DNA from: Candidatus Thermodiscus eudorianus
Lineage (GTDB): Archaea; Thermoproteota; Thermoprotei_A; Sulfolobales; Acidilobaceae
NCBI GenBank assembly: GCA_015521085.1
Contig: WAOW01000006.1
Location: forward strand, 186,001 to 250,000
Direction: 5' to 3'
DNA: 64,000 bases
Shown here: positions 1 through 64,000 of the stretch, piece after piece
Numbering within the stretch: position 1 is the stretch's first letter
Layout: each line of letters opens with the position of its first letter
Notes under the pieces: generated by a model
Told to the model about the DNA's origin: nothing
Database searches by the model: none
What the model saw: the letters and a program-made list of their open reading frames with translations, nothing else
Program-made: the position numbers and the translations under genes

Positions 1-411
1 GTCAAGGGCCTCTTCGAGAAGACAGGGCTTAAGCCAGAGGACTTCGACTACGCGATATTCCACCAGCCTAATGGAAAGTTCCCCCTTAGGGTGGGAAAGC
101 GCCTCGGGTTCACAGATAAACAACTGGAGAGGGGGCTTGTGACTCCCTTCATCGGGAATACCTATAACGCGAGTGCGTTGCTAGGCCTCGCCAGGGTCCT
201 GGATGTGGCCAAGCCTGGCCAGAGGATCCTGGTGGCGCCCTTCGGCAGTGGGGCTGGTAGCGATGCCTACAGCATCCTTGTAACCGACGAGATAAGTGAG
301 AGGCAGGGGCTAGCGCCTGGGATCGATGACTACCTCAAGAGGAGTAAGGAGGTCGACTACGCAACCTACACCAGGTATAGGAGGATACTTGTGATGTTGT
401 CCAGGGGGTGA
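1..411 (+). CDS. mvaS: Hydroxymethylglutaryl-CoA synthase, C-terminal part (cut by window start)
   Basis: The reading frame is open from base 1, so the gene starts upstream of the window. It condenses acetyl-CoA with acetoacetyl-CoA to HMG-CoA, the second step of the mevalonate route to archaeal isoprenoid lipids. The visible piece carries the archaeal HMGCS signature FHQPNGKFP (about residues 20-28), whose His is an active-site residue in this family, followed by the conserved [20 protein letters not shown] stretch and the GAGSDAYS region near the CoA pocket. The TGA stop at 409-411 directly precedes the thiolase-like gene, the usual archaeal gene order. Earlier catalytic residues (Glu, Cys) lie outside the window and cannot be checked. 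Confidence 0.93.
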
Positions 412-416
412 TCGTT

Positions 417-1547
417 ATGGTTTACGTTACTAGCGTCGGGATGACTAGGATTGACAGGCACTTCGAAAAGGGGGTTAGGGATCTGGCCTTCGAGGCCGCT
501 AGGAAGGCTTTGGAGGACGTCGACATAGACTCGATCGACTACCTGATTGTAGCCTCAAGCCTATCATACCAGCAAGCGCCGCAACTGGATCTGGCAGCCT
601 ATATCGCGGGCGAGCTTGGGGTTGCAGTGAAGTCAGCGCTCGCAGTAGAGGCTGGGGAGAATAGTGGATTGGCCGCCGTCGAGGTGGCCTACAATCTCCT
701 CCAGGCTCACGCCGCCGAGAGGGTTCTCGTGGTTGGAGTTGATAAGCTAACCGAGTATCCAAGTGGGCCAACGTATAGGATGCTTGAGGCGCTCTACGAT
801 ACAGAGACTGACGCGGTATACAATATTGGCCATGCAACGCCGCTCGCCCTATTAATGAGAATCTACATGGAGAGGTATGGCGTGCCTAGGGAGACGCTGG
901 CCTACTGGCCCGCCATGATGCACTTGCACGGCAAGGAGAACCCCTATGCCATGCTTAGGTTTGCCATAAAGCCTGAGAAGGTCCCTAGCTCGATGCCCAT
1001 TGCAGAGCCGATAACACTGCTCGACGCGTATCCATTGGGCGACGGTGCCGCTGCTGTGCTGTTGTCGTGCGAGGACCAGCAAGGAGACCATTTGGCTAGG
1101 CTAGCCAACATAGTCTCCGGGGTCGGCGCTCAATCAATAGCGTTGAGGGAAGACCCGCTGAGGATTGAGGCCGTCGAGAAGCTCGTACACGAACTAGATC
1201 TAAAGCCGGAAGACTTCGACGTAGTAGAGGTTCACGACAACTTCACCATAATGGGTATACTTCTACTGGAGGCTCTAGGCCTAGCACCTAGGGGGAAGGC
1301 GGCTGAACTAGTAAAGCAAGGATACTTCAGCATCAACGGAGAGGGACCCCTGGTCAACCCGAGCGGAGGGCTTAAGTCCCGGGGCAACCCTATCGGCGCC
1401 ACCGGAGTATACATGATCGCTGAGACAGCGCTCCAACTAGCCGGAGAGTTCCCTGGAGTCACTAGAAGCGGGGCCGAGAAGGGCCTAGTGGTTGGAGTCA
1501 ACGGCCATGGCTCTTCCGCCCGGATAGGCGTATTGGAGAGAGTCTAG
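417..1547 (+). CDS. Thiolase-family protein of the HMG-CoA synthase complex, active-site residues substituted
   Basis: Thiolase-fold protein (about 376 aa) between HMG-CoA synthase and a DUF35 protein. In characterised archaea these three form one complex in which thiolase makes acetoacetyl-CoA and passes it to HMGCS through a DUF35-bridged CoA site. I use ATG 417 because a GGTGAT ribosome site lies just upstream at 406-411; an in-frame GTG at 408 is the alternative. The fold signatures are clear (NPSGGLKSRG, GATGVYMIAE, EVHDNFT). However, where catalytic family members read VEAACASG this one reads VEAGENSG, so the nucleophilic Cys is Glu81, and the catalytic GHP motif reads GNP (Asn324). It may be a structural or CoA-binding subunit rather than an active thiolase. 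Family assignment is firm; activity is doubtful. Confidence 0.9.
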   Translation: MVYVTSVGMTRIDRHFEKGVRDLAFEAARKALEDVDIDSIDYLIVASSLSYQQAPQLDLAAYIAGELGVAVKSALAVEAGENSGLAAVEVAYNLLQAHAAERVLVVGVDKLTEYPSGPTYRMLEALYDTETDAVYNIGHATPLALLMRIYMERYGVPRETLAYWPAMMHLHGKENPYAMLRFAIKPEKVPSSMPIAEPITLLDAYPLGDGAAAVLLSCEDQQGDHLARLANIVSGVGAQSIALREDPLRIEAVEKLVHELDLKPEDFDVVEVHDNFTIMGILLLEALGLAPRGKAAELVKQGYFSINGEGPLVNPSGGLKSRGNPIGATGVYMIAETALQLAGEFPGVTRSGAEKGLVVGVNGHGSSARIGVLERV

Positions 1548-1560
1548 GAGGTGGTGTGTA

Positions 1561-1962
1561 ATGGTCCTGTCTAGGTGGTGGAGGAAGAGGATTCCCCGGT
1601 ATAGGCTAGAGGGGGCTGTATGCGAGGAGTGTGGCAAGATACACTATCCACCGAGAAACTCTTGCCCCTACTGCGGTTCAGTAAACCTCAAGAGGGTCCC
1701 TCTGCCGAGGAGGGGAGTGCTGGAGAGCTACACTGTAGTCTACAGTGTTCCGGGCGATAACAGGCTCCAAGCCCCGGTGATAGTTGGTCTAGTCAAGCTC
1801 AACGGCGGTATCCGCATAGTCACTGAGATAACCGACGCGGATCCCGGCGAGCTGAGGACTGGTATGGAGGTTGAAGCCGCTATTAGGAGGATAAGGGAGG
1901 ACGGCGATAACGGTGTTATACTCTACGGCGTGAAGTTTAGACCTGTCCTGGGGACAGGCTAA
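1561..1962 (+). CDS. DUF35 / OB-fold zinc-ribbon acyl-CoA-associated protein
   Basis: A 133-aa protein with an N-terminal rubredoxin-like zinc ribbon (Cys21, Cys24, Cys35, Cys38; CEEC and CPYC pairs) followed by an OB-fold (about residues 50-130). In the archaeal thiolase-HMGCS complex a DUF35 subunit bridges the two enzymes and shares the CoA pantetheine site, helping to channel acetoacetyl-CoA. Gene order (HMGCS, thiolase, DUF35) and the spacing (13 bp after the thiolase stop, with an AGGAGGTGG-type ribosome site at about 1548) support one transcript. Its stop TAA overlaps the ATG of HMG-CoA reductase (TAATG), suggesting translational coupling. Confidence 0.9.
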
Positions 1963-3209
1963 TGAGCGACGGACTCGACGAGGTAATAGAAAAGCTGGCC
2001 AGGGGAGAGATAAGCCTATCCAGGCTAGAGCAAGTGCTCGGTAACCCGAACCTAGCCGCCCTAGCCCGGAGGCTCTTTCTAGAGAGAAAGCTCGGCGTAC
2101 ACCTATCCTCGATAGCAAGCACCATACTAGACTTCTCGGAACTCTACGGTAGGAACATAGAGAACCCTATCGGCGCCGTGCAAGTCCCAGTGGGAGTAGT
2201 TGGGCCGTTGCTAGTGAAGGGAGAATACGCGAAGGGAGAATTCTACGTGCCCCTAGCGACCACCGAGGGAGCCCTTGTCGCAAGCGTCTCACGTGGCGTG
2301 AAGGCCCTGACAGAGAGTGGAGGCGTGACTGTAAGGGTCATAAGTAACGGAATGACTAGAGCCCCCGTCCTTCGATTCGATAGCGTGCTCGACGCGGTGA
2401 GGTTCCTTGAGTGGCTCGACTCGAACTGGGAAAAGCTTAGAGAGGCCGTGAGGGAGACCACTAGGCATGGGAGGCTAACTGGCTACAAGCCATTCCTCGT
2501 TGGAAACCTAGTCTGGATCCGCTTCATATACGAGACCGGAGACGCCATGGGCATGAATATGGCTACGATAGCAACCGATAGGATCTGTAAGAGGATCGAG
2601 AAGGAATACCCTGGGAAAGCCGAGTGCCTCGCAGTAAGCGGCAACTTGTGCAGCGATAAGAAGCCGGCCATCATAAACAGGCTACTCGGGAGGGGCAAGT
2701 ACACGATAGCAGAGGCGGTGGTTAAAAAGGACGTGGTAGAGAGCCTGTTAAAGGCGACGGCCAACGAGATACACGTGGTGAACATGACAAAGAATCTTCT
2801 GGGGAGCGCCGTGGCGGGTAGCCCGAGCTATAACGCACACGTGGCGAATATTATAGCGGCGATATTCCTAGCCACGGGACAGGATATGGCCCAGGTGGTG
2901 GAGTCCAGCCTATCATTTACCTGGACCGAGCCCAGGAGGGGCGACCTCTACATATCCGTCACTCTGCCAAGCCTAGAAGTAGGAACTGTCGGAGGCGGGA
3001 CACGCCTGCCCACTCAGAGAGAGGCTCTCTCTATAATGGGGGTTGCCGGGGGAGGCGAGCCCCCGGGCGTCAACGCGTTAAAGCTAGCCGAAATCATCGG
3101 TGCAACCGTGTTAGCCGGCGAGTTAAACCTACTGGCAGCCCTTGCATCGGACCATTTGGCTAGAGCCCATGAACTGCTTGGCAGGGGTGGAATCCGTGGA
3201 CAGCCGTGA
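1962..3209 (+). CDS. hmgA: Hydroxymethylglutaryl-CoA reductase (class I type)
   Basis: A 415-aa NAD(P)H-dependent reductase converting HMG-CoA to mevalonate, the committed step to archaeal ether lipids. Class I motifs are all present: [32 protein letters not shown] with the catalytic Glu102; DAMGMNMAT; the SDKKPA catalytic Lys; [11 protein letters not shown] with the catalytic Asp; [12 protein letters not shown]; and a C-terminal His in LARAHELLG. Length is typical for archaeal soluble enzymes without a membrane anchor. Start ATG 1962 overlaps the DUF35 stop; the 3' end overlaps the Nudix gene. With the three upstream genes it forms a compact mevalonate operon. Confidence 0.97.
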
Positions 3210-3741
3210 GAGAGTCGAGTGCCGTGGGAGACGTGTGGTCTTCGTTTCAGACATCGAGACACTGCCCAACGGCAGGGTGTCGAGGGTTGACAGGGTCCTC
3301 TTCCCCAGCTCCGTCACAGTGCTACCCCTGGACGAAGAGTCTTGTAGGATAACGCTCCTCCGGCAGTACAGGCCCGCGATAGGAGAGTGGATCCTGGAGG
3401 CGCCCGCTGGAGTAATCGATAACGGCGAGCTCCCCGAGGAAGCTGCAAGGAGGGAGCTAGAGGAGGAGGCCGGCCTCAGCCCATCAAAGCTGGTGAAGCT
3501 TGGAGAAGGTTATACCAGCCCTGGCTACTCGACCGAGTACATGCATATCTACCTGGCGTTAAACCCGGTAGCAACTCGTTCCAACCCGGAGGAGTACGAG
3601 GTCATCAGTGGAGTAGTAGAATATAGCTTGGATGAATCTATATCGAGTATCCTGAAAGGGGAGATACGCGACATCAAGACAATACTCACAATCTACGGGG
3701 CATACAGGTATTGCTCCACAAGACAAACCCGGCCCCAATAA
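3196..3741 (+). CDS. Nudix hydrolase, ADP-ribose pyrophosphatase-like
   Basis: Small Nudix hydrolase (about 181 aa). The Nudix box is intact, starting Gly-Val-Ile-Asp-Asn-Gly-Glu and ending [10 protein letters not shown], matching GX5EX7REUXEEXGU, so metal binding and catalysis should be retained. The core around the box ([18 protein letters not shown]) resembles ADP-ribose/NDP-sugar pyrophosphatases rather than MutT. I choose GTG 3196 because a GGTGG site lies 5 bp upstream; GTG 3187 and a TTG at 3142 are in frame but the latter would overlap HMG-CoA reductase by 68 bp. Even with 3196 the two genes overlap by 14 bp, so it is probably the last gene of the mevalonate operon. Substrate not determinable. 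Confidence 0.88.
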
Positions 3742-3814
3742 CACACCCTCTTTCCCCGCATCCTTCTAGGGTTAATACCCCGACCCTCATCCCCTCCCTC
3801 ACGGTGTATAGCGG

Positions 3815-4651
3815 GTGAAGCCGAGGCTTGCGATAGCCTACAGTGTGAACGATCCCGCTGGAAAGGGCGCGGCCGAGAAACTACTCCAGCTCTACGAGTG
3901 GAGTCCATACGAGTGCAACCACGCAGTAGAATGCTTCAAGCTGTCCAACGGAGTAGTCATGGGCGGATACAGAGAGGAAACCATACACTTCGACTTCATA
4001 GACGAGACCCCAGATCCCTCGGCTGACGCCGTGATAATCCTATCCAGGCACAGCGCCGTCAGCGGGAGGCCAAGCCTCACAACACACCATACCGGTAATC
4101 CCACAGGGAGAGCCGAGTACGGTGGAGAACCCTATAAGCTGAGTATCGCAGCGCCACCACTGTCACGCGCTCTGCTTAGGGCGTATAGGAGTGAAGCCGA
4201 GAAGCTAGGGCTACTAAACGAGTATGAAGTCACGCTGGAAGCCACCCATCACGGACCGACGAAGCCCAGTAAACCACTAGTCTTCATAGAGATTGGATCG
4301 ACCCCGGATAGGTGGAGGGATGAACGAGCTCGCCTGGCTATGGCTAGAGCCGTGGCCCGTGTAATCGATGGGGAGATAGAGGACTGCGAGCCTGCCGCTG
4401 GCTTCGGGGAGCCCCACTACCCCGTGAAGTTCACGCGCATACACTTGGACGGCGACTACTGTATGGGCCATATAATAGCCAAGTATGCCATACCTGATGC
4501 GAACGAGGACGTCATAGCCCAGGCGGTGAAAAACAACTGGCCCCGGCCACATGCTACCGCTCTCGTCCAGAAGAAGGCCGCTAGATCAGAGGTTAGGAGG
4601 AGGCTGGTGAAGGTACTTGAGGGCCTGGGTGTAGATGTCGTCATAATATAG
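3815..4651 (+). CDS. dtdA: D-aminoacyl-tRNA deacylase, archaeal DtdA (DTD2) type
   Basis: A 278-aa protein of the archaeal/plant DTD2 (GEK1) family, a zinc-dependent proofreading enzyme that hydrolyses D-aminoacyl-tRNA and keeps D-amino acids out of proteins. Family landmarks seen in order: SRHSAVSG (about residues 76-83), TTHHTGNPTG, EATHHGPTKPSKP (about 145-157), IEIGSTPDRW and GFGEPHYPVKF (about 198-208), carrying His/Glu residues expected for metal binding. GTG 3815 is the only sensible start and no ribosome site is evident, suggesting leaderless translation. Stand-alone gene after the mevalonate operon. Confidence 0.92.
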   Translation: MKPRLAIAYSVNDPAGKGAAEKLLQLYEWSPYECNHAVECFKLSNGVVMGGYREETIHFDFIDETPDPSADAVIILSRHSAVSGRPSLTTHHTGNPTGRAEYGGEPYKLSIAAPPLSRALLRAYRSEAEKLGLLNEYEVTLEATHHGPTKPSKPLVFIEIGSTPDRWRDERARLAMARAVARVIDGEIEDCEPAAGFGEPHYPVKFTRIHLDGDYCMGHIIAKYAIPDANEDVIAQAVKNNWPRPHATALVQKKAARSEVRRRLVKVLEGLGVDVVII

Positions 4652-4665
4652 GTTCTCTTCTACTG

Positions 4666-5604
4666 TTGGTTGCAACGAGTGTAAATGGGGGGACGGCTCG
4701 GGGACTGTTAGGGATGCTCGACGGGGAACCACTAGGCTATGCGTTTGCTCTGCTAGCCGGGTTGTTCTTCGGGCTCAGCGATGCCCTTGTGAGGGCCGCC
4801 TCAGTCCGGTTAAAGCCCTTGGAGAACCTGTCGATAAGCCTCCTCGTCGGGACTCCTCTCCTCTGGTTTTTCGCTCTCGCAAAGGGTTCCACGAGCGTTG
4901 ATTCAACTGCGATGGTCTACTTTATCCTAGCTGGGTTGCTTAACTTCGTAGTGGGTAGACTCCTCTTCTATATAGCAATAACCAGCCTAGGAGCCACGAC
5001 CGCCTCTATACTAGCGAGCCCTACAGTAATAGTAAGCGCTATACTGGCTTGGTTATTACTGGGGGAAAGTCTAAGCGCTATACAGATGACTGGCATAGTC
5101 TTGGTAATGATAGCCGTCTCCTTGGCATCATTTAGGCCCTCTGGAAAGCCATTGCACAATAGCAAGACCACTATCGGCGTAGTAGCCGGGATAGGATCCA
5201 CTGTGGTCTTCGCTATAACCGCCATATTAGTTAGGAGCGCGGCTGGCTACCTGAACGCCGACCCCTTAACCGGGGTCGCCATATCCTATACCAGTGCCTT
5301 ACCAGTTGCCCTACTGCTAGAGAGAGGCCCTCTACGTCCGGGCATTATGCCGCGTAGGGAGTTATTGTACATGGTTGCCGCCGGCGTTATCGTGGCGTTA
5401 GCCCAGTTATCCCGCTACCAGGCTCTAAACCTGACCTGGGTCGCTAAGGCATCCGTTATAATCTCCTTGTTCCCGCTCTTCACGCTCCTGTTCTCGTATG
5501 TGCTCCGTGGCGAGGCTATGGAGGAGCCCAGCGCTGTACACCTCATAGCGGGTGTGATGGCTGTCGCCGGCATATTCCTGACTAACTACTATGGAGGAGC
5601 ATAG
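4666..5604 (+). CDS. EamA/DMT-family membrane transporter
   Basis: Hydrophobic protein of about 300 aa with ten predicted membrane segments in two repeated halves of five, the architecture of the drug/metabolite transporter superfamily. The first helix region reads FALLAGLFFGLSDALVRAA and each half ends with the usual LLGESLS / VLRGEAM pattern before the last helix (ITSLGATTASILASPT in half one, WVAKASVIISLFPLFT in half two). The start is uncertain: TTG 4666 has no ribosome site, while ATG 4714 sits just before the first helix. Substrate cannot be inferred; neighbours give no clue. Confidence 0.85.
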   Translation: MVATSVNGGTARGLLGMLDGEPLGYAFALLAGLFFGLSDALVRAASVRLKPLENLSISLLVGTPLLWFFALAKGSTSVDSTAMVYFILAGLLNFVVGRLLFYIAITSLGATTASILASPTVIVSAILAWLLLGESLSAIQMTGIVLVMIAVSLASFRPSGKPLHNSKTTIGVVAGIGSTVVFAITAILVRSAAGYLNADPLTGVAISYTSALPVALLLERGPLRPGIMPRRELLYMVAAGVIVALAQLSRYQALNLTWVAKASVIISLFPLFTLLFSYVLRGEAMEEPSAVHLIAGVMAVAGIFLTNYYGGA

Positions 5605-5615
5605 AGTGGTTTTGG

Positions 5616-5727
5616 TGGTAGCCGGGCGGGGATTCGAACCCCGGTCACGGGGGATCCCCTAACGACCCCCCAGCCAGGGGAGCCGTTATCCAAAGCCCCG
5701 CATCCTTGGCCGCTAGACGACCCGGCT
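5616..5727 (-). tRNA. tRNA-Gln (TTG), with a 36-nt canonical intron and encoded CCA
   Basis: Acceptor stem AGCCGGG/CCCGGCT, D-arm GTCT...GGAT, T-arm CGGGGTTCGAATCCCCG, discriminator A and templated CCA. The anticodon loop CTTTGGC (anticodon TTG) is assembled only after removing 36 nt between positions 37 and 38. No other gene lies within 80 bp except EamA upstream and a convergent-side GNAT. Confidence 0.95.
5654..5689 (-). other. tRNA-Gln archaeal intron (bulge-helix-bulge)
   Basis: A canonical 37/38 intron. In the pre-tRNA the exon CUUU pairs with intron GGGG (4-bp central helix), flanked by 3-nt bulges GGA and AUC; an inner helix UAACG/CGUUA closes the intron hairpin. Cutting after the second base of each bulge excises exactly 36 nt and restores the CGGGG/CCCCG anticodon stem. 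This is the expected substrate of the archaeal splicing endonuclease. Confidence 0.9.
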
Positions 5728-5807
5728 ATCCATCGATTATTTAATGGGGGTTCCCTGGCCGTTTAAAGAGTTTCCTGGGTTCGCTGTGACTGTTGAGGTA
5801 GTCGGGG

Positions 5808-6362
5808 TCATGGGAGGCGTATATTGTATTTGGATAGAACTTCTGCAATCTTGTCCCTCGCCGCCTCCAGGTCCATTTCGATTAGGTACGAGTCGCCTAG
5901 ATCATCTATTATCCTCGGGGACAGGTATTTTGTCAGTCGCAGTGCAGGTACGTTGTCCTTGAATACATATGCCCTGAACTTCTTTATACCGTATTGTAGC
6001 GCACAGTAGCCAGCTAGGTTTACTAGCAGGCGGCCTAGCCCCATTCCCTGGAAGTCGTCTAGCACCGCTACCGCTGGTTCTCCCACGTCTGGCCAGGTCG
6101 TCTTATAGACCTCGCTACACCCTATTATGCTACCCTTGTATTCGATTGCTATGCAGAATAGCGTGTCCTTCCCTCCGAGCATTTTATCGATTATCTCGCC
6201 GAAGTCCTTTATCAGCCTGAAGAACCTGTGGTATATCGATTCCTCCGACATCCTCTTCAGGAACTCTTCGACCTTGGGCTTATCGAAGGGCGAGGGTCTA
6301 CGGGCTATGATGGTGCCTAGCTTGGGGTGTGGCACCTCTATGTGGAGGCTCCTACAGTCCAT
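5808..6362 (-). CDS. GNAT-family N-acetyltransferase
   Basis: A 184-aa GNAT protein. The acetyl-CoA binding motif A is DDFQGMGLGRLLV (about residues 102-114), matching the Q/R-x-x-G-x-G/A loop; a following YGIKKFRAYVFKDNVPALRL segment matches the motif B region. The family includes archaeal protein lysine acetyltransferases of the Pat type, but no substrate evidence is present. Its ATG lies inside the 3' end of the upstream amidohydrolase (11-bp overlap), so the two are probably co-transcribed and translationally coupled. Confidence 0.85.
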   Translation of the reverse strand: MDCRSLHIEVPHPKLGTIIARRPSPFDKPKVEEFLKRMSEESIYHRFFRLIKDFGEIIDKMLGGKDTLFCIAIEYKGSIIGCSEVYKTTWPDVGEPAVAVLDDFQGMGLGRLLVNLAGYCALQYGIKKFRAYVFKDNVPALRLTKYLSPRIIDDLGDSYLIEMDLEAARDKIAEVLSKYNIRLP

Positions 6363-7296
6363 CGCCGCTACACCTTACACCGAATATCTCCTCTGCGAAG
6401 CCGTGGAATGTGGCCTCGATATCCCTGGCCTTGTAGCCTGCTGCCCGGAGAGCCCTTGCTACTTGGAGTGCGAATAGTCTTATGTCGTCGTTGTCTATTA
6501 CCGGGTAGTCTGAGCCGAATATTAGCTTGTTTGTGGATAGAGTCTTCGCGGCTGAGCCTGCTAGGTGTGGTGGGACCGCTGAGGTGTCGAGGTATACTCT
6601 CTCGTATTTGTTGGCTAGGTGCACTGCCTCCTGGGTGAATACCCCTGGGGCTATAGCGCTATAGCCCCCCAGGTGGGCTAGCACTGTTACCACGTCCCTA
6701 TGCCTGGATAGTATGGAGTCGAGCCTTGAGGGGTCCCCGTATTTACAGTATTTTGGTAGCTCCCATATGCCTGGGTCGCACCCGGTGTGGACTACCACGG
6801 GTAATCCCTTGGAGTCTGCGACCTCGAATACTGTCTCGACTGTCTCGTCGTCTAGGAACTTGAAGAAGAGGGTAGATAGTACCTTGAATCCCCGGAAGCC
6901 TAGGCTGGCTAGCGCTTCAAGCCGGTCTGCTAGTCTCTCGGGGTCCATTGCTAGATTGGCCGCGGCTAGTATAGCATAGTTCTCTCCGCTTGGCTCGAAC
7001 TCGCATAGCTCTCCGTAGCTTGCTAGTAGGTTTACGACGTTGAGGTAGAGGGCTTCCGGTGTAAGGGACTCTTTTATATCGCTGGCGTATCTCTCGATGA
7101 GGTATTCTATCCTACCGTATTCCTTCTCGATGTGTGTTATGTCGATGTGCTGCAGGATTTCTTTTACAGATGGGACTCCTAGTATGACTGCTCCTCCTAT
7201 TCCGTGTTCCCTGAGCCTTGATACTAGTTGCCTGGGGGTTAGCTTTGGTTGTATCGGTAGGTGTACGTGAGCGTCTATTATGCACCTGGGCAGCAT
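6352..7296 (-). CDS. Amidohydrolase-2 family TIM-barrel metal-dependent hydrolase
   Basis: A 314-aa TIM-barrel hydrolase of the amidohydrolase/decarboxylase (PF04909) type. Metal ligands are visible in order: DAHVHL (HxH at residues 9-11), VVHTGCDPG (His at strand 5), VLAHLGGYS (His at strand 6) and FGSDYPV (Asp at strand 8). Such enzymes hydrolyse or decarboxylate small carboxylates, but the substrate cannot be read from sequence. First gene of a two-gene unit with the GNAT protein; its start faces the AT-rich region shared with the divergent acyl-CoA synthetase. Confidence 0.82.
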   Translation of the reverse strand: MLPRCIIDAHVHLPIQPKLTPRQLVSRLREHGIGGAVILGVPSVKEILQHIDITHIEKEYGRIEYLIERYASDIKESLTPEALYLNVVNLLASYGELCEFEPSGENYAILAAANLAMDPERLADRLEALASLGFRGFKVLSTLFFKFLDDETVETVFEVADSKGLPVVVHTGCDPGIWELPKYCKYGDPSRLDSILSRHRDVVTVLAHLGGYSAIAPGVFTQEAVHLANKYERVYLDTSAVPPHLAGSAAKTLSTNKLIFGSDYPVIDNDDIRLFALQVARALRAAGYKARDIEATFHGFAEEIFGVRCSGDGL

Positions 7297-7369
7297 TGTT
7301 GAATCCGCTCTCGTGTAATTTGAGTCTGCTAGGGTTTATATTTCGTCATGATTATTTTATTCTATTTTA

Positions 7370-7467
7370 TTTTTATTAAGGACATTCAAATATTAATATA
7401 ACATTAATAAACAATATTTTTAGTAAAATATAAATACCTGTTAGGAATACTTAAATATATTGACAGA
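7370..7467. promoter_or_regulatory. AT-rich divergent promoter region between amidohydrolase and acyl-CoA synthetase
   Basis: About 100 bp of very AT-rich DNA in otherwise mid-GC sequence. On the plus strand two TATA-like elements are visible: AAAATATAAATA (about 7424-7435) and CTTAAATATAT (about 7450-7460). The latter would place transcription near 7477-7486, that is within the first codons of the annotated synthetase, so a downstream start is possible. Minus-strand AT boxes could serve the amidohydrolase. Confidence 0.55.
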
Positions 7468-9459
7468 GTGTCAAGGGTGGGATTCTTGACTCAGGAAACA
7501 CTACCCTTCGAGGAGAAATACTACCCCAGCAAAGAGGCCTACCTAGACTTCTACAGGAAAAGCGTGGAAGACATAGAGGAATTCTGGGACAAACAAGCCA
7601 GGGAACTCCAATGGTACAGGACCTGGGACAAGGTACTGGACCGGTCGAACGCCCCCTTCTACAAGTGGTTTGTCGGAGCGAAAACCAACATCAACCTAAA
7701 TGCCCTAGACAGGTGGATTGGGACAGACGTGTTCAACAAAGTCGCCTACTACTGGGAGGGCGAGCCCGGCGATACACGGGTCATATCCTATAGAGAACTC
7801 TTCTGGGAGGTCAACAGGTTCGCCTGGGCCCTAAGGGAACTCGTCAAGATAAAGGAGAACGACACCGTAACAATATACCTGCCCATGATACCGGAACTCC
7901 CCATATCTATGCTAGCAGTGACGAGGCTAGGCGCCATACACAGCGTCGTGTTCTCCGGCTTCAGCCCACAGGCCCTAGCCGATAGGATCATCGACGCGAA
8001 GGCCAAGGTCCTGATAACAGTCGACGGCTTCTACAGGAGGGGTAAAGTGATAAACCTCAAGGAGAATGCAGACACGGCGGTCAAGCTCGCAGCCGACCAG
8101 GGCGTGGTTGTAGAGAAGACTATAGTGATCAAGAGGGCCGGGATAGACATACCATGGCACGAGCAGAGGGATGTATGGTACCATGATCTAGTAAAAGAGG
8201 CTCCTGACAAGGCCTATGTGAAGCCTGTGGAGAGGAATGCGACGGACGTGCTATTCATCCTATACACGAGCGGGACCACCGGGAAGCCTAAGGGCATAAT
8301 GCACAGTGTAGGCGGCTACCAGGTATACGTGTACAACGTCTTCAAGTGGAACTGGGACCCGCGTCCAGGCGACGTCTTCTGGTGCGCCGCCGACATAGGA
8401 TGGATAACAGGACACACCTACATAGTCTACGGCCCCCTAATGAACGGGGTAACCCAGGTCATGTACGAGGGAGCACCCAACTACCCGGCACCCGACAGGA
8501 TATGGGAGCTAGTCGACAAATACGATGTGACAACATTCTACACGAGTCCAACGCTACTAAGACTCCTGAGGAAGTACGGGGACGAGTGGGTCGAGAAGCA
8601 CGATCTAGGGAGCCTACGGATCCTCGGCACGGTAGGAGAACCGATAAACCCGGAGGTATGGCTATGGTATCACAAGAAGATTGGGAAGGAGAAGGCACCC
8701 ATCGTAGACACGTGGTGGCAAACCGAGACCGGGGCCGCCATGATATCGCCAGCGCCCGGGATAAGCATCGTGCCCTTGAAGCCAGGAAGCGCCACGTTCC
8801 CACTGCCGGGTATTGTGGCGGACGTATACAGGCCCGATGGAAGCCAGGCGTCGCCTGGTGAGAAGGGGCTACTGGTCATCAAAGAGCCGTGGCCGGGAAT
8901 GCTCATTGGCATATGGGGCGACCCGGACCGGTATGTGAGGACGTACTGGTCGATGTTCAGCAAGCCCGACAAGGGGATATGGATCTACTACCCAGCCGAC
9001 TATGCTGTACGCGACGAGGAGGGATACTTCTGGCTGCTGGGCAGGGCCGACGAGGTCATGAACGTTGCAGGCCACAGGCTGGGCACCATAGAGCTGGAAG
9101 ACGCGCTGCTAACTCACCCCGCCGTGAGCGAGGCAGCCGTGGTAGGCGCTCCTGACCCCGTCAAGGGGCAGGTGCCCGTAGCAGCGGTGGTGCTGAGGGA
9201 GGGATACACTCCATCGCCAGAGCTTGAAGAGGAGTTGAAGAACGTGGTGAGAAACCTGGTTGGACCCATCGCCGTGCCAGCGAAGATACTCTTCGTGAAG
9301 AAGCTACCTAAGACTAGGAGCGGGAAGATAATGAGGAGGATACTGATCGCCCTGCTAGAGGGTAGGCCCGTCGGCGACACTAGCACGCTAGAGGACCCGA
9401 CGGCTGTAGAGGAGCTGAGGAGAGCGGTAGAGGAGTTCAAGAAGTTGATGAAGGAGTGA
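7468..9459 (+). CDS. acs: AMP-forming acetyl-CoA (acyl-CoA) synthetase
   Basis: A 663-aa adenylate-forming enzyme activating acetate (or a related short acid) with ATP and CoA. Seen: ACS N-terminal domain (FWDKQARELQWYR), P-loop A3 motif YTSGTTGKPKG (about residues 267-277), WWQTETGA with the substrate-pocket Trp typical of acetyl/propionyl-CoA synthetases, GRADEVMNVAGHRLG hinge, and the C-terminal KTRSGKIMRR carrying the catalytic, regulatable Lys. In archaea with 4-hydroxybutyrate cycles close relatives act on 3-hydroxypropionate or 4-hydroxybutyrate, so specificity is open; the adjacent acetate-type transporter favours acetate. Start GTG 7468 is uncertain; GTG 7477 fits the nearest TATA box better. 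Confidence 0.93.
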   Translation: MSRVGFLTQETLPFEEKYYPSKEAYLDFYRKSVEDIEEFWDKQARELQWYRTWDKVLDRSNAPFYKWFVGAKTNINLNALDRWIGTDVFNKVAYYWEGEPGDTRVISYRELFWEVNRFAWALRELVKIKENDTVTIYLPMIPELPISMLAVTRLGAIHSVVFSGFSPQALADRIIDAKAKVLITVDGFYRRGKVINLKENADTAVKLAADQGVVVEKTIVIKRAGIDIPWHEQRDVWYHDLVKEAPDKAYVKPVERNATDVLFILYTSGTTGKPKGIMHSVGGYQVYVYNVFKWNWDPRPGDVFWCAADIGWITGHTYIVYGPLMNGVTQVMYEGAPNYPAPDRIWELVDKYDVTTFYTSPTLLRLLRKYGDEWVEKHDLGSLRILGTVGEPINPEVWLWYHKKIGKEKAPIVDTWWQTETGAAMISPAPGISIVPLKPGSATFPLPGIVADVYRPDGSQASPGEKGLLVIKEPWPGMLIGIWGDPDRYVRTYWSMFSKPDKGIWIYYPADYAVRDEEGYFWLLGRADEVMNVAGHRLGTIELEDALLTHPAVSEAAVVGAPDPVKGQVPVAAVVLREGYTPSPELEEELKNVVRNLVGPIAVPAKILFVKKLPKTRSGKIMRRILIALLEGRPVGDTSTLEDPTAVEELRRAVEEFKKLMKE

Positions 9460-9478
9460 CGCCCTCAGGGTGGCCTAG

Positions 9479-10033
9479 ATGGCTGGTAATGGAGAGTGGG
9501 GTAATCCCGCCGCCCTGGGTCTCGCCGGGTTCGGCTTAACAACTACCGCCTTAAGCCTACACAACTTAGGAGTCATACCGACAGCCAGCTACACCCTGGC
9601 GTATGGATTCATGTACGGTGGTCTGGCCCAGGTGATAGCCGGGATCATAGATTTCAGGAGGAACAATGTCTTCGGCGGGACCGCGTTCACCTCCTATGGA
9701 CTCTTCTGGCTTGGCCTCTCGCTCCTAACGGTCTTGGAGGCAACAGGCATATACCCGGAGGTCTCTCCAGGCGAGTTCGCTACCTGGATGGTCCTGTGGG
9801 GTATATTCACGCTATACATGGCTGTGGGGGCCTATGCCCTTAAGGCTAGGGCCGTCACAGTTGTGCTGACGCTACTGACCATACTATTCTTCATACTAGC
9901 CGCTGCACAATACTCCGAGACCGTATTGAAGATCGCGGGCGCATGGGGCGTGCTCACGGGCCTATCAGCGGTCTACACTTCAGCTGCGATAATTGTGAAT
10001 ACTACAATGGGCAAGGAGGTCCTGCCCGAGTAG
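9479..10033 (+). CDS. GPR1/FUN34/YaaH (SatP-like) acetate/succinate transporter
   Basis: A 184-aa six-helix membrane protein of the acetate uptake transporter family. The signature NPAALGLAGFGLTT (residues 9-22) matches the family NPAPLGL motif at the first helix; further hallmarks are the FMYGGLAQVIAGIIDF and GGTAFTSYGLFWLGL segments. These proteins move acetate (and sometimes succinate) across the membrane. It begins 19 bp after the acyl-CoA synthetase with a GGTGG ribosome site, so uptake and activation are encoded as one operon ending at a T8 tract. Confidence 0.93.
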   Translation: MAGNGEWGNPAALGLAGFGLTTTALSLHNLGVIPTASYTLAYGFMYGGLAQVIAGIIDFRRNNVFGGTAFTSYGLFWLGLSLLTVLEATGIYPEVSPGEFATWMVLWGIFTLYMAVGAYALKARAVTVVLTLLTILFFILAAAQYSETVLKIAGAWGVLTGLSAVYTSAAIIVNTTMGKEVLPE

Positions 10034-10068
10034 TTCCGAGAAGGCATGAAAGACCCTCTTTTCCCATC

Positions 10069-10076
10069 TTTTTTTT
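10069..10076 (+). terminator. Oligo-T transcription terminator after acs-transporter operon
   Basis: An uninterrupted run of eight T residues 36 bp after the transporter stop, the form used by archaeal RNA polymerase for intrinsic termination. It separates the acetate operon from the next gene. Confidence 0.6.
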
Positions 10077-10188
10077 CTCCGGCCTAATATACTGGTTTAC
10101 CCTTGTAGCACCCGGGTAATCCCGGCGTTTATCGAAGCCTTACCCCCTAAACACCGAGTCACCTAATAATATACGGCTAGGGATCGAA

Positions 10189-10752
10189 TTGGGCCTAGCG
10201 AAGATTATATTCGGGTTCGATAGAGAGGACTTAAGGAAGCTAGAAGAAGAGAACAAGGCCCTTAAAGCAGAGTTGTCTAAGCTCAAGGAAGAGAATACCG
10301 TTCTGAAGAGTAAGATTAAAGAATTAGAGGGCCAAATGGCGGGATTGGCCAGCGAGCTGAAGCAGGCCTATAGCATTGCGGCATCCCTGGTTAACGAGAT
10401 AGATGTTTTGAAGAATAGGGTAGTCAGGCTTGAGGATAGAGAGGAGCAGCGTGAAGCCGAGGATAAGAAAGGCGATTCAGGGCAGACGCATGATCTAGAG
10501 GAAACCGTCGAAGTCAATGAGGAGGCCTTGGAATCCTATGAGGGCGATGAGGCGGAAAAGCTAGTGTTAGAGGCGATCTCGAAGGGAATCAACAGTCCGA
10601 GCGACATAGTATCCTATACGGGCCTAAGCAAGAGCAGGGTCTATGCCGTGCTGAAGGAGCTGACGGAGGAGGGGGTCCTGGTTAAAAAGAAGGAGGGTAG
10701 GCGTGTGCACTATATCATGGCTAGAGCCAGGGCCGCCGAGTCCCCGGCTTAG
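10189..10752 (+). CDS. Coiled-coil protein with C-terminal winged-helix DNA-binding domain
   Basis: A 187-aa protein. Residues about 10-90 are a long Leu/Lys/Glu coiled coil (LEEENKALKAELSKLKEEN and continuation), then an acidic linker (about 90-120), then a winged helix-turn-helix (about 123-180) with GLSKSRVYAVLKELTEEGVL as recognition helix and VHYIMAR as wing, resembling ArsR/TrmB-like DNA-binding domains. Likely a dimeric or oligomeric transcription factor or architectural DNA-binding protein (inference). The start is TTG 10189, about 20 bp downstream of a TAATAATATA box at 10164. No effector domain is visible. Confidence 0.75.
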   Translation: MGLAKIIFGFDREDLRKLEEENKALKAELSKLKEENTVLKSKIKELEGQMAGLASELKQAYSIAASLVNEIDVLKNRVVRLEDREEQREAEDKKGDSGQTHDLEETVEVNEEALESYEGDEAEKLVLEAISKGINSPSDIVSYTGLSKSRVYAVLKELTEEGVLVKKKEGRRVHYIMARARAAESPA

Positions 10753-10763
10753 CGCCACCACTA

Positions 10764-11192
10764 TTATTTCTCCAGGCTCCTGAGACAGGCGCCCAGGTTC
10801 TTGGCAATGGCCATCAAATAGCCCAGGCCCTTTTGGACGTCGGGGTCCCTCAGCGCTCCCATGAGCCCGAACATTCCCTTGGGCTCTGCCTTCGCGGGAG
10901 TTACTGATGCTAGGGAGTTGAATAGGCAGAATGAGGTGTCTTCTGTGTTCATCTTTAGCCCGGCTATCGTTGACCCGTCGAGCCTCCTCGCTGCTTCTAG
11001 CATCGCCCCTATTAGGACTCCGAGCCTCATCAGGCTTGTGTCTGCTTGCATGCCCGACATTGCTCCTTCCGTGTCTGAGAGCATCTCTTTCAGCATGCCT
11101 AGTAGACCTGACTTCTTTAGTTCGAGGGCGACTTCAAGCAGGTCTTTTAACGCCTGGACTTCTACCTCGCTGAACTCTAGACCTTCACTCAC
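10764..11192 (-). CDS. DUF1641 protein, partner of SQR-like flavoprotein
   Basis: A 142-aa helical protein matching the DUF1641 pattern: an N-terminal LLEVALELKKSGLLGMLKEM segment, a middle VLIGAMLEAARRL helix, and the C-terminal GMFGLMGALRDPDVQKGLGY motif typical of the family. Members are commonly encoded next to sulfide:quinone oxidoreductase-like FAD proteins; here it follows one with a 13-bp gap, so it is co-transcribed. No transmembrane segment or signal peptide. It may be a small accessory or membrane-docking subunit, but its molecular role is not established. Confidence 0.8.
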   Translation of the reverse strand: MSEGLEFSEVEVQALKDLLEVALELKKSGLLGMLKEMLSDTEGAMSGMQADTSLMRLGVLIGAMLEAARRLDGSTIAGLKMNTEDTSFCLFNSLASVTPAKAEPKGMFGLMGALRDPDVQKGLGYLMAIAKNLGACLRSLEK

Positions 11193-11205
11193 TACAACTC
11201 ACCTC

Positions 11206-12378
11206 CTAGACCCTCAGTTTATCGAGCCACCCCTGGTAAAAGCCCCTCTTGACTAGCTTCATAGCGAAGCTCTCCATTACATTATAGCAGTTTCTCCAGT
11301 TGTACATTGTGCCGTCGAAGTCCACTTCGCATACACCCATGAAGCCCTTGTCTCCGCTATAAGCGACGCACGCCACTGGATGTATGTCGTGTGGCTCTCC
11401 CACTCCATACTCCTCGTGGAGGAGTATCGTGGCGGCCTTGTATGTTGCGGCGTGTATGAAGACTCCAGCGGTGCCTAGGCCTGTTGGCGGCATTGAGTGT
11501 TCTCCGGTCAGGAATATGTCGTCGTATTCGGGGTGCCTGAAGTCTAGTGGCCTTGCTTTTACGAACCTCTTGTCCTGTTCGAAGAGGAACTTGGGGTCCT
11601 CCAGCACCTTAGGCGGCCTCGGCGGCGGTACTTTTACGAGGAGGTCATAAGATTCCTCGTAGTTCTTGGTTACAACGACTTTTCTCTCGTCGTCAACCTT
11701 CTCTATCCCGTCATGTACCTTCACGGTTATATTGTACCTGTTGAAGTACTTGTGCCATAGCCTAGCAATGTCGGGGCCTAGAGCCCAAGAAATGTCCCTC
11801 CCGTCGGGCATCTTCGGGCTCAACACTACTATCTCCGCCTTTATCCCCTTCAAGTGAAGCATATGGCCTAGTACAGTCGCGAATTCGACCGGGTATATTC
11901 CACATCTGAAGGGTAGTTCTGGGACTGCTATGACCACTTTGCCTCCCTTGAATTGCCGTAGAGCCTTATTGAACTCGACCGCCGCCTCTGGCTCGTAGTT
12001 GTGGTATCCAGCCTTGTCATAGCCGGGTATAGCTTCCCATCCGTTCCTTAGGCCGAGGGTGACGAATAGGTAGTCGTAGTTGAGCTTTGTTCCATCAGCT
12101 GTCTCGACGCTCCTGTTGTCGGGGTCTATCTTTACAGCCTCCTTGACCACTACGTTGACGCCGTACTTTTCGAGGCCCTTGATGGGGGCCCTGGTCTTGT
12201 CCAGGGGTAGTCCTTCGAGGGCGACGTCCATCCAGAGGGGAGGCATGTAGTGCCATTCATCCTTATTGACTAGGGTCACGTTTATGTCGAGGCCGTGCTT
12301 CTTCTTTGCCTCGGCGAAGGTTAGCGCGGCAACTATTCCGCCTGTCCCACCTCCTAGTATTAGGATATCCTTACCCAT
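11206..12378 (-). CDS. sqr: Sulfide:quinone oxidoreductase-like FAD-dependent oxidoreductase
   Basis: A 390-aa flavoprotein with an N-terminal FAD-binding Rossmann motif (ILILGGGTGGIVAAL, residues 5-19), a second dinucleotide-type domain and the conserved VTLVNKDEWHYMPPLW segment of the SQR group. Cysteines that could form the redox disulfide or polysulfide site occur in FRCGIYP (about residue 158), in VACVAYSGDKGFMGVC (C-terminal domain) and in WRNCYNV. It probably oxidises sulfide or a sulfur compound and reduces membrane quinone, with a C-terminal amphipathic region (FAMKLVKRGFYQGWLDKLRV) for membrane contact. Assignment to SQR rather than a type II NADH dehydrogenase rests on the cysteines and the DUF1641 partner. 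Confidence 0.82.
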   Translation of the reverse strand: MGKDILILGGGTGGIVAALTFAEAKKKHGLDINVTLVNKDEWHYMPPLWMDVALEGLPLDKTRAPIKGLEKYGVNVVVKEAVKIDPDNRSVETADGTKLNYDYLFVTLGLRNGWEAIPGYDKAGYHNYEPEAAVEFNKALRQFKGGKVVIAVPELPFRCGIYPVEFATVLGHMLHLKGIKAEIVVLSPKMPDGRDISWALGPDIARLWHKYFNRYNITVKVHDGIEKVDDERKVVVTKNYEESYDLLVKVPPPRPPKVLEDPKFLFEQDKRFVKARPLDFRHPEYDDIFLTGEHSMPPTGLGTAGVFIHAATYKAATILLHEEYGVGEPHDIHPVACVAYSGDKGFMGVCEVDFDGTMYNWRNCYNVMESFAMKLVKRGFYQGWLDKLRV

Positions 12379-12556
12379 TCTTGTACACCAGGTGTTTGGC
12401 CTCGTCTGTATAAGGGATTGTATCGACTATCTATATGGGTTACCTGGCCCTCGTATATACATTTTCGATGCACTTAAATTATTTTATTACACTGCCTCGA
12501 CGGGCCCGGTTAGGATAATACTGCAAGGGAGTTGTATGGGGCCTGGGAGTCTTTCG

Positions 12557-12670
12557 TGGTGCCGCCGCCGGGATTTGAACCCGGGACCTCCGGATCTCCC
12601 AGGCCCCTGCGACTCGGCAGGGACGGGACCGTATGAGTCCGGCGCTCTGCCAAGGCTGAGCTACGGCGGC
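12557..12670 (-). tRNA. tRNA-Met (CAT), elongator type, with a 36-nt intron and encoded CCA
   Basis: Acceptor stem GCCGCCG/CGGCGGC, D-arm with GCTCAG...GAGC, T-arm CCGGGTTCAAATCCCGG, discriminator A and templated CCA. Anticodon loop CTCATAA after intron removal. The sequence resembles elongator Met rather than the initiator; a tRNA-Ile2 with modified CAT cannot be fully excluded from sequence alone. Confidence 0.92.
12596..12631 (-). other. tRNA-Met archaeal intron (bulge-helix-bulge)
   Basis: Canonical 37/38 position. Exon CUCA pairs with intron UGGG (central 4-bp helix, one G-U pair), 3-nt bulges UAC and AGA, and inner helix GGUCCC/GGGGCC. Cutting after the second base of each bulge removes exactly 36 nt and joins the CCGGA/TCCGG anticodon stem. 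Confidence 0.88.
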
Positions 12671-12716
12671 ACCCGATGGTTACTGGTCTGGGGGTTAGGG
12701 TTTTTGTATGTTGCCG

Positions 12717-12905
12717 TTAGACGCCTAGCTCTTTAATGGTCTTCTCTAGGGCGTATCTTATTAACTCGCTCCTACTCAGCCCTAGTTTAGCCGCTGCCCT
12801 GTCTATTTCTTCTAGCTTTGAGGGTTCTATCTTGAATGTGACTATCCTGAGTTTCTCCCTGTGGACTTCGCCGTACTCTACAACTAGTGGGATGGCCAAC
12901 GACAT
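12717..12905 (-). CDS. Ribbon-helix-helix (CopG/MetJ/Arc) DNA-binding protein
   Basis: A 62-aa protein. The strand RIVTFKIEPSKLEEIDRAA followed by two helices ending SRSELIRYALEKTIKEL is the classic RHH pattern, with the basic strand at residues 19-25 inserting in the major groove of a dimer. No toxin-like partner is adjacent, so it may be a stand-alone regulator of the type common in Crenarchaeota. An AT-rich box just upstream (about 12922-12932) suggests a short or absent leader. Confidence 0.82.
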   Translation of the reverse strand: MSLAIPLVVEYGEVHREKLRIVTFKIEPSKLEEIDRAAAKLGLSRSELIRYALEKTIKELGV

Positions 12906-13030
12906 CTTCCCTTCACCGGTGTTGTATTTTGCTGTTGGTTAGTGATTAGGAGGAAGAGTAACTAGTACCAGATACCCTGGGGTGACCGGATATAATCTGT
13001 AGTCTCTACAAGATGACCTCGGACCCTGAT

Positions 13031-13055
13031 GTAACCAGGATTATGTCCGGGTTAC
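13031..13055. repeat. Inverted repeat GTAACCAGGA / TCCGGGTTAC
   Basis: Two 10-nt arms with one mismatch around a 5-nt TTATG spacer, lying between the RHH gene and the 3' end of the convergent-strand membrane protein gene. It could be a hairpin at the 3' end of that transcript or an operator; no T tract follows. Confidence 0.45.
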
Positions 13056-13058
13056 TTC

Positions 13059-13862
13059 CTATCCCGAGAAGTGTATAGTGACGAGGTTGTAGGTTAGCCT
13101 GTACTCCTGGCCCGGGGTAGTTATACTAACGCTCCAAGACCCGACTACCGGTAGCCCCTTCATATCTGTCAGGAACATGGAGTAAGACAGCATCGACCAT
13201 TTCACCGTGGGGTTCGGCGCGCTGGGATTCAGCACTAGTGTGGCCCCCGAGACCTCCTTACCCATTATGACGAGCTTGCCCATGCCAACCCTCACCTCCA
13301 TCAAAGACGACACATTACCCGTGCCACGCCTGATTGATGCTAGCATATCCCAGTTGACTTGAAGCCTCTCGCCCAGGAACTTTGGCAGGTATACCGGGGC
13401 CACGCCTGGGAATGGGCTGAAGTCGGTCACTGTCAAATTAGCGGGTTCTATATTGAACTTTAGGCTGGTTAGGAAGAAGTCCTCCAACACGACCACGTCG
13501 GCCCCCCGGTACTCCTTGACCGTCCCGTTCGAGTACTCTATCCTAGCGTAGGTTAGGCCGCTGCCCGAATAGTTGTAGTAGACCTTGTACTCCAGGCTGT
13601 CTCCACTATAGAGCTCGGCTACCCCTGATTTGGCGGTGGGATTGTTCTCTACCTTGACGATGTACTTATTGCCCTGCTGATCCGATACATTGTATTCGAT
13701 ATAGGTTACCTTGCCCAGGACCTCCTCTAGGTTGCCTTCATTGGCCGCCGCCCGGAACGGGGATAGGAACGAGTAGTACACCGCCACGCCGATGACCGCC
13801 GATATTATCGTTGCTATAAATGATATTATTATTATTGCCTTGATCTTGTTCAATCCCAGCAC
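13059..13862 (-). CDS. Membrane-anchored extracellular protein of unknown function
   Basis: About 267 aa: a short cytoplasmic N-terminus, one strong transmembrane helix (IKAIIIISFIATIISAVIGV, about residues 7-26) and a mostly beta-strand exterior domain with several N-glycosylation-type sequons (NVS, NYS, NLT). I prefer GTG 13862 over the upstream ATG 13895 because GGAG precedes it and it puts the charged segment directly before the helix. No catalytic motif recognised. The PAFPGVAPVYLP-like and repeated Tyr/Thr strands suggest a surface binding or structural role only. Confidence 0.7.
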   Translation of the reverse strand: MLGLNKIKAIIIISFIATIISAVIGVAVYYSFLSPFRAAANEGNLEEVLGKVTYIEYNVSDQQGNKYIVKVENNPTAKSGVAELYSGDSLEYKVYYNYSGSGLTYARIEYSNGTVKEYRGADVVVLEDFFLTSLKFNIEPANLTVTDFSPFPGVAPVYLPKFLGERLQVNWDMLASIRRGTGNVSSLMEVRVGMGKLVIMGKEVSGATLVLNPSAPNPTVKWSMLSYSMFLTDMKGLPVVGSWSVSITTPGQEYRLTYNLVTIHFSG

Positions 13863-14014
13863 ACCCTCGCTCCGATAACAAAAGCCGGCCTCCAACCCGC
13901 TAAAAAGTCTAGGTGCACAGCCTACACATGCCCGAGGAGGCTACTGGCTGCGTCGAATAGCGTGATGCCTTTATAAGCCCATGCTACACAGTGGCTTCCT
14001 GGGTGGGTGCAAGA

Positions 14015-14278
14015 GTGACGATAGGACTAATCAAGGGGATAAACGCCCACGGCCACATAGGATGGGTGACGGTCAGGTGCAGAGTCTGCGGCCGCTACCT
14101 AAGCCTAACAGGCCAACACCCCGGCGCGGCCAGGAGGACCGAGGTAGTATACGCTTGCCCGAAATGCGCTAAAGAGTATGGGGCCTACTTCTGCCACGCC
14201 GATGCGAGGAAGTTCAACTACCGCTGCCCCTTCTGCGGGAGACAGCTGGTCGTCGTCACGCCAGTTCAAACAGAGTAG
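14015..14278 (+). CDS. Small double zinc-ribbon protein
   Basis: About 87 aa with four Cys pairs or Cys/His sites: CRVC, CPKC, a lone CHAD, and CPFC, spaced as two treble-clef or ribbon knuckles; basic residues between them suggest nucleic-acid or protein contact. A TTTATAAG box at 13970-13977 predicts transcription near 14000, so GTG 14015 (after a GGGTG site) is more likely than GTG 13991. The TAG stop at 14276 is followed in the same frame by another 123 open codons (see next entry), so this may be the N-terminal half of a larger protein. Confidence 0.72.
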   Translation: MTIGLIKGINAHGHIGWVTVRCRVCGRYLSLTGQHPGAARRTEVVYACPKCAKEYGAYFCHADARKFNYRCPFCGRQLVVVTPVQTE

Positions 14279-14650
14279 TGGAGGAGGGACCCCCAAATTA
14301 CCGGGTACATCCTAGAAGAGGATGTCATCGACGATCACTACAGGGTAGTTAAGATCCGGTCTGGGGACTGGGTCCTCTATTCTATAGACGTATACGAGCT
14401 CCTGCCTGAGGCCATCGAGTGCGACGACAAGCTGGTTGAGGGACCCGTCACCCTCTGCTATAAGAGGGTAGATGATTGCGTGCTCACAGTCTCTATGGTA
14501 GACGATAGGGTAGAGCTCGTGAACATAAGGCTACATGTTAGGGTCGATGAGGATCCAGCGGAGGGCATGCCTTCGAGGGCGCGAGAGTACTGTCTCAGCA
14601 GGGTCAAGGGGTTGCTGGAGGAGTGGCTAAGAGGAGGCTCTGCGGGCTAA
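14278..14650 (+). CDS. Unannotated ORF lacking a canonical in-frame start
   Basis: From 14279 to the TAA at 14648-14650 one frame is open for 123 codons, with host-like codons and a plausible product (ILEEDVIDDHYRVV... ending LLEEWLRGGSAG), yet no ATG, GTG or TTG precedes the body. Three readings are possible: (a) the frame continues from the upstream zinc-ribbon ORF through TAG 14276; (b) GTG 14278, overlapping that stop as TAGTG, starts the gene and one extra C in the C5 run 14290-14294 breaks the frame; (c) a rare ATT start at 14297 behind AGGAGGGA. Reading (b) gives the neatest N-terminus. The 3' end overlaps the next gene by 28 bp. No function recognised; Asp/Glu-rich beta pattern. Confidence 0.65.
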
Positions 14651-15330
14651 TATCCGGGGGGAAGGATAGCAATTATGCCTTCTACAGAGCCCTCCTAGAG
14701 GGGTACGAACCAGCCTGTATACTCGCCTTGCGCCCCAAGAGGAGTGATAGCTGGATGTTCCATGTACCCCACGTCTCGCTGGTCAGGTATCAAGCCATTG
14801 CGATGGGCCTGGAAAGCGTCTACAGGGAGTATGAGGTTAGTGGCGTGAAGGAGAGGGAGGTGGAGGAGCTCGCCGAGATCCTTTCCTCCCTGAAGAGGGA
14901 GACCGGCTTCGAAGTGGTCTCGGTAGGGGCCATTGCCAGTAGATACCAGTATGAGAGGATGAAGAGGATATCGCTTAAGATTGGCTTCGAGATCTACGCA
15001 CCCCAGTGGGGCATGGACCCCAGAGCCTATATGAGGCGTCTCGTAGCCGAAGGCTTCAGATTCATCATAACATCCATAACAGTCTACGGCCTCCCACCCA
15101 GATACCTGGGGAGAGAACTAGCGCCAGGCGACATCGAGGAGATAATAAGGCTAGCGGAGCGATACGGGTTCAATCCAGCCTTCGAGGGAGGCGAGGCCGA
15201 GACCCTAGTTGTGGACGCGCCGCACTATAGGAAGAAGCTACGCGTCCAGGGGCGTCCCATGAGGCTAGGCCCCGACTCGTGGCTCTTCGAAATAGAGCGG
15301 GTCTGGCTTGAGGATAAAGGGGGCGCCTAG
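14623..15330 (+). CDS. dph6: Diphthine--ammonia ligase (Dph6-type ATP pyrophosphatase)
   Basis: A 235-aa adenine-nucleotide alpha-hydrolase family protein. The PP-loop SGGKDSNYAF (residues 11-20) binds ATP; the C-terminal EGGEAETLVVDAPHY motif (about 188-202) is characteristic of the Dph6 family that completes diphthamide on elongation factor 2 by amidating diphthine. Length matches archaeal single-domain Dph6. GTG 14623 overlaps the preceding ORF, and its 3' end overlaps the convergent TatD gene by 4 bp. Confidence 0.88.
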   Translation: MAKRRLCGLISGGKDSNYAFYRALLEGYEPACILALRPKRSDSWMFHVPHVSLVRYQAIAMGLESVYREYEVSGVKEREVEELAEILSSLKRETGFEVVSVGAIASRYQYERMKRISLKIGFEIYAPQWGMDPRAYMRRLVAEGFRFIITSITVYGLPPRYLGRELAPGDIEEIIRLAERYGFNPAFEGGEAETLVVDAPHYRKKLRVQGRPMRLGPDSWLFEIERVWLEDKGGA

Positions 15331-16061
15331 AAGAGTAGTCTCTGGGAGTTGAGCCGAGCCACCTCTTCTACCTTCCCTATCGGGACCCCCTTTAGCTCGG
15401 CTACAAGCTTTATAGAGCCGGGTATCATCCTGGGGGTGAGCCTTAGCCCTCTATAGTTGTAGGGGCCGTCGCTCTCGAAGACCATGGCTTCTAGTGGGGC
15501 CTGGAAGGCTACCCGGCGGTGTTTCTCCTGGATCCTTACCGCCGGGTTTATCGATATGTAGTAGCCGTTCCCTGCTATGACCGGTATAAGGTCTAGGGGG
15601 CCGGTGTACCAGTGGAACATTGCCCTGGCAACGCCGAGGTCCACTATTATCTTCAGGGCGTCTCGCCAGGCGTTTGGGGAGTGTATTGTCATGTAGGAGT
15701 CTGTCTCCCGGGCTAGGCCGGCGAACGTCTTAAAAACCTCTACCTGGGCGTTCCACGTCTCTGCTGGCACGAATTTCTTGTCAAGCCCAACCTCGCCAAT
15801 ACACTCCAGGTCCAGCCTGTAGAAGGCCCTGGCCACCTCGTAGGCCTCCTGGAGGCTTCCGCCTCCCCGGAAGTTCCAGGGGTGGTAGCCTGCGCATGCT
15901 ATCACGTTCCCGAAGCTCTTAGCCAGCTCTACTGTAGCGGTCAGGCTTTCTAGGTCGTCGCTCACCGCGACCAGGACAGTGTCGTTGGCTTCTAGGGCTT
16001 CTTCAGGGTCCTCGAACTCGTGGAGGTGTATGTGCATGTCATAGTACCTGGCTGGCTTCAC
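15327..16061 (-). CDS. TatD-family metal-dependent hydrolase
   Basis: A 244-aa TIM-barrel hydrolase of the TatD group. Metal and catalytic landmarks: DMHIHLHEF (HxH at residues 10-12), AGYHPWNF, CIGEVGLDKKF (catalytic Glu/Asp region), MTIHSPNAW, AMFHWYTGP and FESDGPYNYRG (Asp). TatD proteins are 3'-5' exonucleases or endonucleases on DNA in several organisms; the archaeal members are less characterised. Third gene of an overlapping operon (threonine synthase, flippase-like, TatD), its ATG being inside the upstream gene by 23 bp. Confidence 0.88.
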   Translation of the reverse strand: MKPARYYDMHIHLHEFEDPEEALEANDTVLVAVSDDLESLTATVELAKSFGNVIACAGYHPWNFRGGGSLQEAYEVARAFYRLDLECIGEVGLDKKFVPAETWNAQVEVFKTFAGLARETDSYMTIHSPNAWRDALKIIVDLGVARAMFHWYTGPLDLIPVIAGNGYYISINPAVRIQEKHRRVAFQAPLEAMVFESDGPYNYRGLRLTPRMIPGSIKLVAELKGVPIGKVEEVARLNSQRLLF

Positions 16062-17037
16062 AGGTCTTCACCTCCGTCTCCAATAGAGACCTAGCGTATT
16101 CCCTGACCCTGCCGAGTAGGAGTAGTATGAGGAGGCCCGGTATAAGGCTGAACACCACATACGTTATACGCCACCATACGAGTAACGCCGGGTCTAGCAC
16201 CCCGGTCAGCCCGTACTCGAAGAACAACGCGCCGCCGGGAGTGGGACTCATGACCATGACATTCGATATCTCAAGGGCTAGAAAGCTCTTCCACACGGAC
16301 TCCAGCATGCTCCAGCCAGGCTCTATGGTCGCCGAGTGCGAGAGGACTAGTATGGAGTAGGTCTCCACGATATGGGCGGCCAGGGTGAGTGTGAGCCCTA
16401 TCGTGAACACGAGCCTGTTCCTCAGTATCGATGACATGCTTTTGAGGAACTTGTCCCGCTGCCTTAGCAGGTAGCATGCGTAGTCGGTCTTGACCCTTCT
16501 ATTGACGAATTTAACGAACCTATCGGTCCGAACCCAGCCGATCCCGCCAAGCCAGAGGCTGGCCAAGAACAACGATGTCAGGAACGCCAGCCAGGTTGCC
16601 GGTAGGAGGGGTATTGTCAGTATCAGTGTTACAGCTATTGGGAGGAAGGTGTCGAAGAGGCTCTCGATAGTTGTTATACCGAAGGCTGATCCCGGCTCCA
16701 TGTTGGAGGCCGCCGCGATCACCGCGGCCCTGGCGGGCGTGGCCCCGGAGTACGCTGGCGTGAGCACGCCGAAGAACCTGCCGACTAGCCTGGCTGTCAG
16801 GGCCCAGTGGAGGGGGACCCTCAATCCATAGCTCCTGGCGAAGAGTGTGAGGCGCACCGCCTTAACCAGCTCGGCTAGGAAGAGGAAGAGCATGGCCACC
16901 ACGACGGACGAGTCCATCTCCAGTACCAGGTGTAGGAGCCTTGAGGGACCCCCGGTTAGGTGGATGAGGCTAAGCCCGGACAGCGTGAAGAGCACGACGG
17001 CCCCAGCGATCAGCGTCCTCTGGCTACCCGACCTCAA
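16039..17037 (-). CDS. UPF0104 / lysylphosphatidylglycerol synthase TM-region-like membrane protein
   Basis: A 332-aa integral membrane protein with about eight hydrophobic segments. Family signatures are visible: VRLTLFARSYGLRVP, the TPAYSGATPARAAV stretch and SNVMVMSPTPGGALFFEYGL, the last matching the conserved PTPGG...E motif of the UPF0104/LPG synthase TM domain. Archaeal relatives (AglD-linked or stand-alone) are suspected flippases or lipid-linked sugar handlers; there is no lysyltransferase domain here. Overlaps both operon neighbours (14 bp and 23 bp). Confidence 0.83.
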   Translation of the reverse strand: MRSGSQRTLIAGAVVLFTLSGLSLIHLTGGPSRLLHLVLEMDSSVVVAMLFLFLAELVKAVRLTLFARSYGLRVPLHWALTARLVGRFFGVLTPAYSGATPARAAVIAAASNMEPGSAFGITTIESLFDTFLPIAVTLILTIPLLPATWLAFLTSLFLASLWLGGIGWVRTDRFVKFVNRRVKTDYACYLLRQRDKFLKSMSSILRNRLVFTIGLTLTLAAHIVETYSILVLSHSATIEPGWSMLESVWKSFLALEISNVMVMSPTPGGALFFEYGLTGVLDPALLVWWRITYVVFSLIPGLLILLLLGRVREYARSLLETEVKTCEASQVL

Positions 17038-18007
17038 CCTCCTCAGCCATCTTATCGTGGTACTTTAACCCGCTGCCTGTGAGGATCAAGATAGAGTTGT
17101 GAGCATCTAAAGCGTCGGCCGCCGCATATACAGAGGCGCTGGAGGGCTCCACTATTAAACCCCTCAAAGCCAATCGACGCCAAGCAACACGGACGTACTC
17201 GTCCCCCACTATGACAACCCCCTCCGTGGCCGCCTCCACCATATCCCTCAGCCGGGGAGGGTCCCTCAAGACCAGTGCATCCAGCAGGGAGCCCTGGGAG
17301 CCGAGCCTCTCCAACACCCTAACCCTCCCATCTAGGCTGGCGGCCAGGGGAGACTGGACGGCTACTATCCTAGGCTCTATCCCTGCTTCGATCAAGCCCC
17401 TGTAGATGCCTACAATAAGGGACCCGCTGCTAGCGGGGGCGAAGACTAGCCTATCCCGGGCGGCCTCCCCCAGCTCTCTGCCTAGAGTCTTTATACCCTC
17501 CAGGAATACTGGGCTGGTCGAGTGGGCTACATAGAAGCACCTCTCGGCGTCTCTCCTCGCGGCCTCCGATGCCTCCTCCCTGGTAGGGTGTATGGCGACT
17601 TCTGCTCCCATGAATCGTAGGAGCGCTAGCTTCCCCGGAGATATGGTTAGAGGCACGTGTACCCTGGCCTTCATACCATACCAGCCAGCGTAGGCTACGG
17701 TGGAGATCGCGGTGTTGCCGCTTGAATCCTCGACTACGCACTTATAGTCTAGAGTATGGGCTAGGTGAATGGAGTATGCCGTGCCCCTGTCTTTGAAGCT
17801 CCCAGTAGGGTTGAGATACTCTAGCTTGTAGAGGGTCCCTCTACTGTCTTCTACTAGAGGCGTGTCTCCCTCTCCCAATACAGGCCTTCTAGGTACTGGG
17901 AGGGTCCCTCTAGCCTCCAGGGGGCCGCCGCACCTGGGGCAGAAGGGGTGGTACTCCTCGCTCCCACCGGTCCATCCGCAACGGGGGCAGTAGAGTCTCC
18001 AGGCCAA
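17024..18007 (-). CDS. thrC: Threonine synthase-like PLP enzyme with N-terminal zinc ribbon
   Basis: A 327-aa fold-type II PLP enzyme. N-terminal zinc ribbon with CPRC (7, 10) and CPRC (23, 26); PLP-binding Lys in NPTGSFKDRG (about residues 67-76); Asn-loop SSGNTAIS; phosphate-binding loop APASSGSLIVGI. It would convert O-phosphohomoserine to threonine, though cysteate synthase and related paralogues share the same layout. At 327 aa it is shorter than typical threonine synthase, consistent with compact crenarchaeal forms. First gene of the operon. Confidence 0.83.
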   Translation of the reverse strand: MAWRLYCPRCGWTGGSEEYHPFCPRCGGPLEARGTLPVPRRPVLGEGDTPLVEDSRGTLYKLEYLNPTGSFKDRGTAYSIHLAHTLDYKCVVEDSSGNTAISTVAYAGWYGMKARVHVPLTISPGKLALLRFMGAEVAIHPTREEASEAARRDAERCFYVAHSTSPVFLEGIKTLGRELGEAARDRLVFAPASSGSLIVGIYRGLIEAGIEPRIVAVQSPLAASLDGRVRVLERLGSQGSLLDALVLRDPPRLRDMVEAATEGVVIVGDEYVRVAWRRLALRGLIVEPSSASVYAAADALDAHNSILILTGSGLKYHDKMAEEVEVG

Positions 18008-18077
18008 GACTTACCTTCCCGTCTACCATGCAATTGTACTGGACTGGTAAAATAACCCGGGTAACTGGCTGTTTGGT

Positions 18078-19046
18078 TTAAAGGGATAGGAGGGCCGTCA
18101 CGGGTACGTGGGCTTTGAGGTTTCTGAGGACTGGTGTGAAGCCTAGCTTCTCGTAGAGGGGTTGTGCCTTGGGCACGCTGTCTAGGACGAGAGTGTCTAT
18201 TCCCATGTGCTCTAAGACCGCTTTGGCCCTGGATAAGAGGTAGCTTCCAATCCCCCTGCCCTGGTATTTCCTGCGTGTGGCTAGCAGGGATACATAGCCG
18301 ACCCTCCTGCCACCCGATACTTCGTAGTGGTTTATCTCCGCTAGCCCTGCTATCCCCTCTTCTCCCAGGAGGGTGATTATGAAGTATTCGCCGGGGTGCT
18401 CGGTGAACATGAGTTTATAGTAGTTCCATGCGTTGGCTAGCTCCCAGTCCCCCGAGCCCGGGTATATAGAGAAGGCATCGTTTACAGCGCCTCTAATCTC
18501 GTCTACGAGGTTTATGTCGGGGAGGTTTAGGATAACCTCCTCTCTGAAGCCCGGGGGCGGCGTTGACTTGAGGGACCCCCTGAACTCCATTAGCGATCCC
18601 GAGTGCGCGTAGAGGGCTCTCCCACCCAGTATGTTCTCTACGGCGAGGTGGATTCTTGAGTATTCCCTCCCGATGTATATGGTGGCTGGGTCGATAGCCT
18701 TATCGTAGTAGGCCAGGGTCTCTCCTATCCAGTGGAGGAGTAGCCTTAGAGCCTCGGTATAGAGCGGCTCCGGGGTCTCCGGGTCTATAGTTACTCGGCC
18801 TCCTCCTGGCTCGTAGTCGTCCATCGCCCATGCCATTGCATAGCCCACGACCTCTCCCGTGCTTGTCTCGGCTATCGCCGTCTCTAGGGGGTCATACTCT
18901 GGGTCGCTCTTGAGCCACGATTCTATTTCCTCTGGTGTTGGCCTGGGATAGTAGTTTATATAGTTGTTTTCCTCATATACTTTGGATAGTATTATTGAGG
19001 CCTCGTTCACGTAGTCGAGTAGGTTATGGGATAGTCTAAGCGACAT
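18078..19046 (-). CDS. Tandem GNAT acetyltransferase
   Basis: A 322-aa protein with two GNAT-like halves. The C-terminal half (about 170-322) is a complete domain with acetyl-CoA motif RRKYQGRGIGSYLLSRA and LYEKLGFTP at the end. The N-terminal half (about 1-160) has GNAT-like strands (ETAIAETSTGEVVGYAM) but no clear Q/RxxGxG loop, so it is probably a degenerate, structural or substrate-binding half. Substrate unknown; monocistronic. Confidence 0.8.
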   Translation of the reverse strand: MSLRLSHNLLDYVNEASIILSKVYEENNYINYYPRPTPEEIESWLKSDPEYDPLETAIAETSTGEVVGYAMAWAMDDYEPGGGRVTIDPETPEPLYTEALRLLLHWIGETLAYYDKAIDPATIYIGREYSRIHLAVENILGGRALYAHSGSLMEFRGSLKSTPPPGFREEVILNLPDINLVDEIRGAVNDAFSIYPGSGDWELANAWNYYKLMFTEHPGEYFIITLLGEEGIAGLAEINHYEVSGGRRVGYVSLLATRRKYQGRGIGSYLLSRAKAVLEHMGIDTLVLDSVPKAQPLYEKLGFTPVLRNLKAHVPVTALLSL

Positions 19047-19160
19047 GGAGGGACCCTCCGAGGGAGTACAGGTTTCCCAGGGCGGGCTGGGAGGCCTGGT
19101 ATACTAGGGGTTGTATAGAGTTTAAGGTTGGTGTCTAGGAGCGTCTTGGCGGGGAAACCG

Positions 19161-19433
19161 TTACTCTTCCTGCTCTACCTTTCTATGCTGTGCCTCTAGC
19201 ACGTTGAATACGACTTGTGCAAGGTGTTCTGGCTTAGTGTAGAATTTGTCGTATAGGTATTTCTGGCCTTGGAAGCTTATCTCGATATTGTCCCCCGTGT
19301 CCCTGATCGTCATGTACACCTGTCCTCCCTTCATTAGGCTGAACGACGACTTGCCGCGTGGCAGTATCTTCAGCCCGTACTTTGAGGCTTCTTCCCTGAC
19401 TAGCTTCTTCACCTCGTCTATGTACTCGCTCAT
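19161..19433 (-). CDS. Small conserved-looking protein of unknown function
   Basis: A 90-aa charged, soluble protein with an N-terminal helix (DEVKKLVREEASKYGLKI), a beta meander (SFSLMKGGQVYMTIRDTGD...IEISFQGQKY) and a C-terminal helix ending in acidic residues. A TATA-like TATATTTAAAA on the minus strand at about 19470-19482 gives a short leader. I recognise no family; the alternating strands could be a small nucleic-acid or protein-binding fold, which I cannot support further. Confidence 0.6.
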   Translation of the reverse strand: MSEYIDEVKKLVREEASKYGLKILPRGKSSFSLMKGGQVYMTIRDTGDNIEISFQGQKYLYDKFYTKPEHLAQVVFNVLEAQHRKVEQEE

Positions 19434-19581
19434 ACATTACACCCGAATAGGTCCGGCGGCTTCTCGGGTTTTAAATATATCCCCCTACTTGGGCTTACAA
19501 AGACACCGGCCTCGTAGGAATATTATCCAAGGTATGCAACTGTATTTACGCGAGGCATAGGAGAAGGGGTGAGTTCTACAA

Positions 19582-21603
19582 ATGGTAAAGGTGGACGAGA
19601 TAAAGACTATAACCGTGGTTGGAGCCGGGACTATGGGCCATGGGATCGCCGAAGTAGCGGCCATGGCAGGGTACAAGGTCTACCTGGCCGATATAAAGAA
19701 GGAGATACTCGACAACGCCCTGGAGAAGATCAAGTGGAGCCTAACGAAGCTGGCCGAGAAGGGAGTGCTCCGGGACAGCGTCGACACAGTCATGGCCCGT
19801 ATAACCCCTATCGTAAACCTGGACGAGCAGGGCAACTATACCGAGGAGTTCGCCAAAGCCCTAGAGGAGACCGACTTCATGATAGAGGCCATAATAGAAC
19901 GGCTAGACCTAAAACAGAAACTCTTCGCCTTCGCCGACGAGCACGCGCCGGAACACGCCATACTAGCCACCAACACCAGCAGCCTGCCTATAACGGAGAT
20001 AGCATCTGCGACCAAGAGGCCCGAGAAGGTAGTCGGCATGCACTTCTTCAACCCACCACCGCTAATGCCGCTAGTCGAGATAATCAGAGGAGAGAAGACT
20101 AGCGACGAGACCGTCGAGGTCACTGTAGCGCTCTCGAAGAAATTCGGGAAACAGCCAGTTATAGTCAAGAAGGACGTCCCAGGCTTCATAGTGAACAGGA
20201 TACTGGGCAGGTTCCTGAACACCGGCTGCCACCTAGTAGCCAAGGGCAAGGCGACCATAGAGGAGGTAGACGCTACCGTAAAGTACGTGCTGGGCCTCCC
20301 AATGGGCATATTCGAGCTGAGCGACTACTCGGGCATAGACGTCTTCTACTACGTGTTCCAGGCAATGAAGGAGAGGGGCTTCAAGACAACCCCCTGTCCG
20401 CTCTACGAGGAGAAGTTCAAGAAGAACGAGCTAGGCATGAAGACAGGCAAGGGCTTCTACCAGTACCCAGCCCCAGGCAAGTACGCCAGGCCAAACATAC
20501 CAAAGGACCTAGCCGGCAAGGTCGACCCAGTGCTCCTAGTGGCACCCGCCGTTAACGAGGCCGCATGGCTCCTCAGGAACGATGTGGCCAGCAAGGAGGA
20601 CATCGATAAGGCCGTCAAGCTAGGGCTCGGATGGCCCAAGGGAGTACTAGAGTACGCGGACGAGTTCGGGATAGACGCCATAGTAGAGGCCCTGAAGAAG
20701 CTGAAGGAGGACCTAGGCCTCGAAGAGATGGAGCCAGACCCACTCCTACTAGAGATGGTAGAGAAGGGAGAGCTCGGCAGGAAGACGGGTAAGGGCTTCT
20801 ACGAGTATGGAGAGATCGAGGAGATCAAGAAGAAGACCATCATAATAAGGAAGGAGAAGCCTATAGCATGGATAGTCCTCAACAGGCCCAGGAAATACAA
20901 CGCGCTAAGCCCAGAGCTACTAAAGGAGCTGGGAGAATCCCTCGACGAGCTGGAAGAGGACCCGGACGTGAGGGTAGTCATACTCAAGGGCGAGGGCAGG
21001 GCCTTCAGCGCTGGAGCCGACGTAACAGCCTTCGCCGGGGTGACGCCGATAGACGTGGCCAAGTTCTCCAGGAGGTTCCAGGAACTGACCCTCAAGATGC
21101 AGTTCTACACCAAGCCGATAATCGTAGCCATACACGGCTACGCCCTCGGGGGAGGCCTTGAGATAGCCATGAGCGGCGACATAAGGATCGCTAGCGAGGA
21201 CGCCATGCTGGGCCAGCCAGAGATAAACCTCGGCTTCATACCGGGCGCGGGAGGCACCCAGAGACTGCCCAGGCTCGTGGGTAGAGGAAAGGCCAAGGAA
21301 CTCATATTCACAGGAGACATGATACCCGCCTCCGAAGCCTACAGGATAGGGTTAGTCGACAAGGTGGTACCACCGGAGAGACTAGACCAGGAGGCTAGGG
21401 CGCTCGCATTGAAGCTCGCCGAGAAGCCGCCGCTAGCCCTGATGGCGGCCAAGTACGCTGTAGAATACGGGCTAGAGTCCAACATATGGGCGGGCCTAAG
21501 CCTCGAAGCACACCTATTCGCCCTACTCTTCAGCACCGAGGACGTTATCGAGGGCGTAACGGCATTCCTGGAGAAGAGGAAGCCCAAGTTCAAAGGCAGA
21601 TAG
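19582..21603 (+). CDS. Bifunctional (S)-3-hydroxybutyryl-CoA dehydrogenase / crotonyl-CoA hydratase fusion
   Basis: A 673-aa fusion. N-terminal 3-hydroxyacyl-CoA dehydrogenase (about 1-405): NAD motif GAGTMGHGIAEVAAMAG (residues 13-29), NTSSLPITEIA, MHFFNPPPLMPLVEI and GFIVNRIL; two repeats of the HAD C-terminal domain, each ending GKGFYQYP / GKGFYEYG. C-terminal crotonase domain (about 415-673): IHGYALGGGLEIAMSGDIR oxyanion loop and GQPEINLGFIPGAGGTQRL with the catalytic Glu. The domain order matches the crenarchaeal enzyme turning crotonyl-CoA into acetoacetyl-CoA in 4-hydroxybutyrate CO2-fixation cycles; fatty-acid type beta-oxidation is an alternative. GGGGTGA at 19565-19571 supports ATG 19582. 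Confidence 0.92.
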   Translation: MVKVDEIKTITVVGAGTMGHGIAEVAAMAGYKVYLADIKKEILDNALEKIKWSLTKLAEKGVLRDSVDTVMARITPIVNLDEQGNYTEEFAKALEETDFMIEAIIERLDLKQKLFAFADEHAPEHAILATNTSSLPITEIASATKRPEKVVGMHFFNPPPLMPLVEIIRGEKTSDETVEVTVALSKKFGKQPVIVKKDVPGFIVNRILGRFLNTGCHLVAKGKATIEEVDATVKYVLGLPMGIFELSDYSGIDVFYYVFQAMKERGFKTTPCPLYEEKFKKNELGMKTGKGFYQYPAPGKYARPNIPKDLAGKVDPVLLVAPAVNEAAWLLRNDVASKEDIDKAVKLGLGWPKGVLEYADEFGIDAIVEALKKLKEDLGLEEMEPDPLLLEMVEKGELGRKTGKGFYEYGEIEEIKKKTIIIRKEKPIAWIVLNRPRKYNALSPELLKELGESLDELEEDPDVRVVILKGEGRAFSAGADVTAFAGVTPIDVAKFSRRFQELTLKMQFYTKPIIVAIHGYALGGGLEIAMSGDIRIASEDAMLGQPEINLGFIPGAGGTQRLPRLVGRGKAKELIFTGDMIPASEAYRIGLVDKVVPPERLDQEARALALKLAEKPPLALMAAKYAVEYGLESNIWAGLSLEAHLFALLFSTEDVIEGVTAFLEKRKPKFKGR

Positions 21604-21732
21604 CCCCGGGGGCAACACCCTCTCCTTTTTATCCAGTCGTATCTTCTCCAGCACACCCCTCTAACGCGTTCGAGACTCTCATAACCATTATTAAATACGG
21701 AGAGACACATAAGAGTATACAGGGGCCCCTAT

Positions 21733-22080
21733 ATGGCGAGCGAACTCCTCCAGCCACCACCAGAACCACTAGACATAAAGAAGGCACTACGAATCCTACT
21801 GGAGAGCCAGGGCAAGGCAAAATACATAGTATTCGCGGGGAACCAGCTCCCGAAATACCTCTGGGACCACTGGTCAGAGGAACTCCACAGGCTAGGGCTG
21901 AAATGGCAAGACCTACTACAAGCGCTATCAAGGAACACCGACAAGGCACTAGCCTGGATAGCGGGAGAAGCCTCCTGGAAAGAACTAGTCCATACCATAA
22001 CCAGAGACCTCCTAGCAAGATCAGAGGAAAGAGAAGAGAAGAAGAGAGGACCAACGCGCACACTAGTAGACTACCTCTAG
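21733..22080 (+). CDS. Hypothetical 115-aa protein at the border of the accessory island
   Basis: Hydrophilic, mostly helical protein with an aromatic core patch (YIVFAGNQLPKYLWDHWSEE) and a highly charged tail (ARSEEREEKKRGP). ATG 21733 lies 39 bp after an ATTAAATAC box, giving a short leader. Both strands are open here, but only this one has a promoter and host-like codons. No family recognised. It sits at the left edge of a region rich in toxin-antitoxin genes and tRNA debris, so it may be accessory DNA. Confidence 0.55.
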   Translation: MASELLQPPPEPLDIKKALRILLESQGKAKYIVFAGNQLPKYLWDHWSEELHRLGLKWQDLLQALSRNTDKALAWIAGEASWKELVHTITRDLLARSEEREEKKRGPTRTLVDYL

Positions 22081-22194
22081 GAAACCCAAGTAAAATCCAC
22101 GAGAATAACTATAATCCCTCTCAACCGCTAAAGCAACATTGAAGGATCTACTAGACAACCAGGACTGGCTAGACCTTCTGTAATTATATCTATA

Positions 22195-22222
22195 ATTATA
22201 TACTGATACTGATTATATACTG
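22195..22222 (+). promoter_or_regulatory. AT-rich direct repeats in the vapB upstream region
   Basis: ATTATATACTG occurs twice (22195-22205 and 22212-22222), 17 bp apart start to start, inside a longer AT stretch. One copy is a plausible TATA element for vapB; the repeat could also be an autoregulatory binding site for the antitoxin (inference). Confidence 0.45.
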
Positions 22223-22304
22223 TAGTAGTGGCTTGTTTTGCGTGTGCTAGTGTCTTTAAGGTTTGAGCGGGAATCTACTAGTTAGAGTGGTGATTACGGT
22301 TTGG

Positions 22305-22532
22305 GTGGTTAAGCCGAGAACTATTACGGTTAAGCTACCTCCTTGGATCTCGGAGGAGGAGGCCTGGAGAGTTGTAGAAGAGATAGTAGCGAGGCTATGG
22401 GGTCGAGTGAGCATCGAGGAGGTTCGATCGAAACTCGGCGTGAGAAGGGAGCAACTCTTAGAGGACATAGAGGAGGCAGGAGAACATGATATAGAGGAGC
22501 TGCGTAAACGCGTGAGGGAACGACTGCCTTGA
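22305..22532 (+). CDS. VapB-like antitoxin
   Basis: About 75 aa: a short N-terminal beta segment (PRTITVKLPPWISEEEAWRV) then charged helices (IEEVRSKLGVRREQLLEDIE) as in archaeal antitoxins paired with PIN toxins, whose C-terminus wraps the toxin. GGTGAT at 22289-22294 favours GTG 22305; a TTG at 22263 and GTGs at 22287/22290 are also in frame. Its TGA stop overlaps the TTG start of the downstream PIN gene (TTGA), the usual coupling of vapBC. The partner toxin is frameshifted, so this antitoxin may be orphaned. Confidence 0.7.
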   Translation: MVKPRTITVKLPPWISEEEAWRVVEEIVARLWGRVSIEEVRSKLGVRREQLLEDIEEAGEHDIEELRKRVRERLP

Positions 22533-22838
22533 CGGTACTAGACACCAGCGTTGTAATAGATAGGGTCCGCGAGAGAGTCCATAACCGAGGATATAACGAT
22601 TGTAACCCTTGTAGAGTATCCCCGGATAGTGTACTATAAGCGCTTCCAGGGCAACGTTATATTCCCCGTGGAGCAAGACTATCTTACAGTCCATAAGCTC
22701 CAACTGCAACTACTAAGGAGAGGACAGCCACAAGCATTCGCCGGCCTACTAATTGCCTCCATAGCACTAAACAGGAGAGAAAAGCTGATAATGAAAGACA
22801 AAGACTTCGAAATAATAGCTAAGGTAGCCCCGAACTAG
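22529..22838 (+). pseudogene. VapC-like PIN-domain toxin, frameshifted
   Basis: The N-terminus LTVLDTSVVIDRVRE (TTG 22529) carries the first PIN aspartate, but the frame is lost at about 22571-22581 (GAGAGAGTCC). The rest of a PIN domain resumes one base later: ITEDITIVTLVEYPRIVYY (conserved Glu in VEYP) to KDKDFEIIAKVAPN. In addition the conserved Asp normally preceding LLIAA is Gly here (AGLLIAS, codon GGC). A one-base insertion plus loss of a catalytic residue argues for a genuine pseudogene rather than a sequencing slip, although the shift alone could be an error. Confidence 0.78.
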
Positions 22839-22945
22839 GCTATGAGTTCGAGTTAGAATTAAAACCGGCTAGAGAAGTGCAGATGTTTAGGCGTAAAGGT
22901 TGCTTACAGAAGAATACAAAATATACAGCGCAACACACAATTATA

Positions 22946-22982
22946 CCGGCGGGATTCGAACCCGCGACCACTGGCTTACAAG
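22946..22982 (-). repeat. Partial tRNA-Thr copy (37 bp), putative attachment-site remnant
   Basis: Exact 37-bp match to 23655-23691 within the intact tRNA-Thr, in the same orientation. It covers the anticodon loop through the T-arm into the 3' acceptor strand, then diverges on both sides. This is the segment duplicated when tyrosine integrases insert into tRNA 3' halves. Confidence 0.85.
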
Positions 22983-23104
22983 ATCGAAGATGTGGATACC
23001 AACGCTACATGCTACAGAAAGCCATATGAGACCTGAAAGGTTCACAAACTACCACGGATTTTATCCTGGAACTGTATTATAGGTTTGAGGGGTGTTCTTC
23101 TGGG

Positions 23105-23341
23105 ATGCGTGTTAGGGTTATTGTCTGGCGTGAGGAGGACACGTATGTGGCTAGAGAGATTGCTACAGGGGTTACTAGCCAGGGTAGAACTGTCGAGGAG
23201 GCCGTCGAGAATCTCCGAGAAGCACTAGAGCTATACCTGGAGGAGGCTCCTGAGGCGTTAGAGAAGCTGGAGCAACTCGATCGAGGCATTGTGGGTGTGC
23301 TGGAGGTTGAAGCAAAGGCTCCCAAGACTGTCAGGGCGTGA
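23105..23341 (+). CDS. hicB: HicB-family antitoxin
   Basis: A 78-aa partial RNase H-like fold protein: beta strands VRVIVWREEDTYVAREI, the VTSQGRTVEEAVENLREALE motif (the S-x-G-x-T-xx-EA-xx-N pattern typical of HicB), then a Glu-rich helix. No C-terminal DNA-binding domain is present, so it is the minimal form. It lies directly upstream of hicA with a 35-bp overlap and both sit between the two tRNA-Thr repeats. Confidence 0.85.
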   Translation: MRVRVIVWREEDTYVAREIATGVTSQGRTVEEAVENLREALELYLEEAPEALEKLEQLDRGIVGVLEVEAKAPKTVRA

Positions 23342-23552
23342 AGTCGTAGAGCTGCTCGTCAGGAAACTCGGGTTCGCTGTGAGGAGACAACGTGGGAGTC
23401 ACGTAGTCCTAGCCAAGTACACTGGTGATAGGAAGATCGTAACTGTCGTGCCACTCCACCCAGAGCTAAAGCCTGGTACTCTTCTTGGAGTGCTTGAACT
23501 GGCAGGAATAGATAGGGAAGAATTCCTGAAAGTATACGAGGAGGACTGTTAG
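23307..23552 (+). CDS. hicA: HicA-family mRNA interferase toxin
   Basis: About 81 aa, dsRBD-like HicA fold: LPRLSGREVVELLVRKLGF first helix, then RQRGSHVVLAKYTG with the catalytic His in GSH, TVVPLHPELKPGTLLGVLE and the final IDREEFLKVY helix. HicA cleaves mRNA and is neutralised by HicB. TTG 23307 gives the standard N-terminus (KQRLPRLSG); the frame is open slightly upstream (TTG 23289). All key residues are present, so the pair looks functional. Confidence 0.88.
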   Translation: MKQRLPRLSGREVVELLVRKLGFAVRRQRGSHVVLAKYTGDRKIVTVVPLHPELKPGTLLGVLELAGIDREEFLKVYEEDC

Positions 23553-23646
23553 AATGGACCTTGCTGATCGATCGCTATATAGAGTTACTGTTATCGACGC
23601 CTTAAGCAAATACATTCTATACAATCGTAAGACAGCGGGGGAATTG

Positions 23647-23740
23647 TGGAGCCGCCGGCGGGATTCGAACCCGCGACCACTGGCTTACAAGGCCAGCGCT
23701 TTAGGCCCCGCACAGGGTCTGCCTGCTGAGCTACGGCGGC
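23647..23740 (-). tRNA. tRNA-Thr (TGT) with an 18-nt non-canonical D-arm intron and encoded CCA
   Basis: Acceptor stem GCCGCCG/CGGCGGC, discriminator U as in archaeal tRNA-Thr, anticodon stem CTGGC/GCCAG with loop CTTGTAA (anticodon TGT), T-arm GCGGGTTCGAATCCCGC, templated CCA. The D-arm only folds correctly after removing 18 nt. Bases 23655-23691 recur at 22946-22982. Confidence 0.93.
23701..23718 (-). other. 18-nt intron in the tRNA-Thr D-arm (bulge-helix-bulge)
   Basis: Exon AGGC pairs with intron GCCU (4-bp central helix), with 3-nt bulges AGA and AAA and a tiny inner hairpin CCC-UGUGC-GGG. Excision gives GGCAG joined to AGCGCTGG, the normal D-arm to anticodon-stem sequence, placing the intron near positions 24-26. 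The outer helix is short, so this is a relaxed motif. Confidence 0.82.
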
Positions 23741-23832
23741 CTCCCGGGTTTTGTCTAATTGAGTGGGAGAGGATTTTAGGGTTTATGGGTTCCCGGCCTT
23801 TGGTCGACCGGGGATTTGCCTGTTTTTGGCCT

Positions 23833-24648
23833 CTAGGTTCTTCTGCCAGCGTTTATCGAGAGTATGTGGCCTGTGATGCCTCGTGATTCTACCGGGTCTA
23901 GTAGGAAGTGTATCGCGCGGGCCACGTCTTCTGGCTGGAGTATGATTTTGAGGGGGTGTAGGTTCCGTATCTTCTCCCTGCTCTGCGGGTCTTCGAGGAA
24001 CCTCCGTGTCATGTCTGTCTCCACGAAGCTCGGCGCTACGGCGTTGACTCGTATGCCTTGTTCTGCTAGCTCTATTGCTAGCCTCTTGGTCAAGCCTATT
24101 AGTCCTGCCTTGCTCGCGGAGTACGCGGCTCCCGCTACGACGTTACCGGTCTCTCCGGCTATGCTCGATATTAGTACTATTGAGGCCCATGACGCCTTCC
24201 GGAGGGCTGGGAGCGTGTATTTTATCGTGTAGAATGCCCCGTATAGGTTTACTCGTAGTACTTTGTCCCATTCTTCTATGGTGAGGTCTTCGATGCTCCC
24301 GGCCTGTAGTATACCAGCGGAGTATACTATTCCGTTGAGGTAGGGGTAGTCCTCTTGAACGCTAAAGGCTAGTTTCTTAACCTCTTCGTGGCTTGCCACG
24401 TCTACCTTGTATAGCTTGTGGCGTCCCGAAGGGTTTCGCTTCTCGACCTCTCTCAAAACCGCTAGGGCTTTTTCACGGGACTTATTGTAAGTGATGGCTA
24501 GGTTGTATCCCTTCTCCGCTAGGAGGATCGCTGTCGCCGCGCCTATGCCTCGGGAGCCTCCTACGACTAACACGTAGGAGTTTCCCGGTTGCAGCTCCCG
24601 TGGAACACTAGTCCCATGAGCTAGCAGGGGACCCCTCTCTCCAGGCAT
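23833..24648 (-). CDS. Short-chain dehydrogenase/reductase, FabG-like
   Basis: A 271-aa classical SDR. Cofactor motif VLVVGGSRGIGAATA (about residues 27-41; GGxxGIG), NNAG-equivalent YSAGIL, catalytic Ser in VLISSIAG, YSASK catalytic Tyr-x-x-x-Lys, and the closing VAPSFVETDMT loop. The first about 20 residues are not part of the fold, so translation may start later. NADP(H)-type keto reductase of unknown substrate. It follows the symporter operon by 41 bp and may be its last gene. Confidence 0.85.
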   Translation of the reverse strand: MPGERGPLLAHGTSVPRELQPGNSYVLVVGGSRGIGAATAILLAEKGYNLAITYNKSREKALAVLREVEKRNPSGRHKLYKVDVASHEEVKKLAFSVQEDYPYLNGIVYSAGILQAGSIEDLTIEEWDKVLRVNLYGAFYTIKYTLPALRKASWASIVLISSIAGETGNVVAGAAYSASKAGLIGLTKRLAIELAEQGIRVNAVAPSFVETDMTRRFLEDPQSREKIRNLHPLKIILQPEDVARAIHFLLDPVESRGITGHILSINAGRRT

Positions 24649-24689
24649 GCCTCCTCTACCCTCCGGGGCCCTATGGCGTGTTTTCTAGT

Positions 24690-25139
24690 CTAGACCTCGA
24701 TTATCTCTACCATGGCTACTAGTTGTTTGAGCAGGCTTTTTGCATTTGCCAGGCCAGCCATGTCTAGTAGGATAAGTTCCTCCTCTCCAGGCTCTTCTCT
24801 CTCGAAGGCGAAGAGTAAGGGGAAGGCCCATGGCGGCGTGTATACACTGGTTACTCCGTGTTTCCTAGCTAGTTCCTGTAGACGCTCCCTCCCAGTGTAT
24901 TTGATCAGCGATAGTGGACCCGCTGTGACCGCCACGCCGTGGTCGTCTAGGTAGCCCAGTCTATCTATTATTACGTGGGGCTCCCACCTGTAGGCTGAGC
25001 CCGATACGACTAGTGCCAGGGCTATTAGGTATTGATCCCTCACCCTCTGGTATGGCCCGGCTATCTTCTTGGTCTTCACTATGGTGGCTCTCTCAGGTAT
25101 AAAGAACCTTATCCCCTCTGTATCCTGTTTCGCGTTCAA
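24690..25139 (-). CDS. Hypothetical protein translationally coupled to the symporter
   Basis: 149 aa from TTG 25139, which overlaps the symporter TGA as TTGA and has GGTGAG just upstream; the open frame extends further 5' but that part is antisense-like and lies inside the symporter gene. The product is soluble, alpha/beta, with a YQRVRDQYLIALALVVSGSAY helix and a C-terminal ILLDMAGLANAKSLLKQLV segment. No family recognised. Its coupling suggests a role tied to the transported solute. Confidence 0.7.
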   Translation of the reverse strand: MNAKQDTEGIRFFIPERATIVKTKKIAGPYQRVRDQYLIALALVVSGSAYRWEPHVIIDRLGYLDDHGVAVTAGPLSLIKYTGRERLQELARKHGVTSVYTPPWAFPLLFAFEREEPGEEELILLDMAGLANAKSLLKQLVAMVEIIEV

Positions 25140-26575
25140 GCACTCACCTCTCCCTCTATGCTGGGTATTGTTAGGATCGTCGAGACTATGAGTATCCAGC
25201 CTGCTATGGGTACGCCTAGTGGGTGTGAGGCGAAAGCCTTCAAGGGGCTCCCCTCGATAACCGTTACCAGGGCTACTATGACCGGGCCCGATAGTATTGC
25301 TAGGATCGGCCATATACTACTCTTTTTCACGCTGAGGAGCCAGCCTGCTAGCGTCGGCGGTGCCAGGCTTAGGAGTATGAGGCTGGAGAGCACGCTCAGC
25401 TGGACTATATAGCTGACCCTGGACAACGCGACTACAGCCATAAGCACCCCCACCACTACTATGGAGGCGAGGGCTATTCTCTTCCTCCTGGTCTCGTCTC
25501 CCCTTGCCAGGTCCACTGCTACAACGCTGGATAGCGTTAGGAGTATGCTATCGGCCGTAGACGCGCTAGCAGCTATAATGCTCGTGAACACGATTCCAGC
25601 CAGGACAGGGCTCATGATGCTTAGTAGGAGTGGTGTCACCTGGTCCTTGCCCTTCGGGTTAATAGAAAGGTATCCGGCCTCGACTCCAGCCCTTGCGTAG
25701 AGTCCTATCAGGGTCACTATTATTGTGTAGATTAGGCCGAAGAGGCCGAACCACCTGATCATTTTCCCCAGGCTCTCCTCGTCTCTCGGCATATAGAGCC
25801 TCTGGACTACCTGGGGGTTTGTTACCGCGAAGAATATCCAGGGGAGTGTGAATGCCAGGTAGGTGTTCAGGGTCCAGAACCCGCCTAGCCTATCCAGCCC
25901 CTTCTCGCCTAGAACCGTCCACGCGCTCCCGAGGTCTCCCGCGTTGGAAGTCCACAACCAGACTACATAGCCTAGCAGTAGGAGCGCTGACAGTATCATC
26001 CAGAGGCCTTGGAGGGCGTCTGTGAGCGCTACACTCCATATTCCGGCGATCGAGCTCCAGGCTATTATGATTAGAAGGCCAACTACCACGCCCAACGCAT
26101 AGTAGCCGCCTGCCAGGCCCGCGATCGCTTCTCCTATACTCTTCAACTGGCTCGCGGCGTATGGTATCAGAGCTATCAGGTAGATTATACCGACAATGAC
26201 CGCTATCCTCCTGTCGCCAAACAGGTCGGCGAGCATCTGGCTAGGCGTGATCCACTTCCTCTCACGGGACCTCCTGTATACCCTGCGGGAGAGTAGGGTG
26301 AGTAAGCCCAGCGTGGCCACGAAGTAGGATAGCTCGAATCCCAGTGCTCCTATGCCTGTGGAATATGCGAATCCAACTAGGCCTACGATCATGAAGCCGC
26401 TATAGGTTGTAGCGGCGTAAGTCATAGCTGATAGGAATCCGCCTAGCCTCCCCCGTGACGTGAAGAAGTCTTCTAGGCCCCCTGAGAGCTTTTTCCTGCT
26501 TAGGTATGCTAGTAGCGTGCCTAGTATTAGGTAGATCGCCAGGATTGAGATCGAGACTGCTAGTCCCGTGTTCAT
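25136..26575 (-). CDS. Sodium:solute symporter (SSF family)
   Basis: 479 aa from ATG 26575, with about 13 membrane helices. SSF landmarks: YLSRKKLSGGLEDFFTSRGR after helix 1, ATTYSGFMIVGLVGFAYSTG in helix 2, the WITPSQMLADLFGDR loop, PQVVQRLYMPRDEESLGK and the ASASTADSILLTLSS helix with the sodium-site Ser/Thr residues. The ATG is behind GGAGGTGGGG and overlaps the stop of a 55-aa membrane protein gene (ATGA). The solute is unknown; SSF members paired with such small proteins often carry monocarboxylates or pantothenate-like solutes (established for some relatives, inference here). Confidence 0.9.
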   Translation of the reverse strand: MNTGLAVSISILAIYLILGTLLAYLSRKKLSGGLEDFFTSRGRLGGFLSAMTYAATTYSGFMIVGLVGFAYSTGIGALGFELSYFVATLGLLTLLSRRVYRRSRERKWITPSQMLADLFGDRRIAVIVGIIYLIALIPYAASQLKSIGEAIAGLAGGYYALGVVVGLLIIIAWSSIAGIWSVALTDALQGLWMILSALLLLGYVVWLWTSNAGDLGSAWTVLGEKGLDRLGGFWTLNTYLAFTLPWIFFAVTNPQVVQRLYMPRDEESLGKMIRWFGLFGLIYTIIVTLIGLYARAGVEAGYLSINPKGKDQVTPLLLSIMSPVLAGIVFTSIIAASASTADSILLTLSSVVAVDLARGDETRRKRIALASIVVVGVLMAVVALSRVSYIVQLSVLSSLILLSLAPPTLAGWLLSVKKSSIWPILAILSGPVIVALVTVIEGSPLKAFASHPLGVPIAGWILIVSTILTIPSIEGEVSA

Positions 26576-26739
26576 TTCTTGCCCCACCTCCACGTATGGT
26601 ACCAGGTGGCTAGTAGCGTTGCTAGCGCCGTGAGAGACCAGTAGGTGTAGAGGATGGAGCCTTGTAGCTTGTCTGGCATGGCGAGGGGTAGATACATTAG
26701 GAGGAGTAGTGCCGTGTATACTATCGCCTCTAGCTTCAT
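26572..26739 (-). CDS. DUF3311-like small membrane protein, symporter partner (55 aa)
   Basis: A very short gene with ATG 26739 and TGA 26574-26572 overlapping the symporter ATG. The product has two hydrophobic helices (residues 5-21, AIVYTALLLLMYLPLAM, and 28-47, TALATLLATWYHTWRW region) joined by a short polar loop, the pattern of DUF3311 proteins encoded directly before SSF symporters. Probably a small auxiliary subunit. Family membership is inferred from size, topology and position. Confidence 0.78.
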   Translation of the reverse strand: MKLEAIVYTALLLLMYLPLAMPDKLQGSILYTYWSLTALATLLATWYHTWRWGKK

Positions 26740-26752
26740 CCCCGCCACCCAT

Positions 26753-26772
26753 AAGGAAACAATCGTTTCCTT
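26753..26772. promoter_or_regulatory. Perfect inverted repeat AAGGAAAC-AATC-GTTTCCTT, likely operator
   Basis: Eight-bp perfect arms around a 4-bp spacer between the symporter operon and its divergent regulator. An AT box at 26780-26790 (ATTTAAGTTT) can serve as TATA on either strand; read leftward it puts the transcription start at about 26760, inside the repeat. Binding here would block the symporter operon promoter. Confidence 0.75.
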
Positions 26773-26822
26773 ACAACGCTATTTAAGTTTAACAAGGGAC
26801 ACACATAATAACAGGAGACGCC

Positions 26823-27785
26823 ATGAGGACTAGAACAAAGACCGAGACACAACTACTAAGCCTAATAATAAGGTATGGTCCGCTGACCGCGTCAGAACTA
26901 GCAAGGATATCCGGTTACTCCAGAAGCTGGGTGTGGAAAACCCTACAACGCTTATCCAAGGAGGGAGTTGTCAATCTAGAGAAACGCGGGGGCACACTTA
27001 TAGTAAGGCCATCCACCGCGTCCTACAAGAAGCTCCTTCGGATAGGCATACTAAGAGCCTCAGAGTACCCCTATGTAATACCCTTCGCTAAGAGACTAAA
27101 GAACTACTACCACGAGGTCGAGATAATAGTCTACGATGAAGCCTTTAAACTAGCCTATGACATAGCACTAGGCAGGCTCCACTTGGGGTTCGCCCCGGCT
27201 ATCTCACACCTGATAGTCCACAGGGTCAGTGGAGGGCTGACCTACATTATGGGTGGGGGAAGTAAGGGTGGAGCCGGTATAATAGAGGGTAGAGAGGGCT
27301 CCGGTCATATGACAACTATGGCCTCAACAATGGAGTTATGCTCTGAAGTAATGAGGCTTGAGCCTCCCCGTGTCTACGCTAGGACGGGAGATGCCATAAT
27401 AACAGGCGTACTGGAGGGTAGGGCCAGGTATGGAGTCGTGTGGGAGCCCTACCTTTACCTGGCCCAGAGACGGGGCCTACGGGTGAATGAGTGTGGCCTA
27501 CCATTTTGTTGCCTGCTAGCTGGGAATATTGGTATGGCTGGAGAACATGAGAGGGTCTCTAGACTGCTCTCGCAGGCCATGGATGAGGCTCGAAGGAGGC
27601 TGAGGGACCCTCTCCTAGCCGAGTCCTATTCGAACCTTATCGGGATCGATAAGAATATTGTGGCTGAGACAATGACTCGGTATGAGTTCTTGGCTGAGCC
27701 TCCTGTTAACGAGCTGAAGTCGCTACTCAACTCTATGAGGAGCGTAGCGTTTCCAGACTGGATCCTGCGGGAGGCTATTCTCTAG
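26823..27785 (+). CDS. Winged-helix regulator fused to a periplasmic-binding-protein-like ligand domain
   Basis: 320 aa. N-terminal wHTH (about 1-65) with LTASELARISGYSRSWVWKTLQRL as the DNA-reading region; residues about 70-320 resemble a NMT1/SsuA-type substrate-binding fold (IGILRASEYPYVIPFAKRL, GRLHLGFAPAISHLI, GGGSKGGAGIIEG, GRARYGVVWEPYLYLAQ). The design is that of a ligand-sensing repressor or activator using a solute-binding module. It diverges from the symporter operon over a perfect inverted repeat, so it most likely controls that operon in response to its solute. GGAG precedes ATG 26823. Confidence 0.82.
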   Translation: MRTRTKTETQLLSLIIRYGPLTASELARISGYSRSWVWKTLQRLSKEGVVNLEKRGGTLIVRPSTASYKKLLRIGILRASEYPYVIPFAKRLKNYYHEVEIIVYDEAFKLAYDIALGRLHLGFAPAISHLIVHRVSGGLTYIMGGGSKGGAGIIEGREGSGHMTTMASTMELCSEVMRLEPPRVYARTGDAIITGVLEGRARYGVVWEPYLYLAQRRGLRVNECGLPFCCLLAGNIGMAGEHERVSRLLSQAMDEARRRLRDPLLAESYSNLIGIDKNIVAETMTRYEFLAEPPVNELKSLLNSMRSVAFPDWILREAIL

Positions 27786-27786
27786 A

Positions 27787-28866
27787 CTAAATTAATATAA
27801 TAATTATAGATAATAATATTATTACGGCTTCGAGTAAGAGGATGAAGGCCACAACATCGCTCTCAGACACATGTGTAGGACACTCATAACTACCGCTCTT
27901 TATCTTGGCTAAGAGTTTCAACGCTATGTGGGTCACGCTATAGACCTTGTCTGACGGCGGTGCCAGACTCCCGTCGGGGCATACGTAGGCAAAGTTTCGT
28001 TTCTCCACGCCCGTGGCTTTGGCTCGTAGGAAGAGCGCTAGCTCTACGAAATACAATGCGAAGACGGCCACGCCGAACTTCTCGAAGTTACCCAATATCA
28101 CGAGCCCCGCGAAGTACGCTCCGATGCCATATGTAAACGAGTTACCGGGAAACGTCAGCGCGGGGTACTTGTTATACGCTATAAACGCCAGTATGGCAGC
28201 GATGCCTATCACCGACGCTACTATTACCAGGTCTAAGCCCTTCAACAAGCCCAGGACCAGCGACGCCAGCAGTAGTAGCATCCCCATACCCGCCTCCAGC
28301 CCGTTATAGCCAGCTAGCATGTTGAAGGCATTCGAAGCCCCTATGACCCCAATGGGGACCACGACAAGGGGATACAGGAGGCCTAGATCGACCACTCCCA
28401 CGAGCGGCACATCTAGCCGTGAGTAGCCGGCTTTTATCGCGACCAGGGGAAGTGATATGGGTGCCATGAGGGCGATCCTTGTCAGAGGGGATAATCCCTT
28501 AACCTCTGTATCGCTTCGTTTGTAGCTGATTAGGCTCAATACATCGTCTATGAAGCCCATTAGCGTTGAGAGGAGGGTCATGAGGGATAATGCTAGTAGC
28601 GATGAGAGGACGAACTCGCTTCCACGGCAATATATCTGTATTATCTCGAAGAACAATAACCCCATACTTATAGCGATAAGTGTAAAGGTGCCCCCTGCTG
28701 CAGAGGCATGGGGCTTGCCTGGTTTGTTCTCGTCGGGAACCATGAATAGACTAGTCTTGGAGGTCAGCTTGATCCATTTACGGGTGAGTACTAGGTTTAT
28801 AGCGAATGCTATTAGAGACGCTGCTAGCAGGTCAATTGCGTGTATCTCTGTGTCGCCTAGTTGCAT
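27787..28866 (-). CDS. GT4-family UDP-sugar:polyprenyl-phosphate sugar-1-phosphate transferase (AglH/ALG7-like)
   Basis: About 359 aa with ten or so membrane helices. The glycosyltransferase-4 motifs are present: PGKPHASAAGG (substrate loop), GFIDDVLSL (catalytic DD), and SNAFNMLAGYNGLEAG (NxxN/D...NGLE motif of the ALG7/MraY superfamily). It probably transfers GlcNAc-1-phosphate or similar to dolichyl phosphate, starting N-glycan assembly for surface proteins such as the S-layer nearby. ATG 28866 is behind GGGAGG and overlaps the TrmY-like gene by 10 bp. The last helix is encoded by an extremely AT-rich stretch. Confidence 0.9.
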   Translation of the reverse strand: MQLGDTEIHAIDLLAASLIAFAINLVLTRKWIKLTSKTSLFMVPDENKPGKPHASAAGGTFTLIAISMGLLFFEIIQIYCRGSEFVLSSLLALSLMTLLSTLMGFIDDVLSLISYKRSDTEVKGLSPLTRIALMAPISLPLVAIKAGYSRLDVPLVGVVDLGLLYPLVVVPIGVIGASNAFNMLAGYNGLEAGMGMLLLLASLVLGLLKGLDLVIVASVIGIAAILAFIAYNKYPALTFPGNSFTYGIGAYFAGLVILGNFEKFGVAVFALYFVELALFLRAKATGVEKRNFAYVCPDGSLAPPSDKVYSVTHIALKLLAKIKSGSYECPTHVSESDVVAFILLLEAVIILLSIIIILI

Positions 28867-29438
28867 GCCTCGGCCTCCCACTCCAGGTAGGCTATTACCT
28901 GGCTGGTCTGGTAGCTGAGGGGACCTATACTGGCCTTCGCATCGATATAGTTTCTTATGTCGTTAATTATGTGTTCTGGGATGTCGATTTGAGCGCCCAG
29001 GAGATACGCTCTGGGTTTTACCCGGGGAAGCCCTGATATATCCTCGCCGTCCTCTGCCAGCAGGATAGTTTCGAAGCCTGCTTTGCTTATGATAGATACA
29101 ACGTCTCTAACACCTATAGCGTACCTATCTATGCATACGCTCTTACCTTGCACTGATTTTCGAATGTATTGTAGAGCCTCTCTTTCACTTGAAAACCTGC
29201 ATCCCTCCCTATACCTGTATACTATAGTTGCTGGGGGGTTTGGCGGGCCTAGCAGGACTGCTACTAGGAGTGATTTACTCCTAGCGATGCTGAGCATGGA
29301 CCTGGCTATCTCGTCTATTCTACCACTAGGTCCCGCGTAGCCCCGGAGAGGATAGTTTGTGTCCGTCCTGGCGGTAGGTGAAACGATAATGTAAATGGTG
29401 TCAGCGGATTCCTTGTGTATTGTTTCTTTGAAGGTCAA
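28857..29438 (-). CDS. trmY: TrmY-like SPOUT tRNA (pseudouridine54-N1)-methyltransferase
   Basis: 193 aa. The SPOUT-type pattern of TrmY is visible: YAGPSGRIDEIARSM near the N-terminus, LLGPPNPPATIVY (about residues 63-75), the ILLAEDGEDISGL loop (about 125-137) and YLLGAQIDIPEH, matching the family LLGPPxPP, HEDGxDL and LGDHIGF positions. TrmY makes m1-pseudouridine at position 54 of archaeal tRNAs using SAM. Some substitutions (GAQID for GDHIG) leave exact specificity open. Overlaps both neighbours, so part of the nfo-115aa-trmY-GT4 operon. Confidence 0.78.
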   Translation of the reverse strand: MTFKETIHKESADTIYIIVSPTARTDTNYPLRGYAGPSGRIDEIARSMLSIARSKSLLVAVLLGPPNPPATIVYRYREGCRFSSEREALQYIRKSVQGKSVCIDRYAIGVRDVVSIISKAGFETILLAEDGEDISGLPRVKPRAYLLGAQIDIPEHIINDIRNYIDAKASIGPLSYQTSQVIAYLEWEAEACN

Positions 29439-29761
29439 GGGTCCCTCAGTATCTCTTCTATCGCCTTCTTGGCCTCCTTGTAGGCTTGTTCTTCGTCTGG
29501 CTTTGTTGTAGCCGGGTCGAAGGGGTATGAGCCGAGGACTAGCTTCACGGTTCCATCTTCTAGCTCGGCGAAGAGCTGGGGGAGGGCTGCCATGCCTAGG
29601 TCGTCGGTCTGCCCGTGTTCTATGGCGTACATGTAGTCCTCCTTTTTCACCTCTAGCTCAACGCCTAGCTCCTCTGAGAGCTTCTTGGCCAGCGACATCC
29701 ACGCTTTATGTAGTGGGTGGAATTCCGCTGTGTCGAGTACGAGCTTCGCTATCTTACCCAT
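29435..29761 (-). CDS. Hypothetical 108-aa protein in the endonuclease IV operon
   Basis: Soluble alpha/beta protein: MGKIAKLVLDTAEFHPLHKA start, KKLSEELGVELEVKKEDYMY helix-strand, and a C-terminal KEAKKAIEEILRDP helix. I use ATG 29761 because GGTGA lies 8 bp upstream; the frame is open to 29782. Its stop overlaps the ATG of the TrmY-like gene by 4 bp. Small thioredoxin-like or MoaD-sized fold is possible but no active-site motif (no CxxC) is present. Confidence 0.68.
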   Translation of the reverse strand: MGKIAKLVLDTAEFHPLHKAWMSLAKKLSEELGVELEVKKEDYMYAIEHGQTDDLGMAALPQLFAELEDGTVKLVLGSYPFDPATTKPDEEQAYKEAKKAIEEILRDP

Positions 29762-29793
29762 CCTATACGTCACCGTATCCACTCTGTACTGGT

Positions 29794-30636
29794 CTAGCTT
29801 TTAACTTTCTCCTCGCAGATCTTCTTCATGAGCAACGCATCCTCTTCTAGTATCGGGCTCTCGCTGATAACTACGGCTTCTATTCCAGCGCTTAGGTAGG
29901 CTTCACAGACTATACTCCATTCTGGCCCATAGCCTTCCTCGGAGAGGGTGTGGTGTTCCCTTTCACCGCCTGGCCCATATTCGATCTTTGAGAAGTGTGT
30001 GTGTAGCGGGCTGATTGCCTTTTTGCCCAGGTTTTTCTCGAAGTACTCTATGACCCCCAGTACATCATCTACGCTGACGACCTTCTCTCCCTGGTATCTG
30101 GCGTAGTAGTGGGCCCAGTCTATCGTTGGCCTGCACCTCTCTATCTCTAGACATATCTCTACGACCTCGTCTATGTCCCCGATGGCGGCTACCCTGCCCA
30201 TGACCTCCGGCGATATGTCTGGCTTTGTGACGAAGCTAGGGAGGGCCTCTAGCACCCTCTTGTACCCGGCTATTGCTCTCTTGAGCGCCTCCTCCTTGGA
30301 TTTGTTTCCCTTGTAGTAGCCGGTGTGTACCACTACGGCGTAAGCCCCCATCCATTCCGCTGCTACGAGCGAGTCTACTATCCTCTTTACACTCTTCTCG
30401 ACTATCGCATCGTCGGTACTCGCCAGGTTTATATAGTAGGGTGCATGGAGCGATAGTACTATATCGTGTTTCTTGGCCTCTTCCCCGAAGCGCTTCGCCT
30501 TGGCCTCACTTATCCTGACCCCCCTAACCGCTTCATACTCCATGGCGTCTAAGCCTATACTTCTTAGGAATTCCGGCACTTTCTCCAATGCTCCTTTGAA
30601 GGATATAGGTTTCCCAGCGGGACCGAAGCGTATCAT
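29794..30636 (-). CDS. nfo: Endonuclease IV-family AP endonuclease (Nfo-like TIM barrel)
   Basis: 280 aa xylose-isomerase-like TIM barrel. Metal-site and DNA-contact segments: DAMEYEAVRGVR, SLHAPYYINLAS (His), AVVVHTGYY (His), DISPEVMGRVAAIGD (Glu), PTIDWAHYYAR (Asp, His) and SPLHTHFSKIEY (His). These match the three-zinc site of endonuclease IV, which cuts DNA at abasic sites, an important lesion at high temperature. First gene of the four-gene leftward unit, behind an AATTAAACCC box at about 30672. Confidence 0.85.
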   Translation of the reverse strand: MIRFGPAGKPISFKGALEKVPEFLRSIGLDAMEYEAVRGVRISEAKAKRFGEEAKKHDIVLSLHAPYYINLASTDDAIVEKSVKRIVDSLVAAEWMGAYAVVVHTGYYKGNKSKEEALKRAIAGYKRVLEALPSFVTKPDISPEVMGRVAAIGDIDEVVEICLEIERCRPTIDWAHYYARYQGEKVVSVDDVLGVIEYFEKNLGKKAISPLHTHFSKIEYGPGGEREHHTLSEEGYGPEWSIVCEAYLSAGIEAVVISESPILEEDALLMKKICEEKVKS

Positions 30637-30742
30637 ATCTCTCCATCCTCGTTAGATAACGCTCAGTTCCCGGGTTTAATTGTTGAAGTAGGAACCGTTA
30701 ACTCGACAGGATATATAAGCTTCTGGCCGCGTTGTTGATAGT

Positions 30743-31324
30743 CTATATGAGTGTCTCGTGTATCTCTAGGTTAGCTAGTTTCATCAAGTTCCTTAGTGCC
30801 TCTGTTTTGGTCTCGGCATTATACCAGTTTAACAAGTTGTTTTTCTCCAGGTATTCTAGTGTTTCTACTATCTTTATCTTCTCCTTGACGCCGAGGGTTA
30901 GTATGTTCACGTCTACTCTATGGTTTGCCGCGTATATGGTTGCTAGTTCTAGGGGTGCTCCTGCGTTATAGTCTCCGTCTGTTATCATTACGATCTTCCG
31001 TTTCCTTAGGCTCTTCCGCAGCATTTTTACCGCGTCTATTATAGCGTCTCCTGGAGCCGAGCCTTCGAACGTCTTGTTGATTATTGATAGTGTCTTCATA
31101 ATTTGCGATATATTGTCTGTGGGAGGTAGTAGTGGTATTGACTTGTTGTAGAAGACAACTATGCCGATTCTGCTTCCCTTCTGTTTTAGTATACGCTCGA
31201 CTATCATTGACATTATATGGAGTGTTGCGGATAACTTGCTTGGTTGCATGTCGTTAAATGATCTCCCCATGCTCAGGCTTACATCTATAATATATACAAT
31301 GTCTTCAATCTCTTGATCCTTCAC
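30743..31324 (-). CDS. VWA-domain protein with largely intact MIDAS
   Basis: 193-aa von Willebrand A domain, no signal peptide. MIDAS motif DVSLSMG (Asp14, Ser16, Ser18) and MITDGDYNAG (Asp116) are present; the middle Thr region is atypical (FEGSAPGDA). VWA domains bind metal-dependent protein partners. Its start overlaps the stop of the upstream RHH-PIN gene by 4 bp, so the two are co-translated. Third gene of an unusual VWA-like / RHH-PIN / VWA unit next to the S-layer gene. Function of the unit not known to me. Confidence 0.82.
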   Translation of the reverse strand: MKDQEIEDIVYIIDVSLSMGRSFNDMQPSKLSATLHIMSMIVERILKQKGSRIGIVVFYNKSIPLLPPTDNISQIMKTLSIINKTFEGSAPGDAIIDAVKMLRKSLRKRKIVMITDGDYNAGAPLELATIYAANHRVDVNILTLGVKEKIKIVETLEYLEKNNLLNWYNAETKTEALRNLMKLANLEIHETLI

Positions 31325-32085
31325 CGTTGCTCTGCCTCCTCCATACTACTTGGATACATGTATGGCAGGCCTCTTAGCGATAACAGGGTCTCTCTATATT
31401 CAATGTCGTTTATTATTTTTTGTTTTCTGGCATATAGTAGGAAGCTGATTGAAGGGATTACCTTAATGTTATTCTGGCTCGCTACCTTTTGCACGTAGAA
31501 ATCGTCGGATACCACTGTCATCTTTGTATTCTTAGCATGGTTTATTATTGAGTATTCGTGTCGTGTTAGTAAGAGATTCTGTGGGGGTTTCGATTCCTTA
31601 ATCTTGATTAGCTTGAAGGCGGGGAGCTTCTTTGCTCCCACTCTTGAGGCTGTGGCGCTCATTAATCTATAGTAGTGGGCTAGGCTCTCGGGTATGTAGA
31701 GCTCTATGACGTTGCCAACTCCATGAAATATATTATATAATAATGTATTGAATATCACGAATATCGATATGGAGTCGATAAGGTAAGTCCCAGATGAATC
31801 GACGTCTGGTACATCCCCCTGCCAACCTAATCCTGGAGTCACGCCGTTAACGAGCAAGTAGTCAATAAACTTCGGACAGGTAGTTTCGGCGAATTCACAG
31901 GCGTATGCTAATGAAGAGCCCTTCGTGACGTAGAAATTTAAAGCGATCCTCCTTAGATCCATGGAGGAAAGCATCCTCCTAACGGCGTCTCTAACCGCTT
32001 CAGAGACGCTGGCATATATGCCTAGATCCACCAGTCTCCTCAACTTGTGTTCAAGCACGCCGGATATCTCGACGCTTACTACCAT
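31321..32085 (-). CDS. RHH domain fused to a PIN-like nuclease domain
   Basis: 254 aa. Residues 1-45 form a ribbon-helix-helix module (VSVEISGVLEHKLRRLVDLG, ASVSEAVRDAVRRML). After a linker (about 46-97), residues about 100-235 look like a PIN nuclease: first Asp104 in YLIDSIS, Glu177 in TRHEYSIINHA, and Asp194/195 in MTVVSDDFYVQKVA followed by the typical gi-V-x-x-x-x-x-LL-x-A segment. DNA-binding and RNase modules normally reside in separate antitoxin and toxin genes; here they are one chain, flanked by VWA proteins. Two small AT-only patches lie inside. Confident in RHH, fairly confident in PIN. Confidence 0.75.
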   Translation of the reverse strand: MVVSVEISGVLEHKLRRLVDLGIYASVSEAVRDAVRRMLSSMDLRRIALNFYVTKGSSLAYACEFAETTCPKFIDYLLVNGVTPGLGWQGDVPDVDSSGTYLIDSISIFVIFNTLLYNIFHGVGNVIELYIPESLAHYYRLMSATASRVGAKKLPAFKLIKIKESKPPQNLLLTRHEYSIINHAKNTKMTVVSDDFYVQKVASQNNIKVIPSISFLLYARKQKIINDIEYRETLLSLRGLPYMYPSSMEEAEQR

Positions 32086-32141
32086 ATGGGTAGTCCCTCT
32101 GGAAGGCCCGGTACATATATGGATTTGTGAATAATTATAAG

Positions 32142-32693
32142 CTAGATAGCGTATCCCAATCCCTCTGAGACGTGCTCTAGCGACTTACTCACTAGGGTCT
32201 CTATCTTCATATTCTGTCTCAAGTAGATTACACCTCCTAATAGCGACATTATCCTGTTCTTCATCAACCATTTTGGCGGCGATGTAGTGGGGACCACAAG
32301 CAAGGGTTTCAATCCATTATTTAAACTGGATACGAGGATTAGTTCGAAGTCCTGTACACCTCTACGTGGCGGCTGCCATACTATTACGAGCCTTGGATGC
32401 TCTAATTGAGCGTCACCGAGTTCTGTGACCAGCTTTACGACCTGAGAGGGGTCACTACGTCCGTGGAAATCTTTTATACCAGCTATGTGTGCAAGGATCC
32501 CTTGTTTATCTAGTGGTAGTTGTGCCTCGGCACTGTACTCTATAATGGGATACGCGTTCTCTCCAAACAAGATTATAGTAAATAGTTTATAGCTTTCTAA
32601 GACGTCAAGTACTCTCGCTAGCATCCTGAGCCTGAGGGACCGGGGGATACTGCTTGTATAGTCTAAGGCAAAAAACATCGTGGGCTCGAACAA
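32142..32693 (-). CDS. Degenerate VWA-like protein
   Basis: 183 aa with the alternating hydrophobic strands of a Rossmann-like VWA fold: FFALDYTSSIP near the N-terminus (DxTxS in place of DxSxS), KLFTIILFGENAYPI, HPRLVIVWQPPRRG and GLKPLLVVPTTSPP. The third MIDAS Asp (TDG) is missing, so metal-dependent binding is probably lost or altered. It begins 50 bp downstream of the S-layer gene stop and ends 56 bp before the RHH-PIN gene, all on the same strand. Confidence 0.6.
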   Translation of the reverse strand: MFEPTMFFALDYTSSIPRSLRLRMLARVLDVLESYKLFTIILFGENAYPIIEYSAEAQLPLDKQGILAHIAGIKDFHGRSDPSQVVKLVTELGDAQLEHPRLVIVWQPPRRGVQDFELILVSSLNNGLKPLLVVPTTSPPKWLMKNRIMSLLGGVIYLRQNMKIETLVSKSLEHVSEGLGYAI

Positions 32694-32742
32694 TACAATA
32701 CACCAAGAGAAAAAGGAGATTGGGATTGTTATTTGTTTATCT

Positions 32743-35700
32743 TTAAGGAGCCTTCTTGAAGAGTAGACCTACGGCGACGAGTACTATTATCAGTATGATT
32801 ACGTCTAGCACTAGCAGTAGCGTCAGCTTGCCGCCCATGCCGCTCACGTTCTTGTTTGTCTCGTCGACCTTTGAGGCCACGTCGCTTACGCTCTTCTGCA
32901 GGCTGCCGAGGTTATTGTTTACGTCAACTACTGATCCCTTGATGTCGGCTACGTCGCCCTGCACCTGCGCTACAGCGCCTGATAGCTGGTCTAGCTTGTT
33001 GTTGATTCCGGATAGAGTGTCGCCTAGACCCTTCAGCGCGTCTAGGTTGCCTAGACCCTGTTCTAGCGCCTGCTTTAGCGCGTCTATCGAGGCTGTGATG
33101 TTGCCTGCCTTGGTGTTTATCACTGCTACTACTTCGTCTCCCTTGTTCTCAACAGTTACCTTTACGTCATTCAGCAGTCCCTTCACGGTATCCAGGTCTG
33201 CGGTTACTGTTCCTAGGGTTGTCTGTATAGTCGCGACACCATCGGATATGTCGGTTATCGTTGGCTCTAGCTCGTCGAACTTAGTCAGTAGCACGGATAC
33301 CGTTGAGTTGACAGTGTTGACTACCGTCGCTAGCTGGTCCTCGACTCCAGCCAGTAGCAGTCCGCTGCCCTTGATGAACATTATGCCGCCGAAGGTCTTC
33401 CAGCCTGTCTCTGATACCGTGTAGTTGACAGTGTATGGAGCTGTTGTGTTGTCTATTACGCTGGGTGCTGCGAGCTGGAACTTGAATTCAACTCCCACTA
33501 TTCCGGCATCCTCGGCGTTGGGCACCTTGAATGATAGAGCTAGTAGACCATCCTCGTATGTTGCTGATACTGGTACTGTGACTTCGCTGCCGTCGGGTAG
33601 TGTTAGCTTGGCTACTACCTTGCCGAATGCTGCTACGAACTTCATCTTGACTTCGTCGCTTGCTCCTGAGATGTTTGCTGGGAACTGGAGTCCTGACAGT
33701 ACTGTGCTGTCAGCGTAGACTGTGAATGTTGACCCTGCTATTGCGTATGGCATGTTGTCTAGGTAGAATCCGTGTCCGGGTAGTAGTATCACTAGTATTG
33801 GCTCCTCTAGTATTGGCGTGGTTGGGTCGTCTACGGCTACGATGTTCACGTAGTAGTCCTCGTATACTAGGCCGAAGGGTATCGGGAATGACACGGTTAG
33901 AGTGCCGGTTCCGTCGCTGAACCATACGTATGGTAGTGGCTCTCCTAGCTCGTCTGCGGTCGGTGACCATGTGACCATGTAGGCTCTGTTGGGTGCTACT
34001 CCGCTTACTGTTATCGTCATGGTGTCGCCTGATGAGAAGTACGGTGATGATGGGGCTGAGACTAGTGCTGGTACTATCTTGATTGTCGTTGGGAAGGTCT
34101 CGTAGGTGACTGTTCTCTGTATGTACGCGGCGTAGGTTCCGGCTGGGACTGCGGGTACTGTTATTGTGAATACTACGGCTCCGTGGTTGTTAGCGTTGCC
34201 GTGGGCTACGGTGCCTATTGTTGAGAATCCGCCTACTAGGGCCTCGCCGGCCTCGAAGTTGACTCCGATTACCTTGATTACATCGCCTGGGTTGGCTTCT
34301 GTCGGGTCTACGAATACCTTTGCTCCTCCGTAGAGGTCTGCTCTCGGGCTTGAGGCTATGAACTTGAATGCTCCGGCCAGCTCGCCCTCAGCTGCTCCGT
34401 AGTAGTACTTTACTGCTAGTAGGTTTAGACCGACTACTGATGCGTCGTTTGGTAGCTGTATTCTAGCTACTAGGGTTCCAGTGTTGTCCGACCAGAGTAC
34501 TGTCTTTAGCTTGTTTGACGTGTCATAGACCGGTACGCTTACACCGTTGAGTTCTATGGTGTACGCCTCGCCTGGTACTAGTCCTGTGAATACTACCTGT
34601 ATGTAGTCGCCTGGGTGTACTACCTTGTAGGGTCCAGCGGTTTCTAGCCTGGGTGTTATGCTGGATGGCGAGCTTATCACGCTCTGGACAGTACCACCAG
34701 CGAACTGTATCATGTAGTAGCTTGTGTGTGTGTATGTTGATGCGATTGTTGCCCCTAGCGCGGTCTTTAGTTCAACCTGAATGTTTACTATGTCGCCAGT
34801 AGCCCAGTTGTTTAGTAGGTCTGCATAGGCTACTACGTACTTGAAGTGTAGTACTCCATTCTCGTTTGCTATGAAGTAGCCTCTGCCTAGGCTACCCTCG
34901 ACTACGTCTACTTGGTATACTCTGTAGTTCGTCGCAATGTTGAATGACGTGCTGCCCATTACCTCTTCTACTTTTACCTTTGCATTGGGTGAGAGTCCGT
35001 CAACATAGAAGTGGATCGTTTGCACTCCTGAGAGTAGATAGTCGGCGTTTGGTCCATAGCCGTCCGGCTCCCACCATACGTCGACATCCCAGGCTATCTT
35101 GACTTTGTATGGGTTGTTGCCAACTCCGACTCCTACTAGGGTTCCACCGGTGTTCGGGTCTACGGCCTCTGCTGTTAGTCTGTATACTATCTGGTTGGCG
35201 TTGTTGTCGTAACCTGGTAGGACGGGTGTCTTTACCCATCCTACAGCTGCTCCCCTATCGTCGGTTGTTAGTTTGCCAGCCTCCTTATGGCCAACATATA
35301 TCGTTACTTCTGTGTTTGCTGGGAAGTTGATTACTGCAACCTTGAACGCCCATCCAACTTGTCTGGTGATCGTTGAGCCTGCTGAGAGGACGCTGGTTGG
35401 ATCTGAGGGGTTGAATACTACCATGAACTCGTCTCCATAAGCTGTTGGAGTTGATATGGCCATTACCGAGTATATGCTGTCGCTTCCGTCACCAGCTGGC
35501 CCTAGGCCTCCTAGTGGGAATGTTCCAGGGGTGTAGTCTACGTCTCCTGAGGCGTAGGTTAGTGTGACATCGACCATGCCGCCGCTTATCCCGGCGGGCT
35601 TGTTGTCTAGTAGCTCTATTGTGAACTGCACGTTACCGTTTGCATCGGCTATTCCGCCGCTTGTGATTCTAGCTCTTATGAGGGCCCTTGAGGAACCGTC

Positions 35701-36624
35701 GAAGACGGAGAGTGCTACTGGTGTTGTCGTGTCTAGCTTTGAGTTTGCTGGGAAGCCCTTTCCTGTTAGGGTCACTGTCTCGCCGATTACGCCCTGGAGG
35801 GAGAACTTGCTTGGTGATAGGCTTGGCTTTACGTATACCCACATGAATGCGCCGTAGCCAGCGTCGCTGACTGCTACTACTGCGTGGAATCCTTCAGGCG
35901 CGTCTGGCACTGTGAACGATACTTTTCCGAAGCCACCACTGGTACTGGTTAGTGTCTGTCCTCCATAGTAGTCCCAGTAGAGGGTTACTGTGTCCCCGGG
36001 TATGTAGTAGTAGACAGTTACAGTCTGTCCTGGGCTTGCCTGCTTGACCGTGCTAGGCCTGTTGAATACTGTTAGTGTCGGGAGTGAGCTGCTGCTGTAT
36101 GTTACTCCTATGTAGTAGCTTGGGTTCGCGCTACCGATCCAGGGTACTCTGCCTCCCCAGTCTTCTACTGTCAGCTCGGGGCCTACTACTCCTGAGGAGC
36201 CGTCGGCCGAATCTGAGACAAGTAGGTATGCCGAGCCGGCTGAGAGGTAGTCTGAGCCCTTGAGGGCCGCGTCGCTGTAGTCGTTTGGCAGGTATATGAT
36301 CGAGCCCTCTGGGATGGTCGTCTGCCCTGGCTTTAGTCCGATCCATGCGTCGCCATTACCTGTGCCCCAGTTGTTGCTGTTTGATAGCTTGATGTAGAGT
36401 GTGGCTCCTGGCGTGAAGGAGCCGCTTACCTGCTTTACTGTTAGTAGAACGTCTTGTCCCTTTACGATCTTGCTGGGGTAAACCTCTAGCTGTGTCCCTC
36501 CTGATACTGCTTGCGATACGAAGAGGTTGCCTAGTAGTCCGCTTAGCGCTGCTAGTGGCGTGGCTACCATTAGGGCTATAAGTATTAGCGACGCGATCTT
36601 CCTCGTAGTATATCTATTCGACAC
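32743..36624 (-). CDS. S-layer protein with C-terminal coiled-coil stalk and membrane anchor
   Basis: About 1293 aa. N-terminal Sec-type signal (ASLILIALMVATPLAALSG), then a series of beta-sandwich (Ig-like) repeats up to about residue 1110, rich in Tyr, Gly and Thr with phrases such as PGDYIQVVFTG and NPGDVIKVIGVNF recurring. Residues about 1140-1260 are a heptad coiled coil (ALKQALEQGLGNLDALKGLG, VQGDVADIKGSVVDVNNNLG), followed by a C-terminal transmembrane helix and KKAP. It combines the lattice and the stalk/anchor roles that Sulfolobales divide between SlaA and SlaB. GTG 36624 follows GGGTGAG; an in-frame GTG at 36642 is possible. Very high expression expected. Confidence 0.9.
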   Translation of the reverse strand: MSNRYTTRKIASLILIALMVATPLAALSGLLGNLFVSQAVSGGTQLEVYPSKIVKGQDVLLTVKQVSGSFTPGATLYIKLSNSNNWGTGNGDAWIGLKPGQTTIPEGSIIYLPNDYSDAALKGSDYLSAGSAYLLVSDSADGSSGVVGPELTVEDWGGRVPWIGSANPSYYIGVTYSSSSLPTLTVFNRPSTVKQASPGQTVTVYYYIPGDTVTLYWDYYGGQTLTSTSGGFGKVSFTVPDAPEGFHAVVAVSDAGYGAFMWVYVKPSLSPSKFSLQGVIGETVTLTGKGFPANSKLDTTTPVALSVFDGSSRALIRARITSGGIADANGNVQFTIELLDNKPAGISGGMVDVTLTYASGDVDYTPGTFPLGGLGPAGDGSDSIYSVMAISTPTAYGDEFMVVFNPSDPTSVLSAGSTITRQVGWAFKVAVINFPANTEVTIYVGHKEAGKLTTDDRGAAVGWVKTPVLPGYDNNANQIVYRLTAEAVDPNTGGTLVGVGVGNNPYKVKIAWDVDVWWEPDGYGPNADYLLSGVQTIHFYVDGLSPNAKVKVEEVMGSTSFNIATNYRVYQVDVVEGSLGRGYFIANENGVLHFKYVVAYADLLNNWATGDIVNIQVELKTALGATIASTYTHTSYYMIQFAGGTVQSVISSPSSITPRLETAGPYKVVHPGDYIQVVFTGLVPGEAYTIELNGVSVPVYDTSNKLKTVLWSDNTGTLVARIQLPNDASVVGLNLLAVKYYYGAAEGELAGAFKFIASSPRADLYGGAKVFVDPTEANPGDVIKVIGVNFEAGEALVGGFSTIGTVAHGNANNHGAVVFTITVPAVPAGTYAAYIQRTVTYETFPTTIKIVPALVSAPSSPYFSSGDTMTITVSGVAPNRAYMVTWSPTADELGEPLPYVWFSDGTGTLTVSFPIPFGLVYEDYYVNIVAVDDPTTPILEEPILVILLPGHGFYLDNMPYAIAGSTFTVYADSTVLSGLQFPANISGASDEVKMKFVAAFGKVVAKLTLPDGSEVTVPVSATYEDGLLALSFKVPNAEDAGIVGVEFKFQLAAPSVIDNTTAPYTVNYTVSETGWKTFGGIMFIKGSGLLLAGVEDQLATVVNTVNSTVSVLLTKFDELEPTITDISDGVATIQTTLGTVTADLDTVKGLLNDVKVTVENKGDEVVAVINTKAGNITASIDALKQALEQGLGNLDALKGLGDTLSGINNKLDQLSGAVAQVQGDVADIKGSVVDVNNNLGSLQKSVSDVASKVDETNKNVSGMGGKLTLLLVLDVIILIIVLVAVGLLFKKAP

Positions 36625-36683
36625 TTTACACTCACCCTTCACTCGGGTGTTTCAGTCTGTTTCTCTTAACACGGGTCAGACAG

Positions 36684-36692
36684 TATTTAAGA
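36684..36692 (-). promoter_or_regulatory. TATA box of the S-layer gene
   Basis: CTTAAATAC on the minus strand, placing transcription near 36664 and giving a leader of about 40 nt with a GGGTGAG ribosome site before GTG 36624. Confidence 0.55.
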
Positions 36693-36830
36693 GATTCGGG
36701 TTAGGAAATAATTGGTAGTTCCGGGATAAACCTGGAAAAACCTGGTATCGGCCTTGCCTTCGGGGTTCTGTCCATGTAACGTAATAATTCCTCCTGGAGA
36801 GGCTTTGACTTATGGCGTGATTGAGGTAGT

Positions 36831-38060
36831 TTGGGCTTGAATAGAAGCGCGTTGCCACTAGTTGCAGTAGGCGCGATCGTGTTCCTCCTATTATTAGCGT
36901 ATAGTCTAGCTGGCTTAGCCTATAGTCCGCTTTATAGTGTTGTTCTTGAACGTGAAAGCCTGGCTTCTGTGCAACCAGGTACTCTAGTCCTAGATAGTAT
37001 CTTCTTCAGGGGACAAGAGGTTGCCTTGGTGTCTAACAATATGTCCACGTCACTACTCTTTATAGGAGAAGACGGCTCAACCAAGGAAGTTACTATAATT
37101 AATGGTGGCGTGAAGGCTGGGGCTATGAGCGTTGCATCTCCCGATTTACTGTTAGTCTCCACATTATTTAATAATGAGTCTATTCACATCTATGGTGTTT
37201 ATCCGAATTATAAATATAAACTCTTATATAATATTAATATTAATCCTTTATTTTATTCCATCGAGGATGTATCAATATCACCCACCGGCTATATTGCTGC
37301 TGGAGGAACGACTGTCTCGGCTAAATTGAGCCTCCAGAGCTATCTGGTACTGATGCACGGAGATAAAGTCTTATGGAGTAAAGAGTGGGGTGGACCTGAC
37401 AAGGATGTCGTTGTTGATGTAGAGAATAGTGACGACCTTGTATGTAGTCTCTCGATTCCAAACATATTGAGATGTTTTGACACAATGGGTAATTTAGTTA
37501 TGGAAAGAATGCTTGGAGATACCATTACTTCATTTAAAATTTATGATAATTATATTATAATAAATTATATTCAATTTAATAAATCTTATATAGCTGGTCT
37601 TGATCGTGACGGCGCCATAAAATGGAATGTAGACGTGACCCCATATATAATTACTGATATAACTATAAATTATTATAATAATATAATTGCTGCATCAGGC
37701 TTCATTAAAGTAAATAACCGCTATTATCCTGGTCTAGTATTTATTGATAAAGAGGGAAGACTCTTAATTAAATCAAAGTTTGATCACGTCCTAAAGCGGC
37801 CAATGATATTTCTAGTTAATAGCTATAGCGACAAGTTTGCTGTCACCTACATTAATGGTACAACGTTGCATTTGGATATAGTTGAGCTGAATAAGATCAA
37901 TCAAACTACCTCCACCGTCACTCAAGGTAATTCAACGACGTCCATCGAAGGTGTGGGAAGTGTTAACAAGCTATTATTGATCCATTATATATTAATATTA
38001 ATTATAATTTCTACTATTGGTATAGGTATCTATTTATTTAAAGTAAAAATTAATAAATAA
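36831..38060 (+). CDS. Extracellular beta-propeller-like protein with N- and C-terminal membrane anchors
   Basis: 409 aa. N-terminal helix (ALPLVAVGAIVFLLLLAYSL, about residues 7-26), an exterior domain of repeated four-strand blades (for example SYLVLMHGDKVLWSKEW, SYIAGLDRDGAIKWNV, GLVFIDKEGRLLIKS), a Ser/Thr linker (STVTQGNSTTS) and a C-terminal helix then KINK. Blade-like repeats suggest a propeller as in WD/YVTN-like surface proteins. Codons are far more AT-rich than neighbours, with long A/T-only runs (37,200-37,260; 37,540-37,690). Start TTG 36831 or 36837, after GAGGT. Confidence 0.7.
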   Translation: MGLNRSALPLVAVGAIVFLLLLAYSLAGLAYSPLYSVVLERESLASVQPGTLVLDSIFFRGQEVALVSNNMSTSLLFIGEDGSTKEVTIINGGVKAGAMSVASPDLLLVSTLFNNESIHIYGVYPNYKYKLLYNININPLFYSIEDVSISPTGYIAAGGTTVSAKLSLQSYLVLMHGDKVLWSKEWGGPDKDVVVDVENSDDLVCSLSIPNILRCFDTMGNLVMERMLGDTITSFKIYDNYIIINYIQFNKSYIAGLDRDGAIKWNVDVTPYIITDITINYYNNIIAASGFIKVNNRYYPGLVFIDKEGRLLIKSKFDHVLKRPMIFLVNSYSDKFAVTYINGTTLHLDIVELNKINQTTSTVTQGNSTTSIEGVGSVNKLLLIHYILILIIISTIGIGIYLFKVKINK

Positions 38061-39984
38061 TTAAAATAATAATTTTAAATAGTTTATAGCTATCTATGTA
38101 ATAAGGCAGATACGCTACGTAGTTACCTGGCACGTCTATATCGAACTCTTGTGCTGGAACTTCGGCAAGATCATTCGCGTACAAGTCAGAGGGAACTCTT
38201 ATCGGACGTGTTGTTGACTGTAAATCAATAATATTTATGTATATTGTATCAGCGCTTGAGGAGTTGATTGGTATACCACCTATTAAGGGGGCTAATCCAT
38301 GATACGTGTTGTTGAATTGCCTTAGATATCCGTCCCCCACAGGAAGTACAACTAGATATTCTGATCCATGAATAATATCTTTTATTAATATTAATGCCGG
38401 ATAGTATTGGGGATAGCCCACAGGTGTTTCAACGGAAGACACATTATACCTGTAGTATTCGTAGGGACCCATACTATCATGAGTATAATCTACCTTAATC
38501 CTAGTAGTTGCCGGTAGAATCTCTGGAGGATTATACTTTACTGCGAGATTTGTTATGTTACGCAATGGAATGGCTTTCCAAGAATCAGTCACTGGTCTTG
38601 TTACAGTCACTCCATTGAGCTCCATTTCTATATAGGCTTGACCCGATAGATCCTTCGAAGAGTCCTTGTACATGAATTGCATCATCGCTTTAGTTATTGC
38701 GTTTGAGTATGAAGGTACTATCTTAATCAGCCTGTAGTTTATCGCACTATCAGCAGAGAGGGGCTGGAGTTCGGCCTTGGCAGTGGTCGAATTCAGCAAC
38801 AACACCTCTCTTAAGAATAGGGTTGCGTTCATGTCAAACTTTCCTAGGTCCGAGGTGCTAACTAATAGGGCGATGCCATAGTTGGTTAGGAATGATCCGT
38901 TCGCCCATCCTTTGAAATCCACTGTCTTACCGTAGTATAGCCTGCATGTCCCATCTAGCTCTGATGTAAAACTAGATAAAGGAGAGTAAACAGTTGGTAG
39001 TACGTAAGTCTCGTTGTTATAGTTGCAGTTGTTTGTGCTTGAGTGATAGTTTACCTTGAGGTCTACCTGTATATCCCCGGAGACAAGTAATGTCGTAGAA
39101 GCTCTAAGGGTTGATGCGTCTGGCGAGAACGCGATTCCTATGATACACAATGGAGTTGAAATGTCACATAGTACTCTGCCGTATAACTTGACTGCTCTTC
39201 CATCGTCATTATAAGTGTAGATGTATCGGGCGACTGGACTGTTATTGGACGGCACTGTGATTGTGGTAGACGCTATTAACGTGTCTCCGTCTAGTGTATA
39301 GAGTTTGAAATCTATGTTATCTCCTGGATATCCGCTTCCATTTATTCTCAGCTTGAAAGTTGTTATCGTGTAGGGATCCCCCCGGAGTACGGTGTGTAGG
39401 CTTGGAGAACCCTCTACTAGGTGGAGAGCCTCGTTTGCTATGGAAACCACTGTCTCGTTGGAATTGGTGCTTGGGTTGTTGCTGTAACCCGTTGCATTGA
39501 ATAATGTTTCTATATAGCTACAATCAATATATGTTTTTCTTATTATACTTGATTTTATCTTATCGGGTAACATTAATGCCAGGGGGTCTCGCGTTGGGGT
39601 GTAGGGGATTAGTATCCCTTCTCCGATCTCTAGGTAAACTCGGACTGGCGAACAATCATAGGTATCGTCTACGATAATCTCAGAAGTATTAAATATCGTC
39701 TTGTTTATTGCAATGAAAGTTAAGTTATCGTTTTTTAGGTAGTATATCCCCTTTAGATATGTTGGTGAAAAAGTATATATTACTACTGATAATGTCTTGT
39801 TTTCTAGTCTGGGACTCATATATAGTGGTTGCGATGAGAGTACCAGTCGCCTAGACGCGTCTTCCACGCTTTCTTCCATAATCTTCGAGACGTGCGTCGA
39901 CGTGTATGCCATGTACGCCACTATGGATGACATAGCGCTGATAAGTATTAATGCCCCGATTAACTCACTTAGTCCTCTCCTCAT
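38050..39984 (-). CDS. Large surface protein with type IV pilin-like (class III) signal
   Basis: 644 aa beginning MRRGLSELIGALILISAMSS: basic residues plus Gly then a Leu/Ile helix, the class III signal cut by the archaeal prepilin peptidase PibD, as in pilins and archaellins. The rest is a long beta-rich, Asn/Thr/Tyr-rich exterior with many N-x-S/T sequons (NKT, NLT, NTS, NST). At over 600 aa it is much larger than ordinary pilins, so it may be a tip adhesin or a pilin-anchored surface protein. Converges on the propeller protein with an 11-bp overlap. TATAAAAACA at about 40010 implies a nearly leaderless mRNA. Confidence 0.75.
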   Translation of the reverse strand: MRRGLSELIGALILISAMSSIVAYMAYTSTHVSKIMEESVEDASRRLVLSSQPLYMSPRLENKTLSVVIYTFSPTYLKGIYYLKNDNLTFIAINKTIFNTSEIIVDDTYDCSPVRVYLEIGEGILIPYTPTRDPLALMLPDKIKSSIIRKTYIDCSYIETLFNATGYSNNPSTNSNETVVSIANEALHLVEGSPSLHTVLRGDPYTITTFKLRINGSGYPGDNIDFKLYTLDGDTLIASTTITVPSNNSPVARYIYTYNDDGRAVKLYGRVLCDISTPLCIIGIAFSPDASTLRASTTLLVSGDIQVDLKVNYHSSTNNCNYNNETYVLPTVYSPLSSFTSELDGTCRLYYGKTVDFKGWANGSFLTNYGIALLVSTSDLGKFDMNATLFLREVLLLNSTTAKAELQPLSADSAINYRLIKIVPSYSNAITKAMMQFMYKDSSKDLSGQAYIEMELNGVTVTRPVTDSWKAIPLRNITNLAVKYNPPEILPATTRIKVDYTHDSMGPYEYYRYNVSSVETPVGYPQYYPALILIKDIIHGSEYLVVLPVGDGYLRQFNNTYHGLAPLIGGIPINSSSADTIYINIIDLQSTTRPIRVPSDLYANDLAEVPAQEFDIDVPGNYVAYLPYYIDSYKLFKIIILIIY

Positions 39985-40143
39985 ACTCTAGCCCCTAACA
40001 TCAGTGTTTATGTTTTTATAATGTGGCGGGGAGTTGGGCGGATAGTATCTCTAGCGACCGGAGGTATGTACTGTTGGTTAGTGAGTAAACGTAAATTACA
40101 GAAGCGCGACTAGTCTGTATCTCCAAGGTATCTGGATTTGGAG

Positions 40144-40662
40144 ATGGCTGGGGAGACCGTAGTCGACGAAACTCTGAAGAGGAAGAATGAGGCGTTGGCT
40201 GGAACTAGGCCTCATACTACTAGCGCTGAGATTGAGGCCGGGGAGATTGTAGATCTTCTGTCTAATTACGGGGTTAGCTACCGATTAGTTTATATATCGG
40301 ATGAAGAAATAGGCCGTATACCTATAGTATTCATTGATTTAAATAAATTTTATATATTTATTATAATATTGGGTGATAAGGTTAAATTAACTGGCGTCTT
40401 AAGCCTCAAGATATTCGAACAAATAAAAGAGATGCTAACCAGCGACAGCAACAAAAGACCTATACTCATCTACTATAGCAAGAATGGGATCATACTGAAG
40501 ACAGCCTACTTATTCCTTGGATACCTAATCGAGAAACACAATGTCGGGATCCTATTCGTCAACGGGACCGGAAACGAAATAGCCGAGATAATAGAGAGCC
40601 TCTCCAAAAAAGGCGAATTCAAACCCGAAGAAGAAGATTATATTAAAATAGAAAAGGACTAA
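40144..40662 (+). CDS. Hypothetical alpha/beta protein
   Basis: 173 aa from ATG 40144 (TTG 40138 also possible). Soluble; N-terminal polar stretch (about 1-35), then strand/helix alternation ([55 protein letters not shown]), possibly a nuclease- or Rossmann-like fold, but no motif is decisive. An A/T-only run at 40,335-40,372 lies inside. Converges with PEP synthase with a 4-bp overlap. No family recognised. Confidence 0.65.
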
Positions 40663-43100
40663 TGATTAGATTTTCCTAGTTTCTCTAATAGAATCTTCTT
40701 CTCTATGCTAGCCACTAGCCTCCTCGTCCTCACCACCGCGTCGGGGTTTACGCTAATAGAGTCTATACCCTCCCTTACCAGGAACTCTACGAGCTCCGGG
40801 TAGACGCTAGGCGCTTGTCCACAAATACTAGCCGTTATACCGTTTCTGTGCGCGGCTCTAATTATCTCTCTGATAGCCTTTAGCACAGCCGGATCCCTTT
40901 CGTCAAAATAGCCTAGCTTAGCTAGCAATGCGCTATCCCTGTCCGCTCCGAGGACTAGCTGTGTCAGGTCGTTGCTTCCTATGCTAAACCCGTCTATCAT
41001 CTTTGCGAACTCGTCTGCCAGCATAACGGTACTAGGTACTTCAACCATTATCCAGACCTTGAAGTCTCTGCCCCTCCCAAGTCCTTCGTCTTCTAGTATC
41101 GCTAGAGCTTTCTTCAACTCCCATACTGTCCTGACGAAGGGGAACATTACCCAAACGTTCTTCAAGCCCCACTCTTCCCTTACCTTCTTCACGGCTCTAA
41201 CTTCTAGCCTGAAGGCTGGTTCGAACTTCGGAGTTATGTATCTTGACACGCCCCTCCATCCAATCATCGGGTTCCTCTCTTCCAGGTCCTCGTATTTCTC
41301 GCCGCCTATTAGCCTCTTGTACTCGTTGGTCTTGAAATCGCTGAACCTAACTACTACTGGTCTCGGGTAGATTGCTGAGGCTACTTTTGCAATGCCCTCG
41401 GCTAGCTTATCTACAAAGTAAACGCCCCTCCCCTGGTCAATCAGATAGAGTGGATGGTATCTTATCCACCCGGATATTATGAACTCGATCCTCATGAGTC
41501 CTATACCGTCGAAAGGTAGATCCTTGTACCTGTCGATTTCCTCGGGCTGGCCTAGATTCATGTATATCTTAGTAGCGGTTACGGGGTAGAGGTTCATGAG
41601 TATCTCTGGCGTGAGGCCTGTAGCCGCTGCGGGCTTCTCCTCGGCCTTCTCCTCGACAACCTTGCCCGAGTAGACGACTCCCCTGCTACCGTCAACCGTG
41701 ACCAGCATGCCGTCCTTTAAGACCTCAGTCGCATTGCCAGTGCCTACAACGGCTGGGATCCCTAGCTCTCTAGCAACAATAGCGGCGTGAGCGGTCATAC
41801 CGCCTTCATCTGTAACTATGGCTGATGCTATCTTCATGTATGGAACCCAGTCGGGATCCGTCATTTTTGTTACGAGGACGTCGCCCTTCTTCATCTTCTT
41901 TGCAGCTTCCTCAACTGACAAAGCGACTTTTACGTTGCCAACAGCTACACCTGGGCTGGCCGGAACCCCCCTTACAAGCACCTCTCCCTCCTGCTCAACC
42001 TCTGTCTGTGATAGTTGCTGGGTTTCCGCCTTCTTCCTACTCCACACAGTTTCGGGCCTGGCCTGTACAGTGAAGATTCCCTCCGGAGGCTCTATATCCG
42101 CGTCAATAGCCCACTCAATATCCATGTGATGGTTGAAATGTTCCTCTACTCTCTTGGCTAGCTTCGCCAGGGTTTTAACCTCTTCGTCCGATAGTGATGG
42201 CATGTTGGGGAATATGCCATGCTTCTCTATCAGGTCAGCGATCTCTGGGTATTTCTGTCGCAGCTCTTCTAGTTCTTCATCGTTCTCGGGCAGTTTTATC
42301 TCCACGTTTGATCTTGATCTCGGATCGTAGAAGAGCGCTTTCTCTTTCTTGACTATTTTTTTATCAATTATCTCTAGTGTCTCCTTGTCTACCGTGAAAG
42401 AGTCCGGTGTCACAACACCAGCTACGACGAACTCGCCTAGACCCCAGGAGGACTCGATGACTATCTTGTTTTCATCTCCGGTAACCGGGTGTAGTGTAAA
42501 CATTACGCCTGCGCTTCTACTGTTAACCATTTTCTGCACTACAACAGCCATGTATGCTTGTTCGTGTGAGACGTTTAGCGAATCCCTGTAGCTTAATGCT
42601 CTAGCGGTCCATAGGCTAGCCCATGCTTTCTTTACATGATCTACCACTTCCTCCTCGCCAGCCACGTTTAGATAAGTCTCTTGTTGGCCAGCGAAGCTAG
42701 CCTCTGGCAGGTCCTCAACTGTAGCGCTGCTTCTAACGGCTACTCGTGGATTAGGCACGCCGATTCTGCGGCCGAGTTCCCTGTAAGCCTCTATAATCGC
42801 CTTCCGGATTTTGGGTGGTACGGGTGTTCTCACGAATTTAGACCTGATTAATTCGCTAGCTTTCTCGTATTCCTCTGGTTTTCCACTTATTATGACTTCG
42901 TCGAGGACGTGTTTTACGAACCCGGCTATGCCGGTCTCGTATATGAAATCCTTGTAAGCGTCGCTAGTCACCACGAAGCCTGGGGGTACTGGTATTCCGG
43001 CCTTTATCATCTCGCCTAGTCCGGCGGCCTTACCTCCGACCTTCTCATGTAGCTTGCTGTCAACCTGGTCTAACCATAAAACATACTCTTTTCTGGCCAC
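40659..43100 (-). CDS. ppsA: Phosphoenolpyruvate synthase
   Basis: 813 aa. Converts pyruvate, ATP and water to PEP, AMP and phosphate. Domain order: N-terminal ATP-grasp ([40 protein letters not shown]), central phosphohistidine domain with [20 protein letters not shown] (swivelling catalytic His), and C-terminal PEP/pyruvate TIM barrel ([43 protein letters not shown] with the catalytic Cys). Essential for gluconeogenesis and for dicarboxylate-type CO2 fixation. TATA box CTTAAATATTTTA at about 43133-43145 gives a short leader. Confidence 0.96.
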
Positions 43101-43211
43101 TAAGAGACCACCGGTTTACCTGCTTAGGGCTAAAATATTTAAGAATGACACTTCCCATATGAGGATCCGTTTTAAATGTGAATTTTAGGAGTAAAATGCC
43201 TCTAGGGGGAT

Positions 43212-44528
43212 TCACGGGTTAGACAAGGCATTCCTGAGGTATTCGAGACCGCTTGTTTTATCTAGCACTACCCTCTTGTTCTCAAGGGCGTCATATATTG
43301 TGATTTTATCGGTCTGGGCTTCATTCTTACCTATGTAGACTAGATAGCGTATTCCTAGCCTCTGTGCTTTCCTCCTCTGGACTCTCGGGCTTACCCTGTT
43401 CAAGTCTATCCTGGTGTTAATTCCTATATCCCTGAGTTGCCTGGCTATATCCCATGCGTATGAATAGACGGATCTATCAAGGACTATTACCTGTGCCTGC
43501 GTTAGCGTCTTCCGGTCGAGCTTGTAGAATCCCAGTTCAACGCCAGCATCTATTATCCTCTCGATACCGATACTGACGCCAGTTGCTGGTATGTCCTCGC
43601 CTGTGAATATACCTATAAGGCCGTCATACCTTCCTCCTCCAGCCACACTGCCTATCCGTGGCTTGTCTAGCACTACCTCTAGTATGGGGCCTGTATAGTA
43701 GTCTAGCCCCCTTACTAGGCTTAGGTCGAATAGTGTTTTCTCGGGGTTATTCAGGTAGCTCAGCATCTCCAGTATATGGTTGGTTCCGTCGGTTACGTTC
43801 TTGTTGCCACGGTATTTTTTCTGGATCTCTTCTAGTATCTCCTCTGGACTGCCCTCCATAGATATTAAATATTTTATTTTATTTATCTTAGATTCGTTGA
43901 GTCCCAACTCCCTCAGCTGGGCCAGAACCCCTTCAAGCCCTATCTTATCGAGTTTATCTATAACTCGATATACTGGGATAGGATTGTCGAGGCCAAGCTC
44001 TTCTTCGAAGATACCCCTCAATATGCGTCTATCATTAAGCCTAACCTTGAACCCCTCCTTGAAGCCAAGCGCCACCATACTATCGACAGTTAGATTAACT
44101 ATCTCGGCATCAGCCTCGGGATAGGGCGACCCCACTGTATCAGCATCACACTGGTAGAACTCCCTGTACCTACCCTTCTGGGGCTCCTCGTGTCTCCATA
44201 CAGGTCCTATGTGATATCTCTTGAAGGGCAAGGCCATATCACGGTGGTTAGCTATGAATCGGGCCAGTGGGACTGTGAGGTCGTATCGGAGAGCATAGTC
44301 TCTCCCGCTCCATGGATCTTGGAACCTCCATATGAGCCTGGACTCAGCCTCTTCACCGTACTTGCCTGCTAGAGTCTCCCAGTATTCTATCGCTGGCGTA
44401 TCTATGGGGTCGAAACCGTATCTCTGATATACCTTCTCCAGCTGCCCTAACAGCTGTTTCCTTAGAATCATTCTGTCGGGCGGGAAGTCCCTGAAGCCCC
44501 TGGGCGGTCTCGGAACCCTGCTAGCCAT
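43212..44528 (-). CDS. hisS: Histidyl-tRNA synthetase
   Basis: About 438 aa class II aminoacyl-tRNA synthetase. Motif 1 region PRGFRDFPPDR, motif 2 GPVWRHEEPQKGRYREFYQ, His-A loop LVRGLDYYTGPILEV, motif 3-type SIGIERIID and a C-terminal anticodon-binding domain (QAQVIVLDRSVYSYAWDIAR; RVSPRVQRRKAQRLGIRYLV). I prefer ATG 44528, preceded by AGGAG, over the upstream ATG 44579. An AT-only run at 43,861-43,890 encodes the KINKIKYLI segment with unusual AAA/AAT/TTA codons. Follows a radical SAM gene on the same strand. Confidence 0.95.
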   Translation of the reverse strand: MASRVPRPPRGFRDFPPDRMILRKQLLGQLEKVYQRYGFDPIDTPAIEYWETLAGKYGEEAESRLIWRFQDPWSGRDYALRYDLTVPLARFIANHRDMALPFKRYHIGPVWRHEEPQKGRYREFYQCDADTVGSPYPEADAEIVNLTVDSMVALGFKEGFKVRLNDRRILRGIFEEELGLDNPIPVYRVIDKLDKIGLEGVLAQLRELGLNESKINKIKYLISMEGSPEEILEEIQKKYRGNKNVTDGTNHILEMLSYLNNPEKTLFDLSLVRGLDYYTGPILEVVLDKPRIGSVAGGGRYDGLIGIFTGEDIPATGVSIGIERIIDAGVELGFYKLDRKTLTQAQVIVLDRSVYSYAWDIARQLRDIGINTRIDLNRVSPRVQRRKAQRLGIRYLVYIGKNEAQTDKITIYDALENKRVVLDKTSGLEYLRNALSNP

Positions 44529-44583
44529 TCTCCTAAACCTCTCAGCGGGTCCAGGGATATCTCCAGATGCTCCGTGCAATTAT

Positions 44584-45537
44584 TTAATCGATGCTGGCAT
44601 CGTTGCAGTCGATGATCCTCGATGTAACTATGGGTTCCCTAGAAGGCGTTGGGTATACTTCATATGCAATACACTTACCCTCACGGTCCTTCTCGATGTA
44701 TATTAGAGTCCCTGACCTGGTTACCTCCTCGAACCAGCGTTTATCTCTCCTCGCCGTGTTAACTAGCCTATTCCTGGTCTGAATAGCATCTTTATAGACT
44801 GCCGGGCAGAAGTGCACGGGAATGGTCACGTTTTCCTCGGCCCACTTCAGCACCTCTACAGCCGCTTCATACGCCCCTTCGACCGTGAAGGGCCTCTTCC
44901 TTGACTCGCGGAAACCTCTTTTTAGTAATTCTACGGCGTTTGGCTCGACGAACTCCAACTCGTTGAGGTTAACGAAGGACGCCCCCATTCTATCGGCCTT
45001 AAGTATGACCTGCTTGGCCCATTCAATTAAGCCCGGCCCTATAGGTATCTCGATGCCGACGTCCATGGACGTCGTTCGAAGCGCTGTTTCCACCCTTTTG
45101 ATTAGCTCTGGCCGTGTTGGATGGAATCTTATCTCGTCGAGGCCTGAATACTCTAGGGCTTTGAGTATTTCTGGGGTCGCGTATCTGCCGCTAGTGTATA
45201 AGTGTATGTGGAAACCATGTGAGAACTCGTTTTTCAGCCCTTCTATGATCTCTATTGTCCTATCGGGCCTGGTCAGCGGATCTCCCCCTGTTATGCTTGC
45301 ACTGCTTGCTCCCGTCCTCTCAACCTCCACTATTACCTCTTCGATGCTGGCGACTGGAGTTTCATTGACATAGAAGACGTCTCGATAGAGTTTTTCTCTG
45401 TTGACGGGGCAGTAGTAGCAACCGTCGTCGCACAACCCTGTTATGAAAATTACTGCTTTTACTCCCATGAAGCAGAGTTCGCATCCTCTAGCCATCTTTG
45501 GCCTAGTTAATAGTGCTCTGTCCGAGTGTCCATACAC
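44584..45537 (-). CDS. Radical SAM protein with extra N-terminal Cys pair
   Basis: 317 aa. The 4Fe-4S binding motif is GLCDDGCYYCP (CX3CX2C, about residues 35-42), followed by the SAM-binding SITGGDPLTRPD (GGE-like) and further barrel strands (HIHLYTSGRYATPEIL; EIRFHPTRPELI). An extra CELC (about 20-23) precedes the cluster motif and more Cys occur near the C-terminus (HFCPAVYK, GKCIAYEV), possibly an auxiliary site. It belongs with archaeal radical SAM proteins annotated only generally; substrate unknown. Immediately upstream of hisS and probably co-transcribed. Confidence 0.83.
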   Translation of the reverse strand: MYGHSDRALLTRPKMARGCELCFMGVKAVIFITGLCDDGCYYCPVNREKLYRDVFYVNETPVASIEEVIVEVERTGASSASITGGDPLTRPDRTIEIIEGLKNEFSHGFHIHLYTSGRYATPEILKALEYSGLDEIRFHPTRPELIKRVETALRTTSMDVGIEIPIGPGLIEWAKQVILKADRMGASFVNLNELEFVEPNAVELLKRGFRESRKRPFTVEGAYEAAVEVLKWAEENVTIPVHFCPAVYKDAIQTRNRLVNTARRDKRWFEEVTRSGTLIYIEKDREGKCIAYEVYPTPSREPIVTSRIIDCNDASID

Positions 45538-45739
45538 CTTGGTCTTCTCCCTAGGATGGATCTACAGTAGCATGTAAGCGGTTAATTTGTACTTTGTGGT
45601 AACGCGGGTGGATTGGATTCGCCGGGATTTGTGTCGAAGGGGCCTGTGGAGTCTATATTTTGGGGGATTGGAGGGGAATGTATTTACATTTACTCATACA
45701 TATATAGTCGGGCATATATATTTTTACTCGGGGTGGGTG

Positions 45740-46726
45740 ATGAGCGTAAACGTTGAGGAGAGGCGTGTACAGCGGCTAGGAACCAGCTCACTCATAGTCA
45801 CGCTGCCTAAGAAATGGGTTAAGAAGGTAAATCTAAAACCAGGAGATAAGGTGGCCATCGTAATCGAAGGCGACGAGATAAAGATTCTCCCCCCTTCAAG
45901 CACTCCCATCAAGAGAGAGAAGCAAGTAATAAAACTACGCGAGCTGGAAAATAAAGTGTACCTACAGCAACTACCCACGTGCCTCTACATACTGGGTGTG
46001 AGAGACGCTATCCTTAACGGCCATTCACTCGATATAACAACGATAAATAAGATTATAACACAGATATCAGGCCTATCCGGGACCCAGGCAACCTGTCTCG
46101 GAAACAACAAGATCGAGATAAAAGTATTCATCGACTCTGAGGACGTCTTGCCCCTCCTCGAATCCATCTTTAGAAACCTCGTGCTCATGCTGAGAACCAT
46201 AAGGAAGGCGCTTGACCGTGAGGAAACCATTACAGAGTTAGTCGATGACGCTAAAATGCTTCAAAAAGAAATCTACAAGAAATACTACCTCATGCTACGG
46301 CTAGCACACAAAAATACAGGTCCCACCCATCGAAGACACGAAATCTCTGAGACCCTATTGTCTTCAGAGCTAGGATTACTATCCCTGCTCCTCGGTAGGC
46401 TAGCCCTAGAAACTATAAGCACCCTCGCGAGCATAGGAGAGAGGGATTTCAGCCAGGCCACCCTTGAAGCGACAGACGAGCTAATCAAGGCTGTAGACGA
46501 GCTGGGATTAATTCTGCGTAAACCCGATCATGCGAAGCTAGCCTCCATATACGATGTCATCAGCCGTGTAAGGAACAAGCTAGACACTATAATACGAGAG
46601 GGCGGTAAGACCGACCTCTTCACCGCATCGAAAATCCAAGACTTCTTGATACTCTTAGAGGAAGCCACGTCACTTGTGTCGTGCTGGCAGACTATAACCA
46701 TACTACTAGAGGACAAGGTATTCTAG
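45740..46726 (+). CDS. AbrB-PhoU regulator (phosphate-uptake regulator-like)
   Basis: About 328 aa. N-terminal swapped-hairpin AbrB/SpoVT domain (RRVQRLGTSSLIVTLPKKWV, GDKVAIVIEGDEIKILPP; residues 7-55) for DNA binding, then a long helical PhoU-like region (EETITELVDDAKMLQKEIY; LGLLSLLLGRLALETIS) ending in a helix-rich tail. Archaeal AbrB-PhoU fusions are thought to regulate phosphate transport. ATG 45740 follows GGGGTGG; tandem TATATATA elements lie at 45,699-45,724. No phosphate transporter is adjacent. Confidence 0.85.
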   Translation: MSVNVEERRVQRLGTSSLIVTLPKKWVKKVNLKPGDKVAIVIEGDEIKILPPSSTPIKREKQVIKLRELENKVYLQQLPTCLYILGVRDAILNGHSLDITTINKIITQISGLSGTQATCLGNNKIEIKVFIDSEDVLPLLESIFRNLVLMLRTIRKALDREETITELVDDAKMLQKEIYKKYYLMLRLAHKNTGPTHRRHEISETLLSSELGLLSLLLGRLALETISTLASIGERDFSQATLEATDELIKAVDELGLILRKPDHAKLASIYDVISRVRNKLDTIIREGGKTDLFTASKIQDFLILLEEATSLVSCWQTITILLEDKVF

Positions 46727-46745
46727 GGGTCTTAAAGCACAATTT

Positions 46746-47486
46746 TTAGTTCAAGCTCCTTAGGTCGGGGATAAAGGAGCTGAGTTCACCCTTTACTGGC
46801 ATGCGCATCAGTTCTATACCATAGACCCGTTCTAAGAGGTCTTTGGAGAGGCTAGAAGGGTCTCCATGGTACGCTAGAGAGCCCTTGCTGATTATAGTGA
46901 CGGTATCAAAGGCCCATAGATAGTGTATTTCATGGGTCGTCAAGAGTACAATCGCGCCTGTTTCCATGGAGTATCTACGTAGGAGTTTTATCACGGCAAC
47001 CTGGTTTCTCACGTCCAGGAATGACAGCGGCTCGTCCAGTAAGAGTAGCGAGGGGGCTCTAGCTAGTGCCCGTGTCAAGCACACCAGGCGTTGCTCTCCA
47101 CTGCTGAGTGAGGTGAACCGTCTGTGCAATAGGTGGTTTATTTGCAGGAGCTTAAGGTACTTCATGGCATGATCCAGGCCTCCTCTTGAATTGAAGAGCC
47201 CGGCCCTGAGCACATCGTATACTGTTGCTAGAGGGTCTATCACCGGGGTTGCTGGCGTATATGAGATCTTAGAGCTGATTTCACTCGTCCTCTCACCACA
47301 GTATTCGATTGTCCCGGAGTGGTTTTGGACTCCCGCTATTGCCTTGAGGAGCGTTGTCTTGCCAGCTCCGTTAGGGCCTGCTATCGCGTGGATGCCTTTG
47401 ATTAGTTGTAGCGTGATGCCTTTGATTATCTCCTTGTCCCGGCTGGTCTTTACAGTTACGTCTCTTAGAGATAGCCTGCATTCCAT
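46746..47486 (-). CDS. btuD: ABC transporter ATP-binding protein (BtuD/FhuC type)
   Basis: 246 aa ATPase. Walker A GPNGAGKTTLLK (about 38-49), signature LSSGEQRLVCLTRALA, Walker B LLLLDEPLSFLD and H-loop TTHEIHYL. It belongs to the FecCD-associated subfamily (cobalamin, heme or siderophore importers). Starts 8 bp after the permease gene stop, so one operon: binding protein, permease, ATPase. Confidence 0.93.
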   Translation of the reverse strand: MECRLSLRDVTVKTSRDKEIIKGITLQLIKGIHAIAGPNGAGKTTLLKAIAGVQNHSGTIEYCGERTSEISSKISYTPATPVIDPLATVYDVLRAGLFNSRGGLDHAMKYLKLLQINHLLHRRFTSLSSGEQRLVCLTRALARAPSLLLLDEPLSFLDVRNQVAVIKLLRRYSMETGAIVLLTTHEIHYLWAFDTVTIISKGSLAYHGDPSSLSKDLLERVYGIELMRMPVKGELSSFIPDLRSLN

Positions 47487-47493
47487 TTCCCGG

Positions 47494-48489
47494 TCACCAT
47501 CCTGTCTTTTTTGTGAGGTAGAAGAGTAGTGGTCCTCCGAATAGCGCTGTGAAGGCGGTTAGTGGAACTTCCTGGCTTGGTGATACTAGTCTTATCATGA
47601 TGTCTGATGTGAGGGCTAGTGCGGATCCCATTAATATCGACATCGCTAGCGTGACGTTGAACTTGCTTCCGACTAGTAGTCTTGATAGCCATGGAGCGGC
47701 TAGTCCTATGAAGCCTACTGGGCCTGCTAGGGCTACTGTTGCCGACGCGGTAAGTGCGCTCATTAGGAGTGTCGTGTATCTTACGTGTTTTACGTTGACC
47801 CCCATGCTTTGGCTGACTTCGTCTCCCAGCACTAGTGTATATATTTTATCTGATAATATTAACAAAAATATTGTTCCGATTGACACGAGTAGAAGTGTTA
47901 TAGAGAGTGTTTTCTTAGTTACATAAGCAACCGTCCCAAACAACCACATGAAAGTAATATTAATTTTATATAAATATTTATTTATAATGAATATCGTTAT
48001 ACCAGACAACGCATAACTAACCGAAACACCAGCCACAATTATAGAAGAGGGGGATCCACCCGACTTAGCACCAATACCTATGACTATAAAGAACGACACC
48101 AACCCCAACATCATAGCAACAGTATAGATCAGTACCGGATGAGGCCTATTGACATAGACTAATACCATAACAACACCTAAAGCCGCCCCAGAAGAGACTC
48201 CCAGAAGGAACGGATCAGCGAGTGGATTCCTCAGCGAGTACTGCATTGAAAGCCCCGATACAGCCAAACCAACACCCACAGTCATTGCCGCTATAGTCCT
48301 GAACAACCTATACCTCACTATGCCCGCATTATCCCCAGTACCATAAATAATATATTCAATCACATCGCCTATATGAACTCCTTTGAAGGGCCCGGTGGTT
48401 AAGGAGAGTATAGCTAGTATCGAGGTAATTATAATGGCCGAGAGGAAAAATACCGTGGTTCTCATGGACAATGCCGCTTTCACGCTCAT
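47494..48489 (-). CDS. btuC: ABC transporter permease (BtuC/FecCD type)
   Basis: 331 aa, about ten helices. FecCD motifs: FRTIAAMTVGVGLAVSGLSM, YSLRNPLADPFLLGVSSGAA, DEVSQSMGVNV and LAGPVGFIGLAAPWLSR. Two almost pure A/T patches (47,838-47,872 and 47,957-47,993) lie in loop or helix ends. ATG overlaps the binding-protein gene stop by 4 bp. Pairs with the ATPase below to import a corrinoid or metal chelate. Confidence 0.93.
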   Translation of the reverse strand: MSVKAALSMRTTVFFLSAIIITSILAILSLTTGPFKGVHIGDVIEYIIYGTGDNAGIVRYRLFRTIAAMTVGVGLAVSGLSMQYSLRNPLADPFLLGVSSGAALGVVMVLVYVNRPHPVLIYTVAMMLGLVSFFIVIGIGAKSGGSPSSIIVAGVSVSYALSGITIFIINKYLYKINITFMWLFGTVAYVTKKTLSITLLLVSIGTIFLLILSDKIYTLVLGDEVSQSMGVNVKHVRYTTLLMSALTASATVALAGPVGFIGLAAPWLSRLLVGSKFNVTLAMSILMGSALALTSDIMIRLVSPSQEVPLTAFTALFGGPLLFYLTKKTGW

Positions 48490-49796
48490 GAAACCGCTGG
48501 GGGTTCTGGGACCTCTGGAAGCGTCTCGTTATTTATACAGGCTGGTATATGGGCTCTATCCATGTTATACAGCTCTGGATGTGCTATTAGCTGTATTATA
48601 ATAATGGCGTCGACTATTCTTGGCGATGGTCTATTGAACAAATCGCTGTAGGGGTAGCCTATACAGTATACCCTACCATCGGCGATTGCAGGTATCTCTC
48701 CAGCGCTATCCCCTAGCTGAGACTCTACGGTTGAGATAACGTCGCTAGCGTTTATGCCAACCGCTATTATTATGTCTGGCTTCGCGACGAGCAACTGCTC
48801 AATGTCTATGCTGGCCCAGCCGGAGATGTTTTCGAAAGCGTTCCTAGCCCCAGCCCAGTATAGTGCTTCCGATTGGAAGGTCGAGTTCCCTGCAACCCAG
48901 ATGGGGTTCAGCCATACGATCAAGGCTATTCTCGGCGTGGTAGTATAGTTCGCGTACTTTATCCTTGCTAGTTTGGATTCGAAGTCAGCTGCAGCCCTGA
49001 TGCTCTCATCGATGTTGCCAGTAGCCTTTCCGACTATTAGTATCGATCTCTCGATGTCACTTAGAGAGGCCTGGGGCAGTAGTATGACCGGTATATTGTA
49101 TGCCTTGAATAGGTTCTTTATGTGTTCATGCGCTGGGACGCCCACGACTCCTATGACTAGGTCCGGGTTAACTGATAGTATCTTCTCGACGCTGGGGTCA
49201 AAGAATCCTCCTACGTCGGTTAGGGTCCCGTTTTCTCTGGCTTCTGGAATCCACTCGGGGAAGTTGCTGTAGGAGTCTACGCCTACCAGTCTGTCGGTAG
49301 CGTTTACATAGTAGAGTATCTCTGTCACTGAGGGTGCTAGCGATACTATCCTGGTTGGCTTTGACTCTATTATTGTATCCTCTCCGGTTCCGTCTACCAC
49401 TGTTACCGGGAACTTCATTCTCTCTTCTAGCTCTTTGATCTTCTCCTTGATAGTAGCTATGTCTTCTGCTAGACCGGATTGGGTTTCTTTCAGTGACTTC
49501 AGTGACCGCTCTAAGCTGGCTAGCTTGCTCGCAACTTCCTGGAGCTGGTCTACTGTGGCTACGGTTGCGAGGCTCTTATTGAGCTCTGCTATCTGTACCT
49601 CCAGATCTTTTATAGTTTTAGTATTATTTATTGATTTTATATTGGATTTAAGTGTGTCTATCTTAGAGTTCACCTCATCTATACTTTTATAGGTCTTGTA
49701 GAATAGAGCCCCTGCTAGCGATAGACTGATAATGGCTATGAGCAGGGAGGCATAGACTAGCGTCGTAGTCGATCCTCTGGACACCGTATCCAGCAC
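48486..49796 (-). CDS. btuF: Membrane-anchored substrate-binding protein (BtuF-like) with coiled-coil spacer
   Basis: 436 aa: N-terminal transmembrane helix (LVYASLLIAIISLSLAGALF, about 14-33), a coiled coil of about 100 residues (for example VDQLQEVASKLASLERSLKS; IKEKIKELEERMKF), then a class III periplasmic binding domain starting RIVSLAPSVTEILYYVNATD with GGFFDPSVEKILSVNPDLVI and VAKPDIIIAVGIN. The sequence fits cobalamin/heme/siderophore binders; exact ligand unknown. The coiled coil probably lifts the ligand domain away from the membrane, under the S-layer. First gene of the ABC operon. Confidence 0.9.
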   Translation of the reverse strand: MLDTVSRGSTTTLVYASLLIAIISLSLAGALFYKTYKSIDEVNSKIDTLKSNIKSINNTKTIKDLEVQIAELNKSLATVATVDQLQEVASKLASLERSLKSLKETQSGLAEDIATIKEKIKELEERMKFPVTVVDGTGEDTIIESKPTRIVSLAPSVTEILYYVNATDRLVGVDSYSNFPEWIPEARENGTLTDVGGFFDPSVEKILSVNPDLVIGVVGVPAHEHIKNLFKAYNIPVILLPQASLSDIERSILIVGKATGNIDESIRAAADFESKLARIKYANYTTTPRIALIVWLNPIWVAGNSTFQSEALYWAGARNAFENISGWASIDIEQLLVAKPDIIIAVGINASDVISTVESQLGDSAGEIPAIADGRVYCIGYPYSDLFNRPSPRIVDAIIIIQLIAHPELYNMDRAHIPACINNETLPEVPEPPAVS

Positions 49797-49950
49797 CAGG
49801 TCTCCCTATACAGGCAAAAACCCCTAAATAAATCCTAGCATACAACCCGGTTAACGACAAGAAAGGGATCGGTCAATGAAGACAACACGATAGAGAAAAT
49901 ACCGATACCTCTGATGAGATTGGGTGCAAGCACCGAGACCGATCCACCAG

Positions 49951-50835
49951 CTACTCAATCCTCTTGACCGGATAGATTACGAGAGGCCTTGTAGCCCTAA
50001 CCAGCACGTGATCGAGAGTACTACCCAGTACCCATTCAATAAACCCCTTCCGGACCGTCCTCCCCAGCACTATAGTCGACTTAGTGTTCTCGGCAAAGCT
50101 AGCTATCACCTTTGCCACCTTATGCGAAGCCAGTATAACCCTATGGATCTCCTCAACTAAACCCTCAAACTCTCTCTGGATCCTTGATAACATCTTCTCC
50201 ACGGTGTCTCTAGACTCTCCCTCCTCCATTACATGGAGTAGATAGAGTTCGCGTGTTTCATAGTAACGGGCCAGGTCCTTCACATAGCCTACCATGTCTT
50301 CACTAACGTTCTCGTCGACCGCCAGGAGGATTCTCTCAGTCAGATCCACCTCGCTAACTACTCGGACCCTTCCCTGCTCCTTGTCGTACGTTACATGGAA
50401 GAGTATCACTGGTTTAGTTGATCTCTTTATGACCTCCTTTACAGTGCCGCCTAAGAGGATGCGCCTCTTAACCCTCCATCCTTTATTCAATAATAAGATC
50501 TCTGTCGCACCTACTCTAGACGCTATACTGACTATAGCGACAGCTGGATCCTCTACTGGGAATTCATCGTATACGTCAACAATCACTCCTTTACGCTCTA
50601 ATTCCTCCTTGTACTCGTTGAGCTTGTTTCTAGCGCGTTTTTCGAGGGACGCTATGAGGCTCTCCGGGTCGAAGCCTGCTGCCGCATGGTCTATTACCAG
50701 GGAGTCGATTACGTGGGCTAGCACTATTTCGCTCTTGTACTTTAACGCTAGTTCACCAGCTATCATTACTTGAACGTCGCTTGCCAAGGATAGGTCTAGC
50801 GGCAGTAGTATCCTCTCTAGCGGCTTCTCACGCAT
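49951..50835 (-). CDS. Tandem universal stress protein (two UspA domains)
   Basis: 294 aa with two UspA-like halves: residues 1-145 (RILLPLDLSLASDVQVMIAG; ILLNKGWRVKRRILLGGTVK) and 150-294 (RILLAVDENVSEDMVGYVKD; IVLGRTVRKGFIEWVLGSTL). The second half carries the GRT...G-x-x-x-x-x-x-LGSTLDHV nucleotide-binding tail; the first has a related GGTVKEV. Tandem Usp proteins bind ATP and often partner with transporters. It begins 13 bp after a DUF1646 permease gene, suggesting co-regulation. Confidence 0.88.
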   Translation of the reverse strand: MREKPLERILLPLDLSLASDVQVMIAGELALKYKSEIVLAHVIDSLVIDHAAAGFDPESLIASLEKRARNKLNEYKEELERKGVIVDVYDEFPVEDPAVAIVSIASRVGATEILLLNKGWRVKRRILLGGTVKEVIKRSTKPVILFHVTYDKEQGRVRVVSEVDLTERILLAVDENVSEDMVGYVKDLARYYETRELYLLHVMEEGESRDTVEKMLSRIQREFEGLVEEIHRVILASHKVAKVIASFAENTKSTIVLGRTVRKGFIEWVLGSTLDHVLVRATRPLVIYPVKRIE

Positions 50836-50847
50836 TAGCCGTCACCC

Positions 50848-51957
50848 CTAGTAGATCGATATGTGGATGCCTAGCACTTCTATAATAATGAAGTATAGTA
50901 GTAGTAGTGCTATGCCGAAGGGCACTCCTACCCTAGCCCACTCTTTACTAGTTATCTTTAGTCTGCCAGCAGCGACGATGTTCGGTATGTTGCCTGGAAT
51001 GAGCATGCCACCTGATATTAGCAGACTCATTAGAGCGCTCCTTATCTGTTCTTCGGTTAGTGCTTTGTTTATTTCAGCCGCTGTGAGGGTCGCGTTGTCT
51101 ACAACCGCGCTGATGGTATTCAGCCAGTACAGCGCCCATGGGTGTAGCCTGCTGAAGTAGCAGTAGGCTAAGTAGGTGAAACTGTGTCCCAGTAGTTCGA
51201 GGGCTGCGACAAATATGTAGACTTTAACGGCTCGTATTATAACGCTCCTCAGGCTCTCACCGTATACCGCTTCGACTCCATAGACTGTGGCGCCGCTTTT
51301 CTTGAGCCTGTAGGCTGTGTATGCGGCTATCATTATTATGCCTGGTATCACGTAGGGGCCTAGGATTCTCAGTAGGTAGTCGAAGCTTTCATTGAGCCTG
51401 GATATTGCTATGGTGGATAGGGGTTCGCCGACTGGTGTCAAGGCTGCTCCTAGTCCTACGGCGAATGCCGAGAGGACTACGAATTCTATCTTGTATTTTC
51501 TTTCGAGCTTTAGTGCCGCTGCTATTTCGGATATTATAACTGCTGTTACTATTACTGATATTATGCTTGATATGAGTCCGAAGAGTAGTGTGAAGATGAA
51601 GGCGAACATGTAGAAGCCCAGCTTATCTATAAGTATATTAATAAATCTATATATTTGTTTATAATAGTAGTAGAATATTAACCCGAATATCAGGACGACT
51701 TGAGTTATCCCGATGGGTGTTCCAGAAATGGAAACAGGAGTGATGACTGCCTTGCGGAACACCTCCATTAATTCCTCGTAATGAGTGACTCCAAAGTAGT
51801 AATTAGTTGCTATCCCGATTAAACCCATGACTAGGAAGAAGGGTTCTAGGTTCCTCTCTATCTTATGCGATTTGAATGGCAAGAAGAGTACCAGGAATAG
51901 TATCAAGAGTAGGGAAGCGAGAAGCCCTGGCAGTGGTTGGCATGTCAACGCCTCCAA
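50848..51957 (-). CDS. DUF1646-family membrane permease
   Basis: 369 aa, about ten helices. Features resembling DUF1646/ion-transporter-superfamily proteins: LPFKSHKIERNLEPFF near helix 1, GLGAALTPVGEPLSTIA (helix break with Pro-Val-Gly) and DNATLTAAEIN, LISGGMLIPGNIPNIVAAG, the last resembling sodium/anion transporter hairpins. Ligand unknown; transport of cations or organic anions possible. Operon with the tandem Usp protein. A pure A/T run at 51,628-51,665 encodes part of a loop. Confidence 0.8.
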   Translation of the reverse strand: MEALTCQPLPGLLASLLLILFLVLFLPFKSHKIERNLEPFFLVMGLIGIATNYYFGVTHYEELMEVFRKAVITPVSISGTPIGITQVVLIFGLIFYYYYKQIYRFINILIDKLGFYMFAFIFTLLFGLISSIISVIVTAVIISEIAAALKLERKYKIEFVVLSAFAVGLGAALTPVGEPLSTIAISRLNESFDYLLRILGPYVIPGIIMIAAYTAYRLKKSGATVYGVEAVYGESLRSVIIRAVKVYIFVAALELLGHSFTYLAYCYFSRLHPWALYWLNTISAVVDNATLTAAEINKALTEEQIRSALMSLLISGGMLIPGNIPNIVAAGRLKITSKEWARVGVPFGIALLLLYFIIIEVLGIHISIY

Positions 51958-52094
51958 GCAGTCACACCATTCCCTAGAACCCGGGGGGATCGAGATTTAT
52001 ACTATAATTCCTCGTTGCAAGTAGTGGCTTGATAGAACATAGTATTAAAATATTAAAAACTGAATAATATATAGGTTAGGATGGGTTCTTCGAG

Positions 52095-53009
52095 CTATGC
52101 TTTCTTCAGCTCTTCTAGCTTCTTTATCAGTACCGGTAGGAATTGGTATAGGTCGGCTACTACGCCGTAGTCCGCTTGCTTGAAGACGGGAGCTGTCTTA
52201 TCCTTGTTAATAGCAACTATGATCTTTGAATTCATCACTCCAGCCATGTGCTGTGGAGCCCCGCTTATACCGATTGCTATGTAGAGCTTTGGCGCGACTC
52301 TCTTCCCGCTTATGCCTATCCATGCATCTTCGGGTAGCCACTTGTAATCGGCTGCGATAGGCCTTGAAGCGCCTACCTGGGCTCCTAGCAGCTCTGCTAG
52401 CTTGAAGGCTAGTTCGAGGTCCTCCTTCTTCTTGAATCCCCTGCCGACTCCCACTATTATCTCGGCTTCCTCTAGGTTGATCCCGCTTAGAACCTTCTCC
52501 TTTACACCGACTAGCTTGACCTTTTCCCCTTCAACGCTTAGCTCTACAATCTCTCCTGCCTGGCCAGCCGCGTCTACGGGCTTGAAGACTTTCTGGTTTA
52601 TCAGGACCACCGCTGGATATGGTATCTTCTCGGTTGCAATGGCTCTCTCGCTCAGGAAGCCTCTCTTGTAGATAACCCCATCGTCTGCAAACTCTAAGCC
52701 AATGACGTCAGTAGCCATGGGAAGATCGTGTAGTCCTGCGAAGTAGGATAGCGCGGCCCTGTTATTCTTAGTTACCCATCCAATCACCAGTTTTGGTTTG
52801 AGCTCCTGGAATAGCTTCTCTACAGCATTCACGATATGGTCGGGGTGGGTGCTCTTCAAGACGTATACCTTTACTCCAAGCGAGCCGAGCTCGCCTGCCT
52901 CGGCAGCCTTACCATAGGCTAGAACTGCTTTCTCGCCAAGGCTTGCTACAGCACCTAGGGACTCCTTGATCTCGGGTATCGAAGACCCAACCACTAATGC
53001 CTCCACCAT
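52095..53009 (-). CDS. etfA: Electron transfer flavoprotein alpha subunit
   Basis: About 304 aa from ATG 53009 (GGGTGAT upstream). N-terminal domain (residues 1-180) followed by the FAD-binding C-terminal domain: GASRPIAADYKWLPEDAWIG, GKRVAPKLYIAIGISGAPQH, AINKDKTAPVFKQADYGVV, all ETF-alpha hallmarks. Pairs with EtfB upstream (gap about 17 bp). No dehydrogenase or ETF:quinone oxidoreductase is in the window, so electron donor and acceptor are open; the fused hydroxyacyl-CoA dehydrogenase at 19.6 kb uses NAD instead. Confidence 0.92.
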   Translation of the reverse strand: MVEALVVGSSIPEIKESLGAVASLGEKAVLAYGKAAEAGELGSLGVKVYVLKSTHPDHIVNAVEKLFQELKPKLVIGWVTKNNRAALSYFAGLHDLPMATDVIGLEFADDGVIYKRGFLSERAIATEKIPYPAVVLINQKVFKPVDAAGQAGEIVELSVEGEKVKLVGVKEKVLSGINLEEAEIIVGVGRGFKKKEDLELAFKLAELLGAQVGASRPIAADYKWLPEDAWIGISGKRVAPKLYIAIGISGAPQHMAGVMNSKIIVAINKDKTAPVFKQADYGVVADLYQFLPVLIKKLEELKKA

Positions 53010-53026
53010 CCCGATCACCCTCCCCT

Positions 53027-53827
53027 CTATAACTTGAGTACGCCCTCCTCCTGTAGAGCCCGGATAAGCTTCTCCGCGATCTCCTCTAGGTTATCGCCCT
53101 CGATGATTACCTGCTTCCTTGAGACGGTCAGTATCTTGTATTCGAGCCCTTGTTTAACAGGCATCACCACGCCGTCTAGATCAGCCTTCTTATAATACTT
53201 CTGGGGTTTCTTGGCGGCCCTCCTGATCTGTATGAGGGTCGGCGGCCTGGGCTCGTTGATCTCCTGGGTCACGCTCACTACTGCTGGCAGACCTACTTCG
53301 AGTATCTCTATGTGCTCCTCTAGGTCTCTCTCCGCGACTAGCTTGCCGTCTTTGACTTCTATTTTCCTGGCAAAGCTCACGTAGGGCAACCCTAGCTTGG
53401 CGGCTACTCTACCAGCTATCTGGCCTGTTGTCTGGTCTATAGAAGCCTCCGCGGCAAGGATGATGTCGGGCTTTAAGCCGGCTTTCTTGATAGTAGCTAC
53501 TATCGCCGAGGCAGTGGTTATGGGGTCGCCCGGCGTCAAAGCGTCGTCGGCTATGATGTGTGCTTCGTCTGCTCCTCTAGCTAGAGCTTCTTGGGCTACC
53601 ATTCTCAGGTCTTTGGCTCTCTTGTCGACGGGACCCCAGGTTAGGAGTAGGATAGCTGCTATCTTACCTCCGAGGGCTTTTTTCAAGTTCTGTGCTTCGA
53701 AGAGTGCATTGGCGTCGATGTCGTCTAGCTTTAGGGGGATAGCGTCGATATCCACTGTACCGTCGGGCTTCGATCGAACCATGTCGGGGTTGAGAGAAGG
53801 CTTTACAAGCACTACTATGTCTCCCAT
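53027..53827 (-). CDS. etfB: Electron transfer flavoprotein beta subunit
   Basis: 266 aa adenine-nucleotide-binding partner of EtfA. Seen: VVLVKPSLNPDMVRSKPDG start, FEAQNLKKALGGKIAAILLL, MVAQEALARGADEAHIIADD, AAEASIDQTTGQIAGRVAAK and LPAVVSVTQEINEPRPPTL, all typical of EtfB. Forms the ETF heterodimer encoded with etfA as one operon. Confidence 0.93.
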   Translation of the reverse strand: MGDIVVLVKPSLNPDMVRSKPDGTVDIDAIPLKLDDIDANALFEAQNLKKALGGKIAAILLLTWGPVDKRAKDLRMVAQEALARGADEAHIIADDALTPGDPITTASAIVATIKKAGLKPDIILAAEASIDQTTGQIAGRVAAKLGLPYVSFARKIEVKDGKLVAERDLEEHIEILEVGLPAVVSVTQEINEPRPPTLIQIRRAAKKPQKYYKKADLDGVVMPVKQGLEYKILTVSRKQVIIEGDNLEEIAEKLIRALQEEGVLKL

Positions 53828-53941
53828 CGCCGTATCACCGGGTTCTCCGGGAGAGATAGGTGGATGCTCTAGTCCTTATAGGATCCTATAGAGGGGCGTA
53901 TAAGCTGTATTTAGTGGACTCTTAATTTACTCTCAAACCGG

Positions 53942-54262
53942 CTAGTACATTATCTTGAATATCTGCACGTGTTTTAATCCCTTCACGTCGAGTACTGAGT
54001 CGGCGCTCGCGTAACCGAGCCTCACAGCTAGCTCGGTTATGTTCTCACCATATAGGACCGCGACGTCGGCACTAGATAGTGCCTGTATCGCCTCTTCGTC
54101 GCCCACCAACTCTCCCTCGGCTAGGAACTCTGGAACCCTCAATACTACCTCTCCGTCATCGCTCACACCACTTCTACCAATCGCATCCTCGTCCGAGATG
54201 ATGACGATCCTGGTGAGCCCCTCCGGACCATACCTCTCCTTCCTGACCAACCTGTACCTCAT
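53942..54262 (-). CDS. DUF424-family protein
   Basis: 106 aa. The pattern LRVPEFLAEGELVGDEEAIQ, then SADVAVLYGENITELAVRLG, then the Pro/His-containing end VKGLKHVQIFKI matches archaeal DUF424 proteins, a small widespread family suspected to act with RNA or translation, without proven function. Overlaps nothing; 19 bp downstream of the coiled-coil protein gene, likely same transcript. Confidence 0.72.
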   Translation of the reverse strand: MRYRLVRKERYGPEGLTRIVIISDEDAIGRSGVSDDGEVVLRVPEFLAEGELVGDEEAIQALSSADVAVLYGENITELAVRLGYASADSVLDVKGLKHVQIFKIMY

Positions 54263-54281
54263 AGACCATCCACCTCAGGCG

Positions 54282-54860
54282 CTAGAATAGCAGTCTCCAG
54301 CCCTTCCTCTTGGTATCATAGTAGATCATGGAGGAGTTGCGCATGGTATAGAACGCCTCCTTGAACCTGCCCAGCATGTTTGCAGCCTCGTCGGGATCCG
54401 GAGTGTTGATTCTCGATAGGAGGTTTATGAACTCGTTATATGTATCCTCAGTGAATACAATGAAGTCAGTACCCGTGTCCAACACTACGAACCCGCTGGC
54501 ACCCTTTAGGCTGGCAAGCCTATAGCCGCTTACGCCGGTTTTTTGCATGGATTGACTGGCTAGCAGGAATCCCTCCTTCTCTATGAGCCTCTTAACTCTT
54601 TCTATTCCAGGGGATCTCCTACCCGGCCTAGAGGGACCCTCACCGCTGGAACTCTTTACTCTTTTATCCAGTCTTTCAACAGCATCCCTCAGGTTCGAGA
54701 CCTCTTTTCTGAGCTCCTTTAACTCTTTCATGAGAGGCTCCATGAACTCGGCTATGGTTATCTCTACGATCTTTTTGATTTGTTTCTCGCTACAGGTCTC
54801 CCTTTCGGAGCGGAGTCTACCTCTATCGTCACCGAGGTAGTCGCTGAGTTTCGGTACCAC
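54282..54860 (-). CDS. Coiled-coil protein of unknown function
   Basis: 192 aa. Residues about 22-70 are a coiled coil (EFMEPLMKELKELRKEVSNL and following heptads), then a Ser/Pro/Gly/Arg linker (about 71-87), then a globular alpha/beta C-terminal domain (IERVKRLIEKEGFLLASQSM; ASGFVVLDTGTDFIVFTEDT). The last domain may be nucleic-acid or protein binding. Precedes DUF424. No family recognised. Confidence 0.68.
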   Translation of the reverse strand: MVPKLSDYLGDDRGRLRSERETCSEKQIKKIVEITIAEFMEPLMKELKELRKEVSNLRDAVERLDKRVKSSSGEGPSRPGRRSPGIERVKRLIEKEGFLLASQSMQKTGVSGYRLASLKGASGFVVLDTGTDFIVFTEDTYNEFINLLSRINTPDPDEAANMLGRFKEAFYTMRNSSMIYYDTKRKGWRLLF

Positions 54861-54913
54861 TGGCTCGCTACACCATGTAGGAAAAATGTGTTGGTGAGGC
54901 TGATTAGGTTTGT

Positions 54914-55855
54914 CTAGAGCTTGAAGGTTTCTATTACTTTTTCTTTGAAGACCGTCCAGGGGTCTACTAGTGGCTTGCCCTCGACTTCGACCGGCCTCTT
55001 GCCTGGAGGGTACTCGAAGTAGTTTAGTATTATCTTGCCTAGGCGTTCCTCGAATGTGTCCTTTGCTATGTTCCTATAGAGGATTCCGAGGGGTATTTTG
55101 TCTCCCCACTCGACTAGTTTAGCTAGTATCTGGGGCATCTTTGCCAGTAGCTCTTCCTGGGTTGAAACTGTCGGATTCCAGTCGGGCTCCTTCTCTGCGA
55201 GATAGTATATTCGCTCCTCATACCACTGCTTTGTCATTATGTTATTGTAGGTTGGACATGGTTGTAGTATCTGGACTAGGCTCGTCCCCTTATGTTCTAT
55301 AGCCTGCTTGATCAGCTCCTTGGTCTGTTCTACGTGGTAGGCGTAGGCTCTTCCTATGAATGTGTAGCCGCTGGCGAAGGCTAATAGCACGGGGTTTATG
55401 TTGTCGTGGAGGTTTGGCCCTGGGAGTGCCTTTGTCTGTATCCATGCTGGTAGAGTTGGCCCTGCCTGTCCCTTTGTGAGCCCGTAGACCGCGTTGTCGT
55501 GGACTATTACAGTTATGTCGACGTTCCTCCTGCCCACGGAGACGAAGTGCTCCACGCCTATGCCAAGCATGTCGCCGTCGCCTCCTAGGGCGATGACTGT
55601 CTGGCTGGGGTTGGCTAGCTTTATCCCGGTTGCCGCTGGTATTGCTCTTCCGTGGACTACGTGCATGTTGGAGCCCTTGATGTAGTAACATGACCTACCG
55701 GAGCAGCCGATCCCGGTGACTATGCTTAGCTTCCTCGGCTCGATATCGAGCTCTGCTACCGCCCTATGTATGGCGGCTAGTATCCCGTAATTGCCACATC
55801 CTGGGCACCATTGCACCCAGGCTGGCGTCCTGTACTCCATCCAGTTACGCGCCAC
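54914..55855 (-). CDS. korB: 2-oxoacid:ferredoxin oxidoreductase, beta subunit
   Basis: 313 aa TPP-binding subunit. WCPGCGNYGILAAIH with the iron-sulfur/TPP-associated Cys pair (15, 18), SGRSCYYIKGSNMHVVHGRA, and the TPP motif GGDGDMLGIGVEHF (GDG...) with NAVYGLTKGQAGPT. Third conserved Cys in QILQPCPTYNN. Forms with the alpha-gamma subunit an enzyme that oxidises or carboxylates pyruvate/2-oxoglutarate with ferredoxin. The ATG overlaps the alpha gene stop by 11 bp. Confidence 0.95.
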   Translation of the reverse strand: MARNWMEYRTPAWVQWCPGCGNYGILAAIHRAVAELDIEPRKLSIVTGIGCSGRSCYYIKGSNMHVVHGRAIPAATGIKLANPSQTVIALGGDGDMLGIGVEHFVSVGRRNVDITVIVHDNAVYGLTKGQAGPTLPAWIQTKALPGPNLHDNINPVLLAFASGYTFIGRAYAYHVEQTKELIKQAIEHKGTSLVQILQPCPTYNNIMTKQWYEERIYYLAEKEPDWNPTVSTQEELLAKMPQILAKLVEWGDKIPLGILYRNIAKDTFEERLGKIILNYFEYPPGKRPVEVEGKPLVDPWTVFKEKVIETFKL

Positions 55856-57779
55856 CCTTCATCACCACCTCCTCCTTACCGGTCTCAAGAATCTCTATTA
55901 CTGCGTTGGCTATCTCGGTGTCCCAGAAGGCCCTGCCGTTGAGCTTCTTAATATGGTGTTTAATCGCGAATCCCGTGAAGCCCCTAATTAGGAAGGCCGC
56001 TTGAAGCATGTCGTTCTGCTCTATGTTGATCACCGTCTCAGCCCTCGTCAAGACATCAAGTACCTCCTTTGCGGGGAAGGGATAGAAGAGCCTGATCTGC
56101 AGGAAGTTTGCATGAACTCCCTTCTCTTCGAGTATTTTCATGGCCTCCAGTATTATTTGCTTCGTCGATCCCCACGACACGAGTGTTACTGGAGCGTCGG
56201 GGTCTCCGTGTAGGACTACTTTCTCCTCGCTGGGGATCTCTTTGGCTATAGTCTCGAACTTCTTCCTCCTCTTCTCCACCATTTTGTCCCTCAATTCAGG
56301 GTCCTCTGTCGGATAGCCCTCCTCCGTGTGTTCCAGCCCGGTCAGTATCATTTCGCTCGCCCCTATGGGGGCGAAGGGGCTTATGCCAGTGTCTGTTAGA
56401 GCGTACCTCTTGTACCCTGGCGGGGGGTTCTCTATCCTCTGCCCGCGCTCTACAACTGCTTTTGAAGGGTCTACGTCCTCTGGGTATAGGGATGTGGTTG
56501 TGCTTGCTAGGTATTTGTCTAGCAGGTGGATTACAGGGGTCTGGTATTTCTCGGCCCAGTTAAGGGCTTTGATGGCGTCATAGAACGCCTCTACATGGTC
56601 GCCGCTCGCCAGGACTATCTTCGGGTTATCACCGTGGCCAGAGAACATGGCGTGTAAGAGGTCCTGCTGGCCCTCCTTTGTCGGCAACCCGGTGCTGGGC
56701 CCACCCCTCATCCATATCGTTAGGACCACGGGGATCTCGGCCATTATGGCTAGGCTCACGGCCTCGTTCATCAAAGCGAACCCTGGCCCGCTAGTGCTGG
56801 TCGCCGACCTTGCCCCCGCAGCTCCAGCGCCTAGAGCCATCATTATCGCTGAGAGCTCGTCCTCCGTCTGAACGATGGCAGTGCCTAGCTTTGGAACTCC
56901 CAGTTTCTCGCTCGCCTCGTCTGTCAGCTCGTGGTACCTGAACTTCTCCATGTATATAGCCTCGTCGCTGGCTGGGGTTATGGGGTAGTAGCTTTGGAAC
57001 GTCAGGCCTCCCGTTATCTTGCCCATAGCTACGAGGTCGTTGCCGGTAGCTAGCATTACTTTCTTGCCCCTGTGGGGCCCGTCGGGTAATACAATGCTGG
57101 GTTTTCCGAAATGCTCCTCGACGTATTCGATTGCGAGCCTACTGGCTTCCACGTTTATGTTGACTACTTTCTTCTTAGCCGCGAAGTGGGTAGCTATTCC
57201 CCTCTCGATGCACCTCGGCTCCACTCCCATGAGGTACAGCATTGAAGCTAGGCCTAGAGTGTTGACCGCCCTGGAGACCGAGGTTAGGCTTGCTCCGGTC
57301 TTCTCGGCTAGCTTCCTGACTAGTTCACGAAGTGGTAGTGGGACTAGCTTTACACCGTTCTCCTCGGCTAGTTTAACTGCGCTCCCGGCTGTTGGAGGGA
57401 GGTTCCTGGAGGCGAATAGATCCTTTAGCCTCTTCTTCAAGACGGCCTCCATGGGCTGTATAGCGTCTATCTTTGTGTTCAGCACGTTCAGGTCGTATAC
57501 TAGTATCCCGCCTGGCCTGACGTCGTTGAAGTGCGTGAGTATGCTCTCCGCGTCCAGGGCCACTGCAGCATCTACGGGGAACCTGATTGCGCCTGGCCTA
57601 TCGAATCTCGCCCTTATCGTGTAATAGCTATGGGCGCCCATTATGTTGCTCTTGTAGTCGCGCGTGCCTATTACAGCGTACCCCTTCAAGACCAGCGTTT
57701 TCAGGGCGATCTGGCCAGCGGATTCTATCCCCCCGCCCTGGGGGCCGCCTATGAGAAGTAGCACATCCGGGTCGTTCAA
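55845..57779 (-). CDS. korA: 2-oxoacid:ferredoxin oxidoreductase, fused gamma-alpha subunit
   Basis: About 644 aa. Gamma domain first (LLLIGGPQGGGIESAGQIAL), then alpha domain with the OFOR signature YYPITPASDEAIYMEKF (YPITP motif for substrate/CoA contact), ATSTSGPGFALMNEA and the conserved MIWMRGGPSTGLPTK-like stretch (TIWMRGGPSTGLPTKEGQQD). This fused gamma-alpha architecture with a separate beta chain is characteristic of Crenarchaeota. TTG 57779 follows GGTGGTG; TTG 57797 is the alternative. Substrate breadth (pyruvate and 2-oxoglutarate) is typical of such enzymes, not shown here. Confidence 0.95.
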   Translation of the reverse strand: MNDPDVLLLIGGPQGGGIESAGQIALKTLVLKGYAVIGTRDYKSNIMGAHSYYTIRARFDRPGAIRFPVDAAVALDAESILTHFNDVRPGGILVYDLNVLNTKIDAIQPMEAVLKKRLKDLFASRNLPPTAGSAVKLAEENGVKLVPLPLRELVRKLAEKTGASLTSVSRAVNTLGLASMLYLMGVEPRCIERGIATHFAAKKKVVNINVEASRLAIEYVEEHFGKPSIVLPDGPHRGKKVMLATGNDLVAMGKITGGLTFQSYYPITPASDEAIYMEKFRYHELTDEASEKLGVPKLGTAIVQTEDELSAIMMALGAGAAGARSATSTSGPGFALMNEAVSLAIMAEIPVVLTIWMRGGPSTGLPTKEGQQDLLHAMFSGHGDNPKIVLASGDHVEAFYDAIKALNWAEKYQTPVIHLLDKYLASTTTSLYPEDVDPSKAVVERGQRIENPPPGYKRYALTDTGISPFAPIGASEMILTGLEHTEEGYPTEDPELRDKMVEKRRKKFETIAKEIPSEEKVVLHGDPDAPVTLVSWGSTKQIILEAMKILEEKGVHANFLQIRLFYPFPAKEVLDVLTRAETVINIEQNDMLQAAFLIRGFTGFAIKHHIKKLNGRAFWDTEIANAVIEILETGKEEVVMKGGA

Positions 57780-57809
57780 TATACACCACCTACCCAAGCC
57801 TGGGTTATG

Positions 57810-58151
57810 TTAGAAGACACTATATAGCTCCTCCCTAACATCGGGATCGACATAGGCACCCCTGTGCACCCTATGCCCCCTTCTTAGGAGATCCCTTGCT
57901 TCAACGCCGATTATTCTAGTCTTACACGTGGAACACCAGTAAAATTCGTAGTCGTTTATTTTTAACTCTCTCCACTCGCTACAGCTGTCGTCTTCGAATG
58001 TAAAGCGTGCATGGCGCGTGCAGTATCCTATGAAACCATAGTGTATGTGGGGGCGCCAGTAATCGCAGGTGACGCACATGCCTGGTCGCCGTTCTCTGGC
58101 ATTATTGTCATGGCCCTCGCGGGCTCCAGTCTCCGGTGGTCGGCTCTCCAT
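57810..58151 (-). CDS. Cys/His-rich putative zinc-binding protein
   Basis: About 113 aa from ATG 58151 (GAGGTG 7 bp upstream). Cys/His clusters: CVTCDYWRPHIHYG, CTRHARFTFEDDSC and CSTCKTRIIG, enough for two metal sites, possibly an iron-sulfur or zinc protein; the CxxC...CxRH...C spacing resembles proteins annotated as iron-sulfur-like small domains in other archaea. C-terminal helix DVREELYSVF. Encoded just upstream of korAB, 31 bp gap, so perhaps an accessory of that complex (inference only). Confidence 0.68.
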   Translation of the reverse strand: MESRPPETGAREGHDNNARERRPGMCVTCDYWRPHIHYGFIGYCTRHARFTFEDDSCSEWRELKINDYEFYWCSTCKTRIIGVEARDLLRRGHRVHRGAYVDPDVREELYSVF

Positions 58152-58260
58152 AGCAGGCACCTCTACCAGGGGCCCGCTCGGTACCGGGCTAATTAACGTG
58201 TAGGATGCCAGGGATTATAGGTGTGAAGTGGAGGAGGTGATCGTCCTCCATAAAAGTAAT

Positions 58261-58272
58261 TAGACGCGTCTA
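58261..58272. promoter_or_regulatory. 12-bp perfect palindrome TAGACGCGTCTA in the DUF2258 gene promoter
   Basis: Lies about 15 bp after a CATAAAAGTAAT box and 29 bp before ATG 58301, where the transcription start is expected. A dimeric regulator could use it as operator. Confidence 0.55.
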
Positions 58273-58300
58273 GATAGTCTATAACATGGGTGTCTAAGTT

Positions 58301-59002
58301 ATGGCTACAAACACCTTAAGGACGGGATTAGTCATAGCCGGCGGCTACGCGGATAAAGTGAGGCGCGTCCTCTTCGCCCAGCTGAGGGATCTAATCAAGA
58401 ACGGCGAGATAACCAATACCGATGTAGCGCGCGCCGCGGCAGAGCTCAACCGGCTGCTCTTCGAGATCCTGGTTAACAAGCTACAGGTGGATAAAGGCGA
58501 TGTAGTCAGGATCTCCATCGACTATACCGTTGACGAGGAGGGTATTAAGTGGAACCTAGAAACGCTCCAGGTACAGGTATGGAAGAGAATTCCCGACGAG
58601 GAGGTAGAGGCTAAGGTTAAAGAGGCGTTACCCGAGGCCGAGGCCCTGATGAAGGGCGCTATAGAGCTCCAAGTAAACAAGCTTGGCGAGACAGACACAG
58701 GGGATATAGTATACGAGGTAACCTACAACAACATGCGAGTAGGAGCCCTACTAGTCACGCCACTAAACGGTAACGCCGTTGTCAGAGGCGCTATAACAGA
58801 ACCCACCCCAATGGTACTCAAGAGAAGCGTAGTCGAGGTCGAAGGCAGCCTAGACGACTTCATAAGCGAGAACGCCTCCAGGCTCATCAGCAACGCCAGA
58901 AACACCGAGAAGAGAGAGGCCGAGAAAGTGGTGAGAGAGATACTCGCATTGACCAAGGCGGAAACAGAGATCGAAGAGGAAGAACCCTACGAGCCCGAAT
59001 AG
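58301..59002 (+). CDS. DUF2258-like crenarchaeal protein
   Basis: 233 aa. Begins LRTGLVIAGGYADKVRRVLF, continues with helices (VARAAAELNRLLFEILVNKL), a beta region RISIDYTVDEEGIKWNLETL, and a long acidic C-terminal tail (EEEEPYEPE). This matches the crenarchaea-specific DUF2258 family as I remember it, of unproven function; the acidic tail and conserved aromatic strands resemble single-strand-binding or chaperone-like proteins, a guess only. Single gene with a palindrome in its promoter. Confidence 0.7.
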   Translation: MATNTLRTGLVIAGGYADKVRRVLFAQLRDLIKNGEITNTDVARAAAELNRLLFEILVNKLQVDKGDVVRISIDYTVDEEGIKWNLETLQVQVWKRIPDEEVEAKVKEALPEAEALMKGAIELQVNKLGETDTGDIVYEVTYNNMRVGALLVTPLNGNAVVRGAITEPTPMVLKRSVVEVEGSLDDFISENASRLISNARNTEKREAEKVVREILALTKAETEIEEEEPYEPE

Positions 59003-59064
59003 GAAAGGGCGAAACCCACTTAAACACCGGAGCCTAAATCACAGGTCTCTAATGGTTGTGTTGG

Positions 59065-59152
59065 GCGGGGGTGCCCGAGCCTGGCCAAAGGGGTCGGGCT
59101 TAGGACCCGATGGCGTAGGCCTGCGTGGGTTCAAATCCCACCCCCCGCACCA
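59065..59152 (+). tRNA. tRNA-Leu (TAG), encoded CCA, no intron
   Basis: Acceptor GCGGGGG/CCCCCGC, discriminator A and CCA; anticodon stem TCGGG/CCCGA with loop CTTAGGA (anticodon TAG); long variable arm typical of Leu; T-arm GTGGGTTCAAATCCCAC. Confidence 0.95.
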
Positions 59153-59184
59153 ATGACATAAGAGGTTCTACTGGATTCGGCTTC

Positions 59185-60507
59185 TTAGGGGTAGAATAGG
59201 TATAGCACTATGCTTAGGGTGAATGGGAAGATTGATTCTATGATGCTCCATCTTAGTATCAAGCCGATTTCGGCGCTGTCTAGTTTGGATGTATCGGCGT
59301 AGAGTATCTTGTTGAGTGATGCGGTGCCTATTGATAGGAACATGCCTGCTAGGGCTACATTCACGGGGATGGAGTCGTATACGGTTGCCAGGGATAGTAT
59401 GGTTGCCGTCGCGTTGACTAGGCCTCCAAGTGCGGATATGACTAGGGTGGCGATTGATACGGGGAGTATTGCCTGGAACTCGTTGACTATCTGGAAGGAT
59501 AGGGTGAGGACTAAGTATGCCGCCGCACTCTTCAGCGCCAGGCTCCAGGAGAGCGGGTTGGTCACGTGGAGCGTTATCTGCCTGCCGTGAGTGACCTCCC
59601 TTACACCGCCTAGCGAGACGGCTAAGTGCACGAGGACCAGGGTTAAGACGGCTAGCGCCGCATAGACGTCGATCGTGTTTGTGAAAATGTATAGCGCTAT
59701 CAGGATCAGCGCGGAGGCTCTGATCTGGAGTACTGCTAGGATCATCCTTACAGCCATGGAGAGGATCCTCCTCCTAAGCTTGGGGTCGTCTATGCCTGGT
59801 AGTAGAGCAGTGACTCCTCCAATAGCGGCCTCGCTACTGACTAGGCTGCCGAGTCCCGCCGCGTAGAGTAGTCCCCTGCCGCCCCATATCTTAGCCGCTG
59901 CATAGCTTACGAATGAGAGGAGTAGTACTATGGCGAAGAAAATGTACACCTTATAGACTATGTCAACGCCTGCCTGGACAGCGTAGGAGTGTACAATGGG
60001 GCCTATAACCAGGGATATAGCGGCGACCTCAAGCATAGCAAGCATCTCGGAATAGCTTATCTCCGCGGCCAGCCTCTCGGCAGGATACTTCAGGGCCAGT
60101 ATGAGCGTGACTATTACCGCTAGAGAGGCCGACTCTATATGGAGGCCTAGGCCGGCTAGGAAGCCGACTATGAACGTCACGAGCATGACCAGGTACGTGG
60201 TTATACCCAGGATCCTCTGGCGGACCATGCGTGCATAGGCGTGTATTAACACGATTAACACGAGGCTAAGGAAGGCTAGGGGCAGTACTATCCCGCCTCC
60301 AGGCATCTCGGGCGCCAGGTAACGGGCTATGTAAGAAGAGACGGCCCCGTAGATGCTTAGGAGGCCGAAACTCCTCATGCCGGGTATACTACCCGCCTTG
60401 CCCTCCGATTCCTCCGGCCTCAGCTGCGCCCTCTCACGCTCCAAGCCTATAAGTATACCGCCTAGAAGCGATATTATCACGTTAACGACAAAGTCAGCCC
60501 CGCTCAA
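59185..60507 (-). CDS. MgtC/SapB-DUF4010-family membrane protein
   Basis: 440 aa, about a dozen helices. N-terminal MgtC/SapB domain: VVNVIISLLGGILIGLERER (with the conserved GxERE/Q turn) and MRSFGLLSIYGAVSSYI; C-terminal DUF4010-type region (GLGSLVSSEAAIGGVTALLP; ISALGGLVNATATILSLATV). MgtC proteins modulate magnesium and ATPase physiology in bacteria; archaeal function is unknown. TTG 60507 is preceded by a perfect GGAGGTGA site. Second gene after the 164-aa hypothetical protein (6-bp gap). Confidence 0.86.
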   Translation of the reverse strand: MSGADFVVNVIISLLGGILIGLERERAQLRPEESEGKAGSIPGMRSFGLLSIYGAVSSYIARYLAPEMPGGGIVLPLAFLSLVLIVLIHAYARMVRQRILGITTYLVMLVTFIVGFLAGLGLHIESASLAVIVTLILALKYPAERLAAEISYSEMLAMLEVAAISLVIGPIVHSYAVQAGVDIVYKVYIFFAIVLLLSFVSYAAAKIWGGRGLLYAAGLGSLVSSEAAIGGVTALLPGIDDPKLRRRILSMAVRMILAVLQIRASALILIALYIFTNTIDVYAALAVLTLVLVHLAVSLGGVREVTHGRQITLHVTNPLSWSLALKSAAAYLVLTLSFQIVNEFQAILPVSIATLVISALGGLVNATATILSLATVYDSIPVNVALAGMFLSIGTASLNKILYADTSKLDSAEIGLILRWSIIESIFPFTLSIVLYLFYP

Positions 60508-60513
60508 ATAACG

Positions 60514-61008
60514 TCACCTCCAGGCATCCTCTAGGCTCCTCGCAAGTCTTGCAGCCGAGGCCATTGCATCCCCGACCTCGTCTACCGCGAACTGGAACGC
60601 TGAAGACGGCAGTATGTATGGTGGATTCCTCGAACGTGTTTCCCTGCCTAGCTTGACCACGAGAGACTTACCTACGAGTTCTGCGAAAACATAGCGGCCC
60701 TCGACGACGCCATATGCGGCATTCTTGCCCGCTATCCTCCTCCATTTTTTAACCGCGTTGGGGCCGGGCAGGCCGCTTGCACCCCGGCATACTATCTTGA
60801 CCTCGAAGGACGCGGCTGAGGCTCTCTCAGTTACCAGCTCGCGTATCCTGTCTAGAGCGTTTGGAGTGAACTCTACGACGATCCTGCGTGTGATCTCGTC
60901 TTTAAAGACTAGTTTTCCGGCTGAGCCCAGTTCTCGGAGCGTCCTAGTCCAGGGGCTCTCCTCTCTGAGGTACATGGTTGCTATACCATATACCTGGCAT
61001 CCCTTCAC
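60514..61008 (-). CDS. Hypothetical 164-aa protein upstream of MgtC-like gene
   Basis: Soluble, basic, alpha/beta: RIVVEFTPNALDRIRELVTE, ASFEVKIVCRGASGLPGPNA, VEGRYVFAELVGKSLVVKLG, ending in a helix (ASAARLARSLEDAWR). GTG 61008 is preceded by GGTGATGG. No family recognised. It shares a transcript with the MgtC-like membrane protein. Confidence 0.62.
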   Translation of the reverse strand: MKGCQVYGIATMYLREESPWTRTLRELGSAGKLVFKDEITRRIVVEFTPNALDRIRELVTERASAASFEVKIVCRGASGLPGPNAVKKWRRIAGKNAAYGVVEGRYVFAELVGKSLVVKLGRETRSRNPPYILPSSAFQFAVDEVGDAMASAARLARSLEDAWR

Positions 61009-61207
61009 GGCCCATCACCTACTGGTCAGGCGGGGATAACCTCTTCACTACTCGGGTTACCTCGATATCATCATCCCATGCTCTCCTAGGCAAATGCCGC
61101 CCCTTCGGGAACACGAGCCCTCTTCACTGCTCCGACGCGTGGCGATCCACATCGGGGCCATAGCTATATTGCCCAACGCGACCTAATAATAGTGGTGAAC
61201 GGACCCC

Positions 61208-61636
61208 TTGTACAAGAAACTACTCGTCGGAGTCGACTGGTCGGAGGCATCTCTAAAGGCCGTGGAGAAAGCCGTTGAGATGGCTAAAGCCATGGGGTCA
61301 AAGCTAGTCTTGGTAACCGTTGTTCCTCCTCCGACAGTCTTCCTCGGAGAAGCCATGGCGCCCGAAGTCGTCGACACTACCCCGCTTGTAGAGGCAACCC
61401 GGAGGAAACTATCGGAGCTCGCTGACAGGTACCGGGAGGAGCACAAGGTAGAAGTCTTGGTAGAAGTCATTGTCGGCGAACCCTCGGAGTCCATAGTCGA
61501 GTATGCCACGGAGATCGAGGCTGATTTAATTGTCCTCGGCAAAAGGAGGCTTTCCGGCATTGAACGCTTCATCCTTGGCAGTGTCACCAAGAAAGTCGTT
61601 GAGAAGTCGCCAGTCGACGTCTTGATCGTGACGTGA
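61208..61636 (+). CDS. Universal stress protein (single UspA domain)
   Basis: 142 aa. KKLLVGVDWSEASLKAVEKA start (ATP-binding Asp), a long helical insert after VVPPPT, and the closing nucleotide motif GKRRLSGIERFILGSVTKKV (G-x-R-x-x-x-G-x-x-x-x-x-LGS), so likely ATP-binding. Unlike the tandem Usp at 50 kb this is the single-domain form. TTG 61208 follows a GGTGAACGG site. Monocistronic, followed by tRNA-Ser. Confidence 0.9.
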   Translation: MYKKLLVGVDWSEASLKAVEKAVEMAKAMGSKLVLVTVVPPPTVFLGEAMAPEVVDTTPLVEATRRKLSELADRYREEHKVEVLVEVIVGEPSESIVEYATEIEADLIVLGKRRLSGIERFILGSVTKKVVEKSPVDVLIVT

Positions 61637-61686
61637 CCCGGAGGAGTAGACTCTAAAAACCTAGTATGCTATCGGTTATCACGGAA

Positions 61687-61775
61687 GCCGGGGTGCCCGA
61701 GCGGACCAAGGGGACGGGCTTGAGACCCGTTCCCCCTCACGGGGGGCGTGGGTTCGAATCCCACCCCCGGCGCCA
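61687..61775 (+). tRNA. tRNA-Ser (TGA), encoded CCA, no intron
   Basis: Acceptor GCCGGGG/CCCCGGC, discriminator G as in Ser, CCA templated. Anticodon stem ACGGG/CCCGT with loop CTTGAGA (TGA), long variable arm with a GC hairpin (TCCCCCTCACGGGGGG), T-arm GTGGGTTCGAATCCCAC. Confidence 0.95.
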
Positions 61776-61823
61776 TTATATTGGCTTGATGGTTGGTTGC
61801 GGCTCTGAGAGAGGTAGTAGTGC

Positions 61824-62711
61824 ATGTGGAGGGGCTTCCGGGAGAATAGAATTATACACATTATAATAATATTAGTGATATTAGCTTTTATTGTAGCTGG
61901 GATTCACGGTAGGAACCCTGACTCGCCCGACTCGCATAAGCCTGTAGAGGCCAAGACAATGAAGCCCGAGGTCAAAGCGTATTGCATGAGTCATGTGGAA
62001 GACCTGAATTGTATATTATTAATAAAAAATAATTTAAATAAATTAATATATATTAAAAGAGCTGCTATTCTCTACGCGAACACCAGCATAGACCTGGACC
62101 TAAACATGAATGGAATAACAATAGAGCCGAGAAACTATTCAACAATCATCCTAGATATAAACAAGACCAACACTAAGATAACCCAAATCAGCTACAACGG
62201 AAACAGAACTATAACTATAGCATTAGATGCAGGCCCCCTCCTAGACGCCTTGAAAGACCCTGAGGAGACGCCCACACCGATGCTCAATGTCACGCGGAGT
62301 CTAGTTATAGATGCGGGAGAAGGAGCTATAATACCGGTCGACTACGAGTTGAACTTGAGCGGCTCTAATTGGAACCTGCTCGCGTGGATAGAAGCCAACA
62401 CCTCCTCAGGCCTCCTAATCGACACTAAAATCTTCCTGTGGAATGATATACTATACTATGAGAAGGTGGTGAATGTATGGGGGGGAGAAGCAACTATATC
62501 CCTGCCAATACCAGGGACTAATGCCCCTGACTCCATAGTAAGTATGATAACAATAAATATTATTAATAAATATAGTCACCCGGTTAACGTGACGGCTTCC
62601 ATAGCGATCATGGAAACCCCTGGAGTCAATATTTATATAGAGTACATCGGGGGAGGGGTCGAAGTAAGCGCACCCATGGAAGCCGCCATACCCCCGAATC
62701 CTAAGGCCTAG
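61824..62711 (+). CDS. Membrane-anchored surface protein, glycosylation-site rich
   Basis: 295 aa. N-terminal helix (HIIIILVILAFIVAGIHG, residues 12-29) then an exterior beta-rich domain with many sequons (NTS, NYS, NKT, NRT, NVT, NLS). One Cys pair (YCMSHVEDLNC). Encodes two AT-only patches (62,017-62,060 and 62,549-62,570). No family recognised; resembles other short crenarchaeal surface proteins between tRNA-Ser and PAP2. Convergent 11-bp overlap with the PAP2 gene. Confidence 0.68.
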   Translation: MWRGFRENRIIHIIIILVILAFIVAGIHGRNPDSPDSHKPVEAKTMKPEVKAYCMSHVEDLNCILLIKNNLNKLIYIKRAAILYANTSIDLDLNMNGITIEPRNYSTIILDINKTNTKITQISYNGNRTITIALDAGPLLDALKDPEETPTPMLNVTRSLVIDAGEGAIIPVDYELNLSGSNWNLLAWIEANTSSGLLIDTKIFLWNDILYYEKVVNVWGGEATISLPIPGTNAPDSIVSMITINIINKYSHPVNVTASIAIMETPGVNIYIEYIGGGVEVSAPMEAAIPPNPKA

Positions 62712-63417
62712 AGTAGATCCTTAACACTATATCTCCGATCTTTACGGATACGAGTGCCACTATGAAACCCGCAATAACGTCTAACAGGTAGTGGTTTCCA
62801 GTATAAATTACCGTGAATGGGACGGCAATCACCATGAAATATCCTATGAGGAGTAGTTTGGCGTGCTTGTTTCCAAATGCCTTCTTGATGTAGTAGTAGA
62901 AGAAGAATGAATACGCCACATGCATGCTTGGCATGGCCGCGTAGGGGTTCGGGTCTATTGATTTCTCTAGCCCAAGCGCCCGGAATACTATGTTTTGTAT
63001 CCTGGTTATCCCGGGGTAGGCTATCCAGGGAGGGGCTACCGGCCATACTATGTAGGTTGCTACGGCTATGAGGCTAGCCGTTCCCACTGTTACGAGAGCG
63101 TGGATGTAGTTATCCAAGTCAAATACCAACAAATATAATATTAATATAAATAAATATAATGGATGTAGCGAATAAATGATAGAGCAAAAAACGTCGAGAA
63201 GCCACACCCTATGCAACTGAAAGAACACAGCCAAAGGAGCACCGAAAAAATGTTCCTCGAAAGACAACGGAAGACCATACGTAACGCCTGAATTAAACCG
63301 GAAGGCGATAGACCTCGACGCCTCATAGAGAATAAATATAACTGCGAATGGCATGGCTAGTGCTATCCTGTATACGACGGGCTTCAATAGTCTGGCTAGA
63401 CGCACTAACCGCGTCAC
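62701..63417 (-). CDS. PAP2-superfamily membrane phosphatase
   Basis: 238 aa with six helices. Phosphatase motifs: an incomplete KxxxxxxRP region, [15 protein letters not shown] (PSMH, motif 2), and [14 protein letters not shown] (Arg/His-Asp motif 3 with GNHYLLD). Such membrane enzymes dephosphorylate polyprenyl or lipid phosphates (recycling dolichyl-type carriers for glycosylation) or act as inositol-phosphoryl transferases. GTG 63417 overlaps the cbf5 stop by 4 bp, so it follows cbf5 in one transcript. Confidence 0.85.
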
Positions 63418-64000
63418 GCGCTCGGAGCCTCCCCACTAGCAGACTTAGACCTCCACATCCTCGGATAGAGCCCGGGCTCCATTATCACGCGTAGAGGCTT
63501 AAACGCGATCCCCCTCTCAGCACTCATGACCTCATCGCTCGACATCTCGGCTCTAGCCAGCCCTATTAACTCGCCCTTCAGGGACAGCAGCGCGACGGTA
63601 TCACCCCTCTTTATCCCGCTGTGCAGTCTAGCTACGCCGGGGACCGCGAGCATCGCGCCATGGACTATGCTCTCAACCGCACTATCTCTAACAACCACCT
63701 TGGGCAGATGGCATATAGAATACTCTCCTGGCAGTACGTATTTCCTAAGCAGGTCCTCCTTTGACTCCTCCCTATACCTTAGCAGGGCCTCGGCGATATG
63801 CTGCATCCAAACTAGGTTGCGGTCCTCGTGGAAGGGTCCTGTGCGTATTCTCCTGAGCTCCCTCATGTGGGCTCCCACGCCTAGCACGAGCCCTATGTCC
63901 CAGCATATCTTTCTCATATAGGTTCCGGCCTCCGACCATATGTGGAGGAGACCGTATTTGCCGGTGTACTCGATTAGATCGATCTTATAGACTCTCTTCT
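63414..64000 (-). CDS. cbf5: Cbf5/TruB-type tRNA/rRNA pseudouridine synthase, C-terminal part (cut by window end)
   Basis: The frame is open to the window edge (beyond ATG 63917): reading upstream gives [15 protein letters not shown] and [16 protein letters not shown], the Cbf5/dyskerin core; then LRRIRTGPF and a C-terminal PUA domain ([29 protein letters not shown]). Cbf5 is the catalytic subunit of H/ACA guide RNPs and also modifies tRNA position 55. The catalytic Asp lies beyond the window. PAP2 follows with a 4-bp overlap. Confidence 0.92.

Follow-up and report, generated by a model that had tools for sequence, protein, structure and literature searches.

An RHH-UPF0175-PIN fusion protein and its von Willebrand A partner are linked to S-layer and surface-protease genes in archaea

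A single-chain protein that combines a ParD-type ribbon-helix-helix (RHH) domain, a UPF0175 (COG2886)-like HTH and a PIN domain forms an invariant unit with a von Willebrand A protein, VWA1, and in thermophilic archaea this unit is linked to genes for S-layer-like proteins and surface proteases. The locus was studied in a window of 64,000 nucleotides (the whole stretch of DNA that was analysed), belonging to an archaeal genome of 1.52 Mb. The first-pass annotation of the window had described three ORFs on one strand between 30743 and 32693, the last two overlapping by 4 bp, and all of this was found as described. The overlap reads GTGA, the TGA stop codon of the fusion gene lying under the GTG start codon of VWA1. 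The features of the locus are:

30743..31324 (-): VWA1, 193 aa; apparently cytosolic von Willebrand A protein, MIDAS intact; GTG start
31321..32085 (-): RHH-UPF0175-PIN fusion, 254 aa
31960..32085 (-): RHH domain (ParD-type) of the fusion, residues 1-42; from TIGR02606 and ParD/CopG PDB chains
31816..31959 (-): UPF0175 (COG2886)-like HTH of the fusion, residues 43-90; from hhalign and the family HMM
31324..31794 (-): PIN domain of the fusion, residues 98-254; from AF2, Foldseek and residue conservation
31774-31776, 31555-31557 and 31501-31503 (-): PIN catalytic-type codons D104, E177 and D195, respectively
32142..32693 (-): VWA2, 183 aa; VWA fold, degenerate MIDAS; from AF2 and Foldseek
32743..36642 (-): S-layer-like protein gene, 1299 aa; signal sequence, C-terminal coiled coil and membrane anchor

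The fusion and the VWA proteins

Neither a stop codon nor a frameshift separates the domains of the fusion, in the window or in relatives. The protein had been described at first as an RHH-PIN fusion. Both domains are indeed present, but the two-domain description does not hold, as the UPF0175-like HTH sits between them. The RHH model TIGR02606, a ParD antitoxin model, is matched by all 35 family members considered (35/35, best 8e-9), the score of the window protein falling under the curated cut-off of the model, and the family profile matches ParD/CopG chains of the PDB at 2e-5. For residues ~43-90, a profile-profile comparison with UPF0175 (hhalign) gives an E-value of 3.7e-6 and a probability of 87% over 37 columns. 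Moreover, the family HMM matches UPF0175 proteins at 1e-4 to 3e-3, and single sequences give a Pfam UPF0175 match in 4 of 19 members (best 0.01).

Structure prediction yields a PIN fold with high confidence (AF2 pLDDT 94.5), and the best folds retrieved by Foldseek are the PIN/PRORP nucleases 2mdt, 1o4w and HARP (E ~1e-3, prob ~1.0). The active site is largely conserved among 35 members of a family that diverges to about 25% identity. D104 is kept in 34 of them, and E177 and D195 in all (35/35). D194, which had also been listed as in place, is found in only 23/35. The GTLG motif and the motif-II Glu of free-standing PIN relatives are lost and not conserved, respectively, in the fusion family. 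Given a motif-II Glu that is not conserved and a D194 that varies, nuclease activity of the fusion, as read from its sequence, is likely but not assured.

VWA1 matches Pfam VWA_2 (6.6e-14), and its family profile matches BatB (3ibs) at 1.7e-24. The residues of its MIDAS, D14-x-S16-x-S18 and D116, are each kept in at least 90% of 35 homologues. A Pfam search with VWA2 gave no match. Its AF2 model (pLDDT 84) nevertheless aligns with VWA A-domains in Foldseek (E ~1e-8), and in the family alignment the DxSxS/Asp MIDAS motif is not conserved while the VWA fold is retained. The contrast between an intact and a degenerate MIDAS, proposed from the window, is borne out by the alignments of the two families. 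The fusion, VWA1 and VWA2 have no obvious export signal, so that all three look cytosolic.

The group of genes recurs in related genomes. Both outcomes that would have spoken against the first-pass reading, a missing PIN fold and a trio restricted to the window, are thereby contradicted. The fusion and VWA1 are kept together across at least six archaeal families, including many genera of the window's own family; VWA1 adjoins the fusion in nearly all loci, and the two genes usually overlap or lie a few bases apart. At most one copy of the full-length fusion is reported per genome. The genomes compared include those that we take to be Aeropyrum pernix K1 (G016), A. camini (G024), Staphylothermus hellenicus (G053), Pyrolobus fumarii (G051), Acidilobus saccharovorans (G022) and Caldisphaera lagunensis (G008). 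In family f10, the fusion ORFs are unusually long (L089, 9775-10986, 403 aa; L090, 9962-10891, 309 aa). The L089 ORF overlaps a divergent S-layer-like gene, which suggests that its true start is probably internal. VWA2 occurs at most loci, usually as the third gene, 3' of VWA1. However, it is inverted in five loci (L056, L063, L064, L066 and L075), lies 5' of the fusion in the window and L098 (by eye also in L081), and is missing from several lineages. The VWA genes of L065, L067 and L096 were chosen with the guidance of HMMs, antisense shadow ORFs being set aside. Thus, of the VWA pair initially proposed, VWA1 is constant, whereas VWA2 is common but movable and absent from several lineages, so that the pairing is not universal. 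That the gene order of the window is an assembly artefact is disfavoured by the VWA gene found 5' of the fusion in L098 and, by eye, L081.

Linkage to S-layer and surface-protease genes

Of 33 loci that form the main clade of the protein tree, 30 have an S-layer-like or subtilase gene immediately 5' of the fusion on the same strand, a count that includes the window, where VWA2 intervenes and the S-layer gene is one gene farther off, as well as L046 and L055, where short contig-end ORFs carry a coiled coil and an anchor resembling an S-layer tail. The upstream S-layer-like proteins of this clade have a signal sequence, a C-terminal coiled coil and a membrane anchor. The upstream subtilase is a secreted protein of ~1300 aa (PF00082, 9e-31 in L080), and in loci whose contigs reach far enough it is itself encoded 3' of the S-layer-like gene. 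The other clade has five loci where the S-layer-like gene and the fusion gene diverge. Two distant families have a surface-protease gene in the divergent position: L098 encodes the same subtilase there, and L100 a pro-kumamolisin, whose gene (3953-7015; PF09286, 1e-34) takes the place of the subtilase.

Among 165 genomes, 27 have both the fusion and a match to an S-layer profile, and the two lie within 10 kb in 24 of the 27 (12 of 14 genera); it should be noted that this count is biased by a profile built from S-layers adjoining the module, and that p-values attached to it overstate independence, the genomes being related. Four genomes have an S-layer match without the fusion, two of which (G073 and G102) have the S-layer match or the linked subtilase at a contig start, so that the absence is uncertain there. 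Genomes of the Acidilobus and Caldisphaera types and a few others have the fusion and VWA1 without adjacent S-layer genes. Downstream neighbours vary, with at least six kinds. The neighbour type is strongly clustered on the protein tree, which is consistent with vertical inheritance. Two complete genomes of one genus may be compared here: G053 has the S-layer-like gene, the subtilase and the module together, whereas G089 has neither a full-length fusion nor an S-layer match and only a more distant subtilase. Altogether, conserved synteny and co-occurrence rule out chance adjacency of the module and the S-layer gene, and they strongly support the link to the surface layer that the first-pass annotation had guessed.

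Other genes accompany the locus. The S-layer-like gene of the window is present in one copy in its genome. At 38050-39984 (-), the window encodes a protein of 644 aa whose N-terminus is pilin-like and which matches nothing in Pfam. Members of this family (c7) are encoded 5' of the S-layer-like gene in L061, L062, L066, L070, L071, L073, L075 and L080; their recurrence at this place in several genera suggests that they may be a further component of the S-layer locus. On the other side, a GPT-like PF00953 glycosyltransferase (27787-28881 (-), E 6.6e-28) is co-linear 3' of the module in the window, L046 and relatives, and possibly has a role in surface N-glycosylation.

Inspection by eye of the region between the S-layer and fusion genes reveals T-runs that follow the stop codon of the upstream gene, and TATA-like boxes ahead of the fusion gene. 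Such signals suggest that the module is transcribed from a promoter of its own, separately from the S-layer gene. A palindrome scan of the 90 bp 5' of the fusion gene revealed nothing common above shuffle expectation.

A possible control module derived from toxin-antitoxin parts

In cells of this kind, S-layer proteins usually rank among the most abundant. In a review of archaeal S-layers, expression control is covered only for the slaA/slaB genes of Sulfolobales (PMC5744192). With a conserved candidate regulator that adjoins this gene in Aeropyrum, Staphylothermus and relatives, the control of S-layer expression would become directly testable.

UPF0175 (COG2886) and PIN genes are known as adjacent partners of type II toxin-antitoxin (TA) systems (PMC2701414). 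In the same genomes as the fusion, free-standing PIN paralogues identified by a family-profile search adjoin UPF0175 genes. Since UPF0175 and PIN are neighbours in known TA pairs, including in the same genome, the fusion looks like a domesticated TA operon. In the simplest history, consistent with domain homology, an ancestral UPF0175-PIN operon would have become a single chain and gained an N-terminal ParD-type RHH. Outside the window, contig C6 of genome G000 (2773-5050) also carries clustered UPF0175 genes that have PIN genes next to them, unfused relatives of the domains in the fusion.

We tentatively propose, with somewhat less than even confidence, that the fusion and its VWA partners are a domesticated control module dedicated to the S-layer locus, in which a DNA-tethered PIN regulator is gated by VWA proteins. 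For the fusion, we infer a DNA target, an RNase activity, an RNA substrate and gating by VWA proteins. The fusion, probably dimerised through its RHH, would bind promoter DNA of the S-layer or fusion gene, perhaps with a contribution of the UPF0175-like domain. Once bound, it would repress or tune both the operon that encodes it and the S-layer and surface-protease genes next to it. Restraint of the PIN domain would come from the antitoxin-like domains of the same chain and from VWA1, joined by VWA2 at the loci that have it. These partners might sense an imbalance, such as surface protein that has not been exported or a shift in divalent metal, and release the PIN domain. Its targets for cleavage would be transcripts, the abundant S-layer mRNA being the most plausible one. 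An RNase gated by VWA partners, already raised as a speculation in the first-pass annotation, is plausible from the sequence. The most complete version of the proposal, a system dedicated to S-layer homeostasis, is unlikely to hold in all its parts: a DNA-tethered, TA-derived RNase, gated by a metal-binding VWA protein and a degenerate paralogue, would trim or repress S-layer and surface-protease transcripts and thereby match coat synthesis to growth in hyperthermophilic archaea.

The domain composition can also be accommodated by a regulator of the S-layer locus that acts on transcription alone. Its RHH and UPF0175-like domains would bind DNA, and the VWA proteins would modulate this binding; the PIN domain, nearly or wholly inactive as a nuclease, would contribute to dimerisation or to the binding of nucleic acids. 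The presence of two DNA-binding antitoxin-type domains in one chain, the loss of the two PIN motifs mentioned above and the S-layer linkage argue for this explanation; however, D104, E177 and D195, invariant or nearly so at such low identity, are hard to explain without a metal-dependent function, and we hold it to be rather unlikely. Alternatively, the module may act after transcription, in S-layer biogenesis or quality control. In that case the VWA proteins would assist the precursors of the S-layer or the protease, or their export, as scaffolds or chaperone adaptors, the fusion being mainly an autoregulator that reports VWA occupancy. In favour of this, no partner of the fusion is more constant than VWA1, and the cluster resembles a biogenesis locus in containing a surface protease and, in some genomes, the downstream PF00953 glycosyltransferase. 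Such VWA proteins usually pair with MoxR-type ATPases, however, and a regular-expression screen for a MoxR-like ATPase (a Walker A/B protein of 230-450 aa) found none among the neighbours of 52 loci. We hold this explanation to be improbable.

Every part of the fusion derives from toxin-antitoxin families, and a TA or defence module could have settled in the S-layer region by chance, its PIN toxin acting under stress or infection and the VWA proteins serving as antitoxin or sensor. In defence annotation (PADLOC), the PIN region matches nothing but the candidate system PDC-S70, and this weakly (8e-5). Against such a module stand the presence of at most one reported full-length copy per genome, the tree-clustered neighbours, the deep conservation and the constant S-layer linkage; moreover, no viral contig encodes a relative of the fusion. 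We regard a TA or defence role as quite improbable.

The control module dedicated to the S-layer locus is preferred because of the conserved linkage, the antitoxin and PIN domain make-up, the free-standing PIN paralogues beside UPF0175 genes, the residues D104, E177 and D195, the tight coupling of the fusion and VWA1 genes, the clustering of neighbour type on the tree, the lack of viral relatives and the apparently cytosolic nature of the three proteins; the linkage stands out against downstream neighbours that vary. On the other side, the null operator scan, the poorly conserved motif-II Glu and variable D194, the unlinked genomes, the separate transcription signals and the bias of the S-layer profile count against it. 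If the proposal is true, a housekeeping regulator has arisen by fusion and domestication of toxin-antitoxin parts, and cytosolic VWA proteins gain a role without a MoxR ATPase.

Comparison with known systems

A search of the open-access literature, most subscription literature lying outside its scope, found no description of the locus. Several described systems share components with it. In MoxR-vWA conflict systems, VWA proteins occur with effector domains, possibly including PIN (PMC7159879). The joint presence of VWA proteins and PIN is similar here; however, the VWA and PIN domains are on separate chains, the genes are at an S-layer locus, and a MoxR-vWA conflict system is rejected as the screen found no MoxR-like gene near the 52 loci. 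According to the citations in PMC4858521 and PMC5898192, ArnB is a vWA regulator of the archaellum in Sulfolobus. ArnB resembles the VWA proteins of the module in affecting the expression of a surface structure in crenarchaea, but its partner is the FHA protein ArnA instead of an RHH-UPF0175-PIN fusion, and the target structure differs.

The neighbours of the module recall tetrabrachion and the STABLE subtilase of Staphylothermus marinus, whose S-layer assembly has been reviewed (PMC5744192). The coiled-coil, C-terminally anchored S-layer-like protein and the ~1300-aa secreted subtilase are alike in component kind. A phmmer search of the PDB with the S-layer-like protein of L080 retrieved no tetrabrachion chain; the architecture of the protein fits tetrabrachion. 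The assembly described does not include a cytosolic module.

RHH-PIN pairs of the VapBC/ParD type share the ParD-type RHH and the PIN domain with the fusion. Here, however, the two are fused with a UPF0175-like domain between them, there is no separate antitoxin gene, and VWA partners are present. A canonical TA pair is rejected in view of the single chain, the neighbour type clustered on the tree and the lack of viral relatives. The COG2886-PIN pairs have the same type of HTH beside the same PIN superfamily, and such pairs occur in the window's genome and in relatives. Those pairs consist of two separate adjacent genes, whereas the fusion is one chain with an added RHH, tied to VWA genes and to the S-layer locus, with a neighbour type that follows the protein tree.
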